From: Eutypa lata
Lineage: Eukaryota; Ascomycota; Sordariomycetes; Xylariales; Diatrypaceae
NCBI GenBank assembly: GCA_022661535.1
Contig: JAKULF010000001.1
Location: 2,852,001-2,916,000 of the forward strand
Reading direction: 5' to 3'
Length of the DNA stretch: 64,000 nucleotides
This document shows, one piece after another, positions 1 to 64,000 of this stretch (positions within the stretch are counted from its first letter, which is position 1; the number at the start of each line of letters is the position of its first letter). The notes under the pieces were generated by a model. That model had not been told where the DNA came from. It made no database searches and saw only the letters and a list, made by a program, of their open reading frames with translations. The translations under genes and the position numbers were made by a program.

Positions 1-3000
1 TCCTTCGCGGCAAGCAGGCGGGCATGCAAAATGACCTGTCTGCCAACATCCTTCCAGGTTCCTTTGCGCCAGATGATCGTTCACGATATGGGATAAACTC
101 TCAGATTAGGTTCGGGCGCATGAATTATTTGGTTCATATAAACTTCTTGAAATATATCTAACTGACGGGCTAATAGTTGTATGGCCTTTGAACCCGTCCA
201 ATCACTCCTCGCCGTCGGGACAAACGAGTCCAAATTCGGAAGCGGGAGGATATATGTCTGTATGTGCGCTTCCTGGAGTTCCGACCCGATATCCATCATA
301 AATACCTAGGTAGCTAATTCAAATGTCTCCTAAGTTGGCCAGTCGCGCGTTAACAAATTACTTCTCCCCCCACGGACGAGCTCGTTTGCAAATCTTCAGT
401 TCTGTGCCAACCGCCTTGTGAGCCTCGATACCAAAAACGAATTGATCATATGGGATCTCGATACGGGAAAGCGAGTCACTGGCTTTCATGCCCCCGGTGT
501 GGTCATTTCTATGGTCACAGATCCGATGTTGGATTGGTGTTTCCTGGGTTTGGCAAATGGCGACATCTGCGCGTATGATCTCGATAGACAACGTATATCC
601 GCCTTCCGCCTTTCTAGCTTCTGGGCCCAGAGAGACCCCAATGCCAGAGCTGTCGGCTTGGTGTCGATGCAATTACACCCGCGAGATATCGGAAAGCTCT
701 TGATTGCATATACCCATGGTGTGGTAATCTACTCGTTCAAGCAGAATCAAGCTACACAGTTCTTCGAGTATCACGTTCCCCCTGGAGCCCCGGGAGGAAG
801 CGGCCATGCAGTAGACACCCTGAGGAAACCAAGGGTAACGCAGGCTGTATGGCATCCCACTGGAACATTCATCGTCACGGCGCATGATGATGGAAGCCTA
901 GTATTCTGGGATGCCAAGGATAGTCGTATTGTCATGGCTAGGACACTTTATGACACCAACATTGACCAACCTGTGCCACATCCTGGCCCGTCCGGCCCCA
1001 AACATCATTATCTAAAACTTGTCTGGTGTTGCAAGCAGAATCCCGAGGATAGTGGGCTCTTGATCGCTGGCGGTCAGGCCCTGGATGCCCCTGCTAATGG
1101 TCTAACCTTCATCGAGCTCGGTGTAACACCAAATTATGCTACCTCGTCATGGCAGATACTGGCGGACTATTGCAAGGGCAAGCGGCAGAGTATTCTAGAG
1201 ACACCGCCCGGCGCCGAAGTGACCAATTTCTTCTTAATCCCACGCGCATCACCCCATTTTGCTGGTGCCCAGGATCCTATTGCTGCTCTGATACTTCTAT
1301 CATCTGGCGAGCTGATTACTTTGAGCTTCCCGAGCGGTTATCCTATTTCTCCTACAAATCAACTCCACCCCTCCCTTTCTTTCGTGCATCCCTTCGCAAC
1401 TAATTTCGCTGTTACAATAATGGATAGGCCCAGGTGGCTTGGAATGGTAGAAGGTCGAAGCCAGGGCGAATCTGTACTAAAAGGAGGTGCCGAAGCACCC
1501 CGACCCCGGAGACGTTTCGAGGGACGGACTGTTATCCAGGTTGCCCATGCTGACAGCACTATTCGGATATGGGATGTCGGCCATGGCGACGATATCGAGA
1601 ACTCTTCGCAACTCCAGGTTGACGTAGCTAGAGCTCTCGACCGGACTGACGATGTTACGGTTAATACTATGAGTATGGCGCCGACCACTGGGGAATTTGT
1701 AGTGGGTACTAGCGGAGGAGAAGTCGTCATCTACAGATGGGGCGTGAATAAGTTTTACGGAGAGAATCCGAACCCAAGAATGGACCCAAACCCAGGTGGC
1801 CTTACCGACATTGGCAGGAGAGCTGAACCGTCGCTTAAGAGCGGACTTCAGCCATTCTCGCTATATGAAATGATGCAAGGTCCCATCACGGTAGTCAAAG
1901 CCTCCGACGTAGGATTCATGGCTGTCGGGTCCGAGGGAGGGTTCTTGAGCATCATCGACATGCGGGGCCCATCGGTGATGTTCCAAGCCTCGATGGTGGA
2001 TTTCTCGAAGCAAGATAGGCGCTCATCATTCCTCAAAGGGCACTCGAGCGCGGCGGGCAAAGAATGGCCGGTAGCTATCGAGTTCGGCGTCATGACGCTC
2101 GACGAAGATAAGTACTCTAGCATCTGCTGCTTTGTCGGCACGAACAAGGGCAAGGTGATCACCTTCAAGTTGCTCCCGTCAGCAGGAGGCTACAACGCAC
2201 AGGTAGCCGGTGTAGCTAGCCTGAGTGATAAGATCGTCGCCATATGCCCGATTATTGCGGAGACTGGAAAGCCCGCATACGCCACCGGCCCTGCTGTAGC
2301 GGGATTAAGAGAAGGCCATAATGTTAATGGCTTGCTTGTCGTCGGTAAGTATAGGAATTGATCCCCGATTCCTTTTCCTTTTTTCTTTTGGTTTTCATCA
2401 TCTACATAGGTTGCTAACTACGTATGATGCAATGATTAGTTACGCAATCAGAAGCCCGCATCTTCAAGCCCGCGACGGCCAAGGGCGCCTCGAAGTCGTT
2501 CGACGACTACCTCTGCGACGCGGCGTGTGTGACCGAGTTCCCCCTGAACGGCATGGCGCTAGTCGGAGTGTTCGGGGACCGGGTAACGCGGGCGTTCTCC
2601 CTCCCCGGGCTGAAGGAGCTAGGAGCCGCCCCCTTGCCGATGATGGACGGCAGTCGAACGGACGGCACCGTCATCACAGACGACGGCGACCTGTTCTGCT
2701 GGACGGGGCCTTCGGAGATCGCCGTACTCGACGTCTGGGGCACGGGACAGGCCCTCGAGAATACCGCCGACACCTTAATCAACCCGAGTCTGGCCGTGCC
2801 GCCGCGCCCCACCATCTCTAACATCCAGTGGATCTCCGGCACGCAGCACGTCACGCCCACTGATCTCGACCTCCTGATCGGCGGGCCCGACCGCCCGCCC
2901 AGCAAGCGCATGGTATCGGCCACGGCGGCAATCGAGCGCGAGCTCGCCTCGGGCAGGGGCGGAGGGAGTGGAAGTGGGAGCAGGGGAGGCCAGGATCAGG

Positions 3001-3182
3001 AGGGCTGGGGCGATTACCTCACCCGCCAGCTTAACGAGCGCACGGAGAAGCTTAACATCATGAACGATACGATGGACTCGGCGGCTGAGAACAGCCAGAA
3101 GTGGGCGGATAGCACGAGCAAGTATGTCCAGCAGCAGAAGAGGAAGATGCTGTTTGGGTCGATTACCGGGAAGTTTATGTGA
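1..3182 (+). CDS. SRO7: Sro7/tomosyn/Lgl-family WD40 exocytosis regulator (5' partial)
   Basis: Homologues of the Lgl/tomosyn/Sro7 family bind plasma-membrane t-SNAREs and Sec4-type Rab and regulate polarised exocytosis. Exons read as <1-109, 177-259, 335-2344 and 2440-3182. All junctions keep frame and give about 980 residues, with only a few N-terminal codons off the window. The first exon carries the family-type start region (LRGKQAG, then SANILPGSFAPDD). Exons 2-3 give blade-type motifs such as LLAVGTNESKFGSGRIYVFG and LIIWDLDTGKRV. Family members have two seven-bladed beta-propellers. The C-terminal 60 residues form a tomosyn-like R-SNARE motif (QLNERTEKLNIMNDTM) whose Arg sits at the expected zero-layer position. 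The donor of intron 1 (GTTCGG) is weak, but the splice restores the conserved frame. The gene ends with TGA at 3180-3182. The family call is firm; the symbol is by homology. Confidence 0.93.
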
Positions 3183-3796
3183 GTGGAGCGACCGGGGGTG
3201 AGGGTTAAGGTGAGCCGGACCCGGACCCGGAGCCGGGGTGGGGATAGGTTGGGAGGAGCCCATGTTGTATCATTCCGTCCCATTGTTGCTCTGCTGAGCT
3301 TTGCCCTTTGTTCCGCATGCCGGATATAAAAGATTTGGAGGATCTTTCCTTTTTTATTGGGGAGGCGTTAATTTTCCCGGCATCTGTTATGAATTGATTC
3401 CCCCATCACAGCCACCTTTGCTAGATTGATGCTCCGTTAAGTAAGTATGTAGCTAGGTTCTCGCATCTATAGTCAAAGTTTGATAACTACATAACTAGCT
3501 CTTTTATTGCCAAGCAAGTATAACAACTATCTGCCTATTATCGTAATACTCTAAAGCATGTTATCTAGAAGGCAATACTTACTGCGCCACTTACACGCAG
3601 CTTTGCTGAAGTCCAAGTATATCCATCATTCCTTTCTGCGTGTGACTCATAAAAATTACCATCGTCAGAATGCATCAATTAGACGGACGATGCTCGGAAT
3701 CTTTGGGCCTGGAGAATTGAGGGACTCTTGTTTAATTATTATTAAATAGTTACTTAGTCACTACCTATCATTTTTCAGCGACTAACAACAAATAGA
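3183..3796. other. Intergenic, no gene seen
   Basis: This is the 3' flank of the Sro7-like gene. A 63-codon open frame at 3558-3749 has no recognisable features and is not called. Confidence 0.6.
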
Positions 3797-4764
3797 ATGG
3801 GAAAGAAAAAACTCGTTCGGCGACCAACAGCAGTAGCAGCAGCATCAGCAAGCGTGTGCAGCCTCACCAAAATCCTCGAATGACATACTCGCCCGCCTCT
3901 CCCGGCACGACCTGCTCACCCCAGCGCAGCGCGTCTGCCTCTCCTAGCGAAACACAATCGCGCAGCCCCCCCCCCCCCGCGCTATAGATGCGCCTTCTCT
4001 TCACCGCTACCCCCGGGGACCACGATCAACCCTCCGCGAGGCAACAGCGGAAGAAGAACCCGCTGCTCTGCGACGCCTTCGGCTTGCTCTTCTTCGACAT
4101 CGAGTCCAACTCCAACTCCAACTCCAACTCTACCACCGCACCCGGCTCTCCGCTGGCGCTGCGGAACCCGTCCTACTTCGGGCCCCGCGACCTCGTGGCC
4201 GCCGGGCTGGCTATCGCCGATATGCGGGATGGGCGACGGCGCCATCGCGCTTTCGTGAGGAAGGGCGCGAGCTGGAGGCGCATGTTGGGTTGTCAGCCGC
4301 CTGTTACGAGGGTTAGGTATAAATATTCCGGCGATGGTAGCCGCGATATCCACGTCGAGGGCGCCGGGCTGCGCATGGGACCGCTCTATGACTTGGTCTT
4401 CGGTATCCTTTATGGCGGGGATTTGCAGCATGGGGACGGCCGCGCCGTGTGGATTGGTTGGAAGCCTGCCGTCTTCGGGACGCAAACTACTTGGCCTGGT
4501 GGATCTCCGTGGGCTCTGGCGACTCGGCGGGTGCGGCGGCGCCACTGTGTTGCTCTTGCTGACGGTAGCTTGGCGCTGAATTACGATGATGATGGTGATG
4601 ACTACGACTATGATGACGAGGTTGAAGCCATCGTTCGAGCTGTTAGGAAGTCCCGCGGTCGCGGGGGAAAGTACAGTCGGTATAACCGTTATCCGGGACA
4701 CGTGGATGACCGCGCTGATTACTTGAGGACGAGGAGCAGGACCGGTTCGCAGTGGATGTTCTAG
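3797..4764 (+). pseudogene. Broken F-box-like gene with RIP-type stops
   Basis: F-box proteins recruit substrates to SCF ubiquitin ligases. An ATG at 3797 opens a basic N-terminus (MGKKKLVRRP) ending in SLTKILE. The next frame carries an F-box-like stretch (NDILARLSRHDLL, then AQRVCLS) from 3879. It is interrupted by TAG at 3945-3947, exactly where F-box proteins have the Trp of a C-x-x-W motif. RNTIAQ follows, then a run of 13 C (3966-3978) shifts the frame by one. After another TAG at 3985-3987 the frame stays open for 258 codons (RLLFTATPG to QWMF). The body contains ASWRRML-QPP-like and GLRMGPLYDLV motifs that I recall from fungal F-box-protein C-termini, and an Asp-rich acidic patch. Both TAGs are one CpA-to-TpA-type transition from TGG and CAG. 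A gene caller might annotate only 3988-4764 as a functional protein. I read it as decayed; the homopolymer shift could be a sequencing error. Confidence 0.55.
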
Positions 4765-5172
4765 TGTGAGGATTTTGAGGACAGAAATTGGACGTTTGTG
4801 GAGGAGGCTCTGAACTCTTATTTCGGCGACAATGTGGTAATCTTAGCTACTAAGTAATGCGAGTGGGATGAACAGACATGGATGAGATACTGCTTGCTGA
4901 CTTTGTGGATGAACCTTGGCAAGTGTAAAGCTTGTCACGATGTACTGAAGTCAAGGCTTGTATGAAGAGCGAGAGCTTTGTTTGGCTTATTGATACTTTC
5001 TTATGATGGTTCGCATCGGCTCTTTGGGGTATGCGTAGCAAATGTGCCTCGAATCTTACCTAATTATTAAGTGAGTATCCTGATCTGGCTCTAGATCTGT
5101 TACGTAATACCAAGCCTCTTTGATTTCCTCACCACTATCTTATGGTGGTGGTAAAAGCTATACATTGATATA
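4765..5172. other. Intergenic, no gene seen
   Basis: This separates the broken F-box-like gene from the left end of the RIP-degraded element. The sequence is of ordinary composition until the AT-rich island. A 63-codon reverse frame at 4850-5041 is not supported. Confidence 0.6.
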
Positions 5173-5212
5173 CCGCATGGCAGGCTGGCAAGTAACGCCA
5201 CCACTGCAACGC
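5173..5212 (+). repeat. Left terminal inverted repeat of the AT-rich element
   Basis: It starts CCGCATGGCAGGCTGG and pairs with 8182-8221 on the other strand. About the first 27 bases align well with mainly C/T and G/A differences, then similarity fades. Confidence 0.65.
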
Positions 5213-8181
5213 CGTGGCAACCAAATGATGGCCACCAAGCTTGCAACGTAACCCATATAGGATTTTTTTATATTACGTAACTTATAACGCAATCCATCGA
5301 AACTACCTTTAATGGCTACCGGTTATTATTAAAAGTAACTTAATAAGTTTTATTATTAATAAATATTATATATTTATATAATATTATTAATAAGTAATTA
5401 ATATTATCGTTATAAATATAACTTTAAAATAAAAAATCGTAAAAATAATTAAAAAAATTTTAATATTTTAAAAATTTAAAATTTAAATAAATTATAATTT
5501 ATTTATTTATTTATTATTTATATATATTAATAAATTAATAATTATTAATAAAATTTTTAATTATTTATTTTAATATTTTATTTATATTATTTTATTTTAT
5601 AATAACTTTAAATTTTAATATTAATAACGTTATTTTTAATAATTAAAAATTAAATATCGATTTTATATTAATTTTTAAATTTGAAATTTTTAACGATTTT
5701 ATTTATAAAACGCGTTTATTTATAAATTTTTTTAATTATTTTTATTCGTAAAAAATTAAATTTAATAAAGTTTAAAATTAAAAGTTTAAATATAATATAT
5801 TAAAAAATAATATTTAAATATAAATATATAAAATATATATTAAACGTAATTTATATTTAATTAATAAATTTAATTTTTATTTTATTTTTATTTTAAAAAA
5901 TTAAATTACGTATTTCTTTTCGAAAACTTTTTTAATTTTTAAATTTTATTAATTATTTTAAATTAAATTTTAAAAATTCGTAAAAATAAATAATTATAAA
6001 TATATTTATTAAAAGCTTTAATAAATAAAAATTTAAAAAGTTATTATTTATTTTAAATTATTAAAAAAAAAATTTATATTAAATTTTTAAATATTTAAAT
6101 TTTTATATTTAAAATTAAATTATTTATATATTTTATATTATAATTAATATTTTTATTATTAATTTTATTAATAAAAATAAAATTAATATTATTTAAATAT
6201 TAAAAATTTATTTTAATTTAATATATATTATTTTTAATAAATAATATTTAAATAATTATTATTTATTATATAATATTTATTATTTTTTTAAAATTTTAAA
6301 TAATTTTTTTATTAAAATCGTTTTAAATTTATTAAAGATTATTTTATATTATATAAATAAAAATATAAACGAAAAAATTATTTACATTATTAATTTTTTT
6401 AATATATTTTATAATAAAATTAATTATTTCGTTTTTAATAATATAATAATTAATAATATAATTATAAAATATATTAATAATATTTTAAAATTTAATAATA
6501 AATTTTAATATAATTATTATTTTAATTATATTTTTAATTTTATTATAAAAACGTTTTTATTTAATAAAAACGTAAAAGTATTTAAAATTAAAATTAATAA
6601 TTATAATATTATAAATAAAATTAAATATAAATTATAATTAAAAAAAAATAATTAATAAATTTTATAATATTATAATTTATATTTATTATTTTAATAAATT
6701 AATTAATAAATTATATTAAATATAAATTATTTAAAAAACGCTTTATATATAATTTTCTTTTTAAATTATTTAATATTATTATTAATAATAAAATATAATA
6801 ATTTTTTTAATATTATATAATTAAATATATAATTATTTTTCGTTTTATATTTTTATTATTTATTTAAAACTTTTAAAATAAATAAATTTACGAAAATATT
6901 TTAAAATTAAATTAATTAAAAAAAAACGTAAAAAAACTTATTATTTTTAAAAATAATTATTAATTAATAAATTATAATTAATACGTTTTAAATATTATAA
7001 TAAAAATTTTAATTTTATTTAAATACGTTATTAAAAAATTAAAAAAAAAAATTAACGTTATAAAATAAAAAAAATTTATTAATTTATATAATAATATTTA
7101 AAATATATTTTTTATTTTTAAATAATTATTAATAAAACTTAAAAATTAAAAATTAAAAATTAATAAATTTTTCGATTTATTTTATTTTTTTATTAATATT
7201 AATATAATTTAAATAAAATTAAATAAATATTATAATAAATTTAATAAAATATTCGTTTATTACGTTATTATTATATTATATTTTATATTTTAATAATAAT
7301 AATTTAATAAATTTTAATTAAATTACGATAATTAAATAAATAAAGCGAAAAATATAATTAAAAAAATTTAATATAACGAATATTATATAAAAAAATATTT
7401 TTAAAATTATATATATAATTATTTAATAAATTAAAAAAATATTATAATAATTTTAATAAATATTTTAACGAATAATAATAAAATTATATAATAATTATTA
7501 AATTATTTATTAATTCGAATAAATATATATTTAACGATAATTTCGATAAATATATTATATAATATAAAAACTTAAAACTTAACGATAATAACGTTACGAA
7601 TTTAATTTAATATTAAAAGAATAAAATATTTAAATATTTACGATTTATAAAAATAACTTTTAATTTTTTAACGATATAATTAATATTTATTAAATATAAA
7701 CGTTTATTTTTAATAATTAAAAAAATAATTATTAAACTTTAATTTCGTTTAAATATTATAATAATTAAAATATATTAAGTTTTTCGATTTTAATATAAAA
7801 TTAACTTAATTATAAACTTTAATCGTATATTTATATTTTAAATTAAAAAGAAAAAAATAATTATAATAACGAAAATAAACGACGATAAATTATATAATTA
7901 AATAATAACGTAAATTAATAATTTAATAAATATAATAAAAATTAATTTAAAAACGAAATTAAAATTTATAAAAGTAAATAATTAAAAAAAGTTAAAATAT
8001 TAAAAATTAAATTATGATATTACTTTATATTTTATTTATAATTTTATTTTAATTTATATTATACTTTAATAATTTATATAACGAGTGTAATTTATTATAT
8101 AACGTGGCTACTTTCGTTCATCGTAATCCATTAAATCGAGGGTGCTGGTGCATTATAAATAACGTAATCCATATGGATGGA

Positions 8182-8221
8182 TGGTGGAGTGGATTGCGTT
8201 ATTTACCAGCCTGCCGTATGG
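8182..8221 (-). repeat. Right terminal inverted repeat of the AT-rich element
   Basis: Read on the minus strand it starts CCATACGGCAGGCTGG and mirrors 5173-5212. TA follows immediately at 8222-8223, matching the TA before the left end. Confidence 0.65.
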
Positions 8222-8223
8222 TA

Positions 8224-9209
8224 AGAACCGCGTTTATATACATTTCTCCTGTTGCGAATAAACACGCTTAGCGCTGTACATAATATCTAACCTAAGTTAG
8301 ACAGCATCGTAGATCATAATGCAGTCTGCTCACTGTGCTCTACTCTTCCCCTTTGATTAGTGCCTCTCCTTTATCCCCTAGACGAAAGTACTGCTGACTT
8401 ATTTTCAAGTCACCTCATGTTTCATACCGAGTCATATGCTGACTTATCTTCGCCAACGCACGATTCTAGAATATTAGGGAACTTTGATGATTTTCCCCAA
8501 AGCACCGCGCTTCGCGCCTTCAACTTACGGCAACTGGCTTTTTTAGACAAACATCCCTTCCCATCAGGTACAAATGTGTACTACAATTAATAGATATATC
8601 AAACCAGACACTTTGGCTCATCGTCGCAGGTGGATATATCTAGAAAGACCTGGCCTAGCGAAAATACTAGTCGTTGTAGCTGGATGGAAATATTATAATG
8701 CTCTTTGAACCAGCATACCTGATATTCCCTCTACTACGACAAAGTTAATGTCACTGGTTTCTATCTATTTCGAAGTAAACCAAGAAAAGCGAAACAGATG
8801 GCACGGCAGTTGAAGCATTATCACGTCATATGGTAAGCCACCATAATCAATACCTTTGTTAGACGGCGTGAGTTCAAAGAACATGTTCAGTATTGCATTA
8901 TGTAGGATCGTAAATCAAAGATTCCCCCTTTGTCCATTAAGTTGAAAACACCAAGGCATTATGCCCCTACCTAGTTCAGACATACTTAAACAGCCCGGCA
9001 GGTCTTCAACACTGATGATTCTCCCCCGCCTTACTACCACATCTACTCTTCTCGAAGTTCCGGTAGTATAATAACTAAAGGAACGTCATTGCATTAGAAA
9101 AGGCTATCCAGTATCCAAGAGTATTGCAGGCCAATACGAAACAAATCTGAAAAGCCGGAAGACCGAAAGAAAGAATATGGTTGCAGTCGAGGTACGTAGT
9201 CTCAACACA
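8224..9209. other. Intergenic, no firm gene
   Basis: The 76-codon frame at 8360-8590 shows no signal peptide, domain or family motif and is left out. No RNA gene is visible. Confidence 0.55.
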
Positions 9210-9422
9210 ATGGTAGGTCTCGTGCTCCTCGCGCTCATGGCCGTGACGCCGGCCCTGCCCACAATGAGAGAAAGAGGTCTTCGTGTCGGTGATAGCATCC
9301 TCGGCAGTGCGTCCCCCCCTTATCCCTACCACTCGACCAGAGAATGCACGTGTGGAGGTCATTACGGCCCCGGTATGAACGGCAACACAACGCATACCAA
9401 TTCGACCGTTTCTTATCTGTGA
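9210..9422 (+). CDS. Possible small secreted peptide
   Basis: From the ATG at 9210 the frame encodes 70 residues beginning with a classic hydrophobic signal sequence (MVGLVLLALMAVTPALP). The mature part of about 53 residues has two Cys in a CTC motif, three N-glycosylation-type sequons (NGN is not one; NTT, NST and NHT-like contexts need checking) and a Gly-rich GGHYGPGMNGN stretch. An in-frame ATG at 9177 would add 11 residues and bury the signal. No family is recognised. The gene lies about 1 kb from a RIP-degraded transposon, a common setting for fast-evolving secreted proteins. There is no supporting splice structure or homologue, so it may be a chance frame. Confidence 0.3.
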   Translation: MVGLVLLALMAVTPALPTMRERGLRVGDSILGSASPPYPYHSTRECTCGGHYGPGMNGNTTHTNSTVSYL

Positions 9423-9912
9423 TTCATGAATGTTTTATTCCTTAAAGCTGGTATAATTGCTGAGATGATATAACTTTTATTACATAAAGAATGATTTTAA
9501 ACATAACTTTTTTGAATTATAAAAAATAATTAAAAGATGTTTGTCTAAATTATTTTGATGAAGTTGAAAATTTTTTAATTCGTTATTTTATAACATTCTT
9601 TTTATAAAATAATTTCTAACATATTAATATTTGATGTTAAATAATTTATAGCGAGGGCTGACTTCACCCCCACGTGGCATATATGACTGAGCGGGGCAGG
9701 CCTCACCACTTAGTCTTCAGCGCACCGTTTAGTTTACCCTGAGAATGTCACGATATGCATATATGCATCCCGATACCTGTTCTGTTAACATATGACTAAA
9801 CGGTAGGTCAGGTCACCATAGGCCTCTCCTGGCTGTTTGCCCACAATGTATGATTGCTTATGATTTCCGCCTAGAGACATCCCACCATTCCTGTACTTCT
9901 GCTCGCTGATTC
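9423..9912. other. Intergenic, AT-rich then structured
   Basis: Bases about 9470-9650 are strongly AT-rich but retain CpA/TpG, unlike the 5.2-8.1 kb island. At 9724-9804 an inverted repeat encloses a 14-nt perfect palindrome. Confidence 0.55.
9724..9804. repeat. Inverted repeat with internal palindrome
   Basis: ACCGTTTAGT at 9724-9733 is perfectly complementary to ACTAAACGGT at 9795-9804. Between them ATGCATATATGCAT (9755-9768) is a perfect palindrome. It lies about 110 bp upstream of the HET gene start. It could be a cruciform or a regulator site; function is unknown. Confidence 0.5.
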
Positions 9913-12076
9913 ATGATGCGTACGTGGTGGAAGCGCTTCTATAACGTGATAAAAATGACCGGTGAAGACAATGCAAAACCCTGGGAGAAATGCCCTCATT
10001 GCAAGGAGATATTCGGCCAGGTATACGACAAGCGGGTTAAGCTGTCGGGCGTCGTAGCATCCAAGTGCGTAAGGTGCTGGGCCGTACGGGAGATTCTCGC
10101 GCGCGTAACGGACATTGCAAACCCCTCGACGGAACTGGTCGGTAGTGTCTGGCATGACAACACGCTGGAGGTCGGCGTAATTACACCAGACCACAGCTTT
10201 GAAACCGCCCCGGGCTATAAAATATACATCGTTCCTGGTAAGTAGGTACGTCAAACGTAATGGATTCCCAACCCTCGCAAGCACCGAATGCTGATGGATC
10301 CCTTCAGACGCCGCAAAGCATGACCGGTCAGACCCCAGGCTAGGAATCCCCATTGCCTACACGCCTACGCACGGGAACTACCGCCCCATCAAAGGATCCG
10401 ACGCAGAGCGCATTTCCGTAGCCAAGGACTGGCTTGCAGACTGCGTGGCTTCGCACGAGACATGCAATGCGGAGCCACAAGAATATGAATGGCCCAGACG
10501 CGTTCTCGATATTTCACACGACGAAATGATACGACTAGTCAACATCGAATCCCCTCCCCCCGGAGCAAAATATGTCGCTCTCAGCTACTGTTGGGGACAG
10601 AGAGGCGGCAACCTGTGCACATACGAAAGCAATTTGCCCCAGCATGTGAAGGGCATCCCGTTGCATTCCCTCCCTCAAACCATCCGGGACATCGTTTCCG
10701 TCTGCAAGCAGCTCGGGCAGGACTATCTGTGGGTCGATGCCTTGTGCATCATCCAGGACAACACGGCCGACAAGATGGCCCAGATACCGCGGATGGCAGA
10801 CATATACTCTGGCGCGCTCCTCGTCATCTCTGCAGCAGGCACCGCCGATGTCCTAGAAGGCTGTCCACTCGGGCCGCCCGAGCTGCAGCCTGTCCAGCCA
10901 AAGGTGTTCGAGCTGGAGTATCCCCAGCACATAGACGCCGTCTCCGAGAAGAAGCAGAAGAAGACAACAGCCGGCAAGGTAACGGTAGTGCTAGAGCGAA
11001 TGGAGCACGAGCGTTGCCGACGTCTGCCGGGCCACTGGGCGCGTGAGACATTCGACCAGGACAGCGCGGATCTGCTAAACACCATCGAGGACCGCGCCTG
11101 GACTTTCCAAGAACGATTTTTGGCCAAGAGAATCCTCTACATCGGCAAAGGCGAGCTATCGTGGGTGTGCGCCAGCGCGGTCCAGTGCGAATGCAGGAAG
11201 AGCGGCCCAGATGTGAAGAACGAGGACGGCGACCGCGTGTTCACGCACCGATACGGCATCGGCCATGTCTCTATAAACAGGCTATTTTCCGATTCAAACA
11301 AGGACATGGATAAGACCTACTCGTATCTGTGGTCCGACATCGTCACGACGTACTCTGCCCGGCTGCTGACACAGTTCACAGACCGCGTCGCTGCGCTCGA
11401 GGGCTTGTCTGTGGCCTTTAGCAGACGATGGCCTGCCGTTTATGCAACAAAAGACTATGCCTTTGGCTGCTGGGAACCATTTCTCAGGGACCTCCTTGTC
11501 TGGAGTGCCTCTGGCGAGCCGGTTTCCGAGCACGTACAGAGGGACCTCTTTCCATCCTGGGCATGGCCGTCGTGTGGGAGGGCTGTAACCTTTACGAGTT
11601 GGGTGTGGTATGGCGTGGACTCAAAGTCGTGGGTCGAAGTGCGCCGCCTCGAGCGAGGCCAGCCGACTGACGGCGCCTTTGGCAGCGGAAACGGAACGCT
11701 GACGATCCGGGCTCCCTTAATTGCCTGCAGAGGAGAAGCGGTCGGATTCGACGATGACGGCGCGGAGGATGTTGTCTTTACGGCCCTGGATGCTAAGCTG
11801 CCTTTTCTGAATGGGTCTCCGTCCCTTGACGATCCGAGCCAAGAAGAGGCGTGGAAGACAGTGACGCACATGATTCTGCTCGCGAGTTACCCGTTCAAAC
11901 CTCAAGGCTCGTCGCGCCCGTTATCTTTTGCTCTCCTCTGCGTCGCCCCTGTCCCAGGCAGAGACGAGTTTCGCCGCATTGGTATGATGACAACTGTGCG
12001 ACCGAAAAGAACTTTTGGGGCACGCGAGTTTGAAGATCTGCTTACGCCTCATATATCTAATGTGAAACTTATGTGA
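9913..12076 (+). CDS. HET-domain (heterokaryon incompatibility) protein
   Basis: HET-domain proteins act in fungal non-self recognition and programmed cell death after fusion of incompatible hyphae. The gene has two exons, 9913-10237 and 10308-12076, with a 70-nt GTAAGT..CAG intron, giving 697 residues. The HET domain (about residues 180-430) shows its three signatures: YVALSYCWG, then LPQTIRDIVSVCKQLG followed by YLWVDALCIIQD, and MADIYSGALLVISAAG. WTFQERFLAKRILYIG follows. The N-terminus has two Cys pairs (CPHC and CVRC, about 25 residues apart) that look like a small zinc ribbon. The start may be the first or second Met, or the Met 14 codons on. The frame is intact although a RIP-degraded element lies 1.7 kb upstream. 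What it recognises cannot be told from sequence. Confidence 0.9.
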
Positions 12077-14139
12077 TGGCATATAGTTTGTGGTAATGGA
12101 TCTTGTTTATTCTTGTTCTCCCTGTTTTGCTAGTGGTAAATATCGCGTACTCTCTCTTCTATTGCTATCCCCCAACTTATTCTATAATATAGATACACAC
12201 CGAAGAATATAAGGAGTAGCAATATTGCTTGAACAATTAGAAACTAACGGAAAACTTTTAGATTGACTAAACCGTTGACCTACCCTGGAGGGGTGTAGAA
12301 GAAGTAGTAGGTTGTAGGAGTTCCAAGTAGACGTTGTTTATTAATTGGACAAGAAAAGGGGTAAAAGTCCTCAACGAATAATATGCCACGAAAAGTGTAG
12401 GCTAAAGATTAATTAATCAACAGAATACTACCAACAACAGTTAACACGGTACACTTTCCCACACTTCTGACGCACATCTCTCTCCATAATATGGGTAGAG
12501 CAGATTGATAAGATCCGCAAGGGAAGAACTTACTCATCGAGAAAGGCTGCAGGTATGAAGGTACATGAGCTTATGTAGGTCCTCAGAATAGGTATCGAGG
12601 CTACTATCGTCGTGTTGGTAGAACCTGTCTATTTCTTTGCGTCGCTTGCGTAGGAACCCGAGTTCATACAGAGCTCAAAGAGCAGGCAGGTGAGTGTCGT
12701 GGGCGCGGTATCGCTTCATTGGTCCTCTCATCGGTTAACACATCCTCATCGCTAGATGGGTATCTGTTGGTTAAAAGCGGAGACAGGGGTAACTAGGAGG
12801 ACTAACAGATAAGTTGGTGCCTTACGCACCTGCCGGTGTTCGTAGTGGTGAGAAACGCGTCGCCGTATAAGTCGATCATATTCGTCCATGTTGGTTTCTC
12901 GCGGGAGTTGTAATCGATGAGAATCCAAGAGAAAGTGACGGACCTCTCTAGTTTAGCCTGCAGAACACGTTGGTTATGAAATATGAGCAGGCTCATGATC
13001 AACCTATCATGTACTACGCTCGGAGCACCGCGAGCCCTTCAAACTAAGCTAAGGGGGCACAGTGCTTCAATACACGAAAACTACCTGTCTTTGTTATGTG
13101 TGTGTTATTGTTATTTCTATGGAAATGTAGATCGAGGTATATATTATGGGACAGACAAGCCCCCCTGTGTCATAACCTTTACCTATTCTATAAAATGTGA
13201 GTGTCGCACTGGGTTTCTTCCCCTCAAGATATTACGAAGGTACTAGACTAGTTAGCCGCTCCCTTGCGAACATGGCAACGTAGAACTAAAACCTACAGGC
13301 GCTCTTTAGTATGTCTCACCTAGCCAAGACTTCACCTTCGGATTCATTTTTTTCGCTTCGGTGCTCGTGTGTTCCCATCTTACCCGCAAAGTACTGCCCC
13401 TATATGACTATATGCCCCCTATGTTCGGACAGCCATTATCCTCATAGGACTTGCCTCTCGAAGACAGTCTATGATAATTCGGGAACATATCCGAATGCTG
13501 GTTGGTTACAAGGTGCAACGGGACGACCTAACTAAGTAACATTTCTTTTTCTTTTCACGTCCCGAAAATGGTTGAGATATCTGGACCGGCCCCACGAATA
13601 GGTAAATTTTATATTGGTGTAGGGTGCATGCTACTAAACAAGTCTCCGTAATATGACGTCTCAGATACCAAATAATATGCAATTGGAAGGGAGCCGCTTG
13701 TTGTGATACGTAAGGAGATGATGCGTGTGGCACCCGAGCCGAAAGCTGCAGATGTCCATTCTAAACAAGTAGCTATGCAGCGTTCAACTACTGACTGCTA
13801 CGACATATATAAATTTACATCACTACGCAGGGAGCCGTTCAATGCTGTGTTAAGTAGGAAATCTCCGGAATTAGAGGTCCACTACATCGGGCCGGCTGGC
13901 ACGCTGCATGGCGCACGTAGCCGAATTACTCAGATCCTGGATCGTTGCTGCATGTGACAAACATTTATAGAATTGACGAGACATATATATATATATATAG
14001 AGAGATCTTATATATGAGGCTTTGTACAATGTGGCATGATTTGCCCACACAGCAACTCAACACTAGATACACGCACGCAAGCCCACAATCCAACGTACGA
14101 ACAAACAAACAAACATATGATGCATCTCAACATCCCCCG
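12077..14139. other. Intergenic, no recognisable gene
   Basis: Several short frames (12802-13002, 12983-13246, 13311-13535, 13703-13957) have no domain, signal peptide or splice context. An alternating AT dinucleotide tract lies at about 13983-14000. Confidence 0.5.
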
Positions 14140-15831
14140 CTACCTCACAGGGAACTCGTATTCCGGCGCCGATATATCATCCGTGAACGCCCAGTAGACG
14201 TACAGGGCGCCATAGCTCCAAGTGTCGCCCTGGACGCCGGGGAAGTTCGCGCGGTCCATCATGAGCGCCATATACCGCGCGGGATACCCGGGCGGGAGCG
14301 GGACGACGTTGGGCCAGACCCTGGAGTTCCGGTCGGGGGTGAACGGCGCCAGGTCCATCTTGAGGGCCCCGAGCTCCTTCAGCTTGGGGTACGAGTAGAC
14401 GAAGATCTTGCCCTCGCTGCTGCCCGCCAGCACGTACCGCGCGGCGCCGATCTTCTGGATCAGCGTCCCCGTGCTGTTGTGCTCGGGCGGCGTCGCGATG
14501 GACGCGTAGGGCCCGTCCCAGCTAGCCGACTCGAACAGGCTGGCCCGGAACCCGTCCAGGTCCGTGGTGAGTAGCCGCCACTTGCCCGCTTCGGCATCGA
14601 AGAAGCCGCACGGGTCCTCGTGGAACCCCTCTATATCCTCCAGCACGCGGGCGCGCATGACGGAGAACCCGCGCCGCGGGTCGCGCGCCGACTCCGCGAC
14701 GATTAAGCCCGATTGGGCGCGGCCATCGCGGTTCTTGGCGCCGCCGAAGTCGCAGACCCAGGCGCGCCAGACCCGCGCATCGTCGTCGTAGAACAGGTGC
14801 GAGGCGTAGTCGTTGCGGAGCCGGCCGTCGCCGTGGTCGAAGACGATGGTGCCCTCGAAGCGGAAGTCCGAGGTGGCGCTGGGGTCGAGGCTCATGACGC
14901 CCTGCGTGCAATCTCCGGTGCCGAGACCCCGCGCGGTGAAGGTGAACCAGAGGCGGTTGTTCTCGTCGATGTAGGGCGCGCCGTCGCGATGCGTGACGTT
15001 GCGGATGTCGGCCTGCCCGATCCCGGCGGAGAGGTACGAGGACGCGCTGCGCAGGACGACGCTCGTCTCGCAGGGTAGAGTCGTGAGCACGTTGAAGGTA
15101 GATCCTTGCGCCGTCTTCCGATGCCGCAGGTCCAGGTGCTCCTTGAAGTTGTCCGACGGGTGGACGCGGCCCAGGTGCGTGGTCTGGCCGTCCTTGGTGT
15201 AGAAGGCGTTCAGGCTGATGCCCGCGAGCTGCACTTGCAGCTTGTAGGGGGCCTCGGGCGCCGGGCCGAGGAATAGAGGAGACTTGCGGGTTACCAGGCC
15301 GTCCTTGATGAGGCGCACTTCGAAGGCGGCTTCGGCATTGGGGTAGATGGCCGTGATTTGGAGATGCGTTGTCTTGTCGGCCGTGGCGAAATCTAATGCT
15401 ATCTCTACGTTTTCGTGGGAGTCTCCGCAATCGATCTTCTCCACTTCGATTTCATACACGGCATATGGGTTCACACCGCCGATGTAGCGGGCCGACTCTG
15501 ATGGCGCAGACGGCGCAGACTTCTTGGTCGAGCAGATCCCTAATGAGCCATCCTTAATAGCATATTTGCAGGGCTTGGGAGGATTGCCTACGATCGGGTG
15601 CATCAGGTCCAGATCGATGACTTCCCTTGGCACTAGGCTAGCGAGCGGTATATTGTTGCTGAAGATGAAACGCCTCACTGATTGGCGGTAGAATGTCAGA
15701 TCCAACAGGTCGGTATCTGGATCTGAGGCGGCCTCAGCGGTGACAGCAGCGGGCTGTGGAGTTGGAGAAGAACATCTCCGACTAGCGGGAATTAACGACA
15801 TGAGTCTTTTCACCATATTGTCTTTTAACAC
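14140..15831 (-). CDS. Putative five-bladed beta-propeller glycoside hydrolase-like protein
   Basis: A single exon of 563 residues, GC-rich and intronless. The first half (about residues 95-260) looks like a beta-sandwich. The second half reads as a propeller, with repeated blade strands such as DGAPYIDENNRLWFTFTARG, HLFYDDDARVWRAWVCDFGG, EDPCGFFDAEAGKWRLLTTD and KIFVYSYPKLKELG. The RDGAPYID motif resembles the first-blade Asp motif of GH43/GH32-type enzymes, which hydrolyse arabinan, xylan or fructan linkages; the substrate here is unknown. There is no N-terminal signal peptide (start MLKDNMVKRLMSLIPAS), so it is either cytosolic or the start is misplaced. Alternative Met codons lie at residues 6 and 11. 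Lack of introns and GC-rich codon use would fit acquisition from bacteria, but that is inference. Confidence 0.6.
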   Translation of the reverse strand: MLKDNMVKRLMSLIPASRRCSSPTPQPAAVTAEAASDPDTDLLDLTFYRQSVRRFIFSNNIPLASLVPREVIDLDLMHPIVGNPPKPCKYAIKDGSLGICSTKKSAPSAPSESARYIGGVNPYAVYEIEVEKIDCGDSHENVEIALDFATADKTTHLQITAIYPNAEAAFEVRLIKDGLVTRKSPLFLGPAPEAPYKLQVQLAGISLNAFYTKDGQTTHLGRVHPSDNFKEHLDLRHRKTAQGSTFNVLTTLPCETSVVLRSASSYLSAGIGQADIRNVTHRDGAPYIDENNRLWFTFTARGLGTGDCTQGVMSLDPSATSDFRFEGTIVFDHGDGRLRNDYASHLFYDDDARVWRAWVCDFGGAKNRDGRAQSGLIVAESARDPRRGFSVMRARVLEDIEGFHEDPCGFFDAEAGKWRLLTTDLDGFRASLFESASWDGPYASIATPPEHNSTGTLIQKIGAARYVLAGSSEGKIFVYSYPKLKELGALKMDLAPFTPDRNSRVWPNVVPLPPGYPARYMALMMDRANFPGVQGDTWSYGALYVYWAFTDDISAPEYEFPVR

Positions 15832-17356
15832 GAATATGTGAGGTTACGAAGAGGAAGACTCAGGGATAGTTGGAGATGTTTCGGATGTTATATAGACGGT
15901 GCTATAACAGCGCCATAGGATCGTCCTTGTTTTTATTTTATTTTAAATCGCAAGGGGTAAGGATCATCAGGTTCAATCCATGGATGTCATGAGCAAGCAG
16001 ATGGTTATAAAACGAGTGACACGAGATATAAAATATGAAAAGGGAGTTCTTTGGTCATTTCATGCTTGGAAATGTAGCAAACCGTCTACTTTCTAGCCCT
16101 CGTGACGTCGGACAACGATCCCCATGAGTGGCTACTTCAGGTATAAGCGGCTAGGGTGGTTGGTTGAGACTCGGAGCTGTCAGAAGAAGTACTATTAGTG
16201 GGTAACTATTAGGTATGTATGAAAGTGGAAAGCTGTGTATGTATACGGGGCATTGATAGGTATTACAGCGTAATTGAATGCAACAAGTAGACAATGAATA
16301 GAATAGGTAGGGCTGAATAAGTCTTAAATTCTCCTTTCAACTTGGTAAATAACTAGATGTATTCATAATTGGATAAAGAAGCAATAAGGCTTATGGTTAA
16401 CAACTCGAACATTACATCACGTAGTTATTTACTGATTGCTGACTTACCGATAGTTATGTCCTGGGATACCATAGAACTAAAAGAATACTTACATTACATA
16501 AGCTTGAAACTTGCCAAGGATCCAGGAACTCTGTCGTCATGTGACATCAAACCTTATTTTAAGCATAAATTGTCTTGCAATTTTCATTTATTACTATATT
16601 GAGGGGCTACGACGTACAAGTACTCAAAAGATCTAGAACTCTGGGCCAAGTCTTTCATTGACCCTCGTGCGCCTCCCATTCGTATCTTTCACCTGACCCT
16701 TTCAACGTAACGTAAATACCAACTTCTAGCAAGCTTGCCTTCCAAGGGATGATAATATAACTGTCTAATCGCAGTTTGTTGCCGTGCGATACGACCTTTA
16801 TATATTAATATCGAGTCGTCTCAGCCCTGTCATGTGTTGGCCAAGACCTTTTTATTAACCCGTTTCATACCCATGAATTGCTGCATTAGGAAATTGTAAA
16901 GTGCTATATGATGCGTTCTTGAAAACCGGAATAAATCCATGCAACCGTCCCTTCTGACTTGAACGCTGGGTGGGAGACCGTGATGTAACTGGAACTACAT
17001 CGAGAATCATTTGATTACCTGGTAATGGAATCTGGCCCGCTCCCAGCTAATGAAATATCTCGTGCTCCAGTTCTTCAGATCTATATTCAAGAGGATTGGG
17101 TTGATATGGTATTTAATCGAATGTCTTATAAAAGGAGGATGTTTAAGGTATTAAGCGATATATTTCACATTCGTTGGTAACAGCTTCACTTCAATCTATT
17201 AGTGCCATCCAGCAAGTATTGTATTCATTATAGCAACAGCTCAAATCTTACTCTAAACTCACAAATATCAAGCAAATTGCAAACTAGACACACAGCTCAG
17301 CACTTCCTGCCGATGCCAAGAAATTTTGACAATAGGTAAGATGACCCCTCCCCCCT
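15832..17356. other. Intergenic, no gene seen
   Basis: It holds the 5' flank of the glycosidase-like gene and the 3' flank of the giant DUF3638 gene. The 77-codon frame at 16369-16602 is unsupported. Confidence 0.6.
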
Positions 17357-20300
17357 TCAACGTCTCCCACCACGATGACGAGCCTTCCCTAAAGGTTTGC
17401 CGTCTTTCTCCACTTTAGACTCCGGTAGCTTGTCCTTTTCCTCTTCCTCTTCTTCGTAGTACAGTTCCGACTCATCATACTCGATTTCCTCGTGATCCTC
17501 ATCACTCTGGAGCTCGGCGCTAGGGTCGTACTCGCCCACCTCCATATCTTCCCCAACATGTTCCGCATCCCCACCATTCACCTGTGCTAAAGCGACGGAA
17601 GCTAACCCCTTATTTGTCTTTGCCGATTCTTCTTTTCTGAAGAAAGCATGGTTTTCGTGGAGCGGCTTGCCCATGCACAAGAACCCCATCGGCGTGTGTG
17701 AGATCTCTTGACCTCGACGGCGCACAGAGAGGTAATCCTGAGTGAAAGTAAAAGGCTTTGGAGTAAGGCCTGTGCATTGGGATTTGATGCGGGAACTACT
17801 AGCTTCCTTGCTATCTTGTTGACCGTCAGTGGCCGGGATCGTGAGAGCGGTTCCGTTGTTACTGTCTGTAGCTGAAATAGCCTGCTGATCGCTTGTGTCT
17901 CCCTCTGACATGTCTGATTCGTTCATCATTGGTGCAGACTCGTCAATTCCAAGCATGTGGCAGATGCTACCATATTCGGACCATTCGAAATACAGCCGTC
18001 CTGCAAAGAAACCGAGTTCAGTCGTGAGCCATCCTGGAGCAGACCAGTGTTCAGGAAGCGAGGGCACAGCGTAATATTTAAGCAGGTTAAAATGAAGCAT
18101 GCGCCTTGTGACAGGGGCCGCATATGTGAGTAGAAAAGTAGCACTGTCGAGCTTTCGAACAATAGATAGCAATATCTCAGCCTCTTCGGGGGTCACAACT
18201 ACGGCTGCTTCAGGGGATGGACAGTACAGCAGCCACTGGACTGGACGCTGTTGAATCGTTAGCTACCATAATTAAGCAGATTGCTAAATATTCTCACCAT
18301 AAAATTGTCATTCGTTGATTCGATGACCAGTTTGACTGTCCTTTCAAACTCTGAGGATACAAATAGTTGTGACGAACTTGTCTCTTGGTTGACTTTGTAC
18401 TTGCGACCTAATGATGTTCTGGCAAGGGCCTTGAAGATTTGAACGAAGCAATTTGACCCTGCCGGCATTCTCCCCGTCTTGGCGAAGATCTCTATATCTC
18501 TGTGTAGGCCCGGGAAGGTGTGAGGTGCATATGGCATCGGTTTCTTTACTTGACGCACAGCTTCAACCTCGTACTCAAGCTCGCGTTCTTGTTCTACCTC
18601 TTGTAATGCTGAGGCATGAACTGCTTGGCCGGTATCTTGAAAATCCTTCCTTCTGCTTTCTAGACTCCGTGCGAACTTGGCGATCTTCGGATTAGAACGT
18701 ATGGCAGATTTAGTCTTCGTCTTTGCCTTCGTCTGAGGCGCATAAAGCTGTTGTAGACTATGTCGCTCCGTCTGGCGGATTGCTGCAACGTATGACGTGC
18801 GTTGGTCATCATCCTCGAGAAACTCTGGGTAGTCTATTGCTGCTTGCATTCTATTGCACTGTAGCCCCTATAGTCAGTTTCCTCTCCCTTCTAAAGCATT
18901 GACTGCAGTCACGAAGGTGTGAATATTATTCAGGGAACAGGACTGCCACGAATAAAGAAAAGCACTTTGAGGCATGTGTGCCAAATGGCTCTAAATTTAC
19001 TTACGAAATCTACCCCTTGTGCATAGAACAGGGGCTGTAGAGACTCAAGATGATTGCAAGTGTTGTTCAGAAGCCAGTGTATCCTGCTAATTGTTAGTAA
19101 CTACCTAATGTCAATTATAGAAATAAATTCTAGAAAGCGCGAGGGACTTTTGCTCCCAAGGATATAGAGGTATGCCCTGAAATACGGCATCTGTATAATA
19201 CTTCTACAATACTGAGAGAGTACTCACACATCTCGAGAATCGATATCTTCGACATCTCTTTTCTTGCACAGATCTCGGATACTCTGATTGACTTCTGGAG
19301 GCGCGAAGAAGGTGACGGCCTGGGTGGTACCTAATTGGCGCAGCCTCATTGCCGCTGCCGTTTGTTAGCTTTTGACCTCCAATATGTGGCAATCACTTAC
19401 CTTGAACTAGCGAATCTTTCGTCTGGCCTAGGCCTAAAGTGAGCGCTGCTCTCGCCTGTGGTGCAAACTTCAGGTCGGTCCCACGCGTATGGGCCTATCA
19501 CGGGGTCAGTGAATCTAAAAGGCAAATAACCAACTGAAAACTCAGGCGCTTCATACCTCATCCAAGTATACAAGCACCTCGCTCAAATTGTCTGCGTATG
19601 GTGAAGCTAGAAGGGGAGTTCTTGTGCCTTGTTTTGAGACAATAAATGGTTTATCACCATCAAAAAAGAGAGCGACAGTAGCTCGGCCGTCAACTTTCAA
19701 CCAAGTCCGAGCAAGCTCCAAGTTGCTCATTTCAAGTATCTGTGCTCCTGCATCAATTAGAATTTTCAGTCTGTGTCTTTTTAGCATTTGCAGAAATGAG
19801 AATTCTGATAAGCGCTTGTGATCATCCTCCATAATGATGCACCGTCTTGATCGTGGCTGCAACAAATACGTAATGACCTCTGCGTTCGTATGTGCGAGTG
19901 ATGGCAGATCATCTTGCTTAATAGTCAATGGAAAATTCGCACATTCATCCGATGTCCCCGAAAATCCCGTCGTCAACCGGTTTGTTTTAAGCGAAGACCC
20001 AGTATTGGAATTGTTTACTGCCGAACTTGAAAATAATGGGATATCCCATCCATTGGATTGCAGTTTGACCTTGAACTGTTTTGCGTGCTGGGGGAAAACA
20101 AAGTGATTCATATAGTAATCGATGACAGCTACTTTGTATTTCACGCAATTCCAGACGTGATTCAGTTGTTGCCCATCGTCTACATTGATTGAATGCCAAT
20201 CACGCAAATAATCAGGAAAGTGCTCATCATCGGTCCATTTGTCATATTCCGAAGCAGGATCATCGGATTTGAGGACAGACTCTAGAGCTTGGCGTGTTTG

Positions 20301-23300
20301 TTGGAGATTGATTCCACCGTGATAGAAAGCCAGACAAGTGAGGAGTATCGCCACCTAGCCATATTAGAATGAGTACGTCGTTCTTTGGGAAGTAGAAAAA
20401 GAAAGGGGGAAAAAGATTGATTCTGAGAATAACAACATAATAGACAAGTGAAAAATATTGGGGAATACTAGATCAATCAACTTACATCGATATGTCCAAA
20501 TTCGGACTGCTCACTTGGAATGCCCTTGCAGTGAAAGGGGACAGCAACAGGATCCCTGGAAGGATGGATGCCGTACTGGACACCGTACCTTTTTTTCAAA
20601 GCCATAATTAATATGCGGTGCACTAATAACCCCCTGAGGAGGTAGACGATCTGGCGGAGATGTGGCTTATCTGGACAAAGGTTGCGGATGCGATCTACAC
20701 TGGCTGGTCGAATCTTGCTGCCTGACAAAAACTCCTTTATGGCGAGACGATCTCCTATGTCTAGCGACTCCATGGGAATAATACCACCATATCCTTGACA
20801 GATGTCGCGCTTGAGTCGGCTGATTAGTTCCTCTTCTACATCTGAACGGAGGAAGAAGACAAATGGAAAGCCACCCTGTTCTCGTCTGACTACTTCAATA
20901 GAGTGGAGAAAATTATATGCCAAATCGTGAAGATGCATATCCACCAAATGAAGAATCTGCTCAGCAACGAGCCAGCGGTGTGGGTGACCATCCACAGCCA
21001 TCTGGGAGCCTGAAGGACTGCAACATCAAGAGTTAGTTGTTTTCATCTCTAGATAGCTTGGTGATGACTTAGGAGCCCCAAGTCATTTTGGAGGTTACTT
21101 ACTAAATGAGTTGAGTCTTTACGGCAAGAGTGTGATCACTCTCGTCAAGGACGTCGCGGGCATGAGACTGGATCCAGTTTTGTACTCGAATCATCATACT
21201 AGCCTCGGGTATGCGGTTGTCTAACACACGCTGAATGCCACTTAACATGAATGATAGCTGGTGCTCGGGGAGAGTTAGAAGAATACCATGTTTTTTATGA
21301 ATATCACGGTGAAGCCTATGGAAGAGTTTGATGTTATCTTCCTTTGTCGGAGTCCTTCGTGAGAATGGCACATGGCTAATCTCTCTTCCGATAAGGCCTC
21401 CTAGGCGGGTATGAAGTAGCTGGGCTGTTTGCTGTAAGAGAGTCTTAGGTATTGAAACTCGCACAAGATTCTTTCCATCCGCCAAAATGCAAGCGACCAT
21501 TGGGATAATGCAAGACGTTTTACCTTGACCCATATTCAGTTGAAGTACACTGGATTCACCAGATTCTGGCGCAATGATTGCCAGCGCGACTTCGACCTGG
21601 GTCTTGCGAATGAGGAGATTCGATTCGATTTCCAGTAACAGCCAATCAGGGTATTCGTCTGGTCGCCAGTTGCTATGCCCTACATTACTCTGCTCTTCTT
21701 CTAGGCGGACAGTGTCTCTGGCTTTCAGGTACAGCGCAAGCCTGACCTGCCGTTGAAGCTCGGTGATTGTAAGCGCAGCTTGGATAATACTTTCTTTCAT
21801 CCCGCTACCGAAACTACAGTGAGACGTAGACCGTAGTTTCTCAAGTATACTTATGCGGGTAACAGATGGCCATAGATTCCCTCGCTTTAGCCATTCAACC
21901 TGCCGTTGCGATAGTGAATCACTCGGTCGACTCATTGCGTCTTTGATAGCATTGAATTGACTTTCGATATCTTGCTCAAGGTTATGTATGCTATGGTTAG
22001 CAGCGACCAATGATGACCGGTTTGGCAATGCTGATGGGTCACATTGCCTAAACGCAGCGAGGCTTTGTTGGAGTTCGGACGCATAACGCCGGTGAATGGC
22101 TGACTTTGAGCGGAGGAAAAGTTCAACAATTTGTCCGAGCTCTCTCATAGCATCTCTCGGTGAACTACTATGGAAGGTATTTTGTACGTGGGATTGAACA
22201 CGAGTAGAGCCAAAGCTCGAGCCACGAGTACCATTCCATGGGCTGGTTGTAAGGTTACCATGGGAGAAAGATGGCGTTGAGTCAGTGGTGTGGATAATCG
22301 GCATTCTAATCAAGTTGGAAGCAAGGTCAGGAAGTGCGTAATGAGCGGGTGGTTTAGAGAAACCCCTTTCTAACTGTACGAAGACAGGTGGCCGCAGGTG
22401 GACATCGGAATGTCGCTGTTTGAGAATATGCTGGAGTTCATCGAGATGAAGGCCAAATACGTGGTTGTGGTATAGCCTTTGAAATTCCGGGAACACCGTG
22501 TTATAAGCTGCCTCGGTGTCTATTAGTAAGGTGCCGCTCAAGTTTTCGATACTTGGGACCTCGCAGGGCCATTGCTCTAGCAAGAACTGCGCAAATGATT
22601 TACAGTCAGCGTCTGCTTGATGGTCGTGAGCTACCCGGGCTTGCCATAACTTCTTCCGATTTTTCCCTGTTGCAAACTCAGAAAGGGGAGGATCCTATTT
22701 GGAAAAGATAGTTAGCGAGCGAGCCTATACGTGATAAGAATTAATAGAAGCAGGAGCCTAGATGGCATTTTATATTCACGTGAAGGTACTAGTTGCTGGC
22801 ACGTTTATCATAGAAACCAACAGAATGGTCTCTGAGAGGACTAAAGGCAGAGATCGACTAACCTCGGGAGCCGGGATTTTGAAGTGGCTAATCAGTTTGA
22901 TTATTGGATCAAGTTGAGGCACTTGATGGGGGCGGAAACTAAGGTACGCCATTGCCTGTGGAAGTTCTCTGGAATGCAGTTCGTTGTATAAATAGATGGC
23001 CACCAAAGTTCGTATTAATGGCATGGTGGCATCGCCTCTGAAAGAAATGGTTCCAAGGAAGAACATGAGGCTATATGGGTTTTGCATATCTCGTACAGCC
23101 TGAACAAGTGGGCCCCAATTCTGACGCACATCAATGTCTAGACGATCACTCAATGTCACCTTGTCGAATGGCTGTATATAACCTTTTATCGACAGTGACT
23201 GAGAAAGCTGGACCGCAAGATCAGTCACAGTAGCCATCGACATTGGCTTCTCGCGTATGAGAGATATTACTTCGAACACGTTGGCGTACTTGGTGCTGGA

Positions 23301-26300
23301 CATACGTGGACGGTCTCGAGCTCCGTAGCTAAGATCACAGGGAGGTGGAAGTTGAAGTCCATCAGAACTATGCCGTCGGTGCAGTTGGTGGCGTAATAAA
23401 GCCCGTGTATTAAGGTTCCAACTCCCTGAAGCGGACAACGCGGGCGTCTCTTGTGGTGAAGGCGAAAAAGTGGATAGCCTAATAGACTGTCTGAGGATTC
23501 GATCAACGAGCATCTGGTACTCTTCCCGTTGCGTGCTGGATGGCAGGTCACTGTCCCAAAACTCCCTAGACATCAGCCTCATCTTTTTGGTAAAAACAAG
23601 TTAGTATCTAATTTGTCATCATGTCTTTTAAAGGCTCTATAACAGAAAGAAAAAGGAAATATATCAATGTGTTTTTAGTACTTACATCCGGAGGGTAGTA
23701 TTCTCGCTTAGGTGACAAACTAGCAATGGAATGAAGAGTCGTTGCAGCATATCCATCATGTGCCAGCGGAGCCCAAGGTTGGCAGATACCGGAAGACAAA
23801 ATACTTAAAGCCTCTTCTGCTCCAGTCCTGCCGGTTAGGGGGTCTGCTACTGGACCATGTGTGAGAGCATGGATGTGAACTTTTTTGTAGACCAAAGCGG
23901 GCTCAGCAGCACAGTCAATTCTCCCGAGAGTGGCATTAACCGAAAAACGAATGTAATGTGCTGTCGACTCCGCTAATGGTATGACTGTGACTTGAACGTG
24001 GCAGCCTCGCTTGATTGCTTTGATATCACCAAGTGGCACGAGAATGGAGCGTTGCGAGGGATCTTTCACGCTCCGACAAACAAGTTTGCTATCGAATCCG
24101 AACCACGTGCCTATGCGCTATTCATATCACATAATATTAGCACCTCCTATAATGTATGGCATTAGTGAAGACTTACTTGATCAGGGTCCAACTCAGAGAA
24201 AAGATGTGAGGATTGTAGCAGTCTTTCCTTGTTGACAAACCAGCGTAGTTGCATTCGAAGCAAATCGACAGTTAATGCATGCTGTTCGGGTTGGTAAACT
24301 GTCAAGTATCGCCGGGGTTCGAAATAAAGGAAAATTCTAGAAATTCGAGCAGACAGCGCACAGTACGGGTCTACAAGCCTTTCTTCTTCTCCTCGATGAG
24401 TAAAACGAGAGCATATAGAGGTGGCCATATTTAGCTTCCACTGATGTCGGTGCTCTTCCCAGACATTGTGGGCATTCTTACGAATATGAAGGATGCCAGT
24501 CTTAATATCCCTGTAAACGGTGAGCCCTATCTCAAGAGTTCCCTGGAAGCTAGACTTACAGCCAATGGATACATTCGTCCACTAAGTTGGCGGGGAGATC
24601 GAACAAGTTGGCACGATAAAATATGTGCCGTGGTATCAGTTCCAGAGTCTGAGGTCCCTTGGTGGCTCGAATAATCGTCGATCCATTATCATAGCCAATA
24701 TGAGTTGTATAGCCCCCTCTCTTGATAGTCAGTGCTAAACCAAATATTAGCTAGCACCTTCGGACTCTTTCTCGAAAACAAGGTTCTCACCATGCGACAT
24801 TCCTGGAACCCGTGATGGGTATTTTGTTAGGGTTTGAGCACCGAACAGTTCCGTGAGGATGAGTTCGCTCTGCGAATCGGTTGGAAGTCGCTATCGCTGT
24901 TAGTTAAAGTAAACAGGAGGGTATCTTGAACTCACTCCTAGTGGTTCTCCATCGACCAGGAGAATGCCATGAAGATAATTGTAACTCAAGACTTGGGGCA
25001 ATTCATCGTCATTATTGACATCATCTGCATCAATACGAATCCAACACTCCTCGTCGAACTCTATATCTCGTATCTGTTTCGATTCTGAAGCAGACCAATG
25101 ACTGTTCAGTGCAATGAGCATCCCTTCTTTGCCGTAGAGTTCTATGGCCTCCGAGATTCGACCTTGTAATTCGTGCATCATTCTAAGGTCACGTACGACA
25201 GAATTCCGTAGCGTGATTGGGAGTTCCTGAATATTCTTCGGAAGGCTGTCATGTGCTGTGACGGAACACTCAACAAATACTGCAAGTGCATCTTTGTCGA
25301 GGGAAAGCGAAGGCACCCGGAGGTAAGTGATGAAGGATCTTTTGCAGAGTAGGGCAGCCCAGAGCATGTAAGTCTGGCAACTTTGCGCAGACTTTGAGTC
25401 GTTTATTCTGTACATTTCCTGCTGCAACTTTCTGGTCCATTGTAAAGTAAAACTCCTTGCTTTGATCAAGATTTCAAGGGCCTGATTTGTTATGTTAGAC
25501 ATCTCATTGTAGCTTACCGTAAGTGTGACCACGCAAATCAGCAATGTCGTGACAATTTCCATCAGGTATGTTTCTCGCCAATTCGAGGAAATCCCGTCAA
25601 GTTTTTGATCGAGCTGGAATAATAAGGCTGAACAGAAGGAACGGTCCCGGAAAGCACCATGGATGGTACCAAGCAACTCATCAGTTTCATCGAATGGCCC
25701 CATTTGCAGCGCTAGGTGACTGAGCAGGTTGACTGCCGCCTCAGAAGCTAAGTTTAAGTTGGACGAACCAAGCTCTATCAGAATTGTGATCCAACGGCGG
25801 CGCTTACCGGACAGAAGAGACTGGAATGCCATGAACTCGTTGACGTTCAGCCCTTGTGGACAAGAGGATTGACTTGCAACAATTTCGTACGAGGATGGGC
25901 CATCAGTATCTACATTCGATGCCCGACTGTTGAGTAGAGGGAAAAAAGGAGACGACTTCGGAACCTCCAATTTGCAGTGATGGAGGAAGGAAGCACGTAT
26001 TCGCTTCCTGCCTGGCCAAGATTGACTTGATTTGTCGTAATATGCGAATTTGAGGCCGTTTGGTAGACAGACTTGATCCAAGTCGACAGGGAAGTCCTTC
26101 ATACTCCAATGCGTCATCAGAACTGTAACCGTTAGCGAAAACCATGATATATTGTGATGAAACAATTCTTACATGATTTGGTAGAAGAGGCCAAAGACAA
26201 TTGCCCAGTGATTCCAGAATAATGTTGCAATTCTGAATAGTCTTCTAAGCAAACCCGAGGCTCGATGGCAGTTTCTGGGTTGTTGATACCGAGACGATAG

Positions 26301-28415
26301 AGAATTGCCCAAGTGGCATCACGATAAGCCGCAAAAGCACGAGGGCAACACAACTCAAATACTACAACTTTGGCAAGAGTATCTGCTTCTGGGAGAGGTG
26401 ATTCAAAGACACGTATTCTGATTCGTGTGCGCCTTCGGGTCAGTTGGCATTTGAGACAGTGATCAACATCATGTGGTACATAAGAGTTATCGATGCTCGA
26501 AGTGTAGACACAGGTAGTCGTGTCGATTTCCCTCGTCAAAGCTTCGTATTCTGAGCTCAACTTCAGCCACTCGCGTTCTTTGTTCCGTCGTTCCTCATCA
26601 GCGGCTTCTTGTATATCCTTGAGCATATCAGCAAGGGCTTCTGCATCTGTGGATTCATTGAAGTATCTCTCCGCGAAGCATCCTTTGATGGGATCATCGA
26701 ACACAGTGACGTGCTTATCTTGACACATTTTCTCTCGACTTTGTAAGTATTTCTGGATTTTTCGAGCACGACCAATATCGGCTAGTGAAGAAAAGTGAAG
26801 CACCTCCATCAGGCGAGGAGAGAACACTGGATGAAAATCGGATAGAAGGGGAAACATAATGCATGCAGCCTGATCTAGCGCTACCCAGATTTCCATGACA
26901 AGAAGGATCATCAATGATTTCTGCTCCTTATTGTTGTCATAAGATGTGTTCACGGCCTCATTATACTCGAGAAGAATACGATGAAGCTTGAGACATCGTT
27001 GGGCAATATCTCCTTCGGAGATAGGTTCACTACATTCGAGAGAAATCTGATTCTCGATATCGAACAAGCCAAAAAGCCCTCGTGCAAGCTCATGAACATG
27101 CTGTTCAGAGGAATGGATAGTCGTGTTCGCGCTATAGTTCGGTCTCATATGGCGGGCTCCTCGAAAACGCATTTGCGCATCACGAATGTACTGGCGGCTT
27201 GCGATAAGACTTAGCCGTAGATCTTGTTGGGAAGCCCTTGGAGGAAGAGGCAGGATAACCTTTGTGGTTCCCAACTTTTCTTGCTCCCAGTCCTTTTCGA
27301 TTCTTGTTGTAGTTTTCTGTATTACCTTGTTGAATTGGGGCGACAAGGTGTTGAGTAATGGATCGACAGAAGCTTGTCTTTTATGAGTCAGCTCTGCACG
27401 ATCCCGATCTAGCTTGAAAAGTCGACGACATAGTTTCGCTTTCAGGAATTCCAGGTCTTCCAAGTTCACGACGTCTTGAATCTTGTTTAACAGAGTTGCA
27501 TGCACAAGGCACATGAAGGTTTTGTAATGTATCCGAGCAATTTCTCCATTTCCCAGCATCATTGCCAGATAGCGGGAAATAGACACACGAAAAACCAACC
27601 AGTATGGAAGTCGACGCCATGGTGCTTGTGCATTAGACCATAGTACTTCATCTCTAACTCTTTTCTGAAGTAGCGTAGGGGAAACACGGGTTCCATTCGC
27701 CTCTAGTATCGCGGCAAGTAGAGAGGTGACCAAAGATGGGTCAGCGGTCTCGCGATTCTCCCAAAGCTCTGCACCTGCTTTGATAGCGAATTCAGAGAGC
27801 TTCTTCGTCGACTCTACAGAAGCCTGTTCAAGGAACGCAGCGAGGCTTTCAATAAAAGCGGTATCACTAAGCATTGAGCATGGTAGGTGAACAGCAACGC
27901 CAGGGAAGGTCCAAGCGATGGTGCCCGCATTTGCTCCAACAACAGCCTCTCGCTTGGGTGAGGCCTCGAAGAATTCAAACAAGACTTTGTCAACAAGATG
28001 TGGTCTGTGGCTTGTTAGCTATAATCAATTGGAGGATAATTAGAAGGGAGAATGGGTATGCCTACTCCGTGGGCCTGTGGATGAGGATCCCGGCATTTTG
28101 TGTGGCTATGTGAAGGATGATGAGGTCGGAAGTTTGCATTTTCTTGAGGTATGATATCAATTGGGTTCTTTCTACGCGGCCACCGATGTTCAATGACTTG
28201 CATGATTCCAGAGTTCTTCGGAGCGAATCCCAGATCCGGTAGTACTCCCCTTCTTGGCAATCTCTCATGCCCTTGGCAGCAGATATGAGGTGGTCGACAA
28301 GGGCATGTTCAATGTCGTCAATTCCATACTCTTGTCTTTGAGGTAGTTTTGCTGGAAGGGCAATATGATTGAAGAGGCTTTGGAGAGTCTTCTTCTGGAA
28401 GGTCGAGGTCTCCAT
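17357..28415 (-). CDS. Giant DUF6606/DUF3638/DUF3645-type protein, putative ubiquitin-system ATPase-like
   Basis: Sixteen exons join in frame: 28415-28066, 28004-26173, 26122-24936, 24890-24791, 24734-24560, 24510-24177, 24117-23686, 23582-22863, 22694-21103, 21017-20486, 20354-19557, 19494-19401, 19354-19228, 19083-19005, 18858-18298 and 18247-17357. They total 9,804 nt, or 3,267 residues. The N-terminus (LFNHIALPAKLP) matches DUF6606. DUF3638 (about residue 2,000 on) has a Walker-A-like NMGQGKTSCIIPM near residue 2,100 and a DVLDESD acidic motif near 2,225. Later come KTQLIYPSGSQMAVDGHPHRW, GFSGTSD (about 2,550) and YLDEAHTRGTDL (about 2,685). The C-terminus is acidic (EEEEEEKDK) then basic. 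Databases group this architecture with OTU-type deubiquitinases, but I see no classical OTU Cys/His motif; the ATPase-like motifs are clearer. Exon 8 to 9 spans the longest intron (168 nt). All splice sites are GT-AG. The biochemical role is not established by sequence. Confidence 0.9.
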
Positions 28416-30730
28416 AGTGACATCGATAAATTAGGAGTTGGATCGGGTCCAGGATGCGTAGTAGGTAGATATTATCTTCTCTTTGGAATAGGCACTGACG
28501 ATGATCTGTATTACTTGGCATACGCGGTTGCTTGGTATGACGGCGTACCATAGAAATCATGAGTCCATATGTTTCTGCAGAGACTCGGAATTGAGACAGT
28601 AAGTATGAGGGGGGGCGAGAAAGTAGATCAAGACTGAGAAAAACAATTGCCAGTCTTGAGACAACAATGCACATGTATGTCCCGTCCTTCTCGATTTGCA
28701 TTGAACGCAATGCTTCGAAGAGCAAACCGGTAAAGATGGAAGGGAAGAAAGACAGGAAACGGAATGATTGGTTGAGGATAAACGGGATCTACACAATAGG
28801 GGGATACAAGAATACCTACCTAGGTAGGCAAGGCTGCCTAGTATCCGATAACCTGAAACACCTGAGATACGACACGTCGATACCCGTTGGAGAAAAGAAA
28901 CGAAGTCTTCTTGACCTAGGTAGGTACCTAGGTAGATGGTGTAGAATCCCTTCAACATGCAACTGGGCTAGTTAATCTGTTTTGTTTGATGTCGTTTCTC
29001 AATCGATATTTTGGGAGAAGACGGGATGAGACTGAATACAGGCCAGGCAACCAACCAAGTTGATGGTTTTGGAAAGTAGGTGCCCAGGACGCGTTTAGCC
29101 TTTTAAGGACTGCATATCATGTACCTATGTATGTAGCTTCTCTTAGGTGGCCCGTGTTGTATGTTGTAACTACACATGCATGTATGTTGAAATCTCTATC
29201 GCTCCTACCAAAGGAACATATGCCATGCATGTCAGTAGGTACATGAACATTTGTGTATTACTGCATGTGCTGGCTTCCACTTAAAGTCGGGGTTTAACGT
29301 ACCTCCCTATAATGATTACAAGGGTAATGGGTCTTTTATTGCTGAACTATAAGCACGTCCAAATAACTTTTAAGGAGGTATATAAATATCAAGACGGCCA
29401 GAGAAGACAAAATATTGAATGGTCTAGACATACCTACCTAAGTGACTTATTACTTCAACCACCTTAAGTATATAGTCACACTTAGTCTTTCTATGCTATT
29501 AAGTGCCCGGCACCACAACGTTTTTACTACAAGTTACCTTAGATGGCTAGTTAAACTGACTGAATATCGATATTTACAATGATACAGATTGCTTACTTAC
29601 AGTATCATTAATACCAAAATCAACGAGGTCTTACAGGAATTAGAAGAGACCTTCTTAGTGGTATATAATATTATAACATATGATGATATTTGTGTTAAAG
29701 AAGCAGGTATTATTAGCTAGCTGTTTAAAAAGTCGGTAGATACATGTAGGTATCTTTGTAAAATATCGTAGGGCATACCGAGTTGACACCAGTAACACGG
29801 AGATTTGTGTCCTATGTAAATATTGCCTTTGGGGGTCTTGTCATAGTATCTTTGCGTCTTTTATCACATTGGATGATACAACCATGCACGAGACAACCGC
29901 AACTCCTAATCTATACCAGTAAATAAGATGCTAACGTCACGACTAATGAGATTAACTAGGTACGTAACTAATATCTTATTTTACACGAAAAGAAAGGGGA
30001 GCGACGGGGAAGGATGTTGCCGACTAGCGCGTAGCGCCGCTATGTATACAGAGGCCCGAGCCACATCCATACCCTCCACTTAGTACCGTATCAGTTAAAC
30101 GTCTAGGAGAGGTTAATATGAAGTAAAACCAGGTATATTATACATGTAGAATATTATAAAACTACCAAAGCTTAGTTCATACATACCCAGAGGTCTACAG
30201 CAGTTGCTGTTGCAATGTTCAAAATGCATATATAGTTTCAGGAATTAATGAGTGATTAACTTGTACTTTGACCTTCCTATTCTATGCAGATAATGAAGTC
30301 TGTGGGATGGACTAATAAATAATATGTCTTATATGAAAACGTGCTCCGTCAAGTTAACTTTAATGTCTCCTTATACACACACTTAATTTATCCGTACTAT
30401 AAGCTGAACAAGCCGCCTTTTACTTTCAATGCACAGTGCATGTGTTAATTTCTGTTATTTATTTAAATTTCCTTAAATAGAAGTACATAAACTTATATAA
30501 CTATGGTAACAGCTATCATACAGGTGAGGGCAACGCTTACTTATATACACAATCAGCCAAGCTGCCTTGTACGAGTAACTATTCCACCCACCACTCCAGC
30601 TTCAACCATCAGTCCAACAATACCAGAGACTCAAATCCAATCCATGATTATCAAGGCCCCCAACCTCGTGCCCCCAATACATCATGAGCTAGTCTTAAGT
30701 CTACAAAGTATCCTAATATTCACATACCTC
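28416..30730. other. Gene-poor stretch, no gene seen
   Basis: The 5' flank of the giant gene is followed by low-coding-potential sequence. CCTAGGTAGGTACC-type short motifs recur (about 28810-28935). No open frame longer than about 135 codons has support. Confidence 0.55.
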
Positions 30731-30790
30731 TCCTTCCACCTCACCTCCTTCCACCTCACCTCCTTCCACCTCACCTCCTTCCACCTCACC
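30731..30790. repeat. 15-bp minisatellite, four copies
   Basis: TCCTTCCACCTCACC is repeated four times without change (30731-30790), followed by a partial unit. It lies inside a 122-codon open frame (30503-30871) that I do not accept as a gene. Confidence 0.9.
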
Positions 30791-31466
30791 TCACCTTCTT
30801 CCACCACCTCCGTAGCCAACCTACACCTTAACCTTGGCCTCGGCCGGACTCGGACGATCGAGGGAGCCTAAAATTAGTACCATCCTATAGTGAAATTAGT
30901 TAGTTACCCTTGACAACCGTAGACTCCTCTCTAACCATACATACCTCACAAAAAAAAATAACCGACTTGCTGAGTGGCAACCATCATCGCAGGTAGAGGT
31001 CTCTTCCGGCGTTACATGCCACGCCGCTCCATTTACCCGCAGGTAGTGGAAGGGACTTCCTGGACTTACAACCCTGCGACCTCTATCCTTTGAATCCGAG
31101 AACCACTCAGCTTTCTTACATCAATCTCGGCCGTATCTTGGATTGGCTATTGTGCAGTTAGTATTTAGTTTGGTCACAGTTCAGAGTTAATAGGAAAGAG
31201 TTTGGTGCAGGGTAGGGTGTTCCCGAGGGAACGAGAGGGGGGGTTACTTACACTCGGTCTTCAGAAAGTTTTGCTTTCTTATATACCCACCGGGCCCAGT
31301 TGGGTCAGGCGTGCGGGTGAAAGAGTTCTGGCTCGCAGAACCTTTTTCCGATTAATTCATTCACATACAAAAGTTTAAAACTCGACTCACAAGCACACAA
31401 ACGAGCTCCGGTCCTGCACAACTTTTCTGACCTTAGCCGATTCCTACAACCCCTATATAAACTTCC

Positions 31467-31681
31467 CTTTATATTCCACCTACATGCTTGATAAGTGCTT
31501 ACCTTGTACTCTTTATATTCCACTTACATGCCTGATAAGTACTTACCCTGTACCCTCTATATTCTACTTGCATGCTTGATACTTACCCTGTACTCTCTAT
31601 ATTCCACTCGCATGCCTGACCACTACCTACCCTGTACCCTCTATATTCCACTCCCATGTCTGATCACTACCTACCCTGTAG
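31467..31681. repeat. About 45-bp tandem repeat, five diverged copies
   Basis: Each unit runs from a CTYTATATTCYAC core through CATGCYTGA to TACCCTGTA. Four copies are about 45 bp, and the third is shorter by about six bases. The last two copies (CACTACCTACC variant) are most alike, suggesting recent local duplication. It appears non-coding. Confidence 0.85.
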
Positions 31682-31860
31682 CTTCAACCTTTAAGACTCC
31701 GAAGCATTGTACTCACTAATCCGAACGTCCTGTAGCCTTAGTCTAGGTATACCGCTCAACTATAGCAACTCACCTATAGCGGCTTGTAATAGCACGGTAC
31801 AGATGGCAACCTATCATAGCAACCCTCTGTGACAACTTGTTTATATGTACTTATTTACAG

Positions 31861-31951
31861 CAACTCACTGTAGCAACTCACTGTAGCAACTCACTGTAGC
31901 AACTCACTGTAGCAACTCACTGTAGCAACTCACTGTAGCAACTCGCCATAG
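31861..31951. repeat. 13-bp minisatellite, six perfect copies plus one diverged
   Basis: CAACTCACTGTAG is repeated six times (31861-31938), followed by CAACTCGCCATAG. A related CAACTCACC occurs upstream near 31767. There are no spacers, so it is not CRISPR-like. Confidence 0.95.
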
Positions 31952-33408
31952 CAGCTCGCTGGAAGTTCTTTGCATGATTGGAAGGTCAGGGCCTTAGCAC
32001 ATTGCGATGCTGGTGATAGCCACACAGCGTAAGCACCGCATGCGTGCCTTCTTGTTTCGTCTTGCTTCCTTGCTTTGGTGTCATGGTAGAAATTAGTCAA
32101 AGGTGTGTCAAGAAAAGCCAACTATCAGGTTGTACTGTACTGTGGTATACTGAACAGAAAGAAGGCATATACTTTGCCTGGCTCGAACATCATGAGATAA
32201 TAGAGTAAAACGAGCTCCTTTAGAGATAAAAAATGAGTAGAAATTGATACGAGGTCAGTGTGACGGAAGAGGGTATCACGTGATCAGGGGATAGCAGTAT
32301 GCGAAGTATTAATCTATAAATATTCTATCTGTAGTGATGACACATACACACAACTATAAGTTATATTTCCGCACAACTTACACTTTAACCTCTCCACTCA
32401 CGTTGATCCTATGATCTATTAAGATGTACCCCCTCAATCTACCATGCCAAAAGACCTCCTAGCTATGAAGTCAAGTGGCTTTCACGATGACTCGCGAGCT
32501 CTTCCACAGACGGATTGTATGAGAAAGAAACGTATAACGCGCGTTATTCCGACTCTGCGGGTTTCCGATCCTTATCGCTGATTGGGTGACTTTGCTATAG
32601 CCAAGAAAAGCCATCATGCTTGCCTACCCAGGTAGTCTAGCTTGCTCGGATCAACGGTTTCCCAGTACGGCGTCGGGTTGCCCTGGATCTCTCTTTCCAA
32701 TTGCGGATGAAGTTACATCATTGGCTATACATACGGGTTCTTATCAATCAATCTGTTGTCGCGAGGAGCCGACAATTGCCAATGCGGGGATTGCGATAAG
32801 ATCCTAGAGTAGCTAATAACTTCAACATACATATTACAAACCACAGGTCTTAGACCGGCATTTCACACGATGTAGGGAGATTGGCGCACATTTCCGGGAG
32901 CCCACTGGTGTACTCGGCTGTCTTTTCCTACTCCCGTCCCGACCCAATTTTTACAATATCACCAGCCAGCAGCCGAGTAACGGTTCACTTCTTCAAGTGT
33001 TTCCCCGCTCATCGGGAGCGGGTCCAGCGCCGAGCAAGACCAATCTTCCGGCCAAGACTCTACTTCAATGCTACAGTCGCGTAGACCGCATTCCTTGCCG
33101 ATAACGTTCGCGTCTTTGGGGGTTCAATACCATGACTAGAAAGTGTGACATATTAATCTTTACCCTCGTTATCAGCGACACGATGGGACAGGGTCGTGAT
33201 CTAAGCGACTCACCCGACGGGTATATATCCGGTCTATATCTTCCCCCATGGTTGACACCAGAGAGAAAAGGTATAATGCGTATCCGTGGGTAATAGCGTA
33301 CTTCTAAATCCGGTCTTTGCCATCCGAACTCCTGTGAAGCCTCCAGCTCTATCACCGAGATGGCGATATACGGGTACATCCTTGCGCTGCTAGCCTTTGC
33401 TCTTGTGT

Positions 33409-33416
33409 CTCCAACT
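33409..33416 (+). repeat. Left 8-bp target-site duplication
   Basis: CTCCAACT directly precedes the element and is identical to 33878-33885. Confidence 0.9.
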
Positions 33417-33877
33417 TAAGGGTAGGAAAAGCCCGCCCACGGCAAAATACCCACGGACCCATGGATACCCGTGGGCTTTTTTTTTAACTTACGGATAGCT
33501 TACGGGCTTTTTTTAAAATGCTAAGAAACCTACGGGTAACCCACGGGTATTTTCTTTTTACCCACGGGTACCCATAAATTAAAATCTTTTTATAAAAGAT
33601 TTTTTAAAAAAATTAAAAAAATTATTTTTATATAATATATAATATAATAATTAATATTATATAAAATTTTTTTTTAAAAAAATAAAATAATCTTAAAATA
33701 ATCGTTACGGGTTAATAATAAGTTTTTTAAAATTACTTATAAGTAACCCGTAAATTAAAAAAAAAAGTCGTAGGTTACCCGTAGGCTACCCATGAAAAAT
33801 CGTGGGTACCCGTGGGCTACCCATAAAAACGCGTGGGCTTTCGTGGGTTACCCACGGGTACCCATTCCCGACCCTTA
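33417..33877. mobile_element. hAT-type MITE (461 bp) in the amidase signal exon
   Basis: The element is bounded by an exact 8-bp direct repeat (CTCCAACT), the duplication length of hAT transposons. Ends are inverted: left TAAGGGTAGGAAA, right (reverse-complemented) TAAGGGTCGGGAA. Subterminal regions carry many ACCCACGGGTACCC-like and TACGGGTAACCC-like blocks in both orientations, as in hAT ends. The central 130 bp are A/T. There is no coding capacity, so movement would need a transposase in trans. Confidence 0.9.
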
Positions 33878-33885
33878 CTCCAACT
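33878..33885 (+). repeat. Right 8-bp target-site duplication
   Basis: CTCCAACT follows the element directly and continues into CTCGGAGCG, the rest of the amidase signal exon. Confidence 0.9.
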
Positions 33886-36000
33886 CTCGGAGCGCCGCCA
33901 CCGGTAAGACATCAAGCCTACACCATATTCCCCTGATAGTAAACTAATACCTAGCGTATCATACAGTCTCTATCTATCGTTGAAGCTAGCATTGAGGACC
34001 TGCAGGAAGCTCTGAGTTCCGGCCAGATCAACTCAGTCCAGTTGCTTGCCAAGCACCTTCATCGGGTTGCACAGTACGATCGTCGAGGTGTTCGACTCAA
34101 TGCCATCCCCGTGATCAACCCTTCTATGTTCGAGGATGCGCAAGCCTCCGATGACTACCGAGCGAGCAACAACGGCAGCATTAGGTCTCTGCTGGAGGGC
34201 ATCCCGTTCACTGTCAAAGACAGCTATATGTTAACCGGTCTACCGGTGGCCGCTGGCTCTCCCGCTTTCGTAAACTTGACGGCATCACATGATGCATTTA
34301 CCGTCGGACAGCTTCGCAAGAGCGGGGCAATTGCTCTCGGAAAGACCATCATGCCTCCTATGGCGAATGGAGGTATGCAACGGGGTGTCTATGGGAGAGC
34401 AGACAGTCCTTACAATAGGGATTATCTGACCGCAGCTATGGGTTCCGGTTCATCAAACGGCTGTGGAACCTCCACTGCGGCTAGCATGGCTGTGTTCGGC
34501 ATGGCCGAGGAGACGGTCTCGTCGGGGCGATCCCCAGCTTCGAACAATGGACTCGTCGCTTATACTCCGTCACGAGGCGTTCTTTCAGTCCGTGGGAACT
34601 GGCCCCTCCAGCCAAGCGCAGATGTCGCCGTGCCACATGCCAGATCAGTCAAGGACATGATGGCTATTCTAGACGTCCTTGTGGTGAAAGATGAGGATAC
34701 GACTAGTGACTTCTGGAGAGGCCAACCGTTCATCACTCTTCCTGAAGTTGATACGGTACGCCCGGAGTCCTTCCTTACTCTTGCCGACCCCGATGCGCTC
34801 AAGGGGAAGCGCATCGGAGTACCGAAGATGTTTATTGGTGAAGATGATCCTGCTGCCGTACCTGTCTGGGTCCGCCCATCGGTTCGAGCACTATGGGACA
34901 GTGCACGCAAGACTCTAGAGTCTCTTGGTGCGATGGTAGAGGAGGTAGACTTCCCAGCTGTCACGAATTACGAAGTTACACCCACCAACATACAGGTCGA
35001 AACAGACTACCCCCTGCCAGGCTATTTCAACGGCAGCTCCGGCCCGGATGGGTTGACTGCGTACGCTTGGGACGATTTCTTGCAAATGGTCAACGATACC
35101 AGTGATGTTACCAGGCTCGGTGACGTCGATCCCGCGTTGATATTTCCGCAGATACCTGGGACGATTCCCGACCGGTACAGCAACCGTTTTGGCAACCGAT
35201 CCGCCAGCTACATTACGTATGTCGAGTATGGCAAGAATCGCAGCGGTTCCATCTACGATCTGCCAGACCTTGGCCTTTACCTGCAGGAGCTCGAGGACCG
35301 CCGCAAGCGGGATCTCGAGCAGTGGATGGACGATAAGTCACTAGACTTAGTTGTGTGGCCCGCTGCAGGCGACGTCGGCTTCGAAGATGTCGAGATCAAC
35401 CCGGAGTCCGCGGAGCTCACATGGCGCAATGGTGTCGCTCGGTCTATGGGCAACGGCGCGATCCGACAGCTCGGAGTGCCAACCGTCAGCGTTAGCATCG
35501 GCCCGATGAGTGATAAGAAGATGCCGATGAGCTTAACTTTCGCCTCGAAGGCATACGATGATAGCTCTCTATTGAGCTACGCTTATGCCTTTGAAACTGC
35601 CCGCAAAGGCCGTTTTGCGCCTCCGCGAACTCCCGAATTAGCTACTGATATTATCTCCATGAATGGTTGCAAGAGTCCAGTTTTGGGCAAGCAAGCTCCC
35701 AAGTTAGAAGTGGCGGCTAAGAGAATTGATGCGTCTATGTTATCGATCTCCGGAAGCGTCATCGTCGATGGCGGCAGTAAAGATACGGTTGTAGTCGAGA
35801 TATTCGTGGACGGCGTTCCTATTGAGTCTAGAATATATTACAACAACTCTGTATGGAGCATCACAACTGACTCCATTCTGCCACCGTTGGTACAATCTCG
35901 CTTTGGCGAGATTAATGTACCCGATGCGAGCTTAGCAATGGTGGTTGTGGTAGCTACAGCACCAAATGGACGGTCCGCCGGCAAGCTCGTCTTTGCTTGA

Positions 36001-36729
36001 ACGTGGTCATTCGCGTGGACATATCGATAAGAATAATCAAGACATCTAGATGGTAAGTGAATGTTAGCTAACTAATCTTTAATTAATAAACATCCAACAC
36101 TAGAAAGCTGTTCTCTCATTGATTTCTCCAATATCCTTCTCTTCTCGTGAAGCTAACAATACCCCCTTTCCTATAAGAAAAGTTACGTTCTCCAGAATCT
36201 AATTGGAAATTTAACTTAATTTCAAATTATATAAATCAAAGTTCTTCACCCTTAGAGATGACAAGTATTAGGGGAAAGGAGGGTGGCAGGGACAGGGGGG
36301 AGAGCATAGAGCAAGATGCTTCCATCCCAAGACCAAAGCCAATGCTAGCCGTTGACAATCTACAAGGGGAAATAAGAAGTTGCGTGTTGTAACTGCCGGA
36401 GCGTAGTAAAGATATGTAACTATAATTAACTATACCTTTAGCGTCTACGTTATATACCTCCTTACGGCTATTCTGGCAAGAACTCAACACTATATGCCAC
36501 TCCTTACTGCCAACACCATTGGGACATAAGGGAGGCTGGGATAATCTCGCTAGCATTAAGGAGGGCGCTGATCACGTCGAAAGGATAGCCTCGATCAAGA
36601 AGGTCTCAAATGAGCTGTAGCCATATGTACAAGTAGATTAAGTTCCTTATATCTCTAATAACACTGTCTAAACTATTTCCCCATCTAGCTATGGCAATTA
36701 CATAGTAGGCGACTTAGCGTATCTACTTA
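36001..36729. other. Intergenic, no gene seen
   Basis: This is the 3' flank of the amidase gene. A reverse 106-codon frame at 36236-36556 has no support. Confidence 0.55.
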
Positions 36730-37256
36730 GCAGACGCAGCCCCCAACTTCACACCGGTGACAGTGTCTATCCACCGCCATTTGCGCTTAGTAGACGCTAA
36801 TATATCTCGACAGTGAGGCAAAGAAAGTCGCATCAGCAGATGCTCTCTAAGAAAGCCTCTTAACCAGCCGTATCGCGACACCCTCGAACGCGCACTCGCG
36901 CGAGAAGACCGCACCGCCACAGTCGAGGATCTAAAGACAGCAAGCACTATGTATACTCTCCGAGGACCTGACGCAGAACTTGCTCTTCCACAACGAGACG
37001 GCCATCGATCTTCCAGGTGCTCTAACTACGCCCCGTCCGCCGCTGTACCCGACCCTAGTTAGGTTAGCAGCTAGGTAGGTAGGTAGGTAGGTAGGTAGGT
37101 AGCTCGCTCTGGACAACCTCATCGAGAACCGGGACTCGACCGCCTTCGTGAGGCAGACGGTGGCGGCGCTCGCCGCGAACTATCCCGGATAAGACCATAC
37201 GTTCTCGGGAATCGGGTACGGCGACAAGCCGAAGCGGGTAGAGAACGGATCACAGC
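36730..37256 (+). pseudogene. Decayed gene remnant of unknown family
   Basis: GC-rich, coding-like fragments follow one another on the plus strand in alternating frames. NFTPVTVSIHRHLRLVDAN (from 36730) ends in TGA, then come LDSEAKKVASADAL, then RDTLERALAREDRTATVEDL, then TQNLLFHNETAIDLP, then LDNLIENRDSTAFVRQTVAA, and finally FSGIGYGDKPKRVENGSQ. A tetranucleotide microsatellite (37073-37102) lies between two fragments and carries an in-frame stop. Base composition contrasts with the AT-richer flanks. I do not recognise the family. At least three frame breaks make a working product unlikely, though unrecognised introns could explain one or two. Confidence 0.45.
37073..37102. repeat. (AGGT)n microsatellite
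   Basis: Seven AGGT units plus AG lie within the decayed gene remnant. A longer tract of the same unit occurs at 63104-63143. Confidence 0.95.
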
Positions 37257-40059
37257 TTAGCGTCACGAGTAAGTAGTTCGGTGGCACAGCTACCACCTAG
37301 TCCGCTAATTGTAGGCAGTGGTAGTTCGACGCGAGGGAGCGGTAGATACCAAGGCGATTTCAGCGAGGTTCCGAGCGAGACATCCTATTCTGTTGGTGGG
37401 GAATGCTTCGATACCGCCACGCCTCTTGCGTCGGTACGGGATTTGAGCGAGGAGCATTGAGGGCAGCGCAGCATCTTGCGTTAGCATAACTGTTACGGGG
37501 TAAGCAAGCAAGTATATTTATGTATCATACCACCTTTTGGCATACTGCCGACCGCGCATCTAGTATACGACTTGTCTCTCGTGGCAGGCTTCGAACTGCA
37601 ATATAAAGTACATTTATGATTACCTCTTTGAAGGCACCTTGTCGGAGCCTGACACACTCTGTGAACTCAACGAATCACTCTTCCCCATGCGCTCGGAGCA
37701 GGTAATGTGAATTAGGCAATACGATGGTAGTAGTTCATAGACAGATTTCTTTTCAGTCACTTGAATTCTCGCTTGGGTTTGATAGATGTATTAAGAACAT
37801 GTAGTTATTAGGCTATCAAGCCTTCAACATATTTGTATTTGTGCAAAATGCGTTATTCTAGCTCTGCTACTCTTCAATCTCTCGCGATGTCAGAAGGCTT
37901 GGCATCGCATCAATTACCTAGGTACCTGGTTCGGCCCGTAAGGGACCGAAGAGTGGATAGAAGGAAATTACTATGGATTGGAATGTGAAAAGTATGTTGG
38001 ACAGAAAGAATCTTCACCACTAGTTATCATCGTCAATGAACCGAATGAGTAGCCTATGGAGGTTACTTGGGGTCGTATTCGTAGTATCTGACTGTTTAGC
38101 ACGCATCTCATAGGTCGACCTCTACTTTGAATTAGCTTGCGTAAACAAGGGGATATGCCGCCAAGAAGACCAGGTATGATCAAACGAGAAAGTTACAAAT
38201 AGCTTCAGTTATAAGGAATTCTTTCAGAGGTAAACTCAGTACAGGTCTCCATTGTATCATCATCAGCTTTGGGATGGTAGTCGTACCCAATAATGAAAAG
38301 TGAAAAAAAAAAAACAGATGTTACGAAATAGCTAGGACTTACCGTTAGGGCCAATCACCAAGCTTTGGGTAACATTCCCAAGTCGAATAATAATTCGCTT
38401 CCAACTACACTCCCCAATCAACACGCAGTGGTATTGAACACAGAGTAGGCAATCCTAGGGTATTAGATGCCCCATTGAATAGTGTCTAGTCATATGGTGA
38501 CACAGAGTGATGGGTAAGAAGAGACAGAGCGCAAGGTAAGAGAATGACCGTCGTCAATTATCTAGGGACCAACCACCCCTACTTATACTCTCTAGCGACC
38601 CTCAGTTAAGTAACCCATGTAGCCGCTAGTCAGAAGGCCCGAAATCCTGTGACAAATGGTCATCTTGAGGAGATGCACACTATGATGTGGGCAATTTTGT
38701 TGTTGAATTTTCTAAGTCTAGTAGGTGAAAAAAAGCTAGGCCAGCTAGTTAGTTAGAGCTATCAAATTCTTCGAATCACGTGACGCCCCCACAGACTCCT
38801 GACGTTATCTTAAGGCCGAAGCACTAGTCACCCGACCAACAAGTCAACTTAGACTGGGATAATACTGGAATATGGCATCGTGGACTGCCCTGGCTGTGGT
38901 AAGGTAGAATTATCATGCGGAGGTTCGGTGCGGAAACTACCTGGAAGAAAAAAAATTCAGTTAGGACGCCATTTTACATAATGAATGTATAAATGTGTCT
39001 GAGAAAAGCTCGATCAGATATTTTGCATGGTATTTTCAGGGAACCGAGTAGATTCCAGTCAACCAATGTGATTTCGTTGAAAATCATCATGTAAAATTTT
39101 TTTTCCAGAAAGGTGCAATGCTAGAGAAACTTACATGATGAGAAAGCAAATAAACGATAATGAAACCGTAGTCGACATCCTATTGCAGTAGCTTGTTAGT
39201 CATTAACAGGTATATATTCCTAGAGCACATGTTATAAAAGAATAAACAGTGGTTGTCAGAACGACAAAACAATCTATCGTTTTGTACAACTAGAAGAAGC
39301 ATTGGATCAAACTGATACAGTTGGGGATCATCATTAACTGTATGGATATAGTAAGGCACCAGGTTGTTTCCATATAGTGATATGGTGCTGCGATAGTACT
39401 TACTTTAGGTATTCTTCCGAAGATGGAAGAATTCAGAATATCAGATATTACCTAGATAGTACCCAACCTGTATTTTCTACCCAGTAATGAATCGTGCAGT
39501 GAGAGGGAAGTTATCTGCATGTGGACGTTGATACGATGCCTGCTGCTGACTCTCTGGATAACGTGTGTGTAAAGCCTGAAATATCAGGGTAACGACCAGG
39601 ACGATTTTGATAGAATAGATTGAAGTTAAAATTGAAAACTGCTCTGTTTTCCAGGTGGCGGTTGGTGTCGGGAATCAAATGAAAAATTAGAAAGAAAGTA
39701 AAAAGCTGCATGGGATTACTGACAAACGGGTCTAGTAACATGTATGTAGAGATTTGACATGTACAAATGGGTGCGGTTTTGGGACAAGTGCAGGCAGACC
39801 AGGAAGGTGCAGTAGACATGTAGGCATGTATGTATTTAGGACTATGCACTTTGAGCGAAATGGTATCAGGGGACATTCAAATTTGCAGTACCAGTGATAA
39901 TAAACTCTTAAACGCTTCCAGCCTGGTAACCGAGTTCAGTTTATTTATCCATTACAACAACTCAATATTAGCGCATACTGTGTATGTATATGCTACATCT
40001 TATCTACCTACATAGGTAATACACAGCATCAAACGATACGTTTGTTACCTACATGCCAG
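37257..40059. other. Gene-poor stretch, no gene seen
   Basis: There are no open frames with coding features. The 121-codon reverse frame at 39511-39876 is low-complexity and unsupported. A CACGTG box lies near 38777. Confidence 0.55.
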
Positions 40060-41822
40060 TTACCTAGTTTCTACAGGTCTGTAACCGCTCAGAGAAACCC
40101 GGCACGGGAACTTGCCTCGCGGATGCGCGGACCCGGCCTCGATGAAGTACGCTTTCTCATTAGCCACATTCGTCAGGTCCAGCTTCTCGCCAGCGTAGAC
40201 CTCGTCATAGCACTCCTGGAAGTCGAACTCGCGAGCGAAGACCGCTAGGAAGGCCCTCAACTCCTTCATCACGAGCGCCTGCCCCGTGCAGTTGCGCGTC
40301 CCGTGCTCGAACGTGCGCCAGGCACCCTTGGCGGGGTACAGCTCGTGATCCGGCCCCACGAGAAAGCGCTCGGGCAGGAACTCCAGCGGCCGGACCCAGA
40401 CTTTCGGACTCCGGTGTATGGTGAAATGGTTCATCTGGACAGCGACCCCCTCGGTTGGGTACTCGGTGCCGTCTTGTCCCTTGAGCACCATATCAGCACA
40501 TCCCGCGCGTATACCGTTCGCCGGCGGGAAGAGGCGCATCGTTTCCTTGATGACTGCGGTGGTATATGATAACGAATTCAGTATCGCGGGATTTTCGGTG
40601 ATTTTCTGCGTGCAAGCAGCTAGGTTCGTCCCCAAGACCTCGTCATGCTCTGCTCGCAATTTTGCTAGGACCTCGGGATGGCTCCATACTGTATAACAAC
40701 ACGTCACCATGCTAGCTGATGTCGAGTCGTAGCCCGCGAAAAAGAACATGCGCAGCTGTGCGGAGAGCATCTTCAGGAAGTCAGCGTCCAGGGGTTCGGA
40801 AGATCGTCGCCCCGGCTGTGAGTAGTAAGCCTGGAGAGCTTGGTCGAGAAGCGACTTGAATCCACCCATCTCTTCTTGCACCTTGGTATTTCGAAATGCG
40901 CCTACCCTCTTGTTGACTTGGGCTTGGATATGGTTATCGAGGAGGCGTCCATTGTTCCACGTACTGAGCTTCCTTAAAGGATTCAGCTGGCCAAGGTTAT
41001 CAATCACGTTGTTAGCAGCGAACTTGAGACCTAGTTGCCTGAGCATGGTGTCAGAAAGGGGGTGGGAACCCGCTGTCTGATTACCGAGTTCCGTGTTGAA
41101 GACCACATGTCCGATGATATCGTTCATGAGTGCTAGGGTTAGAGGCTCTAATTGAAATAGTTCCCTTGTCTGAGCTTTCTGGCGTAGCGTATCCCGCAAA
41201 ATAGCTAGCTTTTCGACGACGACGGATAGAGCAGCATCGAGGTTACTATTATTAAAAAATGGCAGAAATAGGTTGTTGTTGTGCTTCCACACCTGACCAT
41301 TTTCAGTGAAGAGGTTGAGACCTCCTCTACCCGAGATTGGCTCGAACCAACTATTGAGGGTGTGTGGTTTCTCAGCACCTGTCCAGGGATGCGAAATGAC
41401 CTGGTTCGCTAAATAGGGGTCCATGATACAAAGTAAAGGCTCGTTTATGGGAAAGGCATCAAAGTAAAAAGCATCCGGGCGACCAATTTTCCTGTACATC
41501 CAATCTATAACATAGGTACTGTGAGCGCCCGGAGGCAAGTCATCGGTTGCAGACTTTGCCTGTAATAGGTGACCGAAGACTCTGCTGTGTGGAAGCATCG
41601 GCTAACACATCGCTGTTAGCACAGACTCTAACCAAGCCTAGGGAGATGGCAGATGAAAATCTGAGGACTCACCTTCCCTAGCTTCTGTAGCCGGATCACC
41701 AGCGTTCGGGCGCGCCATCCTTTTAATATGAAGTTGAAGAGCCGAGAAATACCGATGACTAATCCCACACCGATGAGGGCATTGAGGAGAACTCGGCTTG
41801 TGTCCATTTCGAGCAATTCCAA
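40060..41822 (-). CDS. Cytochrome P450, CYP59/StcS-like
   Basis: A haem-thiolate monooxygenase anchored in the ER. Exon 1 is 41822-41673 and exon 2 is 41601-40060, with a 71-nt GTGAGT..TTAG intron, giving 563 residues. The N-terminus has a membrane anchor (about residues 10-32, LLNALIGVGLVIGISRLFNF). The oxygen-binding I-helix motif AGYDST is near residue 338, the ExxR motif (KETMR) near 401, and the haem-binding FEHGTRNCTG, containing the Cys ligand, near 484. The segment LYPAKGAWRTFEHGTRNC strongly recalls CYP59 enzymes such as the sterigmatocystin P450 StcS. That suggests oxidation of a polyketide or other lipophilic substrate. No polyketide synthase or other cluster gene is nearby, so its pathway is unknown. 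All key residues are intact. Confidence 0.92.
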
Positions 41823-42512
41823 AACTTCAGCTTTAAAGATGTTAATGTTGCGAGTATGGTGTCAACTTAATGAAGAGGTTGAACCATTCTCATATTTATC
41901 ACAGCCAAGATGAGCTCCATTCGTAGGCTTACTTACGGCCGATATATTTAGAATTAATCAAGAGATCATTTGGGATGATATTACCGACGCGTTGATTCGC
42001 TGCCCTATAACTACACCTGGACATTGCAGCTGCTGGGGTTATCCCACCATTATCCCACCCAACGTTAAGAGTTAGCGTCGCCTTATCGACATAACTAGCC
42101 CCATTAGCTGAAAATTAGGTACAGCTCCCTGACTGGAAAAGCGAATACGGTTGTTCAAGGTAGCAGGGTAGAAGCAAGGCAAGTACCTAGTTCTTCCTCA
42201 TGACAAATCTTCAAAAGAACACAAACAAGAATAAATACTATGTACTACTTGAGTAAAGTTTGAGGACTTCCAAGTCGCCCAATTGCTTAACCAGTCGCGT
42301 CGCGAGATCATCCAACTTCTCTCGATGTATCATGATCAACGTCCATAATAGATAATAGTTAGATAAGATGCGATAAGATAAAAGATAAGACAAAAATTAC
42401 AATTCATTGGCTGTCCATGTCCTAGCTCCACCAAAATTTCCTAAGAAATCTTGAAGTGAAAAGAAAGATTCATTCCTCAAATACAACAATCCAATCAGTA
42501 TAAAATCGCACA
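41823..42512. promoter_or_regulatory. Shared divergent promoter region, P450 and NOP9
   Basis: The P450 (minus) and NOP9 (plus) are transcribed away from this 690-bp gap. A GATAAGATGCGATAAGATAAAAGATAAGA cluster, i.e. several GATA-factor-type GATAAG sites, lies at about 42348-42389. No TATA box can be assigned with confidence. Confidence 0.45.
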
Positions 42513-44699
42513 ATGCCGAAGCCACGCACGAAACGTCAGGCTATTCGAGATGAGCGGAAACAGAAACGTCGTGAGAAGGCCTTAGCGGCTGCCGACACAA
42601 ATCGCGCTGCTAAGCGACAGCGATTAGAAGAAGAAGAAGAAGAAGAAGAAGAAGAAGAAGAAGCAGAAGACGGGAACGAGCAAGCAAAAGGCCAAGAAGG
42701 TGTTGCGACATTCCAAGATGGCCACGACCAAGAGGGAGGAGGAGGCGAACGGGAGTTCTTTGGCATGCTATCCGAAGAGGAGCAGGAATACTTCCGATCC
42801 GTGGACGAGCAGCTCGATGTCGACGACTTCCCATCGCAGGAGGAACGGGACCTCTACCTAGCCGGGGTCTTCACCGAGGCCCAGGGCAAAGAACTGAAAC
42901 TAGCATGCAGTCAATCCTGTTCTAGGTTAATGGAGCGATTGATCCTCATGTCGAATACGCGGCAGAAGAAGAAGCTTTTCGAACAGTTCGGCGGCCACTT
43001 CCTCAACCTCATCCAACACAGATTCGCCAGTCATTGTTGCGAGACACTATTTCTACAGTCCGCCCCAATCGTCACACGAGAACTCGGCGGCGAGCGAGAC
43101 GATTTATCTGCAGATCAGGATGACCCCGAGGACAAACCGCTGCCGTATATGGAGGAGCTGTTCCTCGTAACCCTCGACGAACTCGAGGGCCGTTTAACCT
43201 ACCTCCTTACCGACAGATTTGCCTCTCACACCTTACGCGTTTTCCTAATTATCCTCTCGGGTCGACCTTTAGAACAGTCATCAACGAAATCTCTCATCCA
43301 CAGCAAGAAGAAGGAACAAATATCGGTCCCGTGGGCAAGAAATGGCACGAACGAGTTAAGCTCACAGATACGAGCAGTACCCGCCTCCTTTACCTTGGCT
43401 TCCAAGAAGATTATCAACGATGCGACCAAGGAAATGAGTGCCACCGAGCTTCGTGTCCTGGCGACCCACCCTACCGGTAACCCAGTACTCCAGCTATTCC
43501 TAGAGTTAGACATTGCTCTGAGCTCTGAGTCTGAGGGTGAAGACAAATCGGAAGAGATGACTCTTCTCTGGCGGCTTTTGCCTGGAGCTCCTGCTACGTT
43601 GAAGGACGCTACTACGAAAGCGTCCGACTTCGTTAACAGTATGTTGTATGATGCGATAGGTTCAAGACTTCTCGAGGTCCTCATCACCCACTGTCCCGGA
43701 AAGGTTTTCAAGGCCCTTTGGAAGCATGTTTTCGCCGACCGGATACATAGTCTGTTGCGCAATGACATCGCTTCATATCCAGCTATCCGGGTGTTAAACC
43801 GTCTCAGCAAGGAGGATCTCGAGACGGCCGTCAAAAACACACTACCCGAAATTCCCAAGTTAATATCGTTATCGAGATTCAACGTGATCAAGACCTTGTT
43901 CGAACGATGTCAGGTCCGCCAAAACAAGACCGAAATCGATGCTCTTACCAAGGCATTAGTGGACGCATATGGATCAGATCCCAACGTGATAATCCCAAAG
44001 CTATGCCTCCTCGAGTCGGGGGAGAAGGAGAGCGAGGAGAAGAAACAACCAGAGCCTCTGGCCAAGAATCGTTCAGCTCTCGTGTCGCACGGCTCCAAAC
44101 TAGCAACAACCATGCTCAGCGTACCTGGCTACCCTCGCAGAGCTATCCAGACATCCCTGTCCGCTCTCCCAGAGGAGCTAATCCTACAGCTCGCGACAGC
44201 CTCAGCACCAACATCGCACGTCCTCGTAGACGCGCTATCGACCCCCTCGAAGAACAAGATCTTCCACAAGACGCTCGTGGCTGCGCTGCGGACCCACACC
44301 TTCGAGCTAGCGCAGTCGGAGCACGGCACCCGGGTCCTGAGCGCCATCGTCGCGGTGCCGTCCCGGGGCGACGGGATCACGCTGCCGTTCCACTTCAAGG
44401 AGACCATCATGGCGCAGCTGGGCCAGCACGAGCCGGCGCTGCGCGAGTCGTTCGAGGGCCGCCGCGTCTGGAGGAACTGGAAGGGCGACCTGTGGAAGAA
44501 CAGGCGGAACGAGTGGGTTTCCTGGGCCAAGGAGGTCGATGCCGCGCCTATCGATGCGGGAATCGTTCCTCCTAGGCGACTGCCCGCGCCTAGTAGTAGT
44601 ACCTTTCCGGGGGGAGGTGCTAATAATGGTTGGAAAGGTGCAGCAGGAGCAGTAGATAGCAATAAGAAGCGCAAGCGGGATGTTGCGAGCGCGGCTTAG
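42513..44699 (+). CDS. NOP9: Nucleolar protein 9, pumilio-repeat rRNA-processing factor
   Basis: Nop9 binds pre-rRNA around the 20S D-site region and is needed for 40S subunit maturation in the nucleolus. One exon, 728 residues. The N-terminus is basic (MPKPRTKRQAIRDERKQKRR) followed by a run of Glu encoded by GAA repeats (about residues 39-50) and the FFGMLSEEEQEYFRSVDE block typical of Nop9. Pumilio-like repeats are visible at about residues 150-180 (HRFASHCCETLF), 225-245 (LTDRFASHTLRVFL), 370-420 (LYDAIGSRLLEVLI) and 590-615 (SEHGTRVLSAIVA). The C-terminus carries ESFEGRRVWRNWKGDLWKNR, highly conserved in the family, and ends in a nuclear-localisation-type NKKRKRD. Length and motif order match fungal orthologues. 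Confidence 0.96.
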   Translation: MPKPRTKRQAIRDERKQKRREKALAAADTNRAAKRQRLEEEEEEEEEEEEAEDGNEQAKGQEGVATFQDGHDQEGGGGEREFFGMLSEEEQEYFRSVDEQLDVDDFPSQEERDLYLAGVFTEAQGKELKLACSQSCSRLMERLILMSNTRQKKKLFEQFGGHFLNLIQHRFASHCCETLFLQSAPIVTRELGGERDDLSADQDDPEDKPLPYMEELFLVTLDELEGRLTYLLTDRFASHTLRVFLIILSGRPLEQSSTKSLIHSKKKEQISVPWARNGTNELSSQIRAVPASFTLASKKIINDATKEMSATELRVLATHPTGNPVLQLFLELDIALSSESEGEDKSEEMTLLWRLLPGAPATLKDATTKASDFVNSMLYDAIGSRLLEVLITHCPGKVFKALWKHVFADRIHSLLRNDIASYPAIRVLNRLSKEDLETAVKNTLPEIPKLISLSRFNVIKTLFERCQVRQNKTEIDALTKALVDAYGSDPNVIIPKLCLLESGEKESEEKKQPEPLAKNRSALVSHGSKLATTMLSVPGYPRRAIQTSLSALPEELILQLATASAPTSHVLVDALSTPSKNKIFHKTLVAALRTHTFELAQSEHGTRVLSAIVAVPSRGDGITLPFHFKETIMAQLGQHEPALRESFEGRRVWRNWKGDLWKNRRNEWVSWAKEVDAAPIDAGIVPPRRLPAPSSSTFPGGGANNGWKGAAGAVDSNKKRKRDVASAA

Positions 44700-45169
44700 T
44701 GGATTGAGATAGTTGCTCACGCAGTTGATTAATACATTTTTTACAATAATAGTACTTGCCAAATGTGAATCCAAAGCGGATTATTCGAGTCCATCGCGTA
44801 TCAACACTGCTGTAAGTACCTAAACAAGTACCGAAGGTAATTGCTACTCCCAGCCTGATCACCGGGCAACCAACCATAGGTACATACAGTCATACGCATG
44901 TACTGCACTCACTACCTACATGTAGGTCAACAACGCAGGTAGAATTCACTATTTTCTATCATCGTTCTCCTTCCCGTTATTATCTTTCAATTCTTTCTTT
45001 ATCTTGCTACACGCTAATAAGCCAGTCCAGATACGACACTACTGATTTCAACAGGAACAATACCTACTTTCCACCCCTGCCAACTCTTCCCATTTCTTCA
45101 ACGCCTTCTGCCACGGGTGGAGGTTCTCGGGGTGCCAACATCAACAATTCCTCTTATCAACCAGCCAAA
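44700..45169. other. Intergenic, NOP9 3' flank and next gene's 5' region
   Basis: No gene is seen. The start at 45170 is preceded by CCAAA, a good fungal context. Confidence 0.6.
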
Positions 45170-46621
45170 ATGGGCGATAAGGGCAGAGGGGGCAGTAAGG
45201 GTGGCAGAAATGCGAACAATGGGAATCTCGATAGTAGAAGAGGCGACAGGTCTAACAATACCAACACCAACACCAATGACTCGTACAATCAACAACATCA
45301 ATTTCCTGGAATGACCATCCACAGCCGGGGAAACAGCAATAATAATAACACCAGTAGAAACGGCAGGTCTACTTCTATCAGCACCAATTCTCGTCCGCAT
45401 TACGCTGCATACAACGCTACTACGGGAAGAGGTGTAAGTGATTCCTAAATTTATTTTAATTCATCCCCTTGTTGAGTACCTAGTAGGTAGCTAGTCGAAC
45501 ACATGAAACTACTGAAGGGGGGCATACTACAACTTCCACACCTCGCTTTAATGTCTACAAAGGAGAATTACTAACTCATGATGTTGCAGTCGCTAACTGG
45601 ACAAGGAGGTCCTCCTATTACTGTGCCGAGTCGTCTTGCCATCCCAGCTCCTGCTCCTGCTCCTGCTCCTGCTTCTGCTTCACTTCCAGTTCCAGCTCAA
45701 CTTCCACATCGAGGTCCAACCCCAGGACACAGAAGAGGCGGTAGCATTGGCCTCCAGCAGCAGCAACAGCAACAGACCACCAACCCTCATGAAGGAGGGT
45801 ACACCCTAGCACCCGGTAGAAGCTGGCTCGCCTTAGGACAAGGCGATGGTGCCAGTCCTCCCCCTCTTCCACACGTTTCCCTGAATCCTACTGCTGCGGC
45901 CCCAGCCCTGGCTTGGCCTCCTAGCTCTACTCCAAGATATGGAATGAGCACCACTAGCCCCGAACAGCAATATCAACAACAACAACAACAACAACAACAA
46001 CAACCGCAGCGCACCACCACCACTATTACTTCGACGTCTTCCTCCAGGACAAGCTCAATATCGCCAAACCTCAGACCAATGCCGGCCCCGACCCCACCCC
46101 TCGCAGCACCCCGCCTCCCAGCCCGCACGTCCTTCGCATCACGCCCAGCAGCCGCGCGACGAGCACCCGGCCCATCAATGCCATCTCTACCACCGCCACC
46201 ACCACCACCACCACCACCACCACCTCATCCGCTGCATAGATCCCACCGGTCTCACCGACGTCCCCCTTCCCCTCCTTCTACAATTACTACTCAGGTCATC
46301 ACGGCGAATAGAAGAGTGGTAGACATGATGGAGCCACCGCCGACGCCCAACCGCCCCTCATTCATGGGCCAAAACCTGCGGGTCAGCGCGGAGACGAACA
46401 TCATGCTCGGACGGGACCCCGACCACGTATGGGATCGGGACCGGGGCCACAGCTTCGCTTTGCGGCATCGCAGGCCCCGGAGGGGGAGCTGTAGCAGTGA
46501 GAGCTTTGAATTGCTTTCTGAGGACGACGACCATAAGGAGAAGAAGGCGAAGAAAGAAGGGAAGAAGAAGAATGGTGATGGTGAAGGAAGCTCGACGACG
46601 GGTAGTAAGAGGAAGAAGTGA
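45170..46621 (+). CDS. Low-complexity, probably disordered protein
   Basis: Two exons (45170-45433, 45590-46621) join in frame through a 156-nt GTAAGT..TTGCAG intron with a TACTAAC-type branch site. They give 431 residues. The N-terminus is Gly/Asn/Ser/Arg-rich (MGDKGRGGSKGGRNANNG). The middle has an Ala-Pro repeat (APAPAPAPASAS), two Gln runs, and a Pro run of about 15 residues. The last quarter is more ordinary (VVDMMEPPPTPNRPSFMGQN), then RPRRGSCSSESFELLSEDDD and a Lys-rich tail. No domain is recognised. RGG-like and poly-Q content suggests an RNA-binding or condensate-type role, but that is only composition. The Ser motif (GSCSSESFELLSEDDD) resembles casein-kinase-2 sites. Confidence 0.7.
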
Positions 46622-47548
46622 TGGGTCGTGGATGGATGGATGGATGGTGACTACAGGGTATTGCAGAGCTGTTATGGATAGCGAACAGCAAGGCAGTGAA
46701 GAAGTGCTATTGTATTGATGGCAGTTGGTTGGTTGGTTGGTTGCTAGCTACTCGGGATCAAGCAGTAAAAAGCCTTGCTGCTAGCAACTCATATTCAGTA
46801 CATATGTTAACGAAATATCCCGCTCTGCGACTGAAGCTGTTGATGCCGTAATAAAAGAAAAGAAAAAAATGGATATGCGCAAGTGGTTCAATGAAAGGCA
46901 ATAATAAGGTCATTCTTATACTAATGGCATCATAGCTAAAATAAGGATGCTATTCCAATGGCGAGTTATTATATCTCATTCTTTGCAGTTATATAACGAT
47001 GAGCAGGACTTAGCTTACCTATCTTGTCTGTTTCGTCTCGACGCCTAGTCGTAATGGAAACATGTTACTATTGCGTGCTTATGTCTTACCAGTGAGAAAG
47101 ACGAAGGAAACGTAGAGATTGCCTATAGGAAGATTATACGTATCAAAGAGGGCTGACGGCTTGGCTGACGGCTTGGACTGATGCCAAATTGCCGTTATCC
47201 CGATATATCTAGCTAATGATGAATATGCGCGGAGCCCTATTTTCACTGAATTCAAGCCAGGGAGCTATATATACAAAAGCGCCTCAGAAGCTGGCTCCTC
47301 CTACTCCGTGAACTTTCCAAGAAGCTTATTATAGTAGAAGAGTCCCTTACTACATGAAACAAACTCTCTCACAAAACGATATTCGAACCTTCGAACCACT
47401 ATGCCTACCTATAACCCCCCTAGCCTCAACCCTTTTGTTCGCAATTAGCATTTACGGTGTCCCTTCCTTCGAACGCTTGAAACAATAGCCTGCCTTCCCT
47501 TCACCGGGCATGACCCCTCCCTTTCCCAAGAAATGATCCGCAAGCAAT
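46622..47548. other. Intergenic, no gene seen
   Basis: A GGAT tetranucleotide tract lies at about 46631-46647. There is nothing else of note. Confidence 0.6.
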
Positions 47549-49232
<1,684 letters not shown>

Positions 49233-51566
49233 CTTGGGAGAGTTAAGGGTCGTGATAAAGTGTTGTCTGGTGATATGAAGTCTGATATTGCTGGAGCAGT
49301 GGATTATCTGAGGAGATAGAGGACACTCCGCAACGAGGAGACAATAGTCCTTTTATAGCAATGCCTTCATCACAGTCAATATTGAATCCGGATCAAGTAG
49401 GTATCGAGTAGTTAATCTATGCTCATCAATGTGTCTCGGTAGATGAAGGTATACATGAGCTTTGACGACAAGCTAGTCTCGGTATCGGCTACTTGCCTTA
49501 ATATGGAAGTTCTATAACTAGGCAGAAAACATGTTAAACATTGCATTTATCTTTATTCGGCCTTCATTGCAGATTATTACTAATAGGAAAATATCAAAGT
49601 TGAGGAGATACAATCTACCTTGCAACTATGCAAGACATAGCAAGAACTTCTTTTTACCTGTTTTGAGCGATCCCCGGTCATTCCTCCCCATCAGCTAACT
49701 GATACGTTGTTATAGAGAGGATCTCGGTCATCCCGTTGACCGTATTATTGGGTTAAACACCGATATAGGAGACCTCGGGATCGACTAGGAAATCAGATAT
49801 AGGAAGGAGGCTGAAGGAGAATCTGTATGATAATATCGGGGGGTTTACTATTATGCCTAAGGTTTAAACATATCTATTTCATTCGCCACGTAAATGCCAT
49901 TTACTCCGGGAAATCCTACCCTCCATCTTTCAACTTCATGATAAGAAGGCTTGATTTTGTGGGCTGATGTCCGGTGTAGTGTTGAGATTTCATAGGGTCC
50001 CCGAAAGATCCCCGAAAGTTGCTGTCAAATTACGTGATATATTGATATATCCAAGTTCGGATAATACACATTAAACTAATTAGTAGTTACCTTCTCTTAA
50101 CCATTATAGTTTACTTACAAATCCAGCTTTGTGATATGGAAATGGATTAGTTAATGTTTCGGCAACAATGTTATACCTTAACATGAGGAATGGCTTTTGG
50201 ACATAACACAAGTGATACTAAATTTACTTTTAGTATCAACTCCTACACGGGCTGGCTGGGAGTGCATTAGCTGTTTATACTCATTTTGGAAGATAGATCT
50301 ATAGTTAAGAGGCCCACCTATTAAGCCTCTTTCCACAATAAGCTGGGGGTGGAGCGATATTCATTGACGTGGTGATATTTTGCGAAACCTTTAGTGGCCA
50401 CATCCTGGTATCTACCCTGCAGCCCTGCGACTCAAGCAGTACACGATACCACCCTACGCTGTCTTGTAAGCCGAGCTGTCGAATGCGGGAGCTTGTACAT
50501 ACCTGCCGGGCCTTATAGATAGAATATATGTTTTTCTTTACAGCCACCGGTCAATGAGTTAAGCTATCTAGCACACAGAACCATCCTATAGCAATATCAG
50601 TCCGAGTCTTTACTGTAGCTAGGTAATATACAAGCCGATTCCTTCCTAGCCCCTTGACATAGTATTGGATTTTAACCATCCTACTCTGACGCAACATACT
50701 TCATTGTATAGCAGTTCATTTACGCCAGTTCCTGTAGGTGAAAAGGGGGGACAGTCAAAAGCAGCCTCAACCGTCGTTTTCTTTTCCCCAAGTCCCAAGT
50801 CCCAAGTCCAATTCATATAGATACTCTATGAAAGAAGGCTAGCTACAAATAAAAGAAGGTACCAGGGAGAAAGGGAAAGAAAGTCGATTCAACAAGAGAA
50901 CCCGATAACCCCAGGTCGACAGAAACCCCGGATTTGTTTGCTAAGATTGTCTTGGCGGTCCTTTTTGGCCCCATCTTTCCTCCAGATAGTTCAGGGGTTT
51001 TGCTTAGCTTTCATATTAAATACTGCGGCACAACCAGCCTTGGTGGCAATCAGTTCAAACATTGTGGTGGTGTTTCGTAGCCTACATCCCACTAGCAAAC
51101 GTAGAGATTATCACAGGAAACACAGGAAACACTACACGGAACAAAAAGGCTTAACGTCTTGTCAAGGAACCTCATTGCTGTAGTTGAATATCGTGAAGGG
51201 GTTCAGATTCGTAGCAACTATAAGTGGCATCATTAGACTATCACACATCATGGGTCAAAGGTTATTTTAGAAAAACATGGATAGCAATAAACCAGTTACT
51301 ACCTCGATAACCACTCTATTTTCCTCGAATAAATCCCAGAAGTACTACCTATAGAATTTGTTAGCGACGGTCTAGAAGATCTAGATTCATCGTAGCACTT
51401 GATAAATGACTTATATTATAACAGAAAGTCTATCAATGGCCCTCAGTGTTATCGTTAAGTCCCTCCGCTTATTTAGGTAGTAATAGCCAAACACAGTGGC
51501 CTGTCTCAAAAGTACCACGAACGCCGCCGCTCTTCCCATCAGCATCAACTCCCCACCTATTAACAA
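49233..51566. other. Gene-poor stretch, no gene seen
   Basis: It starts with the promoter of the protease pseudogene. Open frames at 50305-50547 and 50938-51183 lack any supporting feature. Confidence 0.55.
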
Positions 51567-51770
51567 TCATGCCTCCTTCCGAAATAAGCCCCGTGCACAA
51601 GGACCGCACAGAAAATCCGTGTAGACCTCCTTAGTGTGGTAGCGCAGAGGGCAGTCCAGAGCAGTTACGTTCCGCAACCTCGCATCCTTGCAGCGCTTCT
51701 CCACCCAGCCTGTTTGCAAGCTGTCCGCGCAGCGCTGGCAAATCACCTTGGAGAAATGTGATTTGCACAT
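51567..51770 (-). CDS. Small Cys-rich protein, possible zinc binder
   Basis: A 67-residue frame beginning MCKSHFSKVICQRC. Seven Cys are spaced C-x8-C-x2-C, single, single, C-x2-C (CGPC near the end), with His residues in between. Short fungal proteins starting MC, with paired Cys and no signal peptide, form a loose family of unknown function, and this one resembles them in length and pattern. It is rich in Lys and Arg. There is no intron. It stands alone in a gene-poor stretch, so a chance frame cannot be excluded. Confidence 0.45.
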   Translation of the reverse strand: MCKSHFSKVICQRCADSLQTGWVEKRCKDARLRNVTALDCPLRYHTKEVYTDFLCGPCARGLFRKEA

Positions 51771-53039
51771 GATGATGTTGGAAGTTGATAATATTTGTCC
51801 AGTGACTGTGGGTGGGTGCTCTCAGGAAATAAGGCTGAGGGTTACGGCCGATAGTTGTGTTGTTGACATTAGTGAATTAGGAGTCTGGCAATGCTGTTAC
51901 TAATATTGATAAGTGGTGTTCTAATGCAGAGTTTCTGATAGATAACTACTTACTATCATATGCTGCTAGAAGTTGCTCGGCGCTTATGAGGGCCAATGAA
52001 GAGCGGAAATATCGTAGGATGCTGATTGGGATCGGAGAAAAGCTTAGGGTCTGGATAATTATTGCTTAAGTATTTTCTTGTTCTTAGATTGCTGTAGAGC
52101 CAACCACTGCCCTCCAATTGTGTGAGTGATAGTTACTGTAAATGCAGTATTGAATATGTATATATCCCCGATTTCGGATAGACGAAGAAATAGAATACTA
52201 GGGCGTTTATCACGGGACTCGTGGAAACGGCCCAAGACTCACCATGTCGGCTTCTAGTACACAGTACGGGAATTATTATGATTATAATGGACTAAGTACT
52301 TAGAAGCCATAGGCTTTAGAAGTGTGTCTTAGTGCAAATCCAAGGTATGTATCGCGCCATGTACAGAAATCGTAATAAGTAGTTAAAATAGTTGGCATAT
52401 TGTTACACAATAATCACATGATACCCCCTAAGCAAACATGACCCATAATACTGTTAATAACTTACTACTCTAGGTAGTTTGCTATCATGCTCTCTTTAAA
52501 GTAACAATCAATCCAGTCGTATGCTGGAATGCTTACCATGACATGGGCATCCAACTAATGACTACAAGCCCTCACTTGTAATAATCACTTATATTAAGCG
52601 CCAAAGCTGGACTGTAGGGCTAATAAGCTGATAACATATGGTCACTCTTGACTCTGTTGAACACTGGCTGCGTGGGAATATGTGACCTATTGGTTGCATG
52701 TCCCTTCTAGAATCATGTTTTTATCACGGCCCATAACGGCAAAAGTTACTAATCTAGGGTAGAAAGAATCCTCAGACGCGCCCTTTCTCGTGATCTTCAA
52801 GCCATCGGAAAATGGCCCTAGTTTGAAACCATAGCAAAGAACACTACTACGAGCGTATTAACTACGGATTTTCTTTTAGAAGAAAGAGATTATAAAGACA
52901 GAGTCGGAGCTGATTGATGGCACACAATTCCAGAGGGAAACCATATTAATTCTATATAGTCTAGTCAAATATACAATAAATACTTACTTAAAGAAACGCA
53001 AACCATCATCATCTATGCCCATTTACCATTTACACCGCA
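51771..53039. other. Intergenic, no gene seen
   Basis: There is no open frame with coding features and no repeat of note. Confidence 0.6.
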
Positions 53040-55931
53040 TCAAGACAGCCACAAAACAGTCTCCTTCCGATGTACCTTCATGAATTCGCCGTCCATGATC
53101 CCGAACACGTAGACAGGTCCCACCACGCGAAACTGCTCCTCCCCATGTGCTGCTGCTGCTGCTGCTGCTTCTGCTTCTCCCCCATACCGCCGCAGCGCAA
53201 TGGGTACGCGGGATCCATACGGGACCGTGATGGTGTCGCCGTCCTCGAGGTCTGCAGGCCCCGTACCCACGTATCCCGAATCCGTGAGGAACGGCCTCCG
53301 GCCCGTCGCGCTCCTGTCGAGAGACTCGATGTAGTCCTGATAGCGATGCACTAGCTGCTCGCTGGCTTCTTCTACCTCCTTCCCCGCTTCTTGGGTGGAG
53401 GAAGAAAGAGAGCCAGCAAGCCATTGGTAACCCTCGAAACTGAGACTCGTCGCTCTTCCGACACTACCACCACCTTCACCACCACCACCCCGCACGACCT
53501 CCGCATCCGCGATCGATATCTTAGCCTGCGCCACCTTCATCTGCTCCGGCGCATACGGCGACTTTCCAGACGACGCCGCAAGCGCCTCCTCCCAGAGCCG
53601 GCTGATGTCTGCCAGGTACCCCTTATAACGTTCTCTAGAGGACGTCTCTCCATCTCCATCTACAGAGCGCACCGCAACTGCGTCCCCAACCCCCTCAACA
53701 ACTCCAACGACAGCCCCCTTAACAACCAACGTCACAGGGGCACCAGGCCCAGTCCCAGTCCCAGTCCCAGTCCCACTATCAGTCTCAACCTCAGCGCGAT
53801 AGAACCGGTCATCAGCGGGCCCGCAGGCCTGAAACGGGCGGTGCTGCAGCAGCAGTTCTCCTCCCGTCGCTGCCAGCGGTAACTGAGGGCCAGAAACCAG
53901 CGCGTGCGCCATCAGTGGTACGTCGCGGTGCTTAATCCAGTCGAGGGCCCACGACGGCGATGACCTCGAGTCCTTGTTCTCGGGGTCGATCGTAGTAGTA
54001 GCTGAATTCTTAGCACCTACGGATAGGACGAGAGCCGCAGCGCTGTGTTTAAGCAGCGCCGCCGACGTCTCGGCGCGCACGCGTGCCCAGCCATTGGAGT
54101 AGTCTGGTACGAGGCCTAGGAGGGGAGCGTCGCTTGCGAGGTTCAGGAGGGCGTAGAGAGTGTCGTGAGGGTCGGCATCACCACCACCACCACCACCACC
54201 ACCACCGTCATGGTCATCCGTTGCATTGAAGAATGTGAATGCATTCGCTTGTTCCGACGAATGGTAGAAGTACCGCACCAGCAGCGACAGGAGATCATGT
54301 CCCGGCTCCAACGAAGACGAGGACGAAGAGGGAGGAGGTTGCGGCTGCAGCTGAGGCTGGTGTTGGTGCGGCGACTGACCACGATACCAAGAACTCGCCA
54401 GCCAACCCCCCTTAGCCAACAGGAACCTCCCCCGGCCCAAACGCGAGTGGAACTCCCGCTCCGCCAGCATGCGAAGGGCAGCCGAGCGGGAGAAACTAGC
54501 CGGTTCGCTGGTTGCGAGGATATGGGTGGTGCTTGTGCTTGTCCCGGTGCCTGTATTACTCATCCTTCTCGACCTCGATACCGACGACGATGAAGAGGAA
54601 GAAGAAGCCCCGCCGCCAGATGCGAGCCACCTGGACACGGTGGCGTTGTTGAGGGCGGCGTCTAGCGCCTTCGCGGCGGCGTGGAACCGGTTCAGATCTA
54701 TCGTGGTGTAGTGGTGATGTTGGCGGTGGTCGTTATTATAGCACGCTACCCCTATTTCCACCGAGGAGATGGCAGTGGCGGAGAGCTCTACTAGGGTCCA
54801 CGGTCGCGTCCAGTATGGGTGGTTTAGGATAGTGTGCAGCGGCGCACGGAGGGTATCCAGGCGCTCGTGTAGCGGGGTTTGCTGGCCCTGGCCCTGGCCC
54901 TGGTGCTGGTGCTGGTGTTGCTGCTTGTCTGCTCGCGGAATCTTGTCCCCTTCTTCTCCATCTTCATTCCTCCCACTACTGCCTCTGGCAGCAGCAGCAG
55001 CCGTCCCGGAATCCGCGATTCTCGCAACAGACCTAACACGCCTCACCAAATGCGACCCAACAGCAGTCGGTGCCCCCCACAACCACCCGCGACTCCCATT
55101 ACCCCCACCACCACCACCACTCCCACCTAACAAAGCACCCCCCAGTCCCCGCGGCAGCTGCTCATCCGCCAGCAACCCCAGCGCATCCATAGCCTCGCAA
55201 ACACCATCTCCTCCACCTCCACCTCCACGACCACGATCTGAAAACTCCCCAAGCCAGACCAGAGTGCGGGCCGCAGCGGCGAAGATGGCCGCCATCTGCG
55301 CGGCCTGCGCCGAGCGCTCGGCGTCATCGGCCGCATTGACGCAGAGGTCCGCGACCCAGACGACGACGACGGCCGCCGCTGGTTCCTCGGCCTGCTCGTC
55401 GCGCCGCAGCCGCTCGAGGACCGTGGCGAGGTGGCGCGGGATGGGGGCTGGGGCGCCGTTGATCATTATTGTTGTTGTTGTCGCCGTGGGCTCCCCATTT
55501 TCGTCTTCGTCTTCATCTACGTCTCCATCTTCCTTTTCATCATTATTAGTGCTATTACTGCTACCCCCTCTTCGCCGGCGACCGCGGAAGTGGGGGTAGC
55601 GGGCGGATATCGCCGTGAACTGCGGTGTGTTCTTGGCGATGTTGTCCAGCCGTAGGAAGCAGTTGATTGTGTTATCATTGCTGGTGGAATACGCGCTGGT
55701 AGTGGTGGTGGTGGCGTCTGCCGTTGCTGCTGACTCGACAGTAGTAGTTGGCGCCGGCGGTGGTGATGATGACGACGATGTCGCGGCATGCTGCTTGCGC
55801 GGTTGGATCGTCAGGAGGCGGATGTCTCCGTTCTGCTTCCTGAGGGGAGTCTGAAAGTACAGACGAGTCCTCCATTCCTCGCTGCTGCTACTGCTGCTGC
55901 TGCTGTGATCATCACCTTTATGTATCGCCAT
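53040..55931 (-). CDS. HET-type protein with long low-complexity insertions
   Basis: One exon, 963 residues. Core motifs follow the HET/ankyrin-associated pattern of fungal incompatibility proteins. VWVADLCVNAADDAERSAQA with a following TLVWLGE (about residues 190-235) corresponds to the usual LWIDALCINQ..VWLG block. TRPWTLVELSA (about 375) matches the RxWVxQE-type segment. DPHDTLYALLNLASD plus LVPDYS (about 590) matches the DxRDxxYALLGLA..DYS block. The C-terminus has LEDGDTITVPYGSRVPIALRR and FRVVGPVYVFGIMDGEF, as in family C-terminal barrels. Unusually, Ser, Thr, Gly, Gln and Asp/Glu runs interrupt nearly every conserved block. The usual first motif (YxALSYxWG) is replaced by diverged sequence around DNIAKNTPQFTAIS. 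It may be a diverged or expanded allele-recognition factor. The frame is intact. Confidence 0.8.
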   Translation of the reverse strand: MAIHKGDDHSSSSSSSSEEWRTRLYFQTPLRKQNGDIRLLTIQPRKQHAATSSSSSPPPAPTTTVESAATADATTTTTSAYSTSNDNTINCFLRLDNIAKNTPQFTAISARYPHFRGRRRRGGSSNSTNNDEKEDGDVDEDEDENGEPTATTTTIMINGAPAPIPRHLATVLERLRRDEQAEEPAAAVVVVWVADLCVNAADDAERSAQAAQMAAIFAAAARTLVWLGEFSDRGRGGGGGGDGVCEAMDALGLLADEQLPRGLGGALLGGSGGGGGGNGSRGWLWGAPTAVGSHLVRRVRSVARIADSGTAAAAARGSSGRNEDGEEGDKIPRADKQQHQHQHQGQGQGQQTPLHERLDTLRAPLHTILNHPYWTRPWTLVELSATAISSVEIGVACYNNDHRQHHHYTTIDLNRFHAAAKALDAALNNATVSRWLASGGGASSSSSSSSVSRSRRMSNTGTGTSTSTTHILATSEPASFSRSAALRMLAEREFHSRLGRGRFLLAKGGWLASSWYRGQSPHQHQPQLQPQPPPSSSSSSLEPGHDLLSLLVRYFYHSSEQANAFTFFNATDDHDGGGGGGGGGDADPHDTLYALLNLASDAPLLGLVPDYSNGWARVRAETSAALLKHSAAALVLSVGAKNSATTTIDPENKDSRSSPSWALDWIKHRDVPLMAHALVSGPQLPLAATGGELLLQHRPFQACGPADDRFYRAEVETDSGTGTGTGTGPGAPVTLVVKGAVVGVVEGVGDAVAVRSVDGDGETSSRERYKGYLADISRLWEEALAASSGKSPYAPEQMKVAQAKISIADAEVVRGGGGEGGGSVGRATSLSFEGYQWLAGSLSSSTQEAGKEVEEASEQLVHRYQDYIESLDRSATGRRPFLTDSGYVGTGPADLEDGDTITVPYGSRVPIALRRYGGEAEAAAAAAAHGEEQFRVVGPVYVFGIMDGEFMKVHRKETVLWLS

Positions 55932-57379
55932 AGTGTGTATATATGGATAACAGAACAGTATTATTGAGCGTCTGTCTGTTCCCTTAAACCAAGTTTATTT
56001 GCTATTTTATTATAAGCTTTGATTACAGACTTTAGGCATTAAGCTTAATGACTTTGAATTCAAAGTCGGGTTCACTTTTATTTTATGCTCGTCTAACACG
56101 GTGATTTAAGTAGCGTTTTCCGTTAAATCAGTGCCTAGTTTCACGATAAAAATAGCAGCAGCAGCGACGCAAATGGTTACCTACAGCATGTCTGGCACGT
56201 ATGTGACTAACTAGTTACTGTATGTGCAGGCGCATACATACGTTTACGACTGCATCCTATGAAATGAGCTGGTGGAGGCGATGCATCGGCAGCCCATCCT
56301 GAAATAATAAGAGGACTTTTACGTAGGCAGCAACAAAATGGTGATCGCTGGAAGACAATTTGATGTAGTGCCACCCTTAAACCGGTTCCGTGGCAGCGTG
56401 GGGGCCAGATCGGCAGGCGGCGAAGCTAATGCATGTTACCCTGCCACTCTTGTGATCTGGTGATTACCTAACTTAACTATGCTTTAGTTACCAGTGTCAA
56501 CTGCAACGATATCAGAACCTCGAGTTTTTATATCAAAGCCGGACTTAAATACACAGCATATCTTAAATATCGAATTACCTAGATAAAAGTGTGACATAGG
56601 TAAATATATTATTATACGCCTTAAATCCCCTATACCACGAACGAACCCCTTCTTTAAATTCACACGTCATGCGAAACAGGAATGAATCAAGCCAGTGTAA
56701 TTCCATGCCCCATGATTACGTACCACCGCTTGAACAGCTGATAACCATGTGCCATCTCACGGCAAACCCACCAGAGCATCAAAAAAAAGGACAACCCTCA
56801 TTAAATTCATTCCTATTATGCAATAGTGGTATCATGTCTTAGGTATAGTAAAACTAACAGGGCTAAGTAGAGCTGCGGTGGTGGCAAGTAACGCACCTGC
56901 GCTTTGCTTGCGGCAACCAAAAAAAAAAACGCCCGCATTCGGTCGCACAATAGGACCAATAAACATATATGACAAGAGGAAACGAAGAAGAAAAATATAA
57001 TGATGCGGCAGGCTGGCAGATCCAACCAGGGCGATCTGTCTAGGGACGTAGGTAGTAGTCAAAGAGAACAAAGGAAAAGGGGCCTCAGTCGGTTGGTCAG
57101 TTTAACAAGATAATGCGTCTAAAGGCTTTAGTTCTGCGACGCTATGCCCATCAATCCCGTCCCATGCACCAACGCCTTTTAGATCCTCATCTATCCGAAT
57201 CGCATTGTAGAAAAGTAGGAAATATATCAGTTCGTCGGTTTCAAATCAGCAACTTATTCAGCTCCGTCCACCTGTTTGTCGAATCTTCGTCATGAAATCT
57301 GATGTGTGTTCGAAGCAAAAACTTCAGCGTATCGATGATGATAGTTGTCTTCAATGCATGAAACAGCTCTAGGTTTCAT
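55932..57379. other. Intergenic, no gene seen
   Basis: Contains the 5' flank of the HET-type gene and the 3' flank of MSS4. No supported ORF, repeat or RNA gene. Confidence 0.6.
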
Positions 57380-60310
57380 TCATTGAGGCAGTGGTGGAAG
57401 TGCTTTCTCCAGACTGTCGCGGTTGATCATCCTTTCACCACTCTTCCTCCCGATATCGATATAGCTAGTCTTAGGGGGTGTAGGTGGCCCTCTACCCCCT
57501 ATCCCATGAGGACCCAGGTTCGTGTACCCATCTTCTCGCTGTGAAGGAGTATACGGCCGAGACCCACTCCGGCTTCGACCACGCACGGATCCCGCTTCAG
57601 CCGTCTCTTCCACGACTGGCAACACAGCATTCGAATTGGGCCTTCCGACAGTCGAGATTATGCGCTCTGGTACTTGATCCTCCTTAGCAACGTCTTTCTC
57701 ATTTTTAGTTGCCTTTTTCAAGGCCCTCTCCACAGTGGGGTTCGACTCCGGCGATAGTGGGCTTCTCATACCTGGAGGGGGTGGAGGCAAGTAAGTCGGA
57801 GCAGGCGGCGGCTGGTCTTGGGCTTGCGTATTGGGCTCGTTGGCTCTCATTGCTGCCGCAGCAGCCTCGCGATCGAGGGCATCTTGTTCGGCTTGCTCTG
57901 CCGACATGGTGATACCACACATGAAGTTGATGAATCGCTCACCATATTCATGCGGTGGAAGTGCCGAGATTTGGGTGCGTTCGCTTGACAAGCCTTTCCA
58001 AAAGTGTTCTATCTTTTTGATGATACCGTACTAGAAACAAAGTTAATTCATTCACGCTCTATTTGATACTGTTTTGGTAGGATGGGGCGCCTACATGTGT
58101 TAGACAATCGATAACGCCAAGATAGTAAACTTCCTCGCCAGAAGTGTTATCCTCATGTGTTGCTCGTAAACCGCCATCATCGCTGTAGAACAAGCCACCA
58201 CGACTATGACCCTCCTCGAGCTCACTAGGCATACGTTCTGCGGTTTCGTCTAGGGGAACAGGTCTTTCAGACTTGACCATTTGTCTTAGCTCCCTTGCCT
58301 TGCGAGCACTTTCCAATTTAGAAGGCGTTCGCATGAGCACGGGGTTCGGATCTTCGGCTGACGCAACACCACCGGGATTGAAGACCTTCAGGGTCTTGTC
58401 CCGGAGATTCTCCTCGTTACCTTTCCGCAGATCGTGGATACCGATTAGAAGTGAATAGTCCATTATCCCTAACTTCTGGAGGAGTCGCACATCTTGTTGA
58501 AGCTGCTTCATGAACAGCTGCTTCTTCTGGATACCCAGTTCAAGATGTCGTTTCCGTCGGAGCCAATTGAGATCCTTAAGAGTAGCTCGAGGATTCTTAT
58601 CCAGGTCGTCCTCCTTATAGTCTCGCCCTATCGTAGATCCTTTCAAGTCGAAGGTGGTGTGAATGTCCCGATGAGGAGGGAACAAATTATTCATGACGAC
58701 GAAGTGAATCTTCTTGCCATAGGGCATTTTAACCCGATGTAACCCATAAAATTGGGATAAAAGGGTGTTAGGATTGTCTATGACATGGTTGTAGTAGTCT
58801 TTGAGAATCTTGCGCAAGAATTTGTGCTCGGCGTGGTGGATGGTTTTAATGATGTATTTGTAGTCTCGGGAGAAATAGAAGAAGCTGCCACTCTTTCCCG
58901 GAGAGCCAAGTTCGGACAGGATGTACTTCCCTGTGAGCGACATCAGATAGTCGGCAGGGTCCAGCCTGAAAAGAGCACGTAGATGTCGAAAGACCCAGGG
59001 CGCATAATCCTTGAACTTGAAGTCATACTTCGCTGACGGGACCAACTCATTCCCGGCGCTATTGATGCCCATTAGCTCTCTGCAATTATAAAGTGTAGTG
59101 GGTTAATACAGATAGTGAACTAAGAGTGCACATACATGTCAAAAGTCGATTTCTGCTTAGCTTCGAAGTCTGCATCAGTCAAGGGGCGGTCAAGCTTAGC
59201 GTTAGTGCGGGAGACAGATACGCGGATGCCTGTCAACATATTGTAGGCTGTTTCCCAGTTGGCATGCTTCTCGTCGACTTTAGTTCCGACAAGCACCTTA
59301 TCATCGTCTTCCTCCTCTCGCTTTTTCCGTCTTGCACGCTTTTGTCTGTATGCCTCGGTCCACCGTGCTGCATCGTCGTCGGGCAAAACCTCGTCACGGT
59401 GTATTTCCGAGTGGATCGAGCGCGTGTTGCGTCGGCCTAGACTCAGCGAAGCTCTTCGACCACTCGAACCGACGGTAGGGGAGAAACGGCCACTCGCATA
59501 GGCGGCGGCGTCGTTAGGAGCGTCTTTCCCAATAGAGTTCCGATTACTATGCTGTGGTCTTGGAACTTCTAGAGTATGACGCTGTCTCAACGCGTTTGGT
59601 GGTGGGGCTTGGAGGGTAGGCGTGGAGGTGGAACCGCCGTAATGAGCTGGAGATGAATACCTCTGGGGAGCCGTTGCCTGGCGTTGAAGTCCTTCGGGTG
59701 TCAGAGAAGGAGTTGCGGCAGATATAAATGTATCGCCATTAGGGGAAGCTTGCAAGTCGACAGGAGTTTGCTGCAGGGAGGTACGGGCTGAGGAGGACAC
59801 GGGGCTTCTTTCGACTTGAGTATTTGGCATAGTTTGCTTAGACGACGGAACTCCGTTGACTAGTGAACTGTCAACACCAGCTAACGTTAATGATCTCTCG
59901 GTAGTCGAATTTAAGTTTTGGGAATAGCCATTTCGGTCACCGTTCATGCCACCGCCACCGCCACTCGTACCCTTCACCCCGACCAATGAAGGTTTGCTCG
60001 ACCTGCCATTTGGCAAGGGTTTCATATTGACAGTGGTGTTATCGGATGGGAATGGTGGCAGGGATGGATGAGAGCGATTCCCATTCATGCCGTTAACCGG
60101 GGCTCTGTGGCCCGAGGAACCGGAAGATGAATTGTCGTCAAAGCTACTTTCATTCGACACGTAGCGATCGATCGTAGTAGATAGTGTTTTCTGAGCAAAC
60201 TTTTCCTTAGCGAATGCCGAATCGTCGTCGTAATGATGATTACTGAGATGAACTACGCCGACATTCGATAGGTCAACGGGCGCGTTCTCGCTGTTGACAA
60301 ATGAGGGCAT
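57380..60310 (-). CDS. MSS4: Phosphatidylinositol-4-phosphate 5-kinase
   Basis: It makes PI(4,5)P2 at the plasma membrane and controls actin and cell-wall signalling. Three exons (60310-59136, 59079-58095, 58030-57380) total 2,811 nt, or 936 residues. The first 390 residues are Ser/Asn/Pro-rich and regulatory, ending with an [10 protein letters not shown] charged patch and a MORN-free [18 protein letters not shown] lead-in. The kinase domain spans about 395-800. It includes the glycine loop with Lys ([20 protein letters not shown], about 448), [27 protein letters not shown] (about 538) and the catalytic [11 protein letters not shown] (about 598). The specificity segment [16 protein letters not shown] is split by intron 2. 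A variable insert (about 610-700) and a Pro-rich, Ala-rich tail surround it. Length and order match fungal Mss4/Its3. Introns are 56 and 64 nt. Confidence 0.96.
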
Positions 60311-62597
60311 ATTTCGTTCCCAGTTCCTTCCTTCCGCTTAGTGAATATTCATACCAGAAAAAGATCTGCGGTATCGGGAAGAAGATGTAATTGGGACAGC
60401 GAGTGATGTTGCTGTGAACAATAAGTAGGTGGGTGATTTAGGATTTGAACCGGCCGACAGAATTAGGTCCGAATCGAAAGGAGGAACATTTAACTTGGAA
60501 AAGAAAGAAAAAAACGAAAGACTAGAGAATTCGCTCCTTCCGTCCACGTTGTGCCTCGTGTGTATGTGTACAGGATAGTAGGTAGTAACGTTTGGTCGCA
60601 CTACAACGATACACGATACACGATACACACACAAACGAAGGCAAGAATGATGATATTGAATAGAGAGTTGACAGCGAGCCTAAGAAGAGATAGTTTGATA
60701 ACCTGCAAAGCAGCAACAGCGCCAGCAGGACAGACAGACGGCGTTGCTTGACGTGGGTCCTCACTAGCCCGGGGAGACACGAGAGTGCACCAATTACGTT
60801 GAATCGACAGACTGGGGGGATCCAAGCCTGCATACATAAGTTCAAGGGGTTTAGACTGGATAAGTACAGATATATGCATCATCTAGGACGATTTGTATTT
60901 AAACAATATAGGAAATCAAGAAACTAAGCCCCGAGACCCCGATGTTAGTACTAAAAGAGCCTGCACCTGCAATTTTCAATCCTCTTGTTTGATACATAAC
61001 TCGATCCTGTACGAAGTATACGAAAACTGTCCGAGATTACGCCTTAGGCACATAATTTTGTGCTCCCAATTGGATTGTCACCTGTTACCTCTGAAGCTCG
61101 TGGATAAGATGTTAATGAGGAACATTGAATTGATGATGTACTTATTGAATATGAAAAATTCAATTGCATAAACCCATGCAGTCCCTATTATTATCATTTT
61201 TATTACCTTGCCGTCAGGCCGTCCTCCCGTCTCGACCCTCCATTTTCAGGTGGGGGCGCTGAATGTCACAAGTCATCTTTCATCTCTCCTGGAAATGGCG
61301 TCCTGTCCAAGCCCGTCTAAGCCACAATCAATCAAAACATTTTCAATGCTACCTTGCTGACCTGTTACCTAACTGACATTTCATTTATCACATGTCTTGA
61401 TAGACAAAATAATTCGATACCGACTGGTATCAACAAAGGGGGGGAGGAGATATATCTTACAGTATTGAAACTCTTGATTGATCCTACCTCTTCCACTCAC
61501 ATTAAGATCAATTCCCACAAATTCAAATTTTACCTTCTCTTTTCAGCTGAACTCAGTGAGCTACCGTTGTGGTGCGTTGATCTCGTCTGCTCGTCTGGGC
61601 CATTTTATGATGATTGTACTTTGTTCTTACAGCAGGTAATCTCCCCCCAGGCTTCAAGACCCCAGTGCCCAGCCTACGAAGGTTCGCAGTGGAGATCGGG
61701 TTGCCGTATTTCCCGCCCCAAAGAGCGATAGGTATGCATGTATGCGGGTATGGCTGTACGTCTGTATGTAGGTAGCGACCAGGCAACACGGAGTTGGCAG
61801 GGCCGTCCCATAAATTTAGTTCCAATCCCGTCATCGTCATCAATGTTTCCAGAATTCTTTTTAAAAGAAAGATTTTCCCAAAGATCATCGAGAGGCAGCC
61901 CAAAATGGAGTCTTATGAAGTCATAAAAATGCGTAGTCAAATAATATGCAGAATAGCGGCTATCGGGCCACTTAGCAATGCTCTCGAGCCTACGCCTTGC
62001 ATGCTATGAATCCTAACAACTGATTACCAGTGGGCTTTAGGGATATTTCCTAACCGTTTAAGAAGCATACATTATACGGCTACAATACTTACATTAAGGC
62101 AGCTTGCCTTCGCCCTACCTTTCATCTTGGTAGGTATGCTAATAACGAGGCGTTCTACGGAGTCGAAAGACCGCTAGAATTCTTCAGCAGTTCATTATTG
62201 CCATGCAGACAAACATTCACAGTCACATATGCAACACACCTATCATACATAATAATCACGGCCAATGACATAATCCTTAGACTAAGTTTGTATGGAGGGT
62301 CAGCAGGATCTACAATATCAAGTCAGGGTCAGATTGACAGTAATTAAATATCAATTTACCGGTGGTGCGAATGTATATACTACCATGAAGATATATAGAA
62401 TAGAGATTGTTCAAATGTCATTCCCATTTTCCGTCTCTAGAACTCCGCCCATGCTGTTCATCATATACACAAGTACAGTATGATACATATCAAGAGATAT
62501 GTATGGCTGAAGTATCATACTTCGCACAGAGCAGTTCGTTATGAAGCTGCTCGTCCTCTTATCGTAATCCATCGCGACTATCTCGACGGCTCATCGT
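60311..62597. other. Long 5' flank of MSS4, no gene seen
   Basis: Tandem ACGATACAC repeats occur at about 60607-60627. The 125-codon frame at 61354-61731 has no recognisable feature. An untranslated leader of MSS4 may occupy part of this. Confidence 0.55.
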
Positions 62598-63058
62598 CTA
62601 TCTCCCCGCAGACGCAGACGCATCGCCGGGTCCCTGTCCAACAGCCATCTTATTCGCGCCCTCCTTCTCGAGCCTCTCGAACGTCTTCTTCTTCTGGTAG
62701 TCGGCGATCCTGTACTTCTTGAAATATGTGACCTGCAATGCCAACAAGAGAATGCATTAGCACACCACAACTGGAAGTAAAGGCCAATTAATAAAAAAAA
62801 AAGGAAAAGACTCACCCATGCACTCGCGCAATCCCGCTCGAAGACCTTGTTCTCCTGGGCGCAATCCCGCTCAGCGATCTTCTTGCCCTCCCCGCTCAGC
62901 GAGTCGATAACCTCGTGCTTGTCGAGGCACCTCCAGAAGCCGTCGCGGGCATCCCAGCAGCGCTGGCGCTCCGACCGATCGGGGGCGACGGCACCCGTCC
63001 GGACTTCTTCCTTGCGCTTGTCTTCGGTAGATGCGTTGAAGAAGCCGAATAGCCCCAT
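62598..63058 (-). CDS. COA6: Cytochrome c oxidase assembly factor 6
   Basis: Coa6 works in the mitochondrial intermembrane space in copper delivery to Cox2. Two exons (63058-62816, 62732-62598), with an 83-nt GTGAGT..GCAG intron, give 125 residues. The twin motif is a CX9C (CWDARDGFWRC) followed by a CX10C (CAQENKVFERDC), the signature that separates Coa6 from ordinary twin-CX9C proteins. After the splice, WVTYFKKYRIADYQKKK matches the conserved end of the family. No cleavable presequence is present, as expected for a Mia40 substrate. The start at 63058 (MGLFGFF) is preferred over an upstream ATG. The Gln/Gly/Ala tail (VGQGPGDASASAGR) is variable. Confidence 0.92.
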
Positions 63059-64000
63059 TGCTGCTGCTATAGCTTTTGAGTTGACGGGGGCAGATGCTAG
63101 ACTAGGTAGGTAGGTAGGTAGGTAGGTAGGTAGGTAGGTAGGTTGGATTAAAAGCCGAAAAGGCAACGTAGAAAATCCCGTTCCGTCTCTACGTCTCTCG
63201 TTCAGCTAAGCGTTGTTTTTATTCCGTACTTCTCTTCGTTGAGCAGTTTAGAGCTCTAAAGTCTTCCGTCATTGATGGCTTCAGTCCCGACTACTTAGTT
63301 AGCTCATAGCTCCCACTACAACGCAGCTCCACGCAATGGCAGAAAATCACGTAGGAGAATATTCAATACCATTGATGATTGATCAGGATGGTCAGGGCGG
63401 TGACCATATCTAGCTTAGTTCCAGGTCCCGAATTTAGTTTAGTGTTTAGCTTCTCAGTGGGGCTTTCTGTCTTGGCATCCTGGTTCTCCCTTTCCCACAT
63501 CCCAGTCCACTGCTTAGACGGGATTGGCTTAATTCTTTTAAGCTTGTCGTGTCATTGTAGTTAACCCATGCAAGGTCATCATACCCCCCAGGCACCTAAT
63601 ACATTCATACCAACCAACATTGAAAGTGATAATCTTCTGGATATAGCATCACTGTCGCCATATGTACCGAACTTCAACAATTTAGTCTTGTAGAATTATA
63701 ACCCTTTATTCGAAATCCCTCAAGTGTGTTTCCCTTTCTGCCGTTCCTCCAGGAAAAGAGGCGGTAGACAGGTTTCCATCCACAAACCATATATCCGTTT
63801 TGACCTACTACCTATGATGATCTCATTATAGTGCCGGCGCCGCTCCTCGAAAAACCACCACCCAAACTGCCTTTCCATTCGATCCGCTCTTTTCATGATA
63901 TCTTTAATTCTATTCTAGAAGAACCCTTTGAAATATTCTAGTTCTAACCACCTACTGTTTACCACAAACACACCAACTGTGATAGTTGCGACTTCTCTCT
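63059..64000. other. COA6 upstream region and window end, no gene seen
   Basis: It begins with the COA6 promoter and leader, which contain the microsatellite. The rest has no supported frame and may be the flank of a gene beyond the window. Confidence 0.55.
63104..63143. repeat. (AGGT)10 microsatellite
   Basis: Ten perfect AGGT units lie 46 bp upstream of the COA6 start codon, probably in its 5' leader. Confidence 0.95.

What the first reader, a model, noticed from the sequence alone, without database searches (positions are those of the whole stretch)
33360..33966. hAT-type MITE inserted in the signal-peptide exon of a secreted amidase
A 461-bp element with 13-bp inverted ends (TAAGGGT-GG-AA) is flanked by an exact 8-bp duplication, CTCCAACT. 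The bases left of it encode ATG plus a 19-residue secretory signal. The element's first codon in that frame is TAA. The bases right of the second duplication continue the signal exon and end at a GTAAGA donor. The 63-nt intron then leads, in the same phase, into an undamaged 677-codon amidase body. This is a legible transposition that should remove secretion of an otherwise intact enzyme. It may instead create a cytosolic form if transcription starts inside or after the element. The undecayed body suggests the insertion is recent, possibly strain-specific.
Basis: partly seen in the sequence, partly recalled or inferred. Interest (0 to 1): 0.85.

Follow-up and report, generated by a model that had tools for sequence, protein, structure and literature searches.

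The report
Jumping DNA interrupts secreted amidase gene
In the genome of a grapevine-dieback fungus (Eutypa lata), a 461-base non-coding jumping element sits inside the short first exon of a predicted secreted enzyme, putting a stop codon right after its export signal while the rest of the gene is still intact; this is a clear but ordinary kind of gene interruption.

Summary
A 461-bp element (33417-33877) with 13-bp inverted ends (11 of 13 matching) lies between two exact copies of CTCCAACT, after codon 19 of a leader exon; its first codon in that frame is TAA. The exon remainder, a 63-nt intron and a 677-codon amidase body are undamaged. Two more full-length copies (93%, 90%) and seven other elements with the same ends (120 bp to 16 kb) all have flanking 8-mers matching in 6-8 of 8 positions. 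It is a real transposition product, best called a hAT-like MITE related to an ~8-kb family now at 6-8% GC. No readable hAT transposase was found, so membership rests on ends and duplications. The species is Eutypa lata by the neighbouring NOP9 protein. Likely effect: loss of the secreted enzyme. The proposed cytosolic form is weak: the element brings an out-of-frame ATG, and the first amidase-frame ATG is residue 54 of the body. Whether the insertion is recent or strain-specific could not be tested. New member of a known kind.

The parts
33360..33416 (+). Left part of exon 1: 19 codons including the ATG, hydrophobic, signal-peptide-like (MAIYGYILALLAFALVSPT)
   Evidence: best 9-residue hydropathy window 3.1
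33409..33416 (.). Target site duplication, left copy CTCCAACT
33417..33877 (+). 461-bp hAT-like MITE, 33% GC, imperfect 13-bp inverted ends, subterminal ACGGGTACCC-type repeats, AT-rich core
33417..33429 (+). Left terminal inverted repeat TAAGGGTAGGAAA; its first codon in the exon frame is TAA
33865..33877 (-). Right terminal inverted repeat, TAAGGGTCGGGAA on the minus strand
33792..33794 (+). ATG inside the element, out of the amidase frame (51-residue frame unspliced, 42 if the 63-nt intron is removed)
33878..33885 (.). Target site duplication, right copy CTCCAACT
33886..33903 (+). Rest of exon 1 (LGAPPP)
33904..33966 (+). Intron, 63 nt, GTAAGA donor, CTAATAC branch-like, CAG acceptor (predicted, no transcript seen)
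33967..36000 (+). Exon 2: open 677-residue amidase-signature body and stop
34126..34128 (+). First ATG in the amidase frame downstream of the element (residue 54 of the body)

Best explanation
A short non-autonomous hAT-like element (MITE), related by its ends to an ~8-kb family, inserted into exon 1 of a predicted secreted amidase-signature gene of Eutypa lata and duplicated 8 bp of target (shown: anatomy, duplications, sister copies). It was presumably moved in trans by that family's transposase (inferred). Translation from the native ATG now stops after 19 residues, at the element's first codon (shown in sequence), so the allele makes no secreted amidase (inferred, likely). The body is still open because the loss is young or because nothing has yet hit it (inferred). 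The long partners look destroyed by near-saturating C-to-T mutation, so the copy is probably stuck (inferred).
For: Exact 8-bp duplication, paired ends, TAA at the junction. Two more full-length copies with their own 8-mers, GCATATAT/GCATATAT and AGGTATAG/AGGTGTAG. Same ends on five 7.9-8.6 kb elements, one of 16 kb and one of 120 bp, each flanked by like 8-mers; up to 113 bp of the MITE's left end and up to about 190 bp of its right end align with the ends of the long elements. Coding sense on both sides of the insert is in one frame, into an intron with good signals and a body with Pfam Amidase E 3.4e-47. Among the first fifteen homologues, all ten that have an M-started extension of 14 or more residues carry a hydrophobic leader.
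Against: No transcript data. No empty allele seen. No readable hAT transposase found. In the 120 listed homologues, 100 cover the body's start, 36 of these have an M-started extension of 14 or more residues, and 22 of the 36 are hydrophobic (a cruder regular-expression count gave 17 of 31), so secretion is not universal in the wider family, and no signal-peptide predictor was at hand.
Confidence: 0.82

Rival explanations
1. The allele still makes a cytosolic enzyme: transcription or scanning reaches the ATG at 34126 and yields a protein lacking the leader and the first 53 residues of the body.
For: A 624-residue frame opens at 34126 and keeps the conserved blocks from residue 55 on. A database ORF of a near-identical protein starts there (P0001), but an intron-blind gene caller would report just that.
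Against: ATGs at 33360, 33461, 33518, 33792 and 34100 come first on a transcript from the native promoter, and 33792 and 34100 on one starting late in the element. The protein would lose residues 30-53, where the Pfam match begins.
Confidence: 0.1
2. The element has been absorbed into an intron: a cryptic donor GTGTCT at 33405 joined to the native acceptor at 33966 would remove the element, both duplications and the exon tail in frame, leaving the leader core MAIYGYILALLAFAL followed by SLSIVEAS.
For: Of the three GT dinucleotides between the start codon and the TAA, it is the only one in phase with the native acceptor. Worked out by hand, other YAG sites would also keep frame (33955 with this donor; 33990 with the other two GTs). 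The element is AT-rich like an intron (33% GC).
Against: The donor is weak (no G at +5; consensus recalled); the intron would be 562 nt against 63 nt; the strong donor GTAAGA at 33904 remains.
Confidence: 0.05
3. 33360-33416 is not the gene's first exon; the amidase starts elsewhere and the element lies in an untranslated or upstream region.
For: 64 of the 100 listed homologues that cover the body's start lack an M-started extension of 14 or more residues. Two same-genome paralogues (49% and 47%) have short, non-hydrophobic N-termini as far as their open frames show.
Against: The two sides of the insert share one frame, lead to an intron with good signals in the right phase, and give a leader like those of the closest homologues.
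Confidence: 0.06
4. On age alone (compatible with the best explanation): the insertion is old and fixed in the species rather than recent.
For: The three full-length copies differ by 7-10%. The only near-identical database protein (P0001, source 'lgn', unnamed, 22 member sequences) lacks the leader, and no named Eutypa lata amidase with it is among the 120 listed.
Against: Exact duplication; undamaged body and splice signals. Differences between copies are mostly transitions (29 of 32, 38 of 45, 39 of 45 substitutions), as RIP would give quickly, so they do not date the insertion.
Confidence: 0.4

Closest known systems
hAT elements of fungi (such as Tfo, Hornet, Drifter and the RLT elements tabulated for Fusarium poae) and hAT-derived MITEs
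   Same: 8-bp target duplications, short inverted ends starting TAAGG, subterminal repeats, short non-coding copies sharing ends with long ones (superfamily traits recalled)
   Different: The long partners here are 7.9-8.6 kb, whereas hAT-like elements tabulated for F. poae are 2.5-4.2 kb (PMC4994206, passages seen); their interiors are 5-8% GC and unreadable
Tse8 (PDB 6te4) and peptide amidases (1m21): amidase-signature enzymes
   Same: Body aligns with Tse8 over residues 3-560 at E 5.5e-161; K84, S162 and S186 lie in invariant columns of close homologues
   Different: Fungal protein has a predicted leader and about 115 residues beyond the matched part; substrate unknown
Transposon-interrupted genes of plant-pathogenic fungi
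   Same: A transposon insertion breaks an otherwise intact gene (general knowledge, recalled)
   Different: Here the element lies within the leader exon and leaves body and splice signals whole

Membership tests
hAT superfamily (non-autonomous member) | 8-bp target site duplication | tested here: met
   10 of 10 elements with two readable ends (10 of 20 places looked at), 6-8 of 8 positions matching, 4 exact
hAT superfamily (non-autonomous member) | Short inverted ends with the YARNG start (consensus recalled) | tested here: met
   TAAGGGTAGGAAA / TAAGGGTCGGGAA
hAT superfamily (non-autonomous member) | Autonomous partner encoding a hAT transposase | tested here: inconclusive
   PF05699 no match at E 0.001, PF04937 none at E 10, PF14372 one sub-threshold match (E 0.4) in an ORF that reads as MutS-like by eye; control genomes silent too. 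Six long partners: longest stop-to-stop frame 119 residues; no ORF of 120 aa in the two listed
MITE | Short, non-coding, inverted ends, shares ends with longer elements | tested here: met
   461 bp; ends align with 8-kb elements
MITE | High copy number | tested here: not met
   3 full-length copies; 128 mostly partial matches with 40 of 126 candidates scored, so a lower bound
Amidase signature enzymes (PF01425) | Profile match above the curated cut-off | tested here: met
   162 bits against 27
Amidase signature enzymes (PF01425) | Lys / Ser / Ser catalytic residues (triad recalled) | tested here: met
   K84, S162, S186 in columns invariant over 9 sequences; assignment of the triad to these positions is mine
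Secreted protein | Cleavable N-terminal signal | tested here: inconclusive
   Hydrophobic leader by hydropathy and by homologues only

The most novel reading that the evidence does not exclude
The MITE has been turned into part of an intron: splicing from a cryptic donor at 33405 to the native acceptor at 33966 removes element, both duplications and exon tail in frame, so the insertion allele still makes, at low or regulated level, a secreted amidase with a shortened leader; splicing efficiency would then act as an on-off switch for a secreted Tse8-like enzyme.
Probability: 0.05. Interest if true: 0.5.

Novelty: new member of a known kind. Interest (0 to 1): 0.25.

Why it matters
It is a legible natural interruption of an export signal, with the enzyme body untouched, in a species for which reads and assemblies of forty isolates are said to be public (PMC9007359; abstract and passages seen), so presence, absence and expression of the alleles could be scored directly. 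It also exposes a transposon family in which short copies survive while the ~8-kb partners have been driven to 6-8% GC.

Tried and rejected
P0001 (100% in the table, two differing residues seen by eye) is probably from the same or a very close fungus, but begins at the first in-frame ATG of exon 2, as an intron-blind gene caller would give, so it says nothing about exon 1.

Species by the amidase: misleading. Its best named hits are Nectriaceae (Ilyonectria 74%), which first made me think of that family; NOP9 shows Eutypa lata. A tree of 46 rows (the window plus 45 of the 120 listed hits, my choice; P0001 left out) put the amidase on an open fork of five branches, with Dothidotthia, Phaeoacremonium, a Nectriaceae group and a mixed Fusarium / Aspergillus / Colletotrichum group, so a horizontal origin is neither shown nor excluded.

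hAT transposase: three Pfam profiles gave nothing usable. As a check of power, PF03184 (pogo-type, another family) gave 4 matches in the same genome, one without inner stops, so transposases of another kind are detectable. Rfam: 0 matches in the window. Papers: Tse8 with fungal and amidase gave 2 papers; the one I opened holds the term only in its reference list. hAT/MITE/RIP in fungi gave 15, one opened for passages. RIP with CpG, AT-rich, dinucleotide and saturation gave 0. One search gave 278 (12 listed) and one search gave 425 (15 listed); I opened PMC9007359 (abstract and passages) and PMC7882544 (passages; it holds neither Eutypa nor CpG). MITE with signal peptide and insertion terms gave 1 (not opened). 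hAT with Eutypa or Diatrypaceae gave 2, neither on this family by title (listing only).

Full report
What is there. The window holds an ATG at 33360, 19 codons (ATG included) of a hydrophobic leader ending ...VSPT, and then a 461-bp element (33417-33877) between two exact copies of CTCCAACT. The element's ends are TAAGGGTAGGAAA and, on the other strand, TAAGGGTCGGGAA. In the leader's frame its first codon is TAA. After the second duplication come 18 bases (LGAPPP), a donor GTAAGA, a 63-nt intron with CTAATAC and CAG, and an open body of 677 codons ending at 36000.

Is it a transposon? Yes. The same genome (54.5 Mb, 29 contigs) has two more full-length copies, 93% and 90% identical. I searched 28 loci, standing for 20 distinct places, for the ends (up to 2 substitutions). 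Ten places show both ends: three MITEs of 460-462 bp, five elements of 7,865-8,586 bp, one of 16,111 bp and one of 120 bp; nine show one end and one none, most of them with little flank fetched. All ten two-ended elements have flanking 8-mers matching in 6 to 8 of 8 positions, four exactly; chance for 6 or more is 0.0042 per pair. Six of the seven mismatched positions are C/T or G/A. The end pattern alone is only modestly enriched (33 against 20 in the reversed control). Up to 113 bp of the MITE's left end and up to about 190 bp of its right end align with the ends of the long elements, so it is best read as an internal-deletion derivative of that family.

Which kind? Eight-base duplications and ends starting TAAGG fit the hAT superfamily (end consensus recalled). 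A transposase could not be tested: the six long partners are 5.8-8.4% GC over their whole length, their longest stop-to-stop frame is 119 residues, and three profile searches found nothing usable, with silent controls; a pogo-type profile did find matches in the same genome. I call it hAT-like. Hat-like elements tabulated for Fusarium poae are 2.5-4.2 kb (PMC4994206, passages), so partners of ~8 kb are long.

The gene. The body matches Pfam Amidase at 162 bits. Its closest relative of solved structure by sequence is Tse8 (E 5.5e-161, residues 3-560), a bacterial type VI secretion toxin according to a reference title seen. Of the 120 listed homologues, 100 cover the body's start, 36 of these have an M-started extension of at least 14 residues, and 22 of the 36 are hydrophobic; all ten such extensions among the first fifteen hits are hydrophobic. 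The two closest paralogues in the genome (49 and 47%) have short, non-hydrophobic N-termini as far as their open frames show. So secretion is likely for this gene and its nearest relatives, not for the whole family.

The species. NOP9 at 42513-44696 matches the Eutypa lata UCREL1 protein at all 725 of its residues, three residues of an E run being extra in the window. Among the named hits of the 120 listed, the amidase has no close Xylariales relative; Microdochium (order recalled) appears at 51%. Its tree position is unresolved.

What it does. Translation from the native start ends after 19 residues. No amidase-frame ATG lies between the element's last in-frame stop (33793) and the exon; an out-of-frame ATG lies at 33792; the first amidase-frame ATG is 34126, residue 54 of the body. 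A cytosolic form would therefore be N-terminally cut and reached only past decoy ATGs. One cryptic donor, GTGTCT at 33405, is in phase with the native acceptor at 33966 and would remove the element in frame; it is weak, so I give it 5%. No transcript was seen for any of these readings.

Age. The three full-length copies differ mostly by transitions (29 of 32, 38 of 45 and 39 of 45 substitutions), as RIP would produce, so divergence does not date the insertion. The exact duplication and undamaged body fit a young event, but with no second isolate's DNA at hand this is not tested.

Verdict. A clean, real insertion and probable loss of a secreted enzyme; a new member of a known kind. Interest 0.25.

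Noticed in passing
window 5331-8090: A 2.76-kb stretch of 5% GC (down to 1% in one 250-bp step) in which 49 of 69 cytosines are in CpG and only 1 in CpA; CpG observed/expected is 29. It looks like C-to-T mutation near saturation at CpA, CpC and CpT with CpG spared.
   Followed up: partly
window about 5172-8222: The same AT-rich stretch is bounded by inverted GGCAGGCTGG... ends (near 5179 and 8215, read by eye) with possible TA duplications, as of a Tc1/mariner-like element of about 3 kb.
   Followed up: no
L009-L015 (G000 C7, C11, C9 twice, C12, C5): Family of 7.9-8.6 kb elements (one 16 kb) sharing the MITE's ends, 5.8-8.4% GC, CpG observed/expected 13-18 over the whole element; two to three times as long as most hAT-like elements tabulated for F. 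poae.
   Followed up: partly
L027, C1:64090-64209: A 120-bp miniature with both ends of the family and a 7-of-8 duplication.
   Followed up: no
window 33967-36000: Fungal amidases with hydrophobic leaders are close sequence relatives of the bacterial type VI effector Tse8; what the fungal ones act on is unknown.
   Followed up: partly
window 21102-27982, minus strand: Separate ORFs on one strand, one matching DUF6606 and one DUF3638, a third without a match; may be one large gene with introns or a broken one.
   Followed up: no
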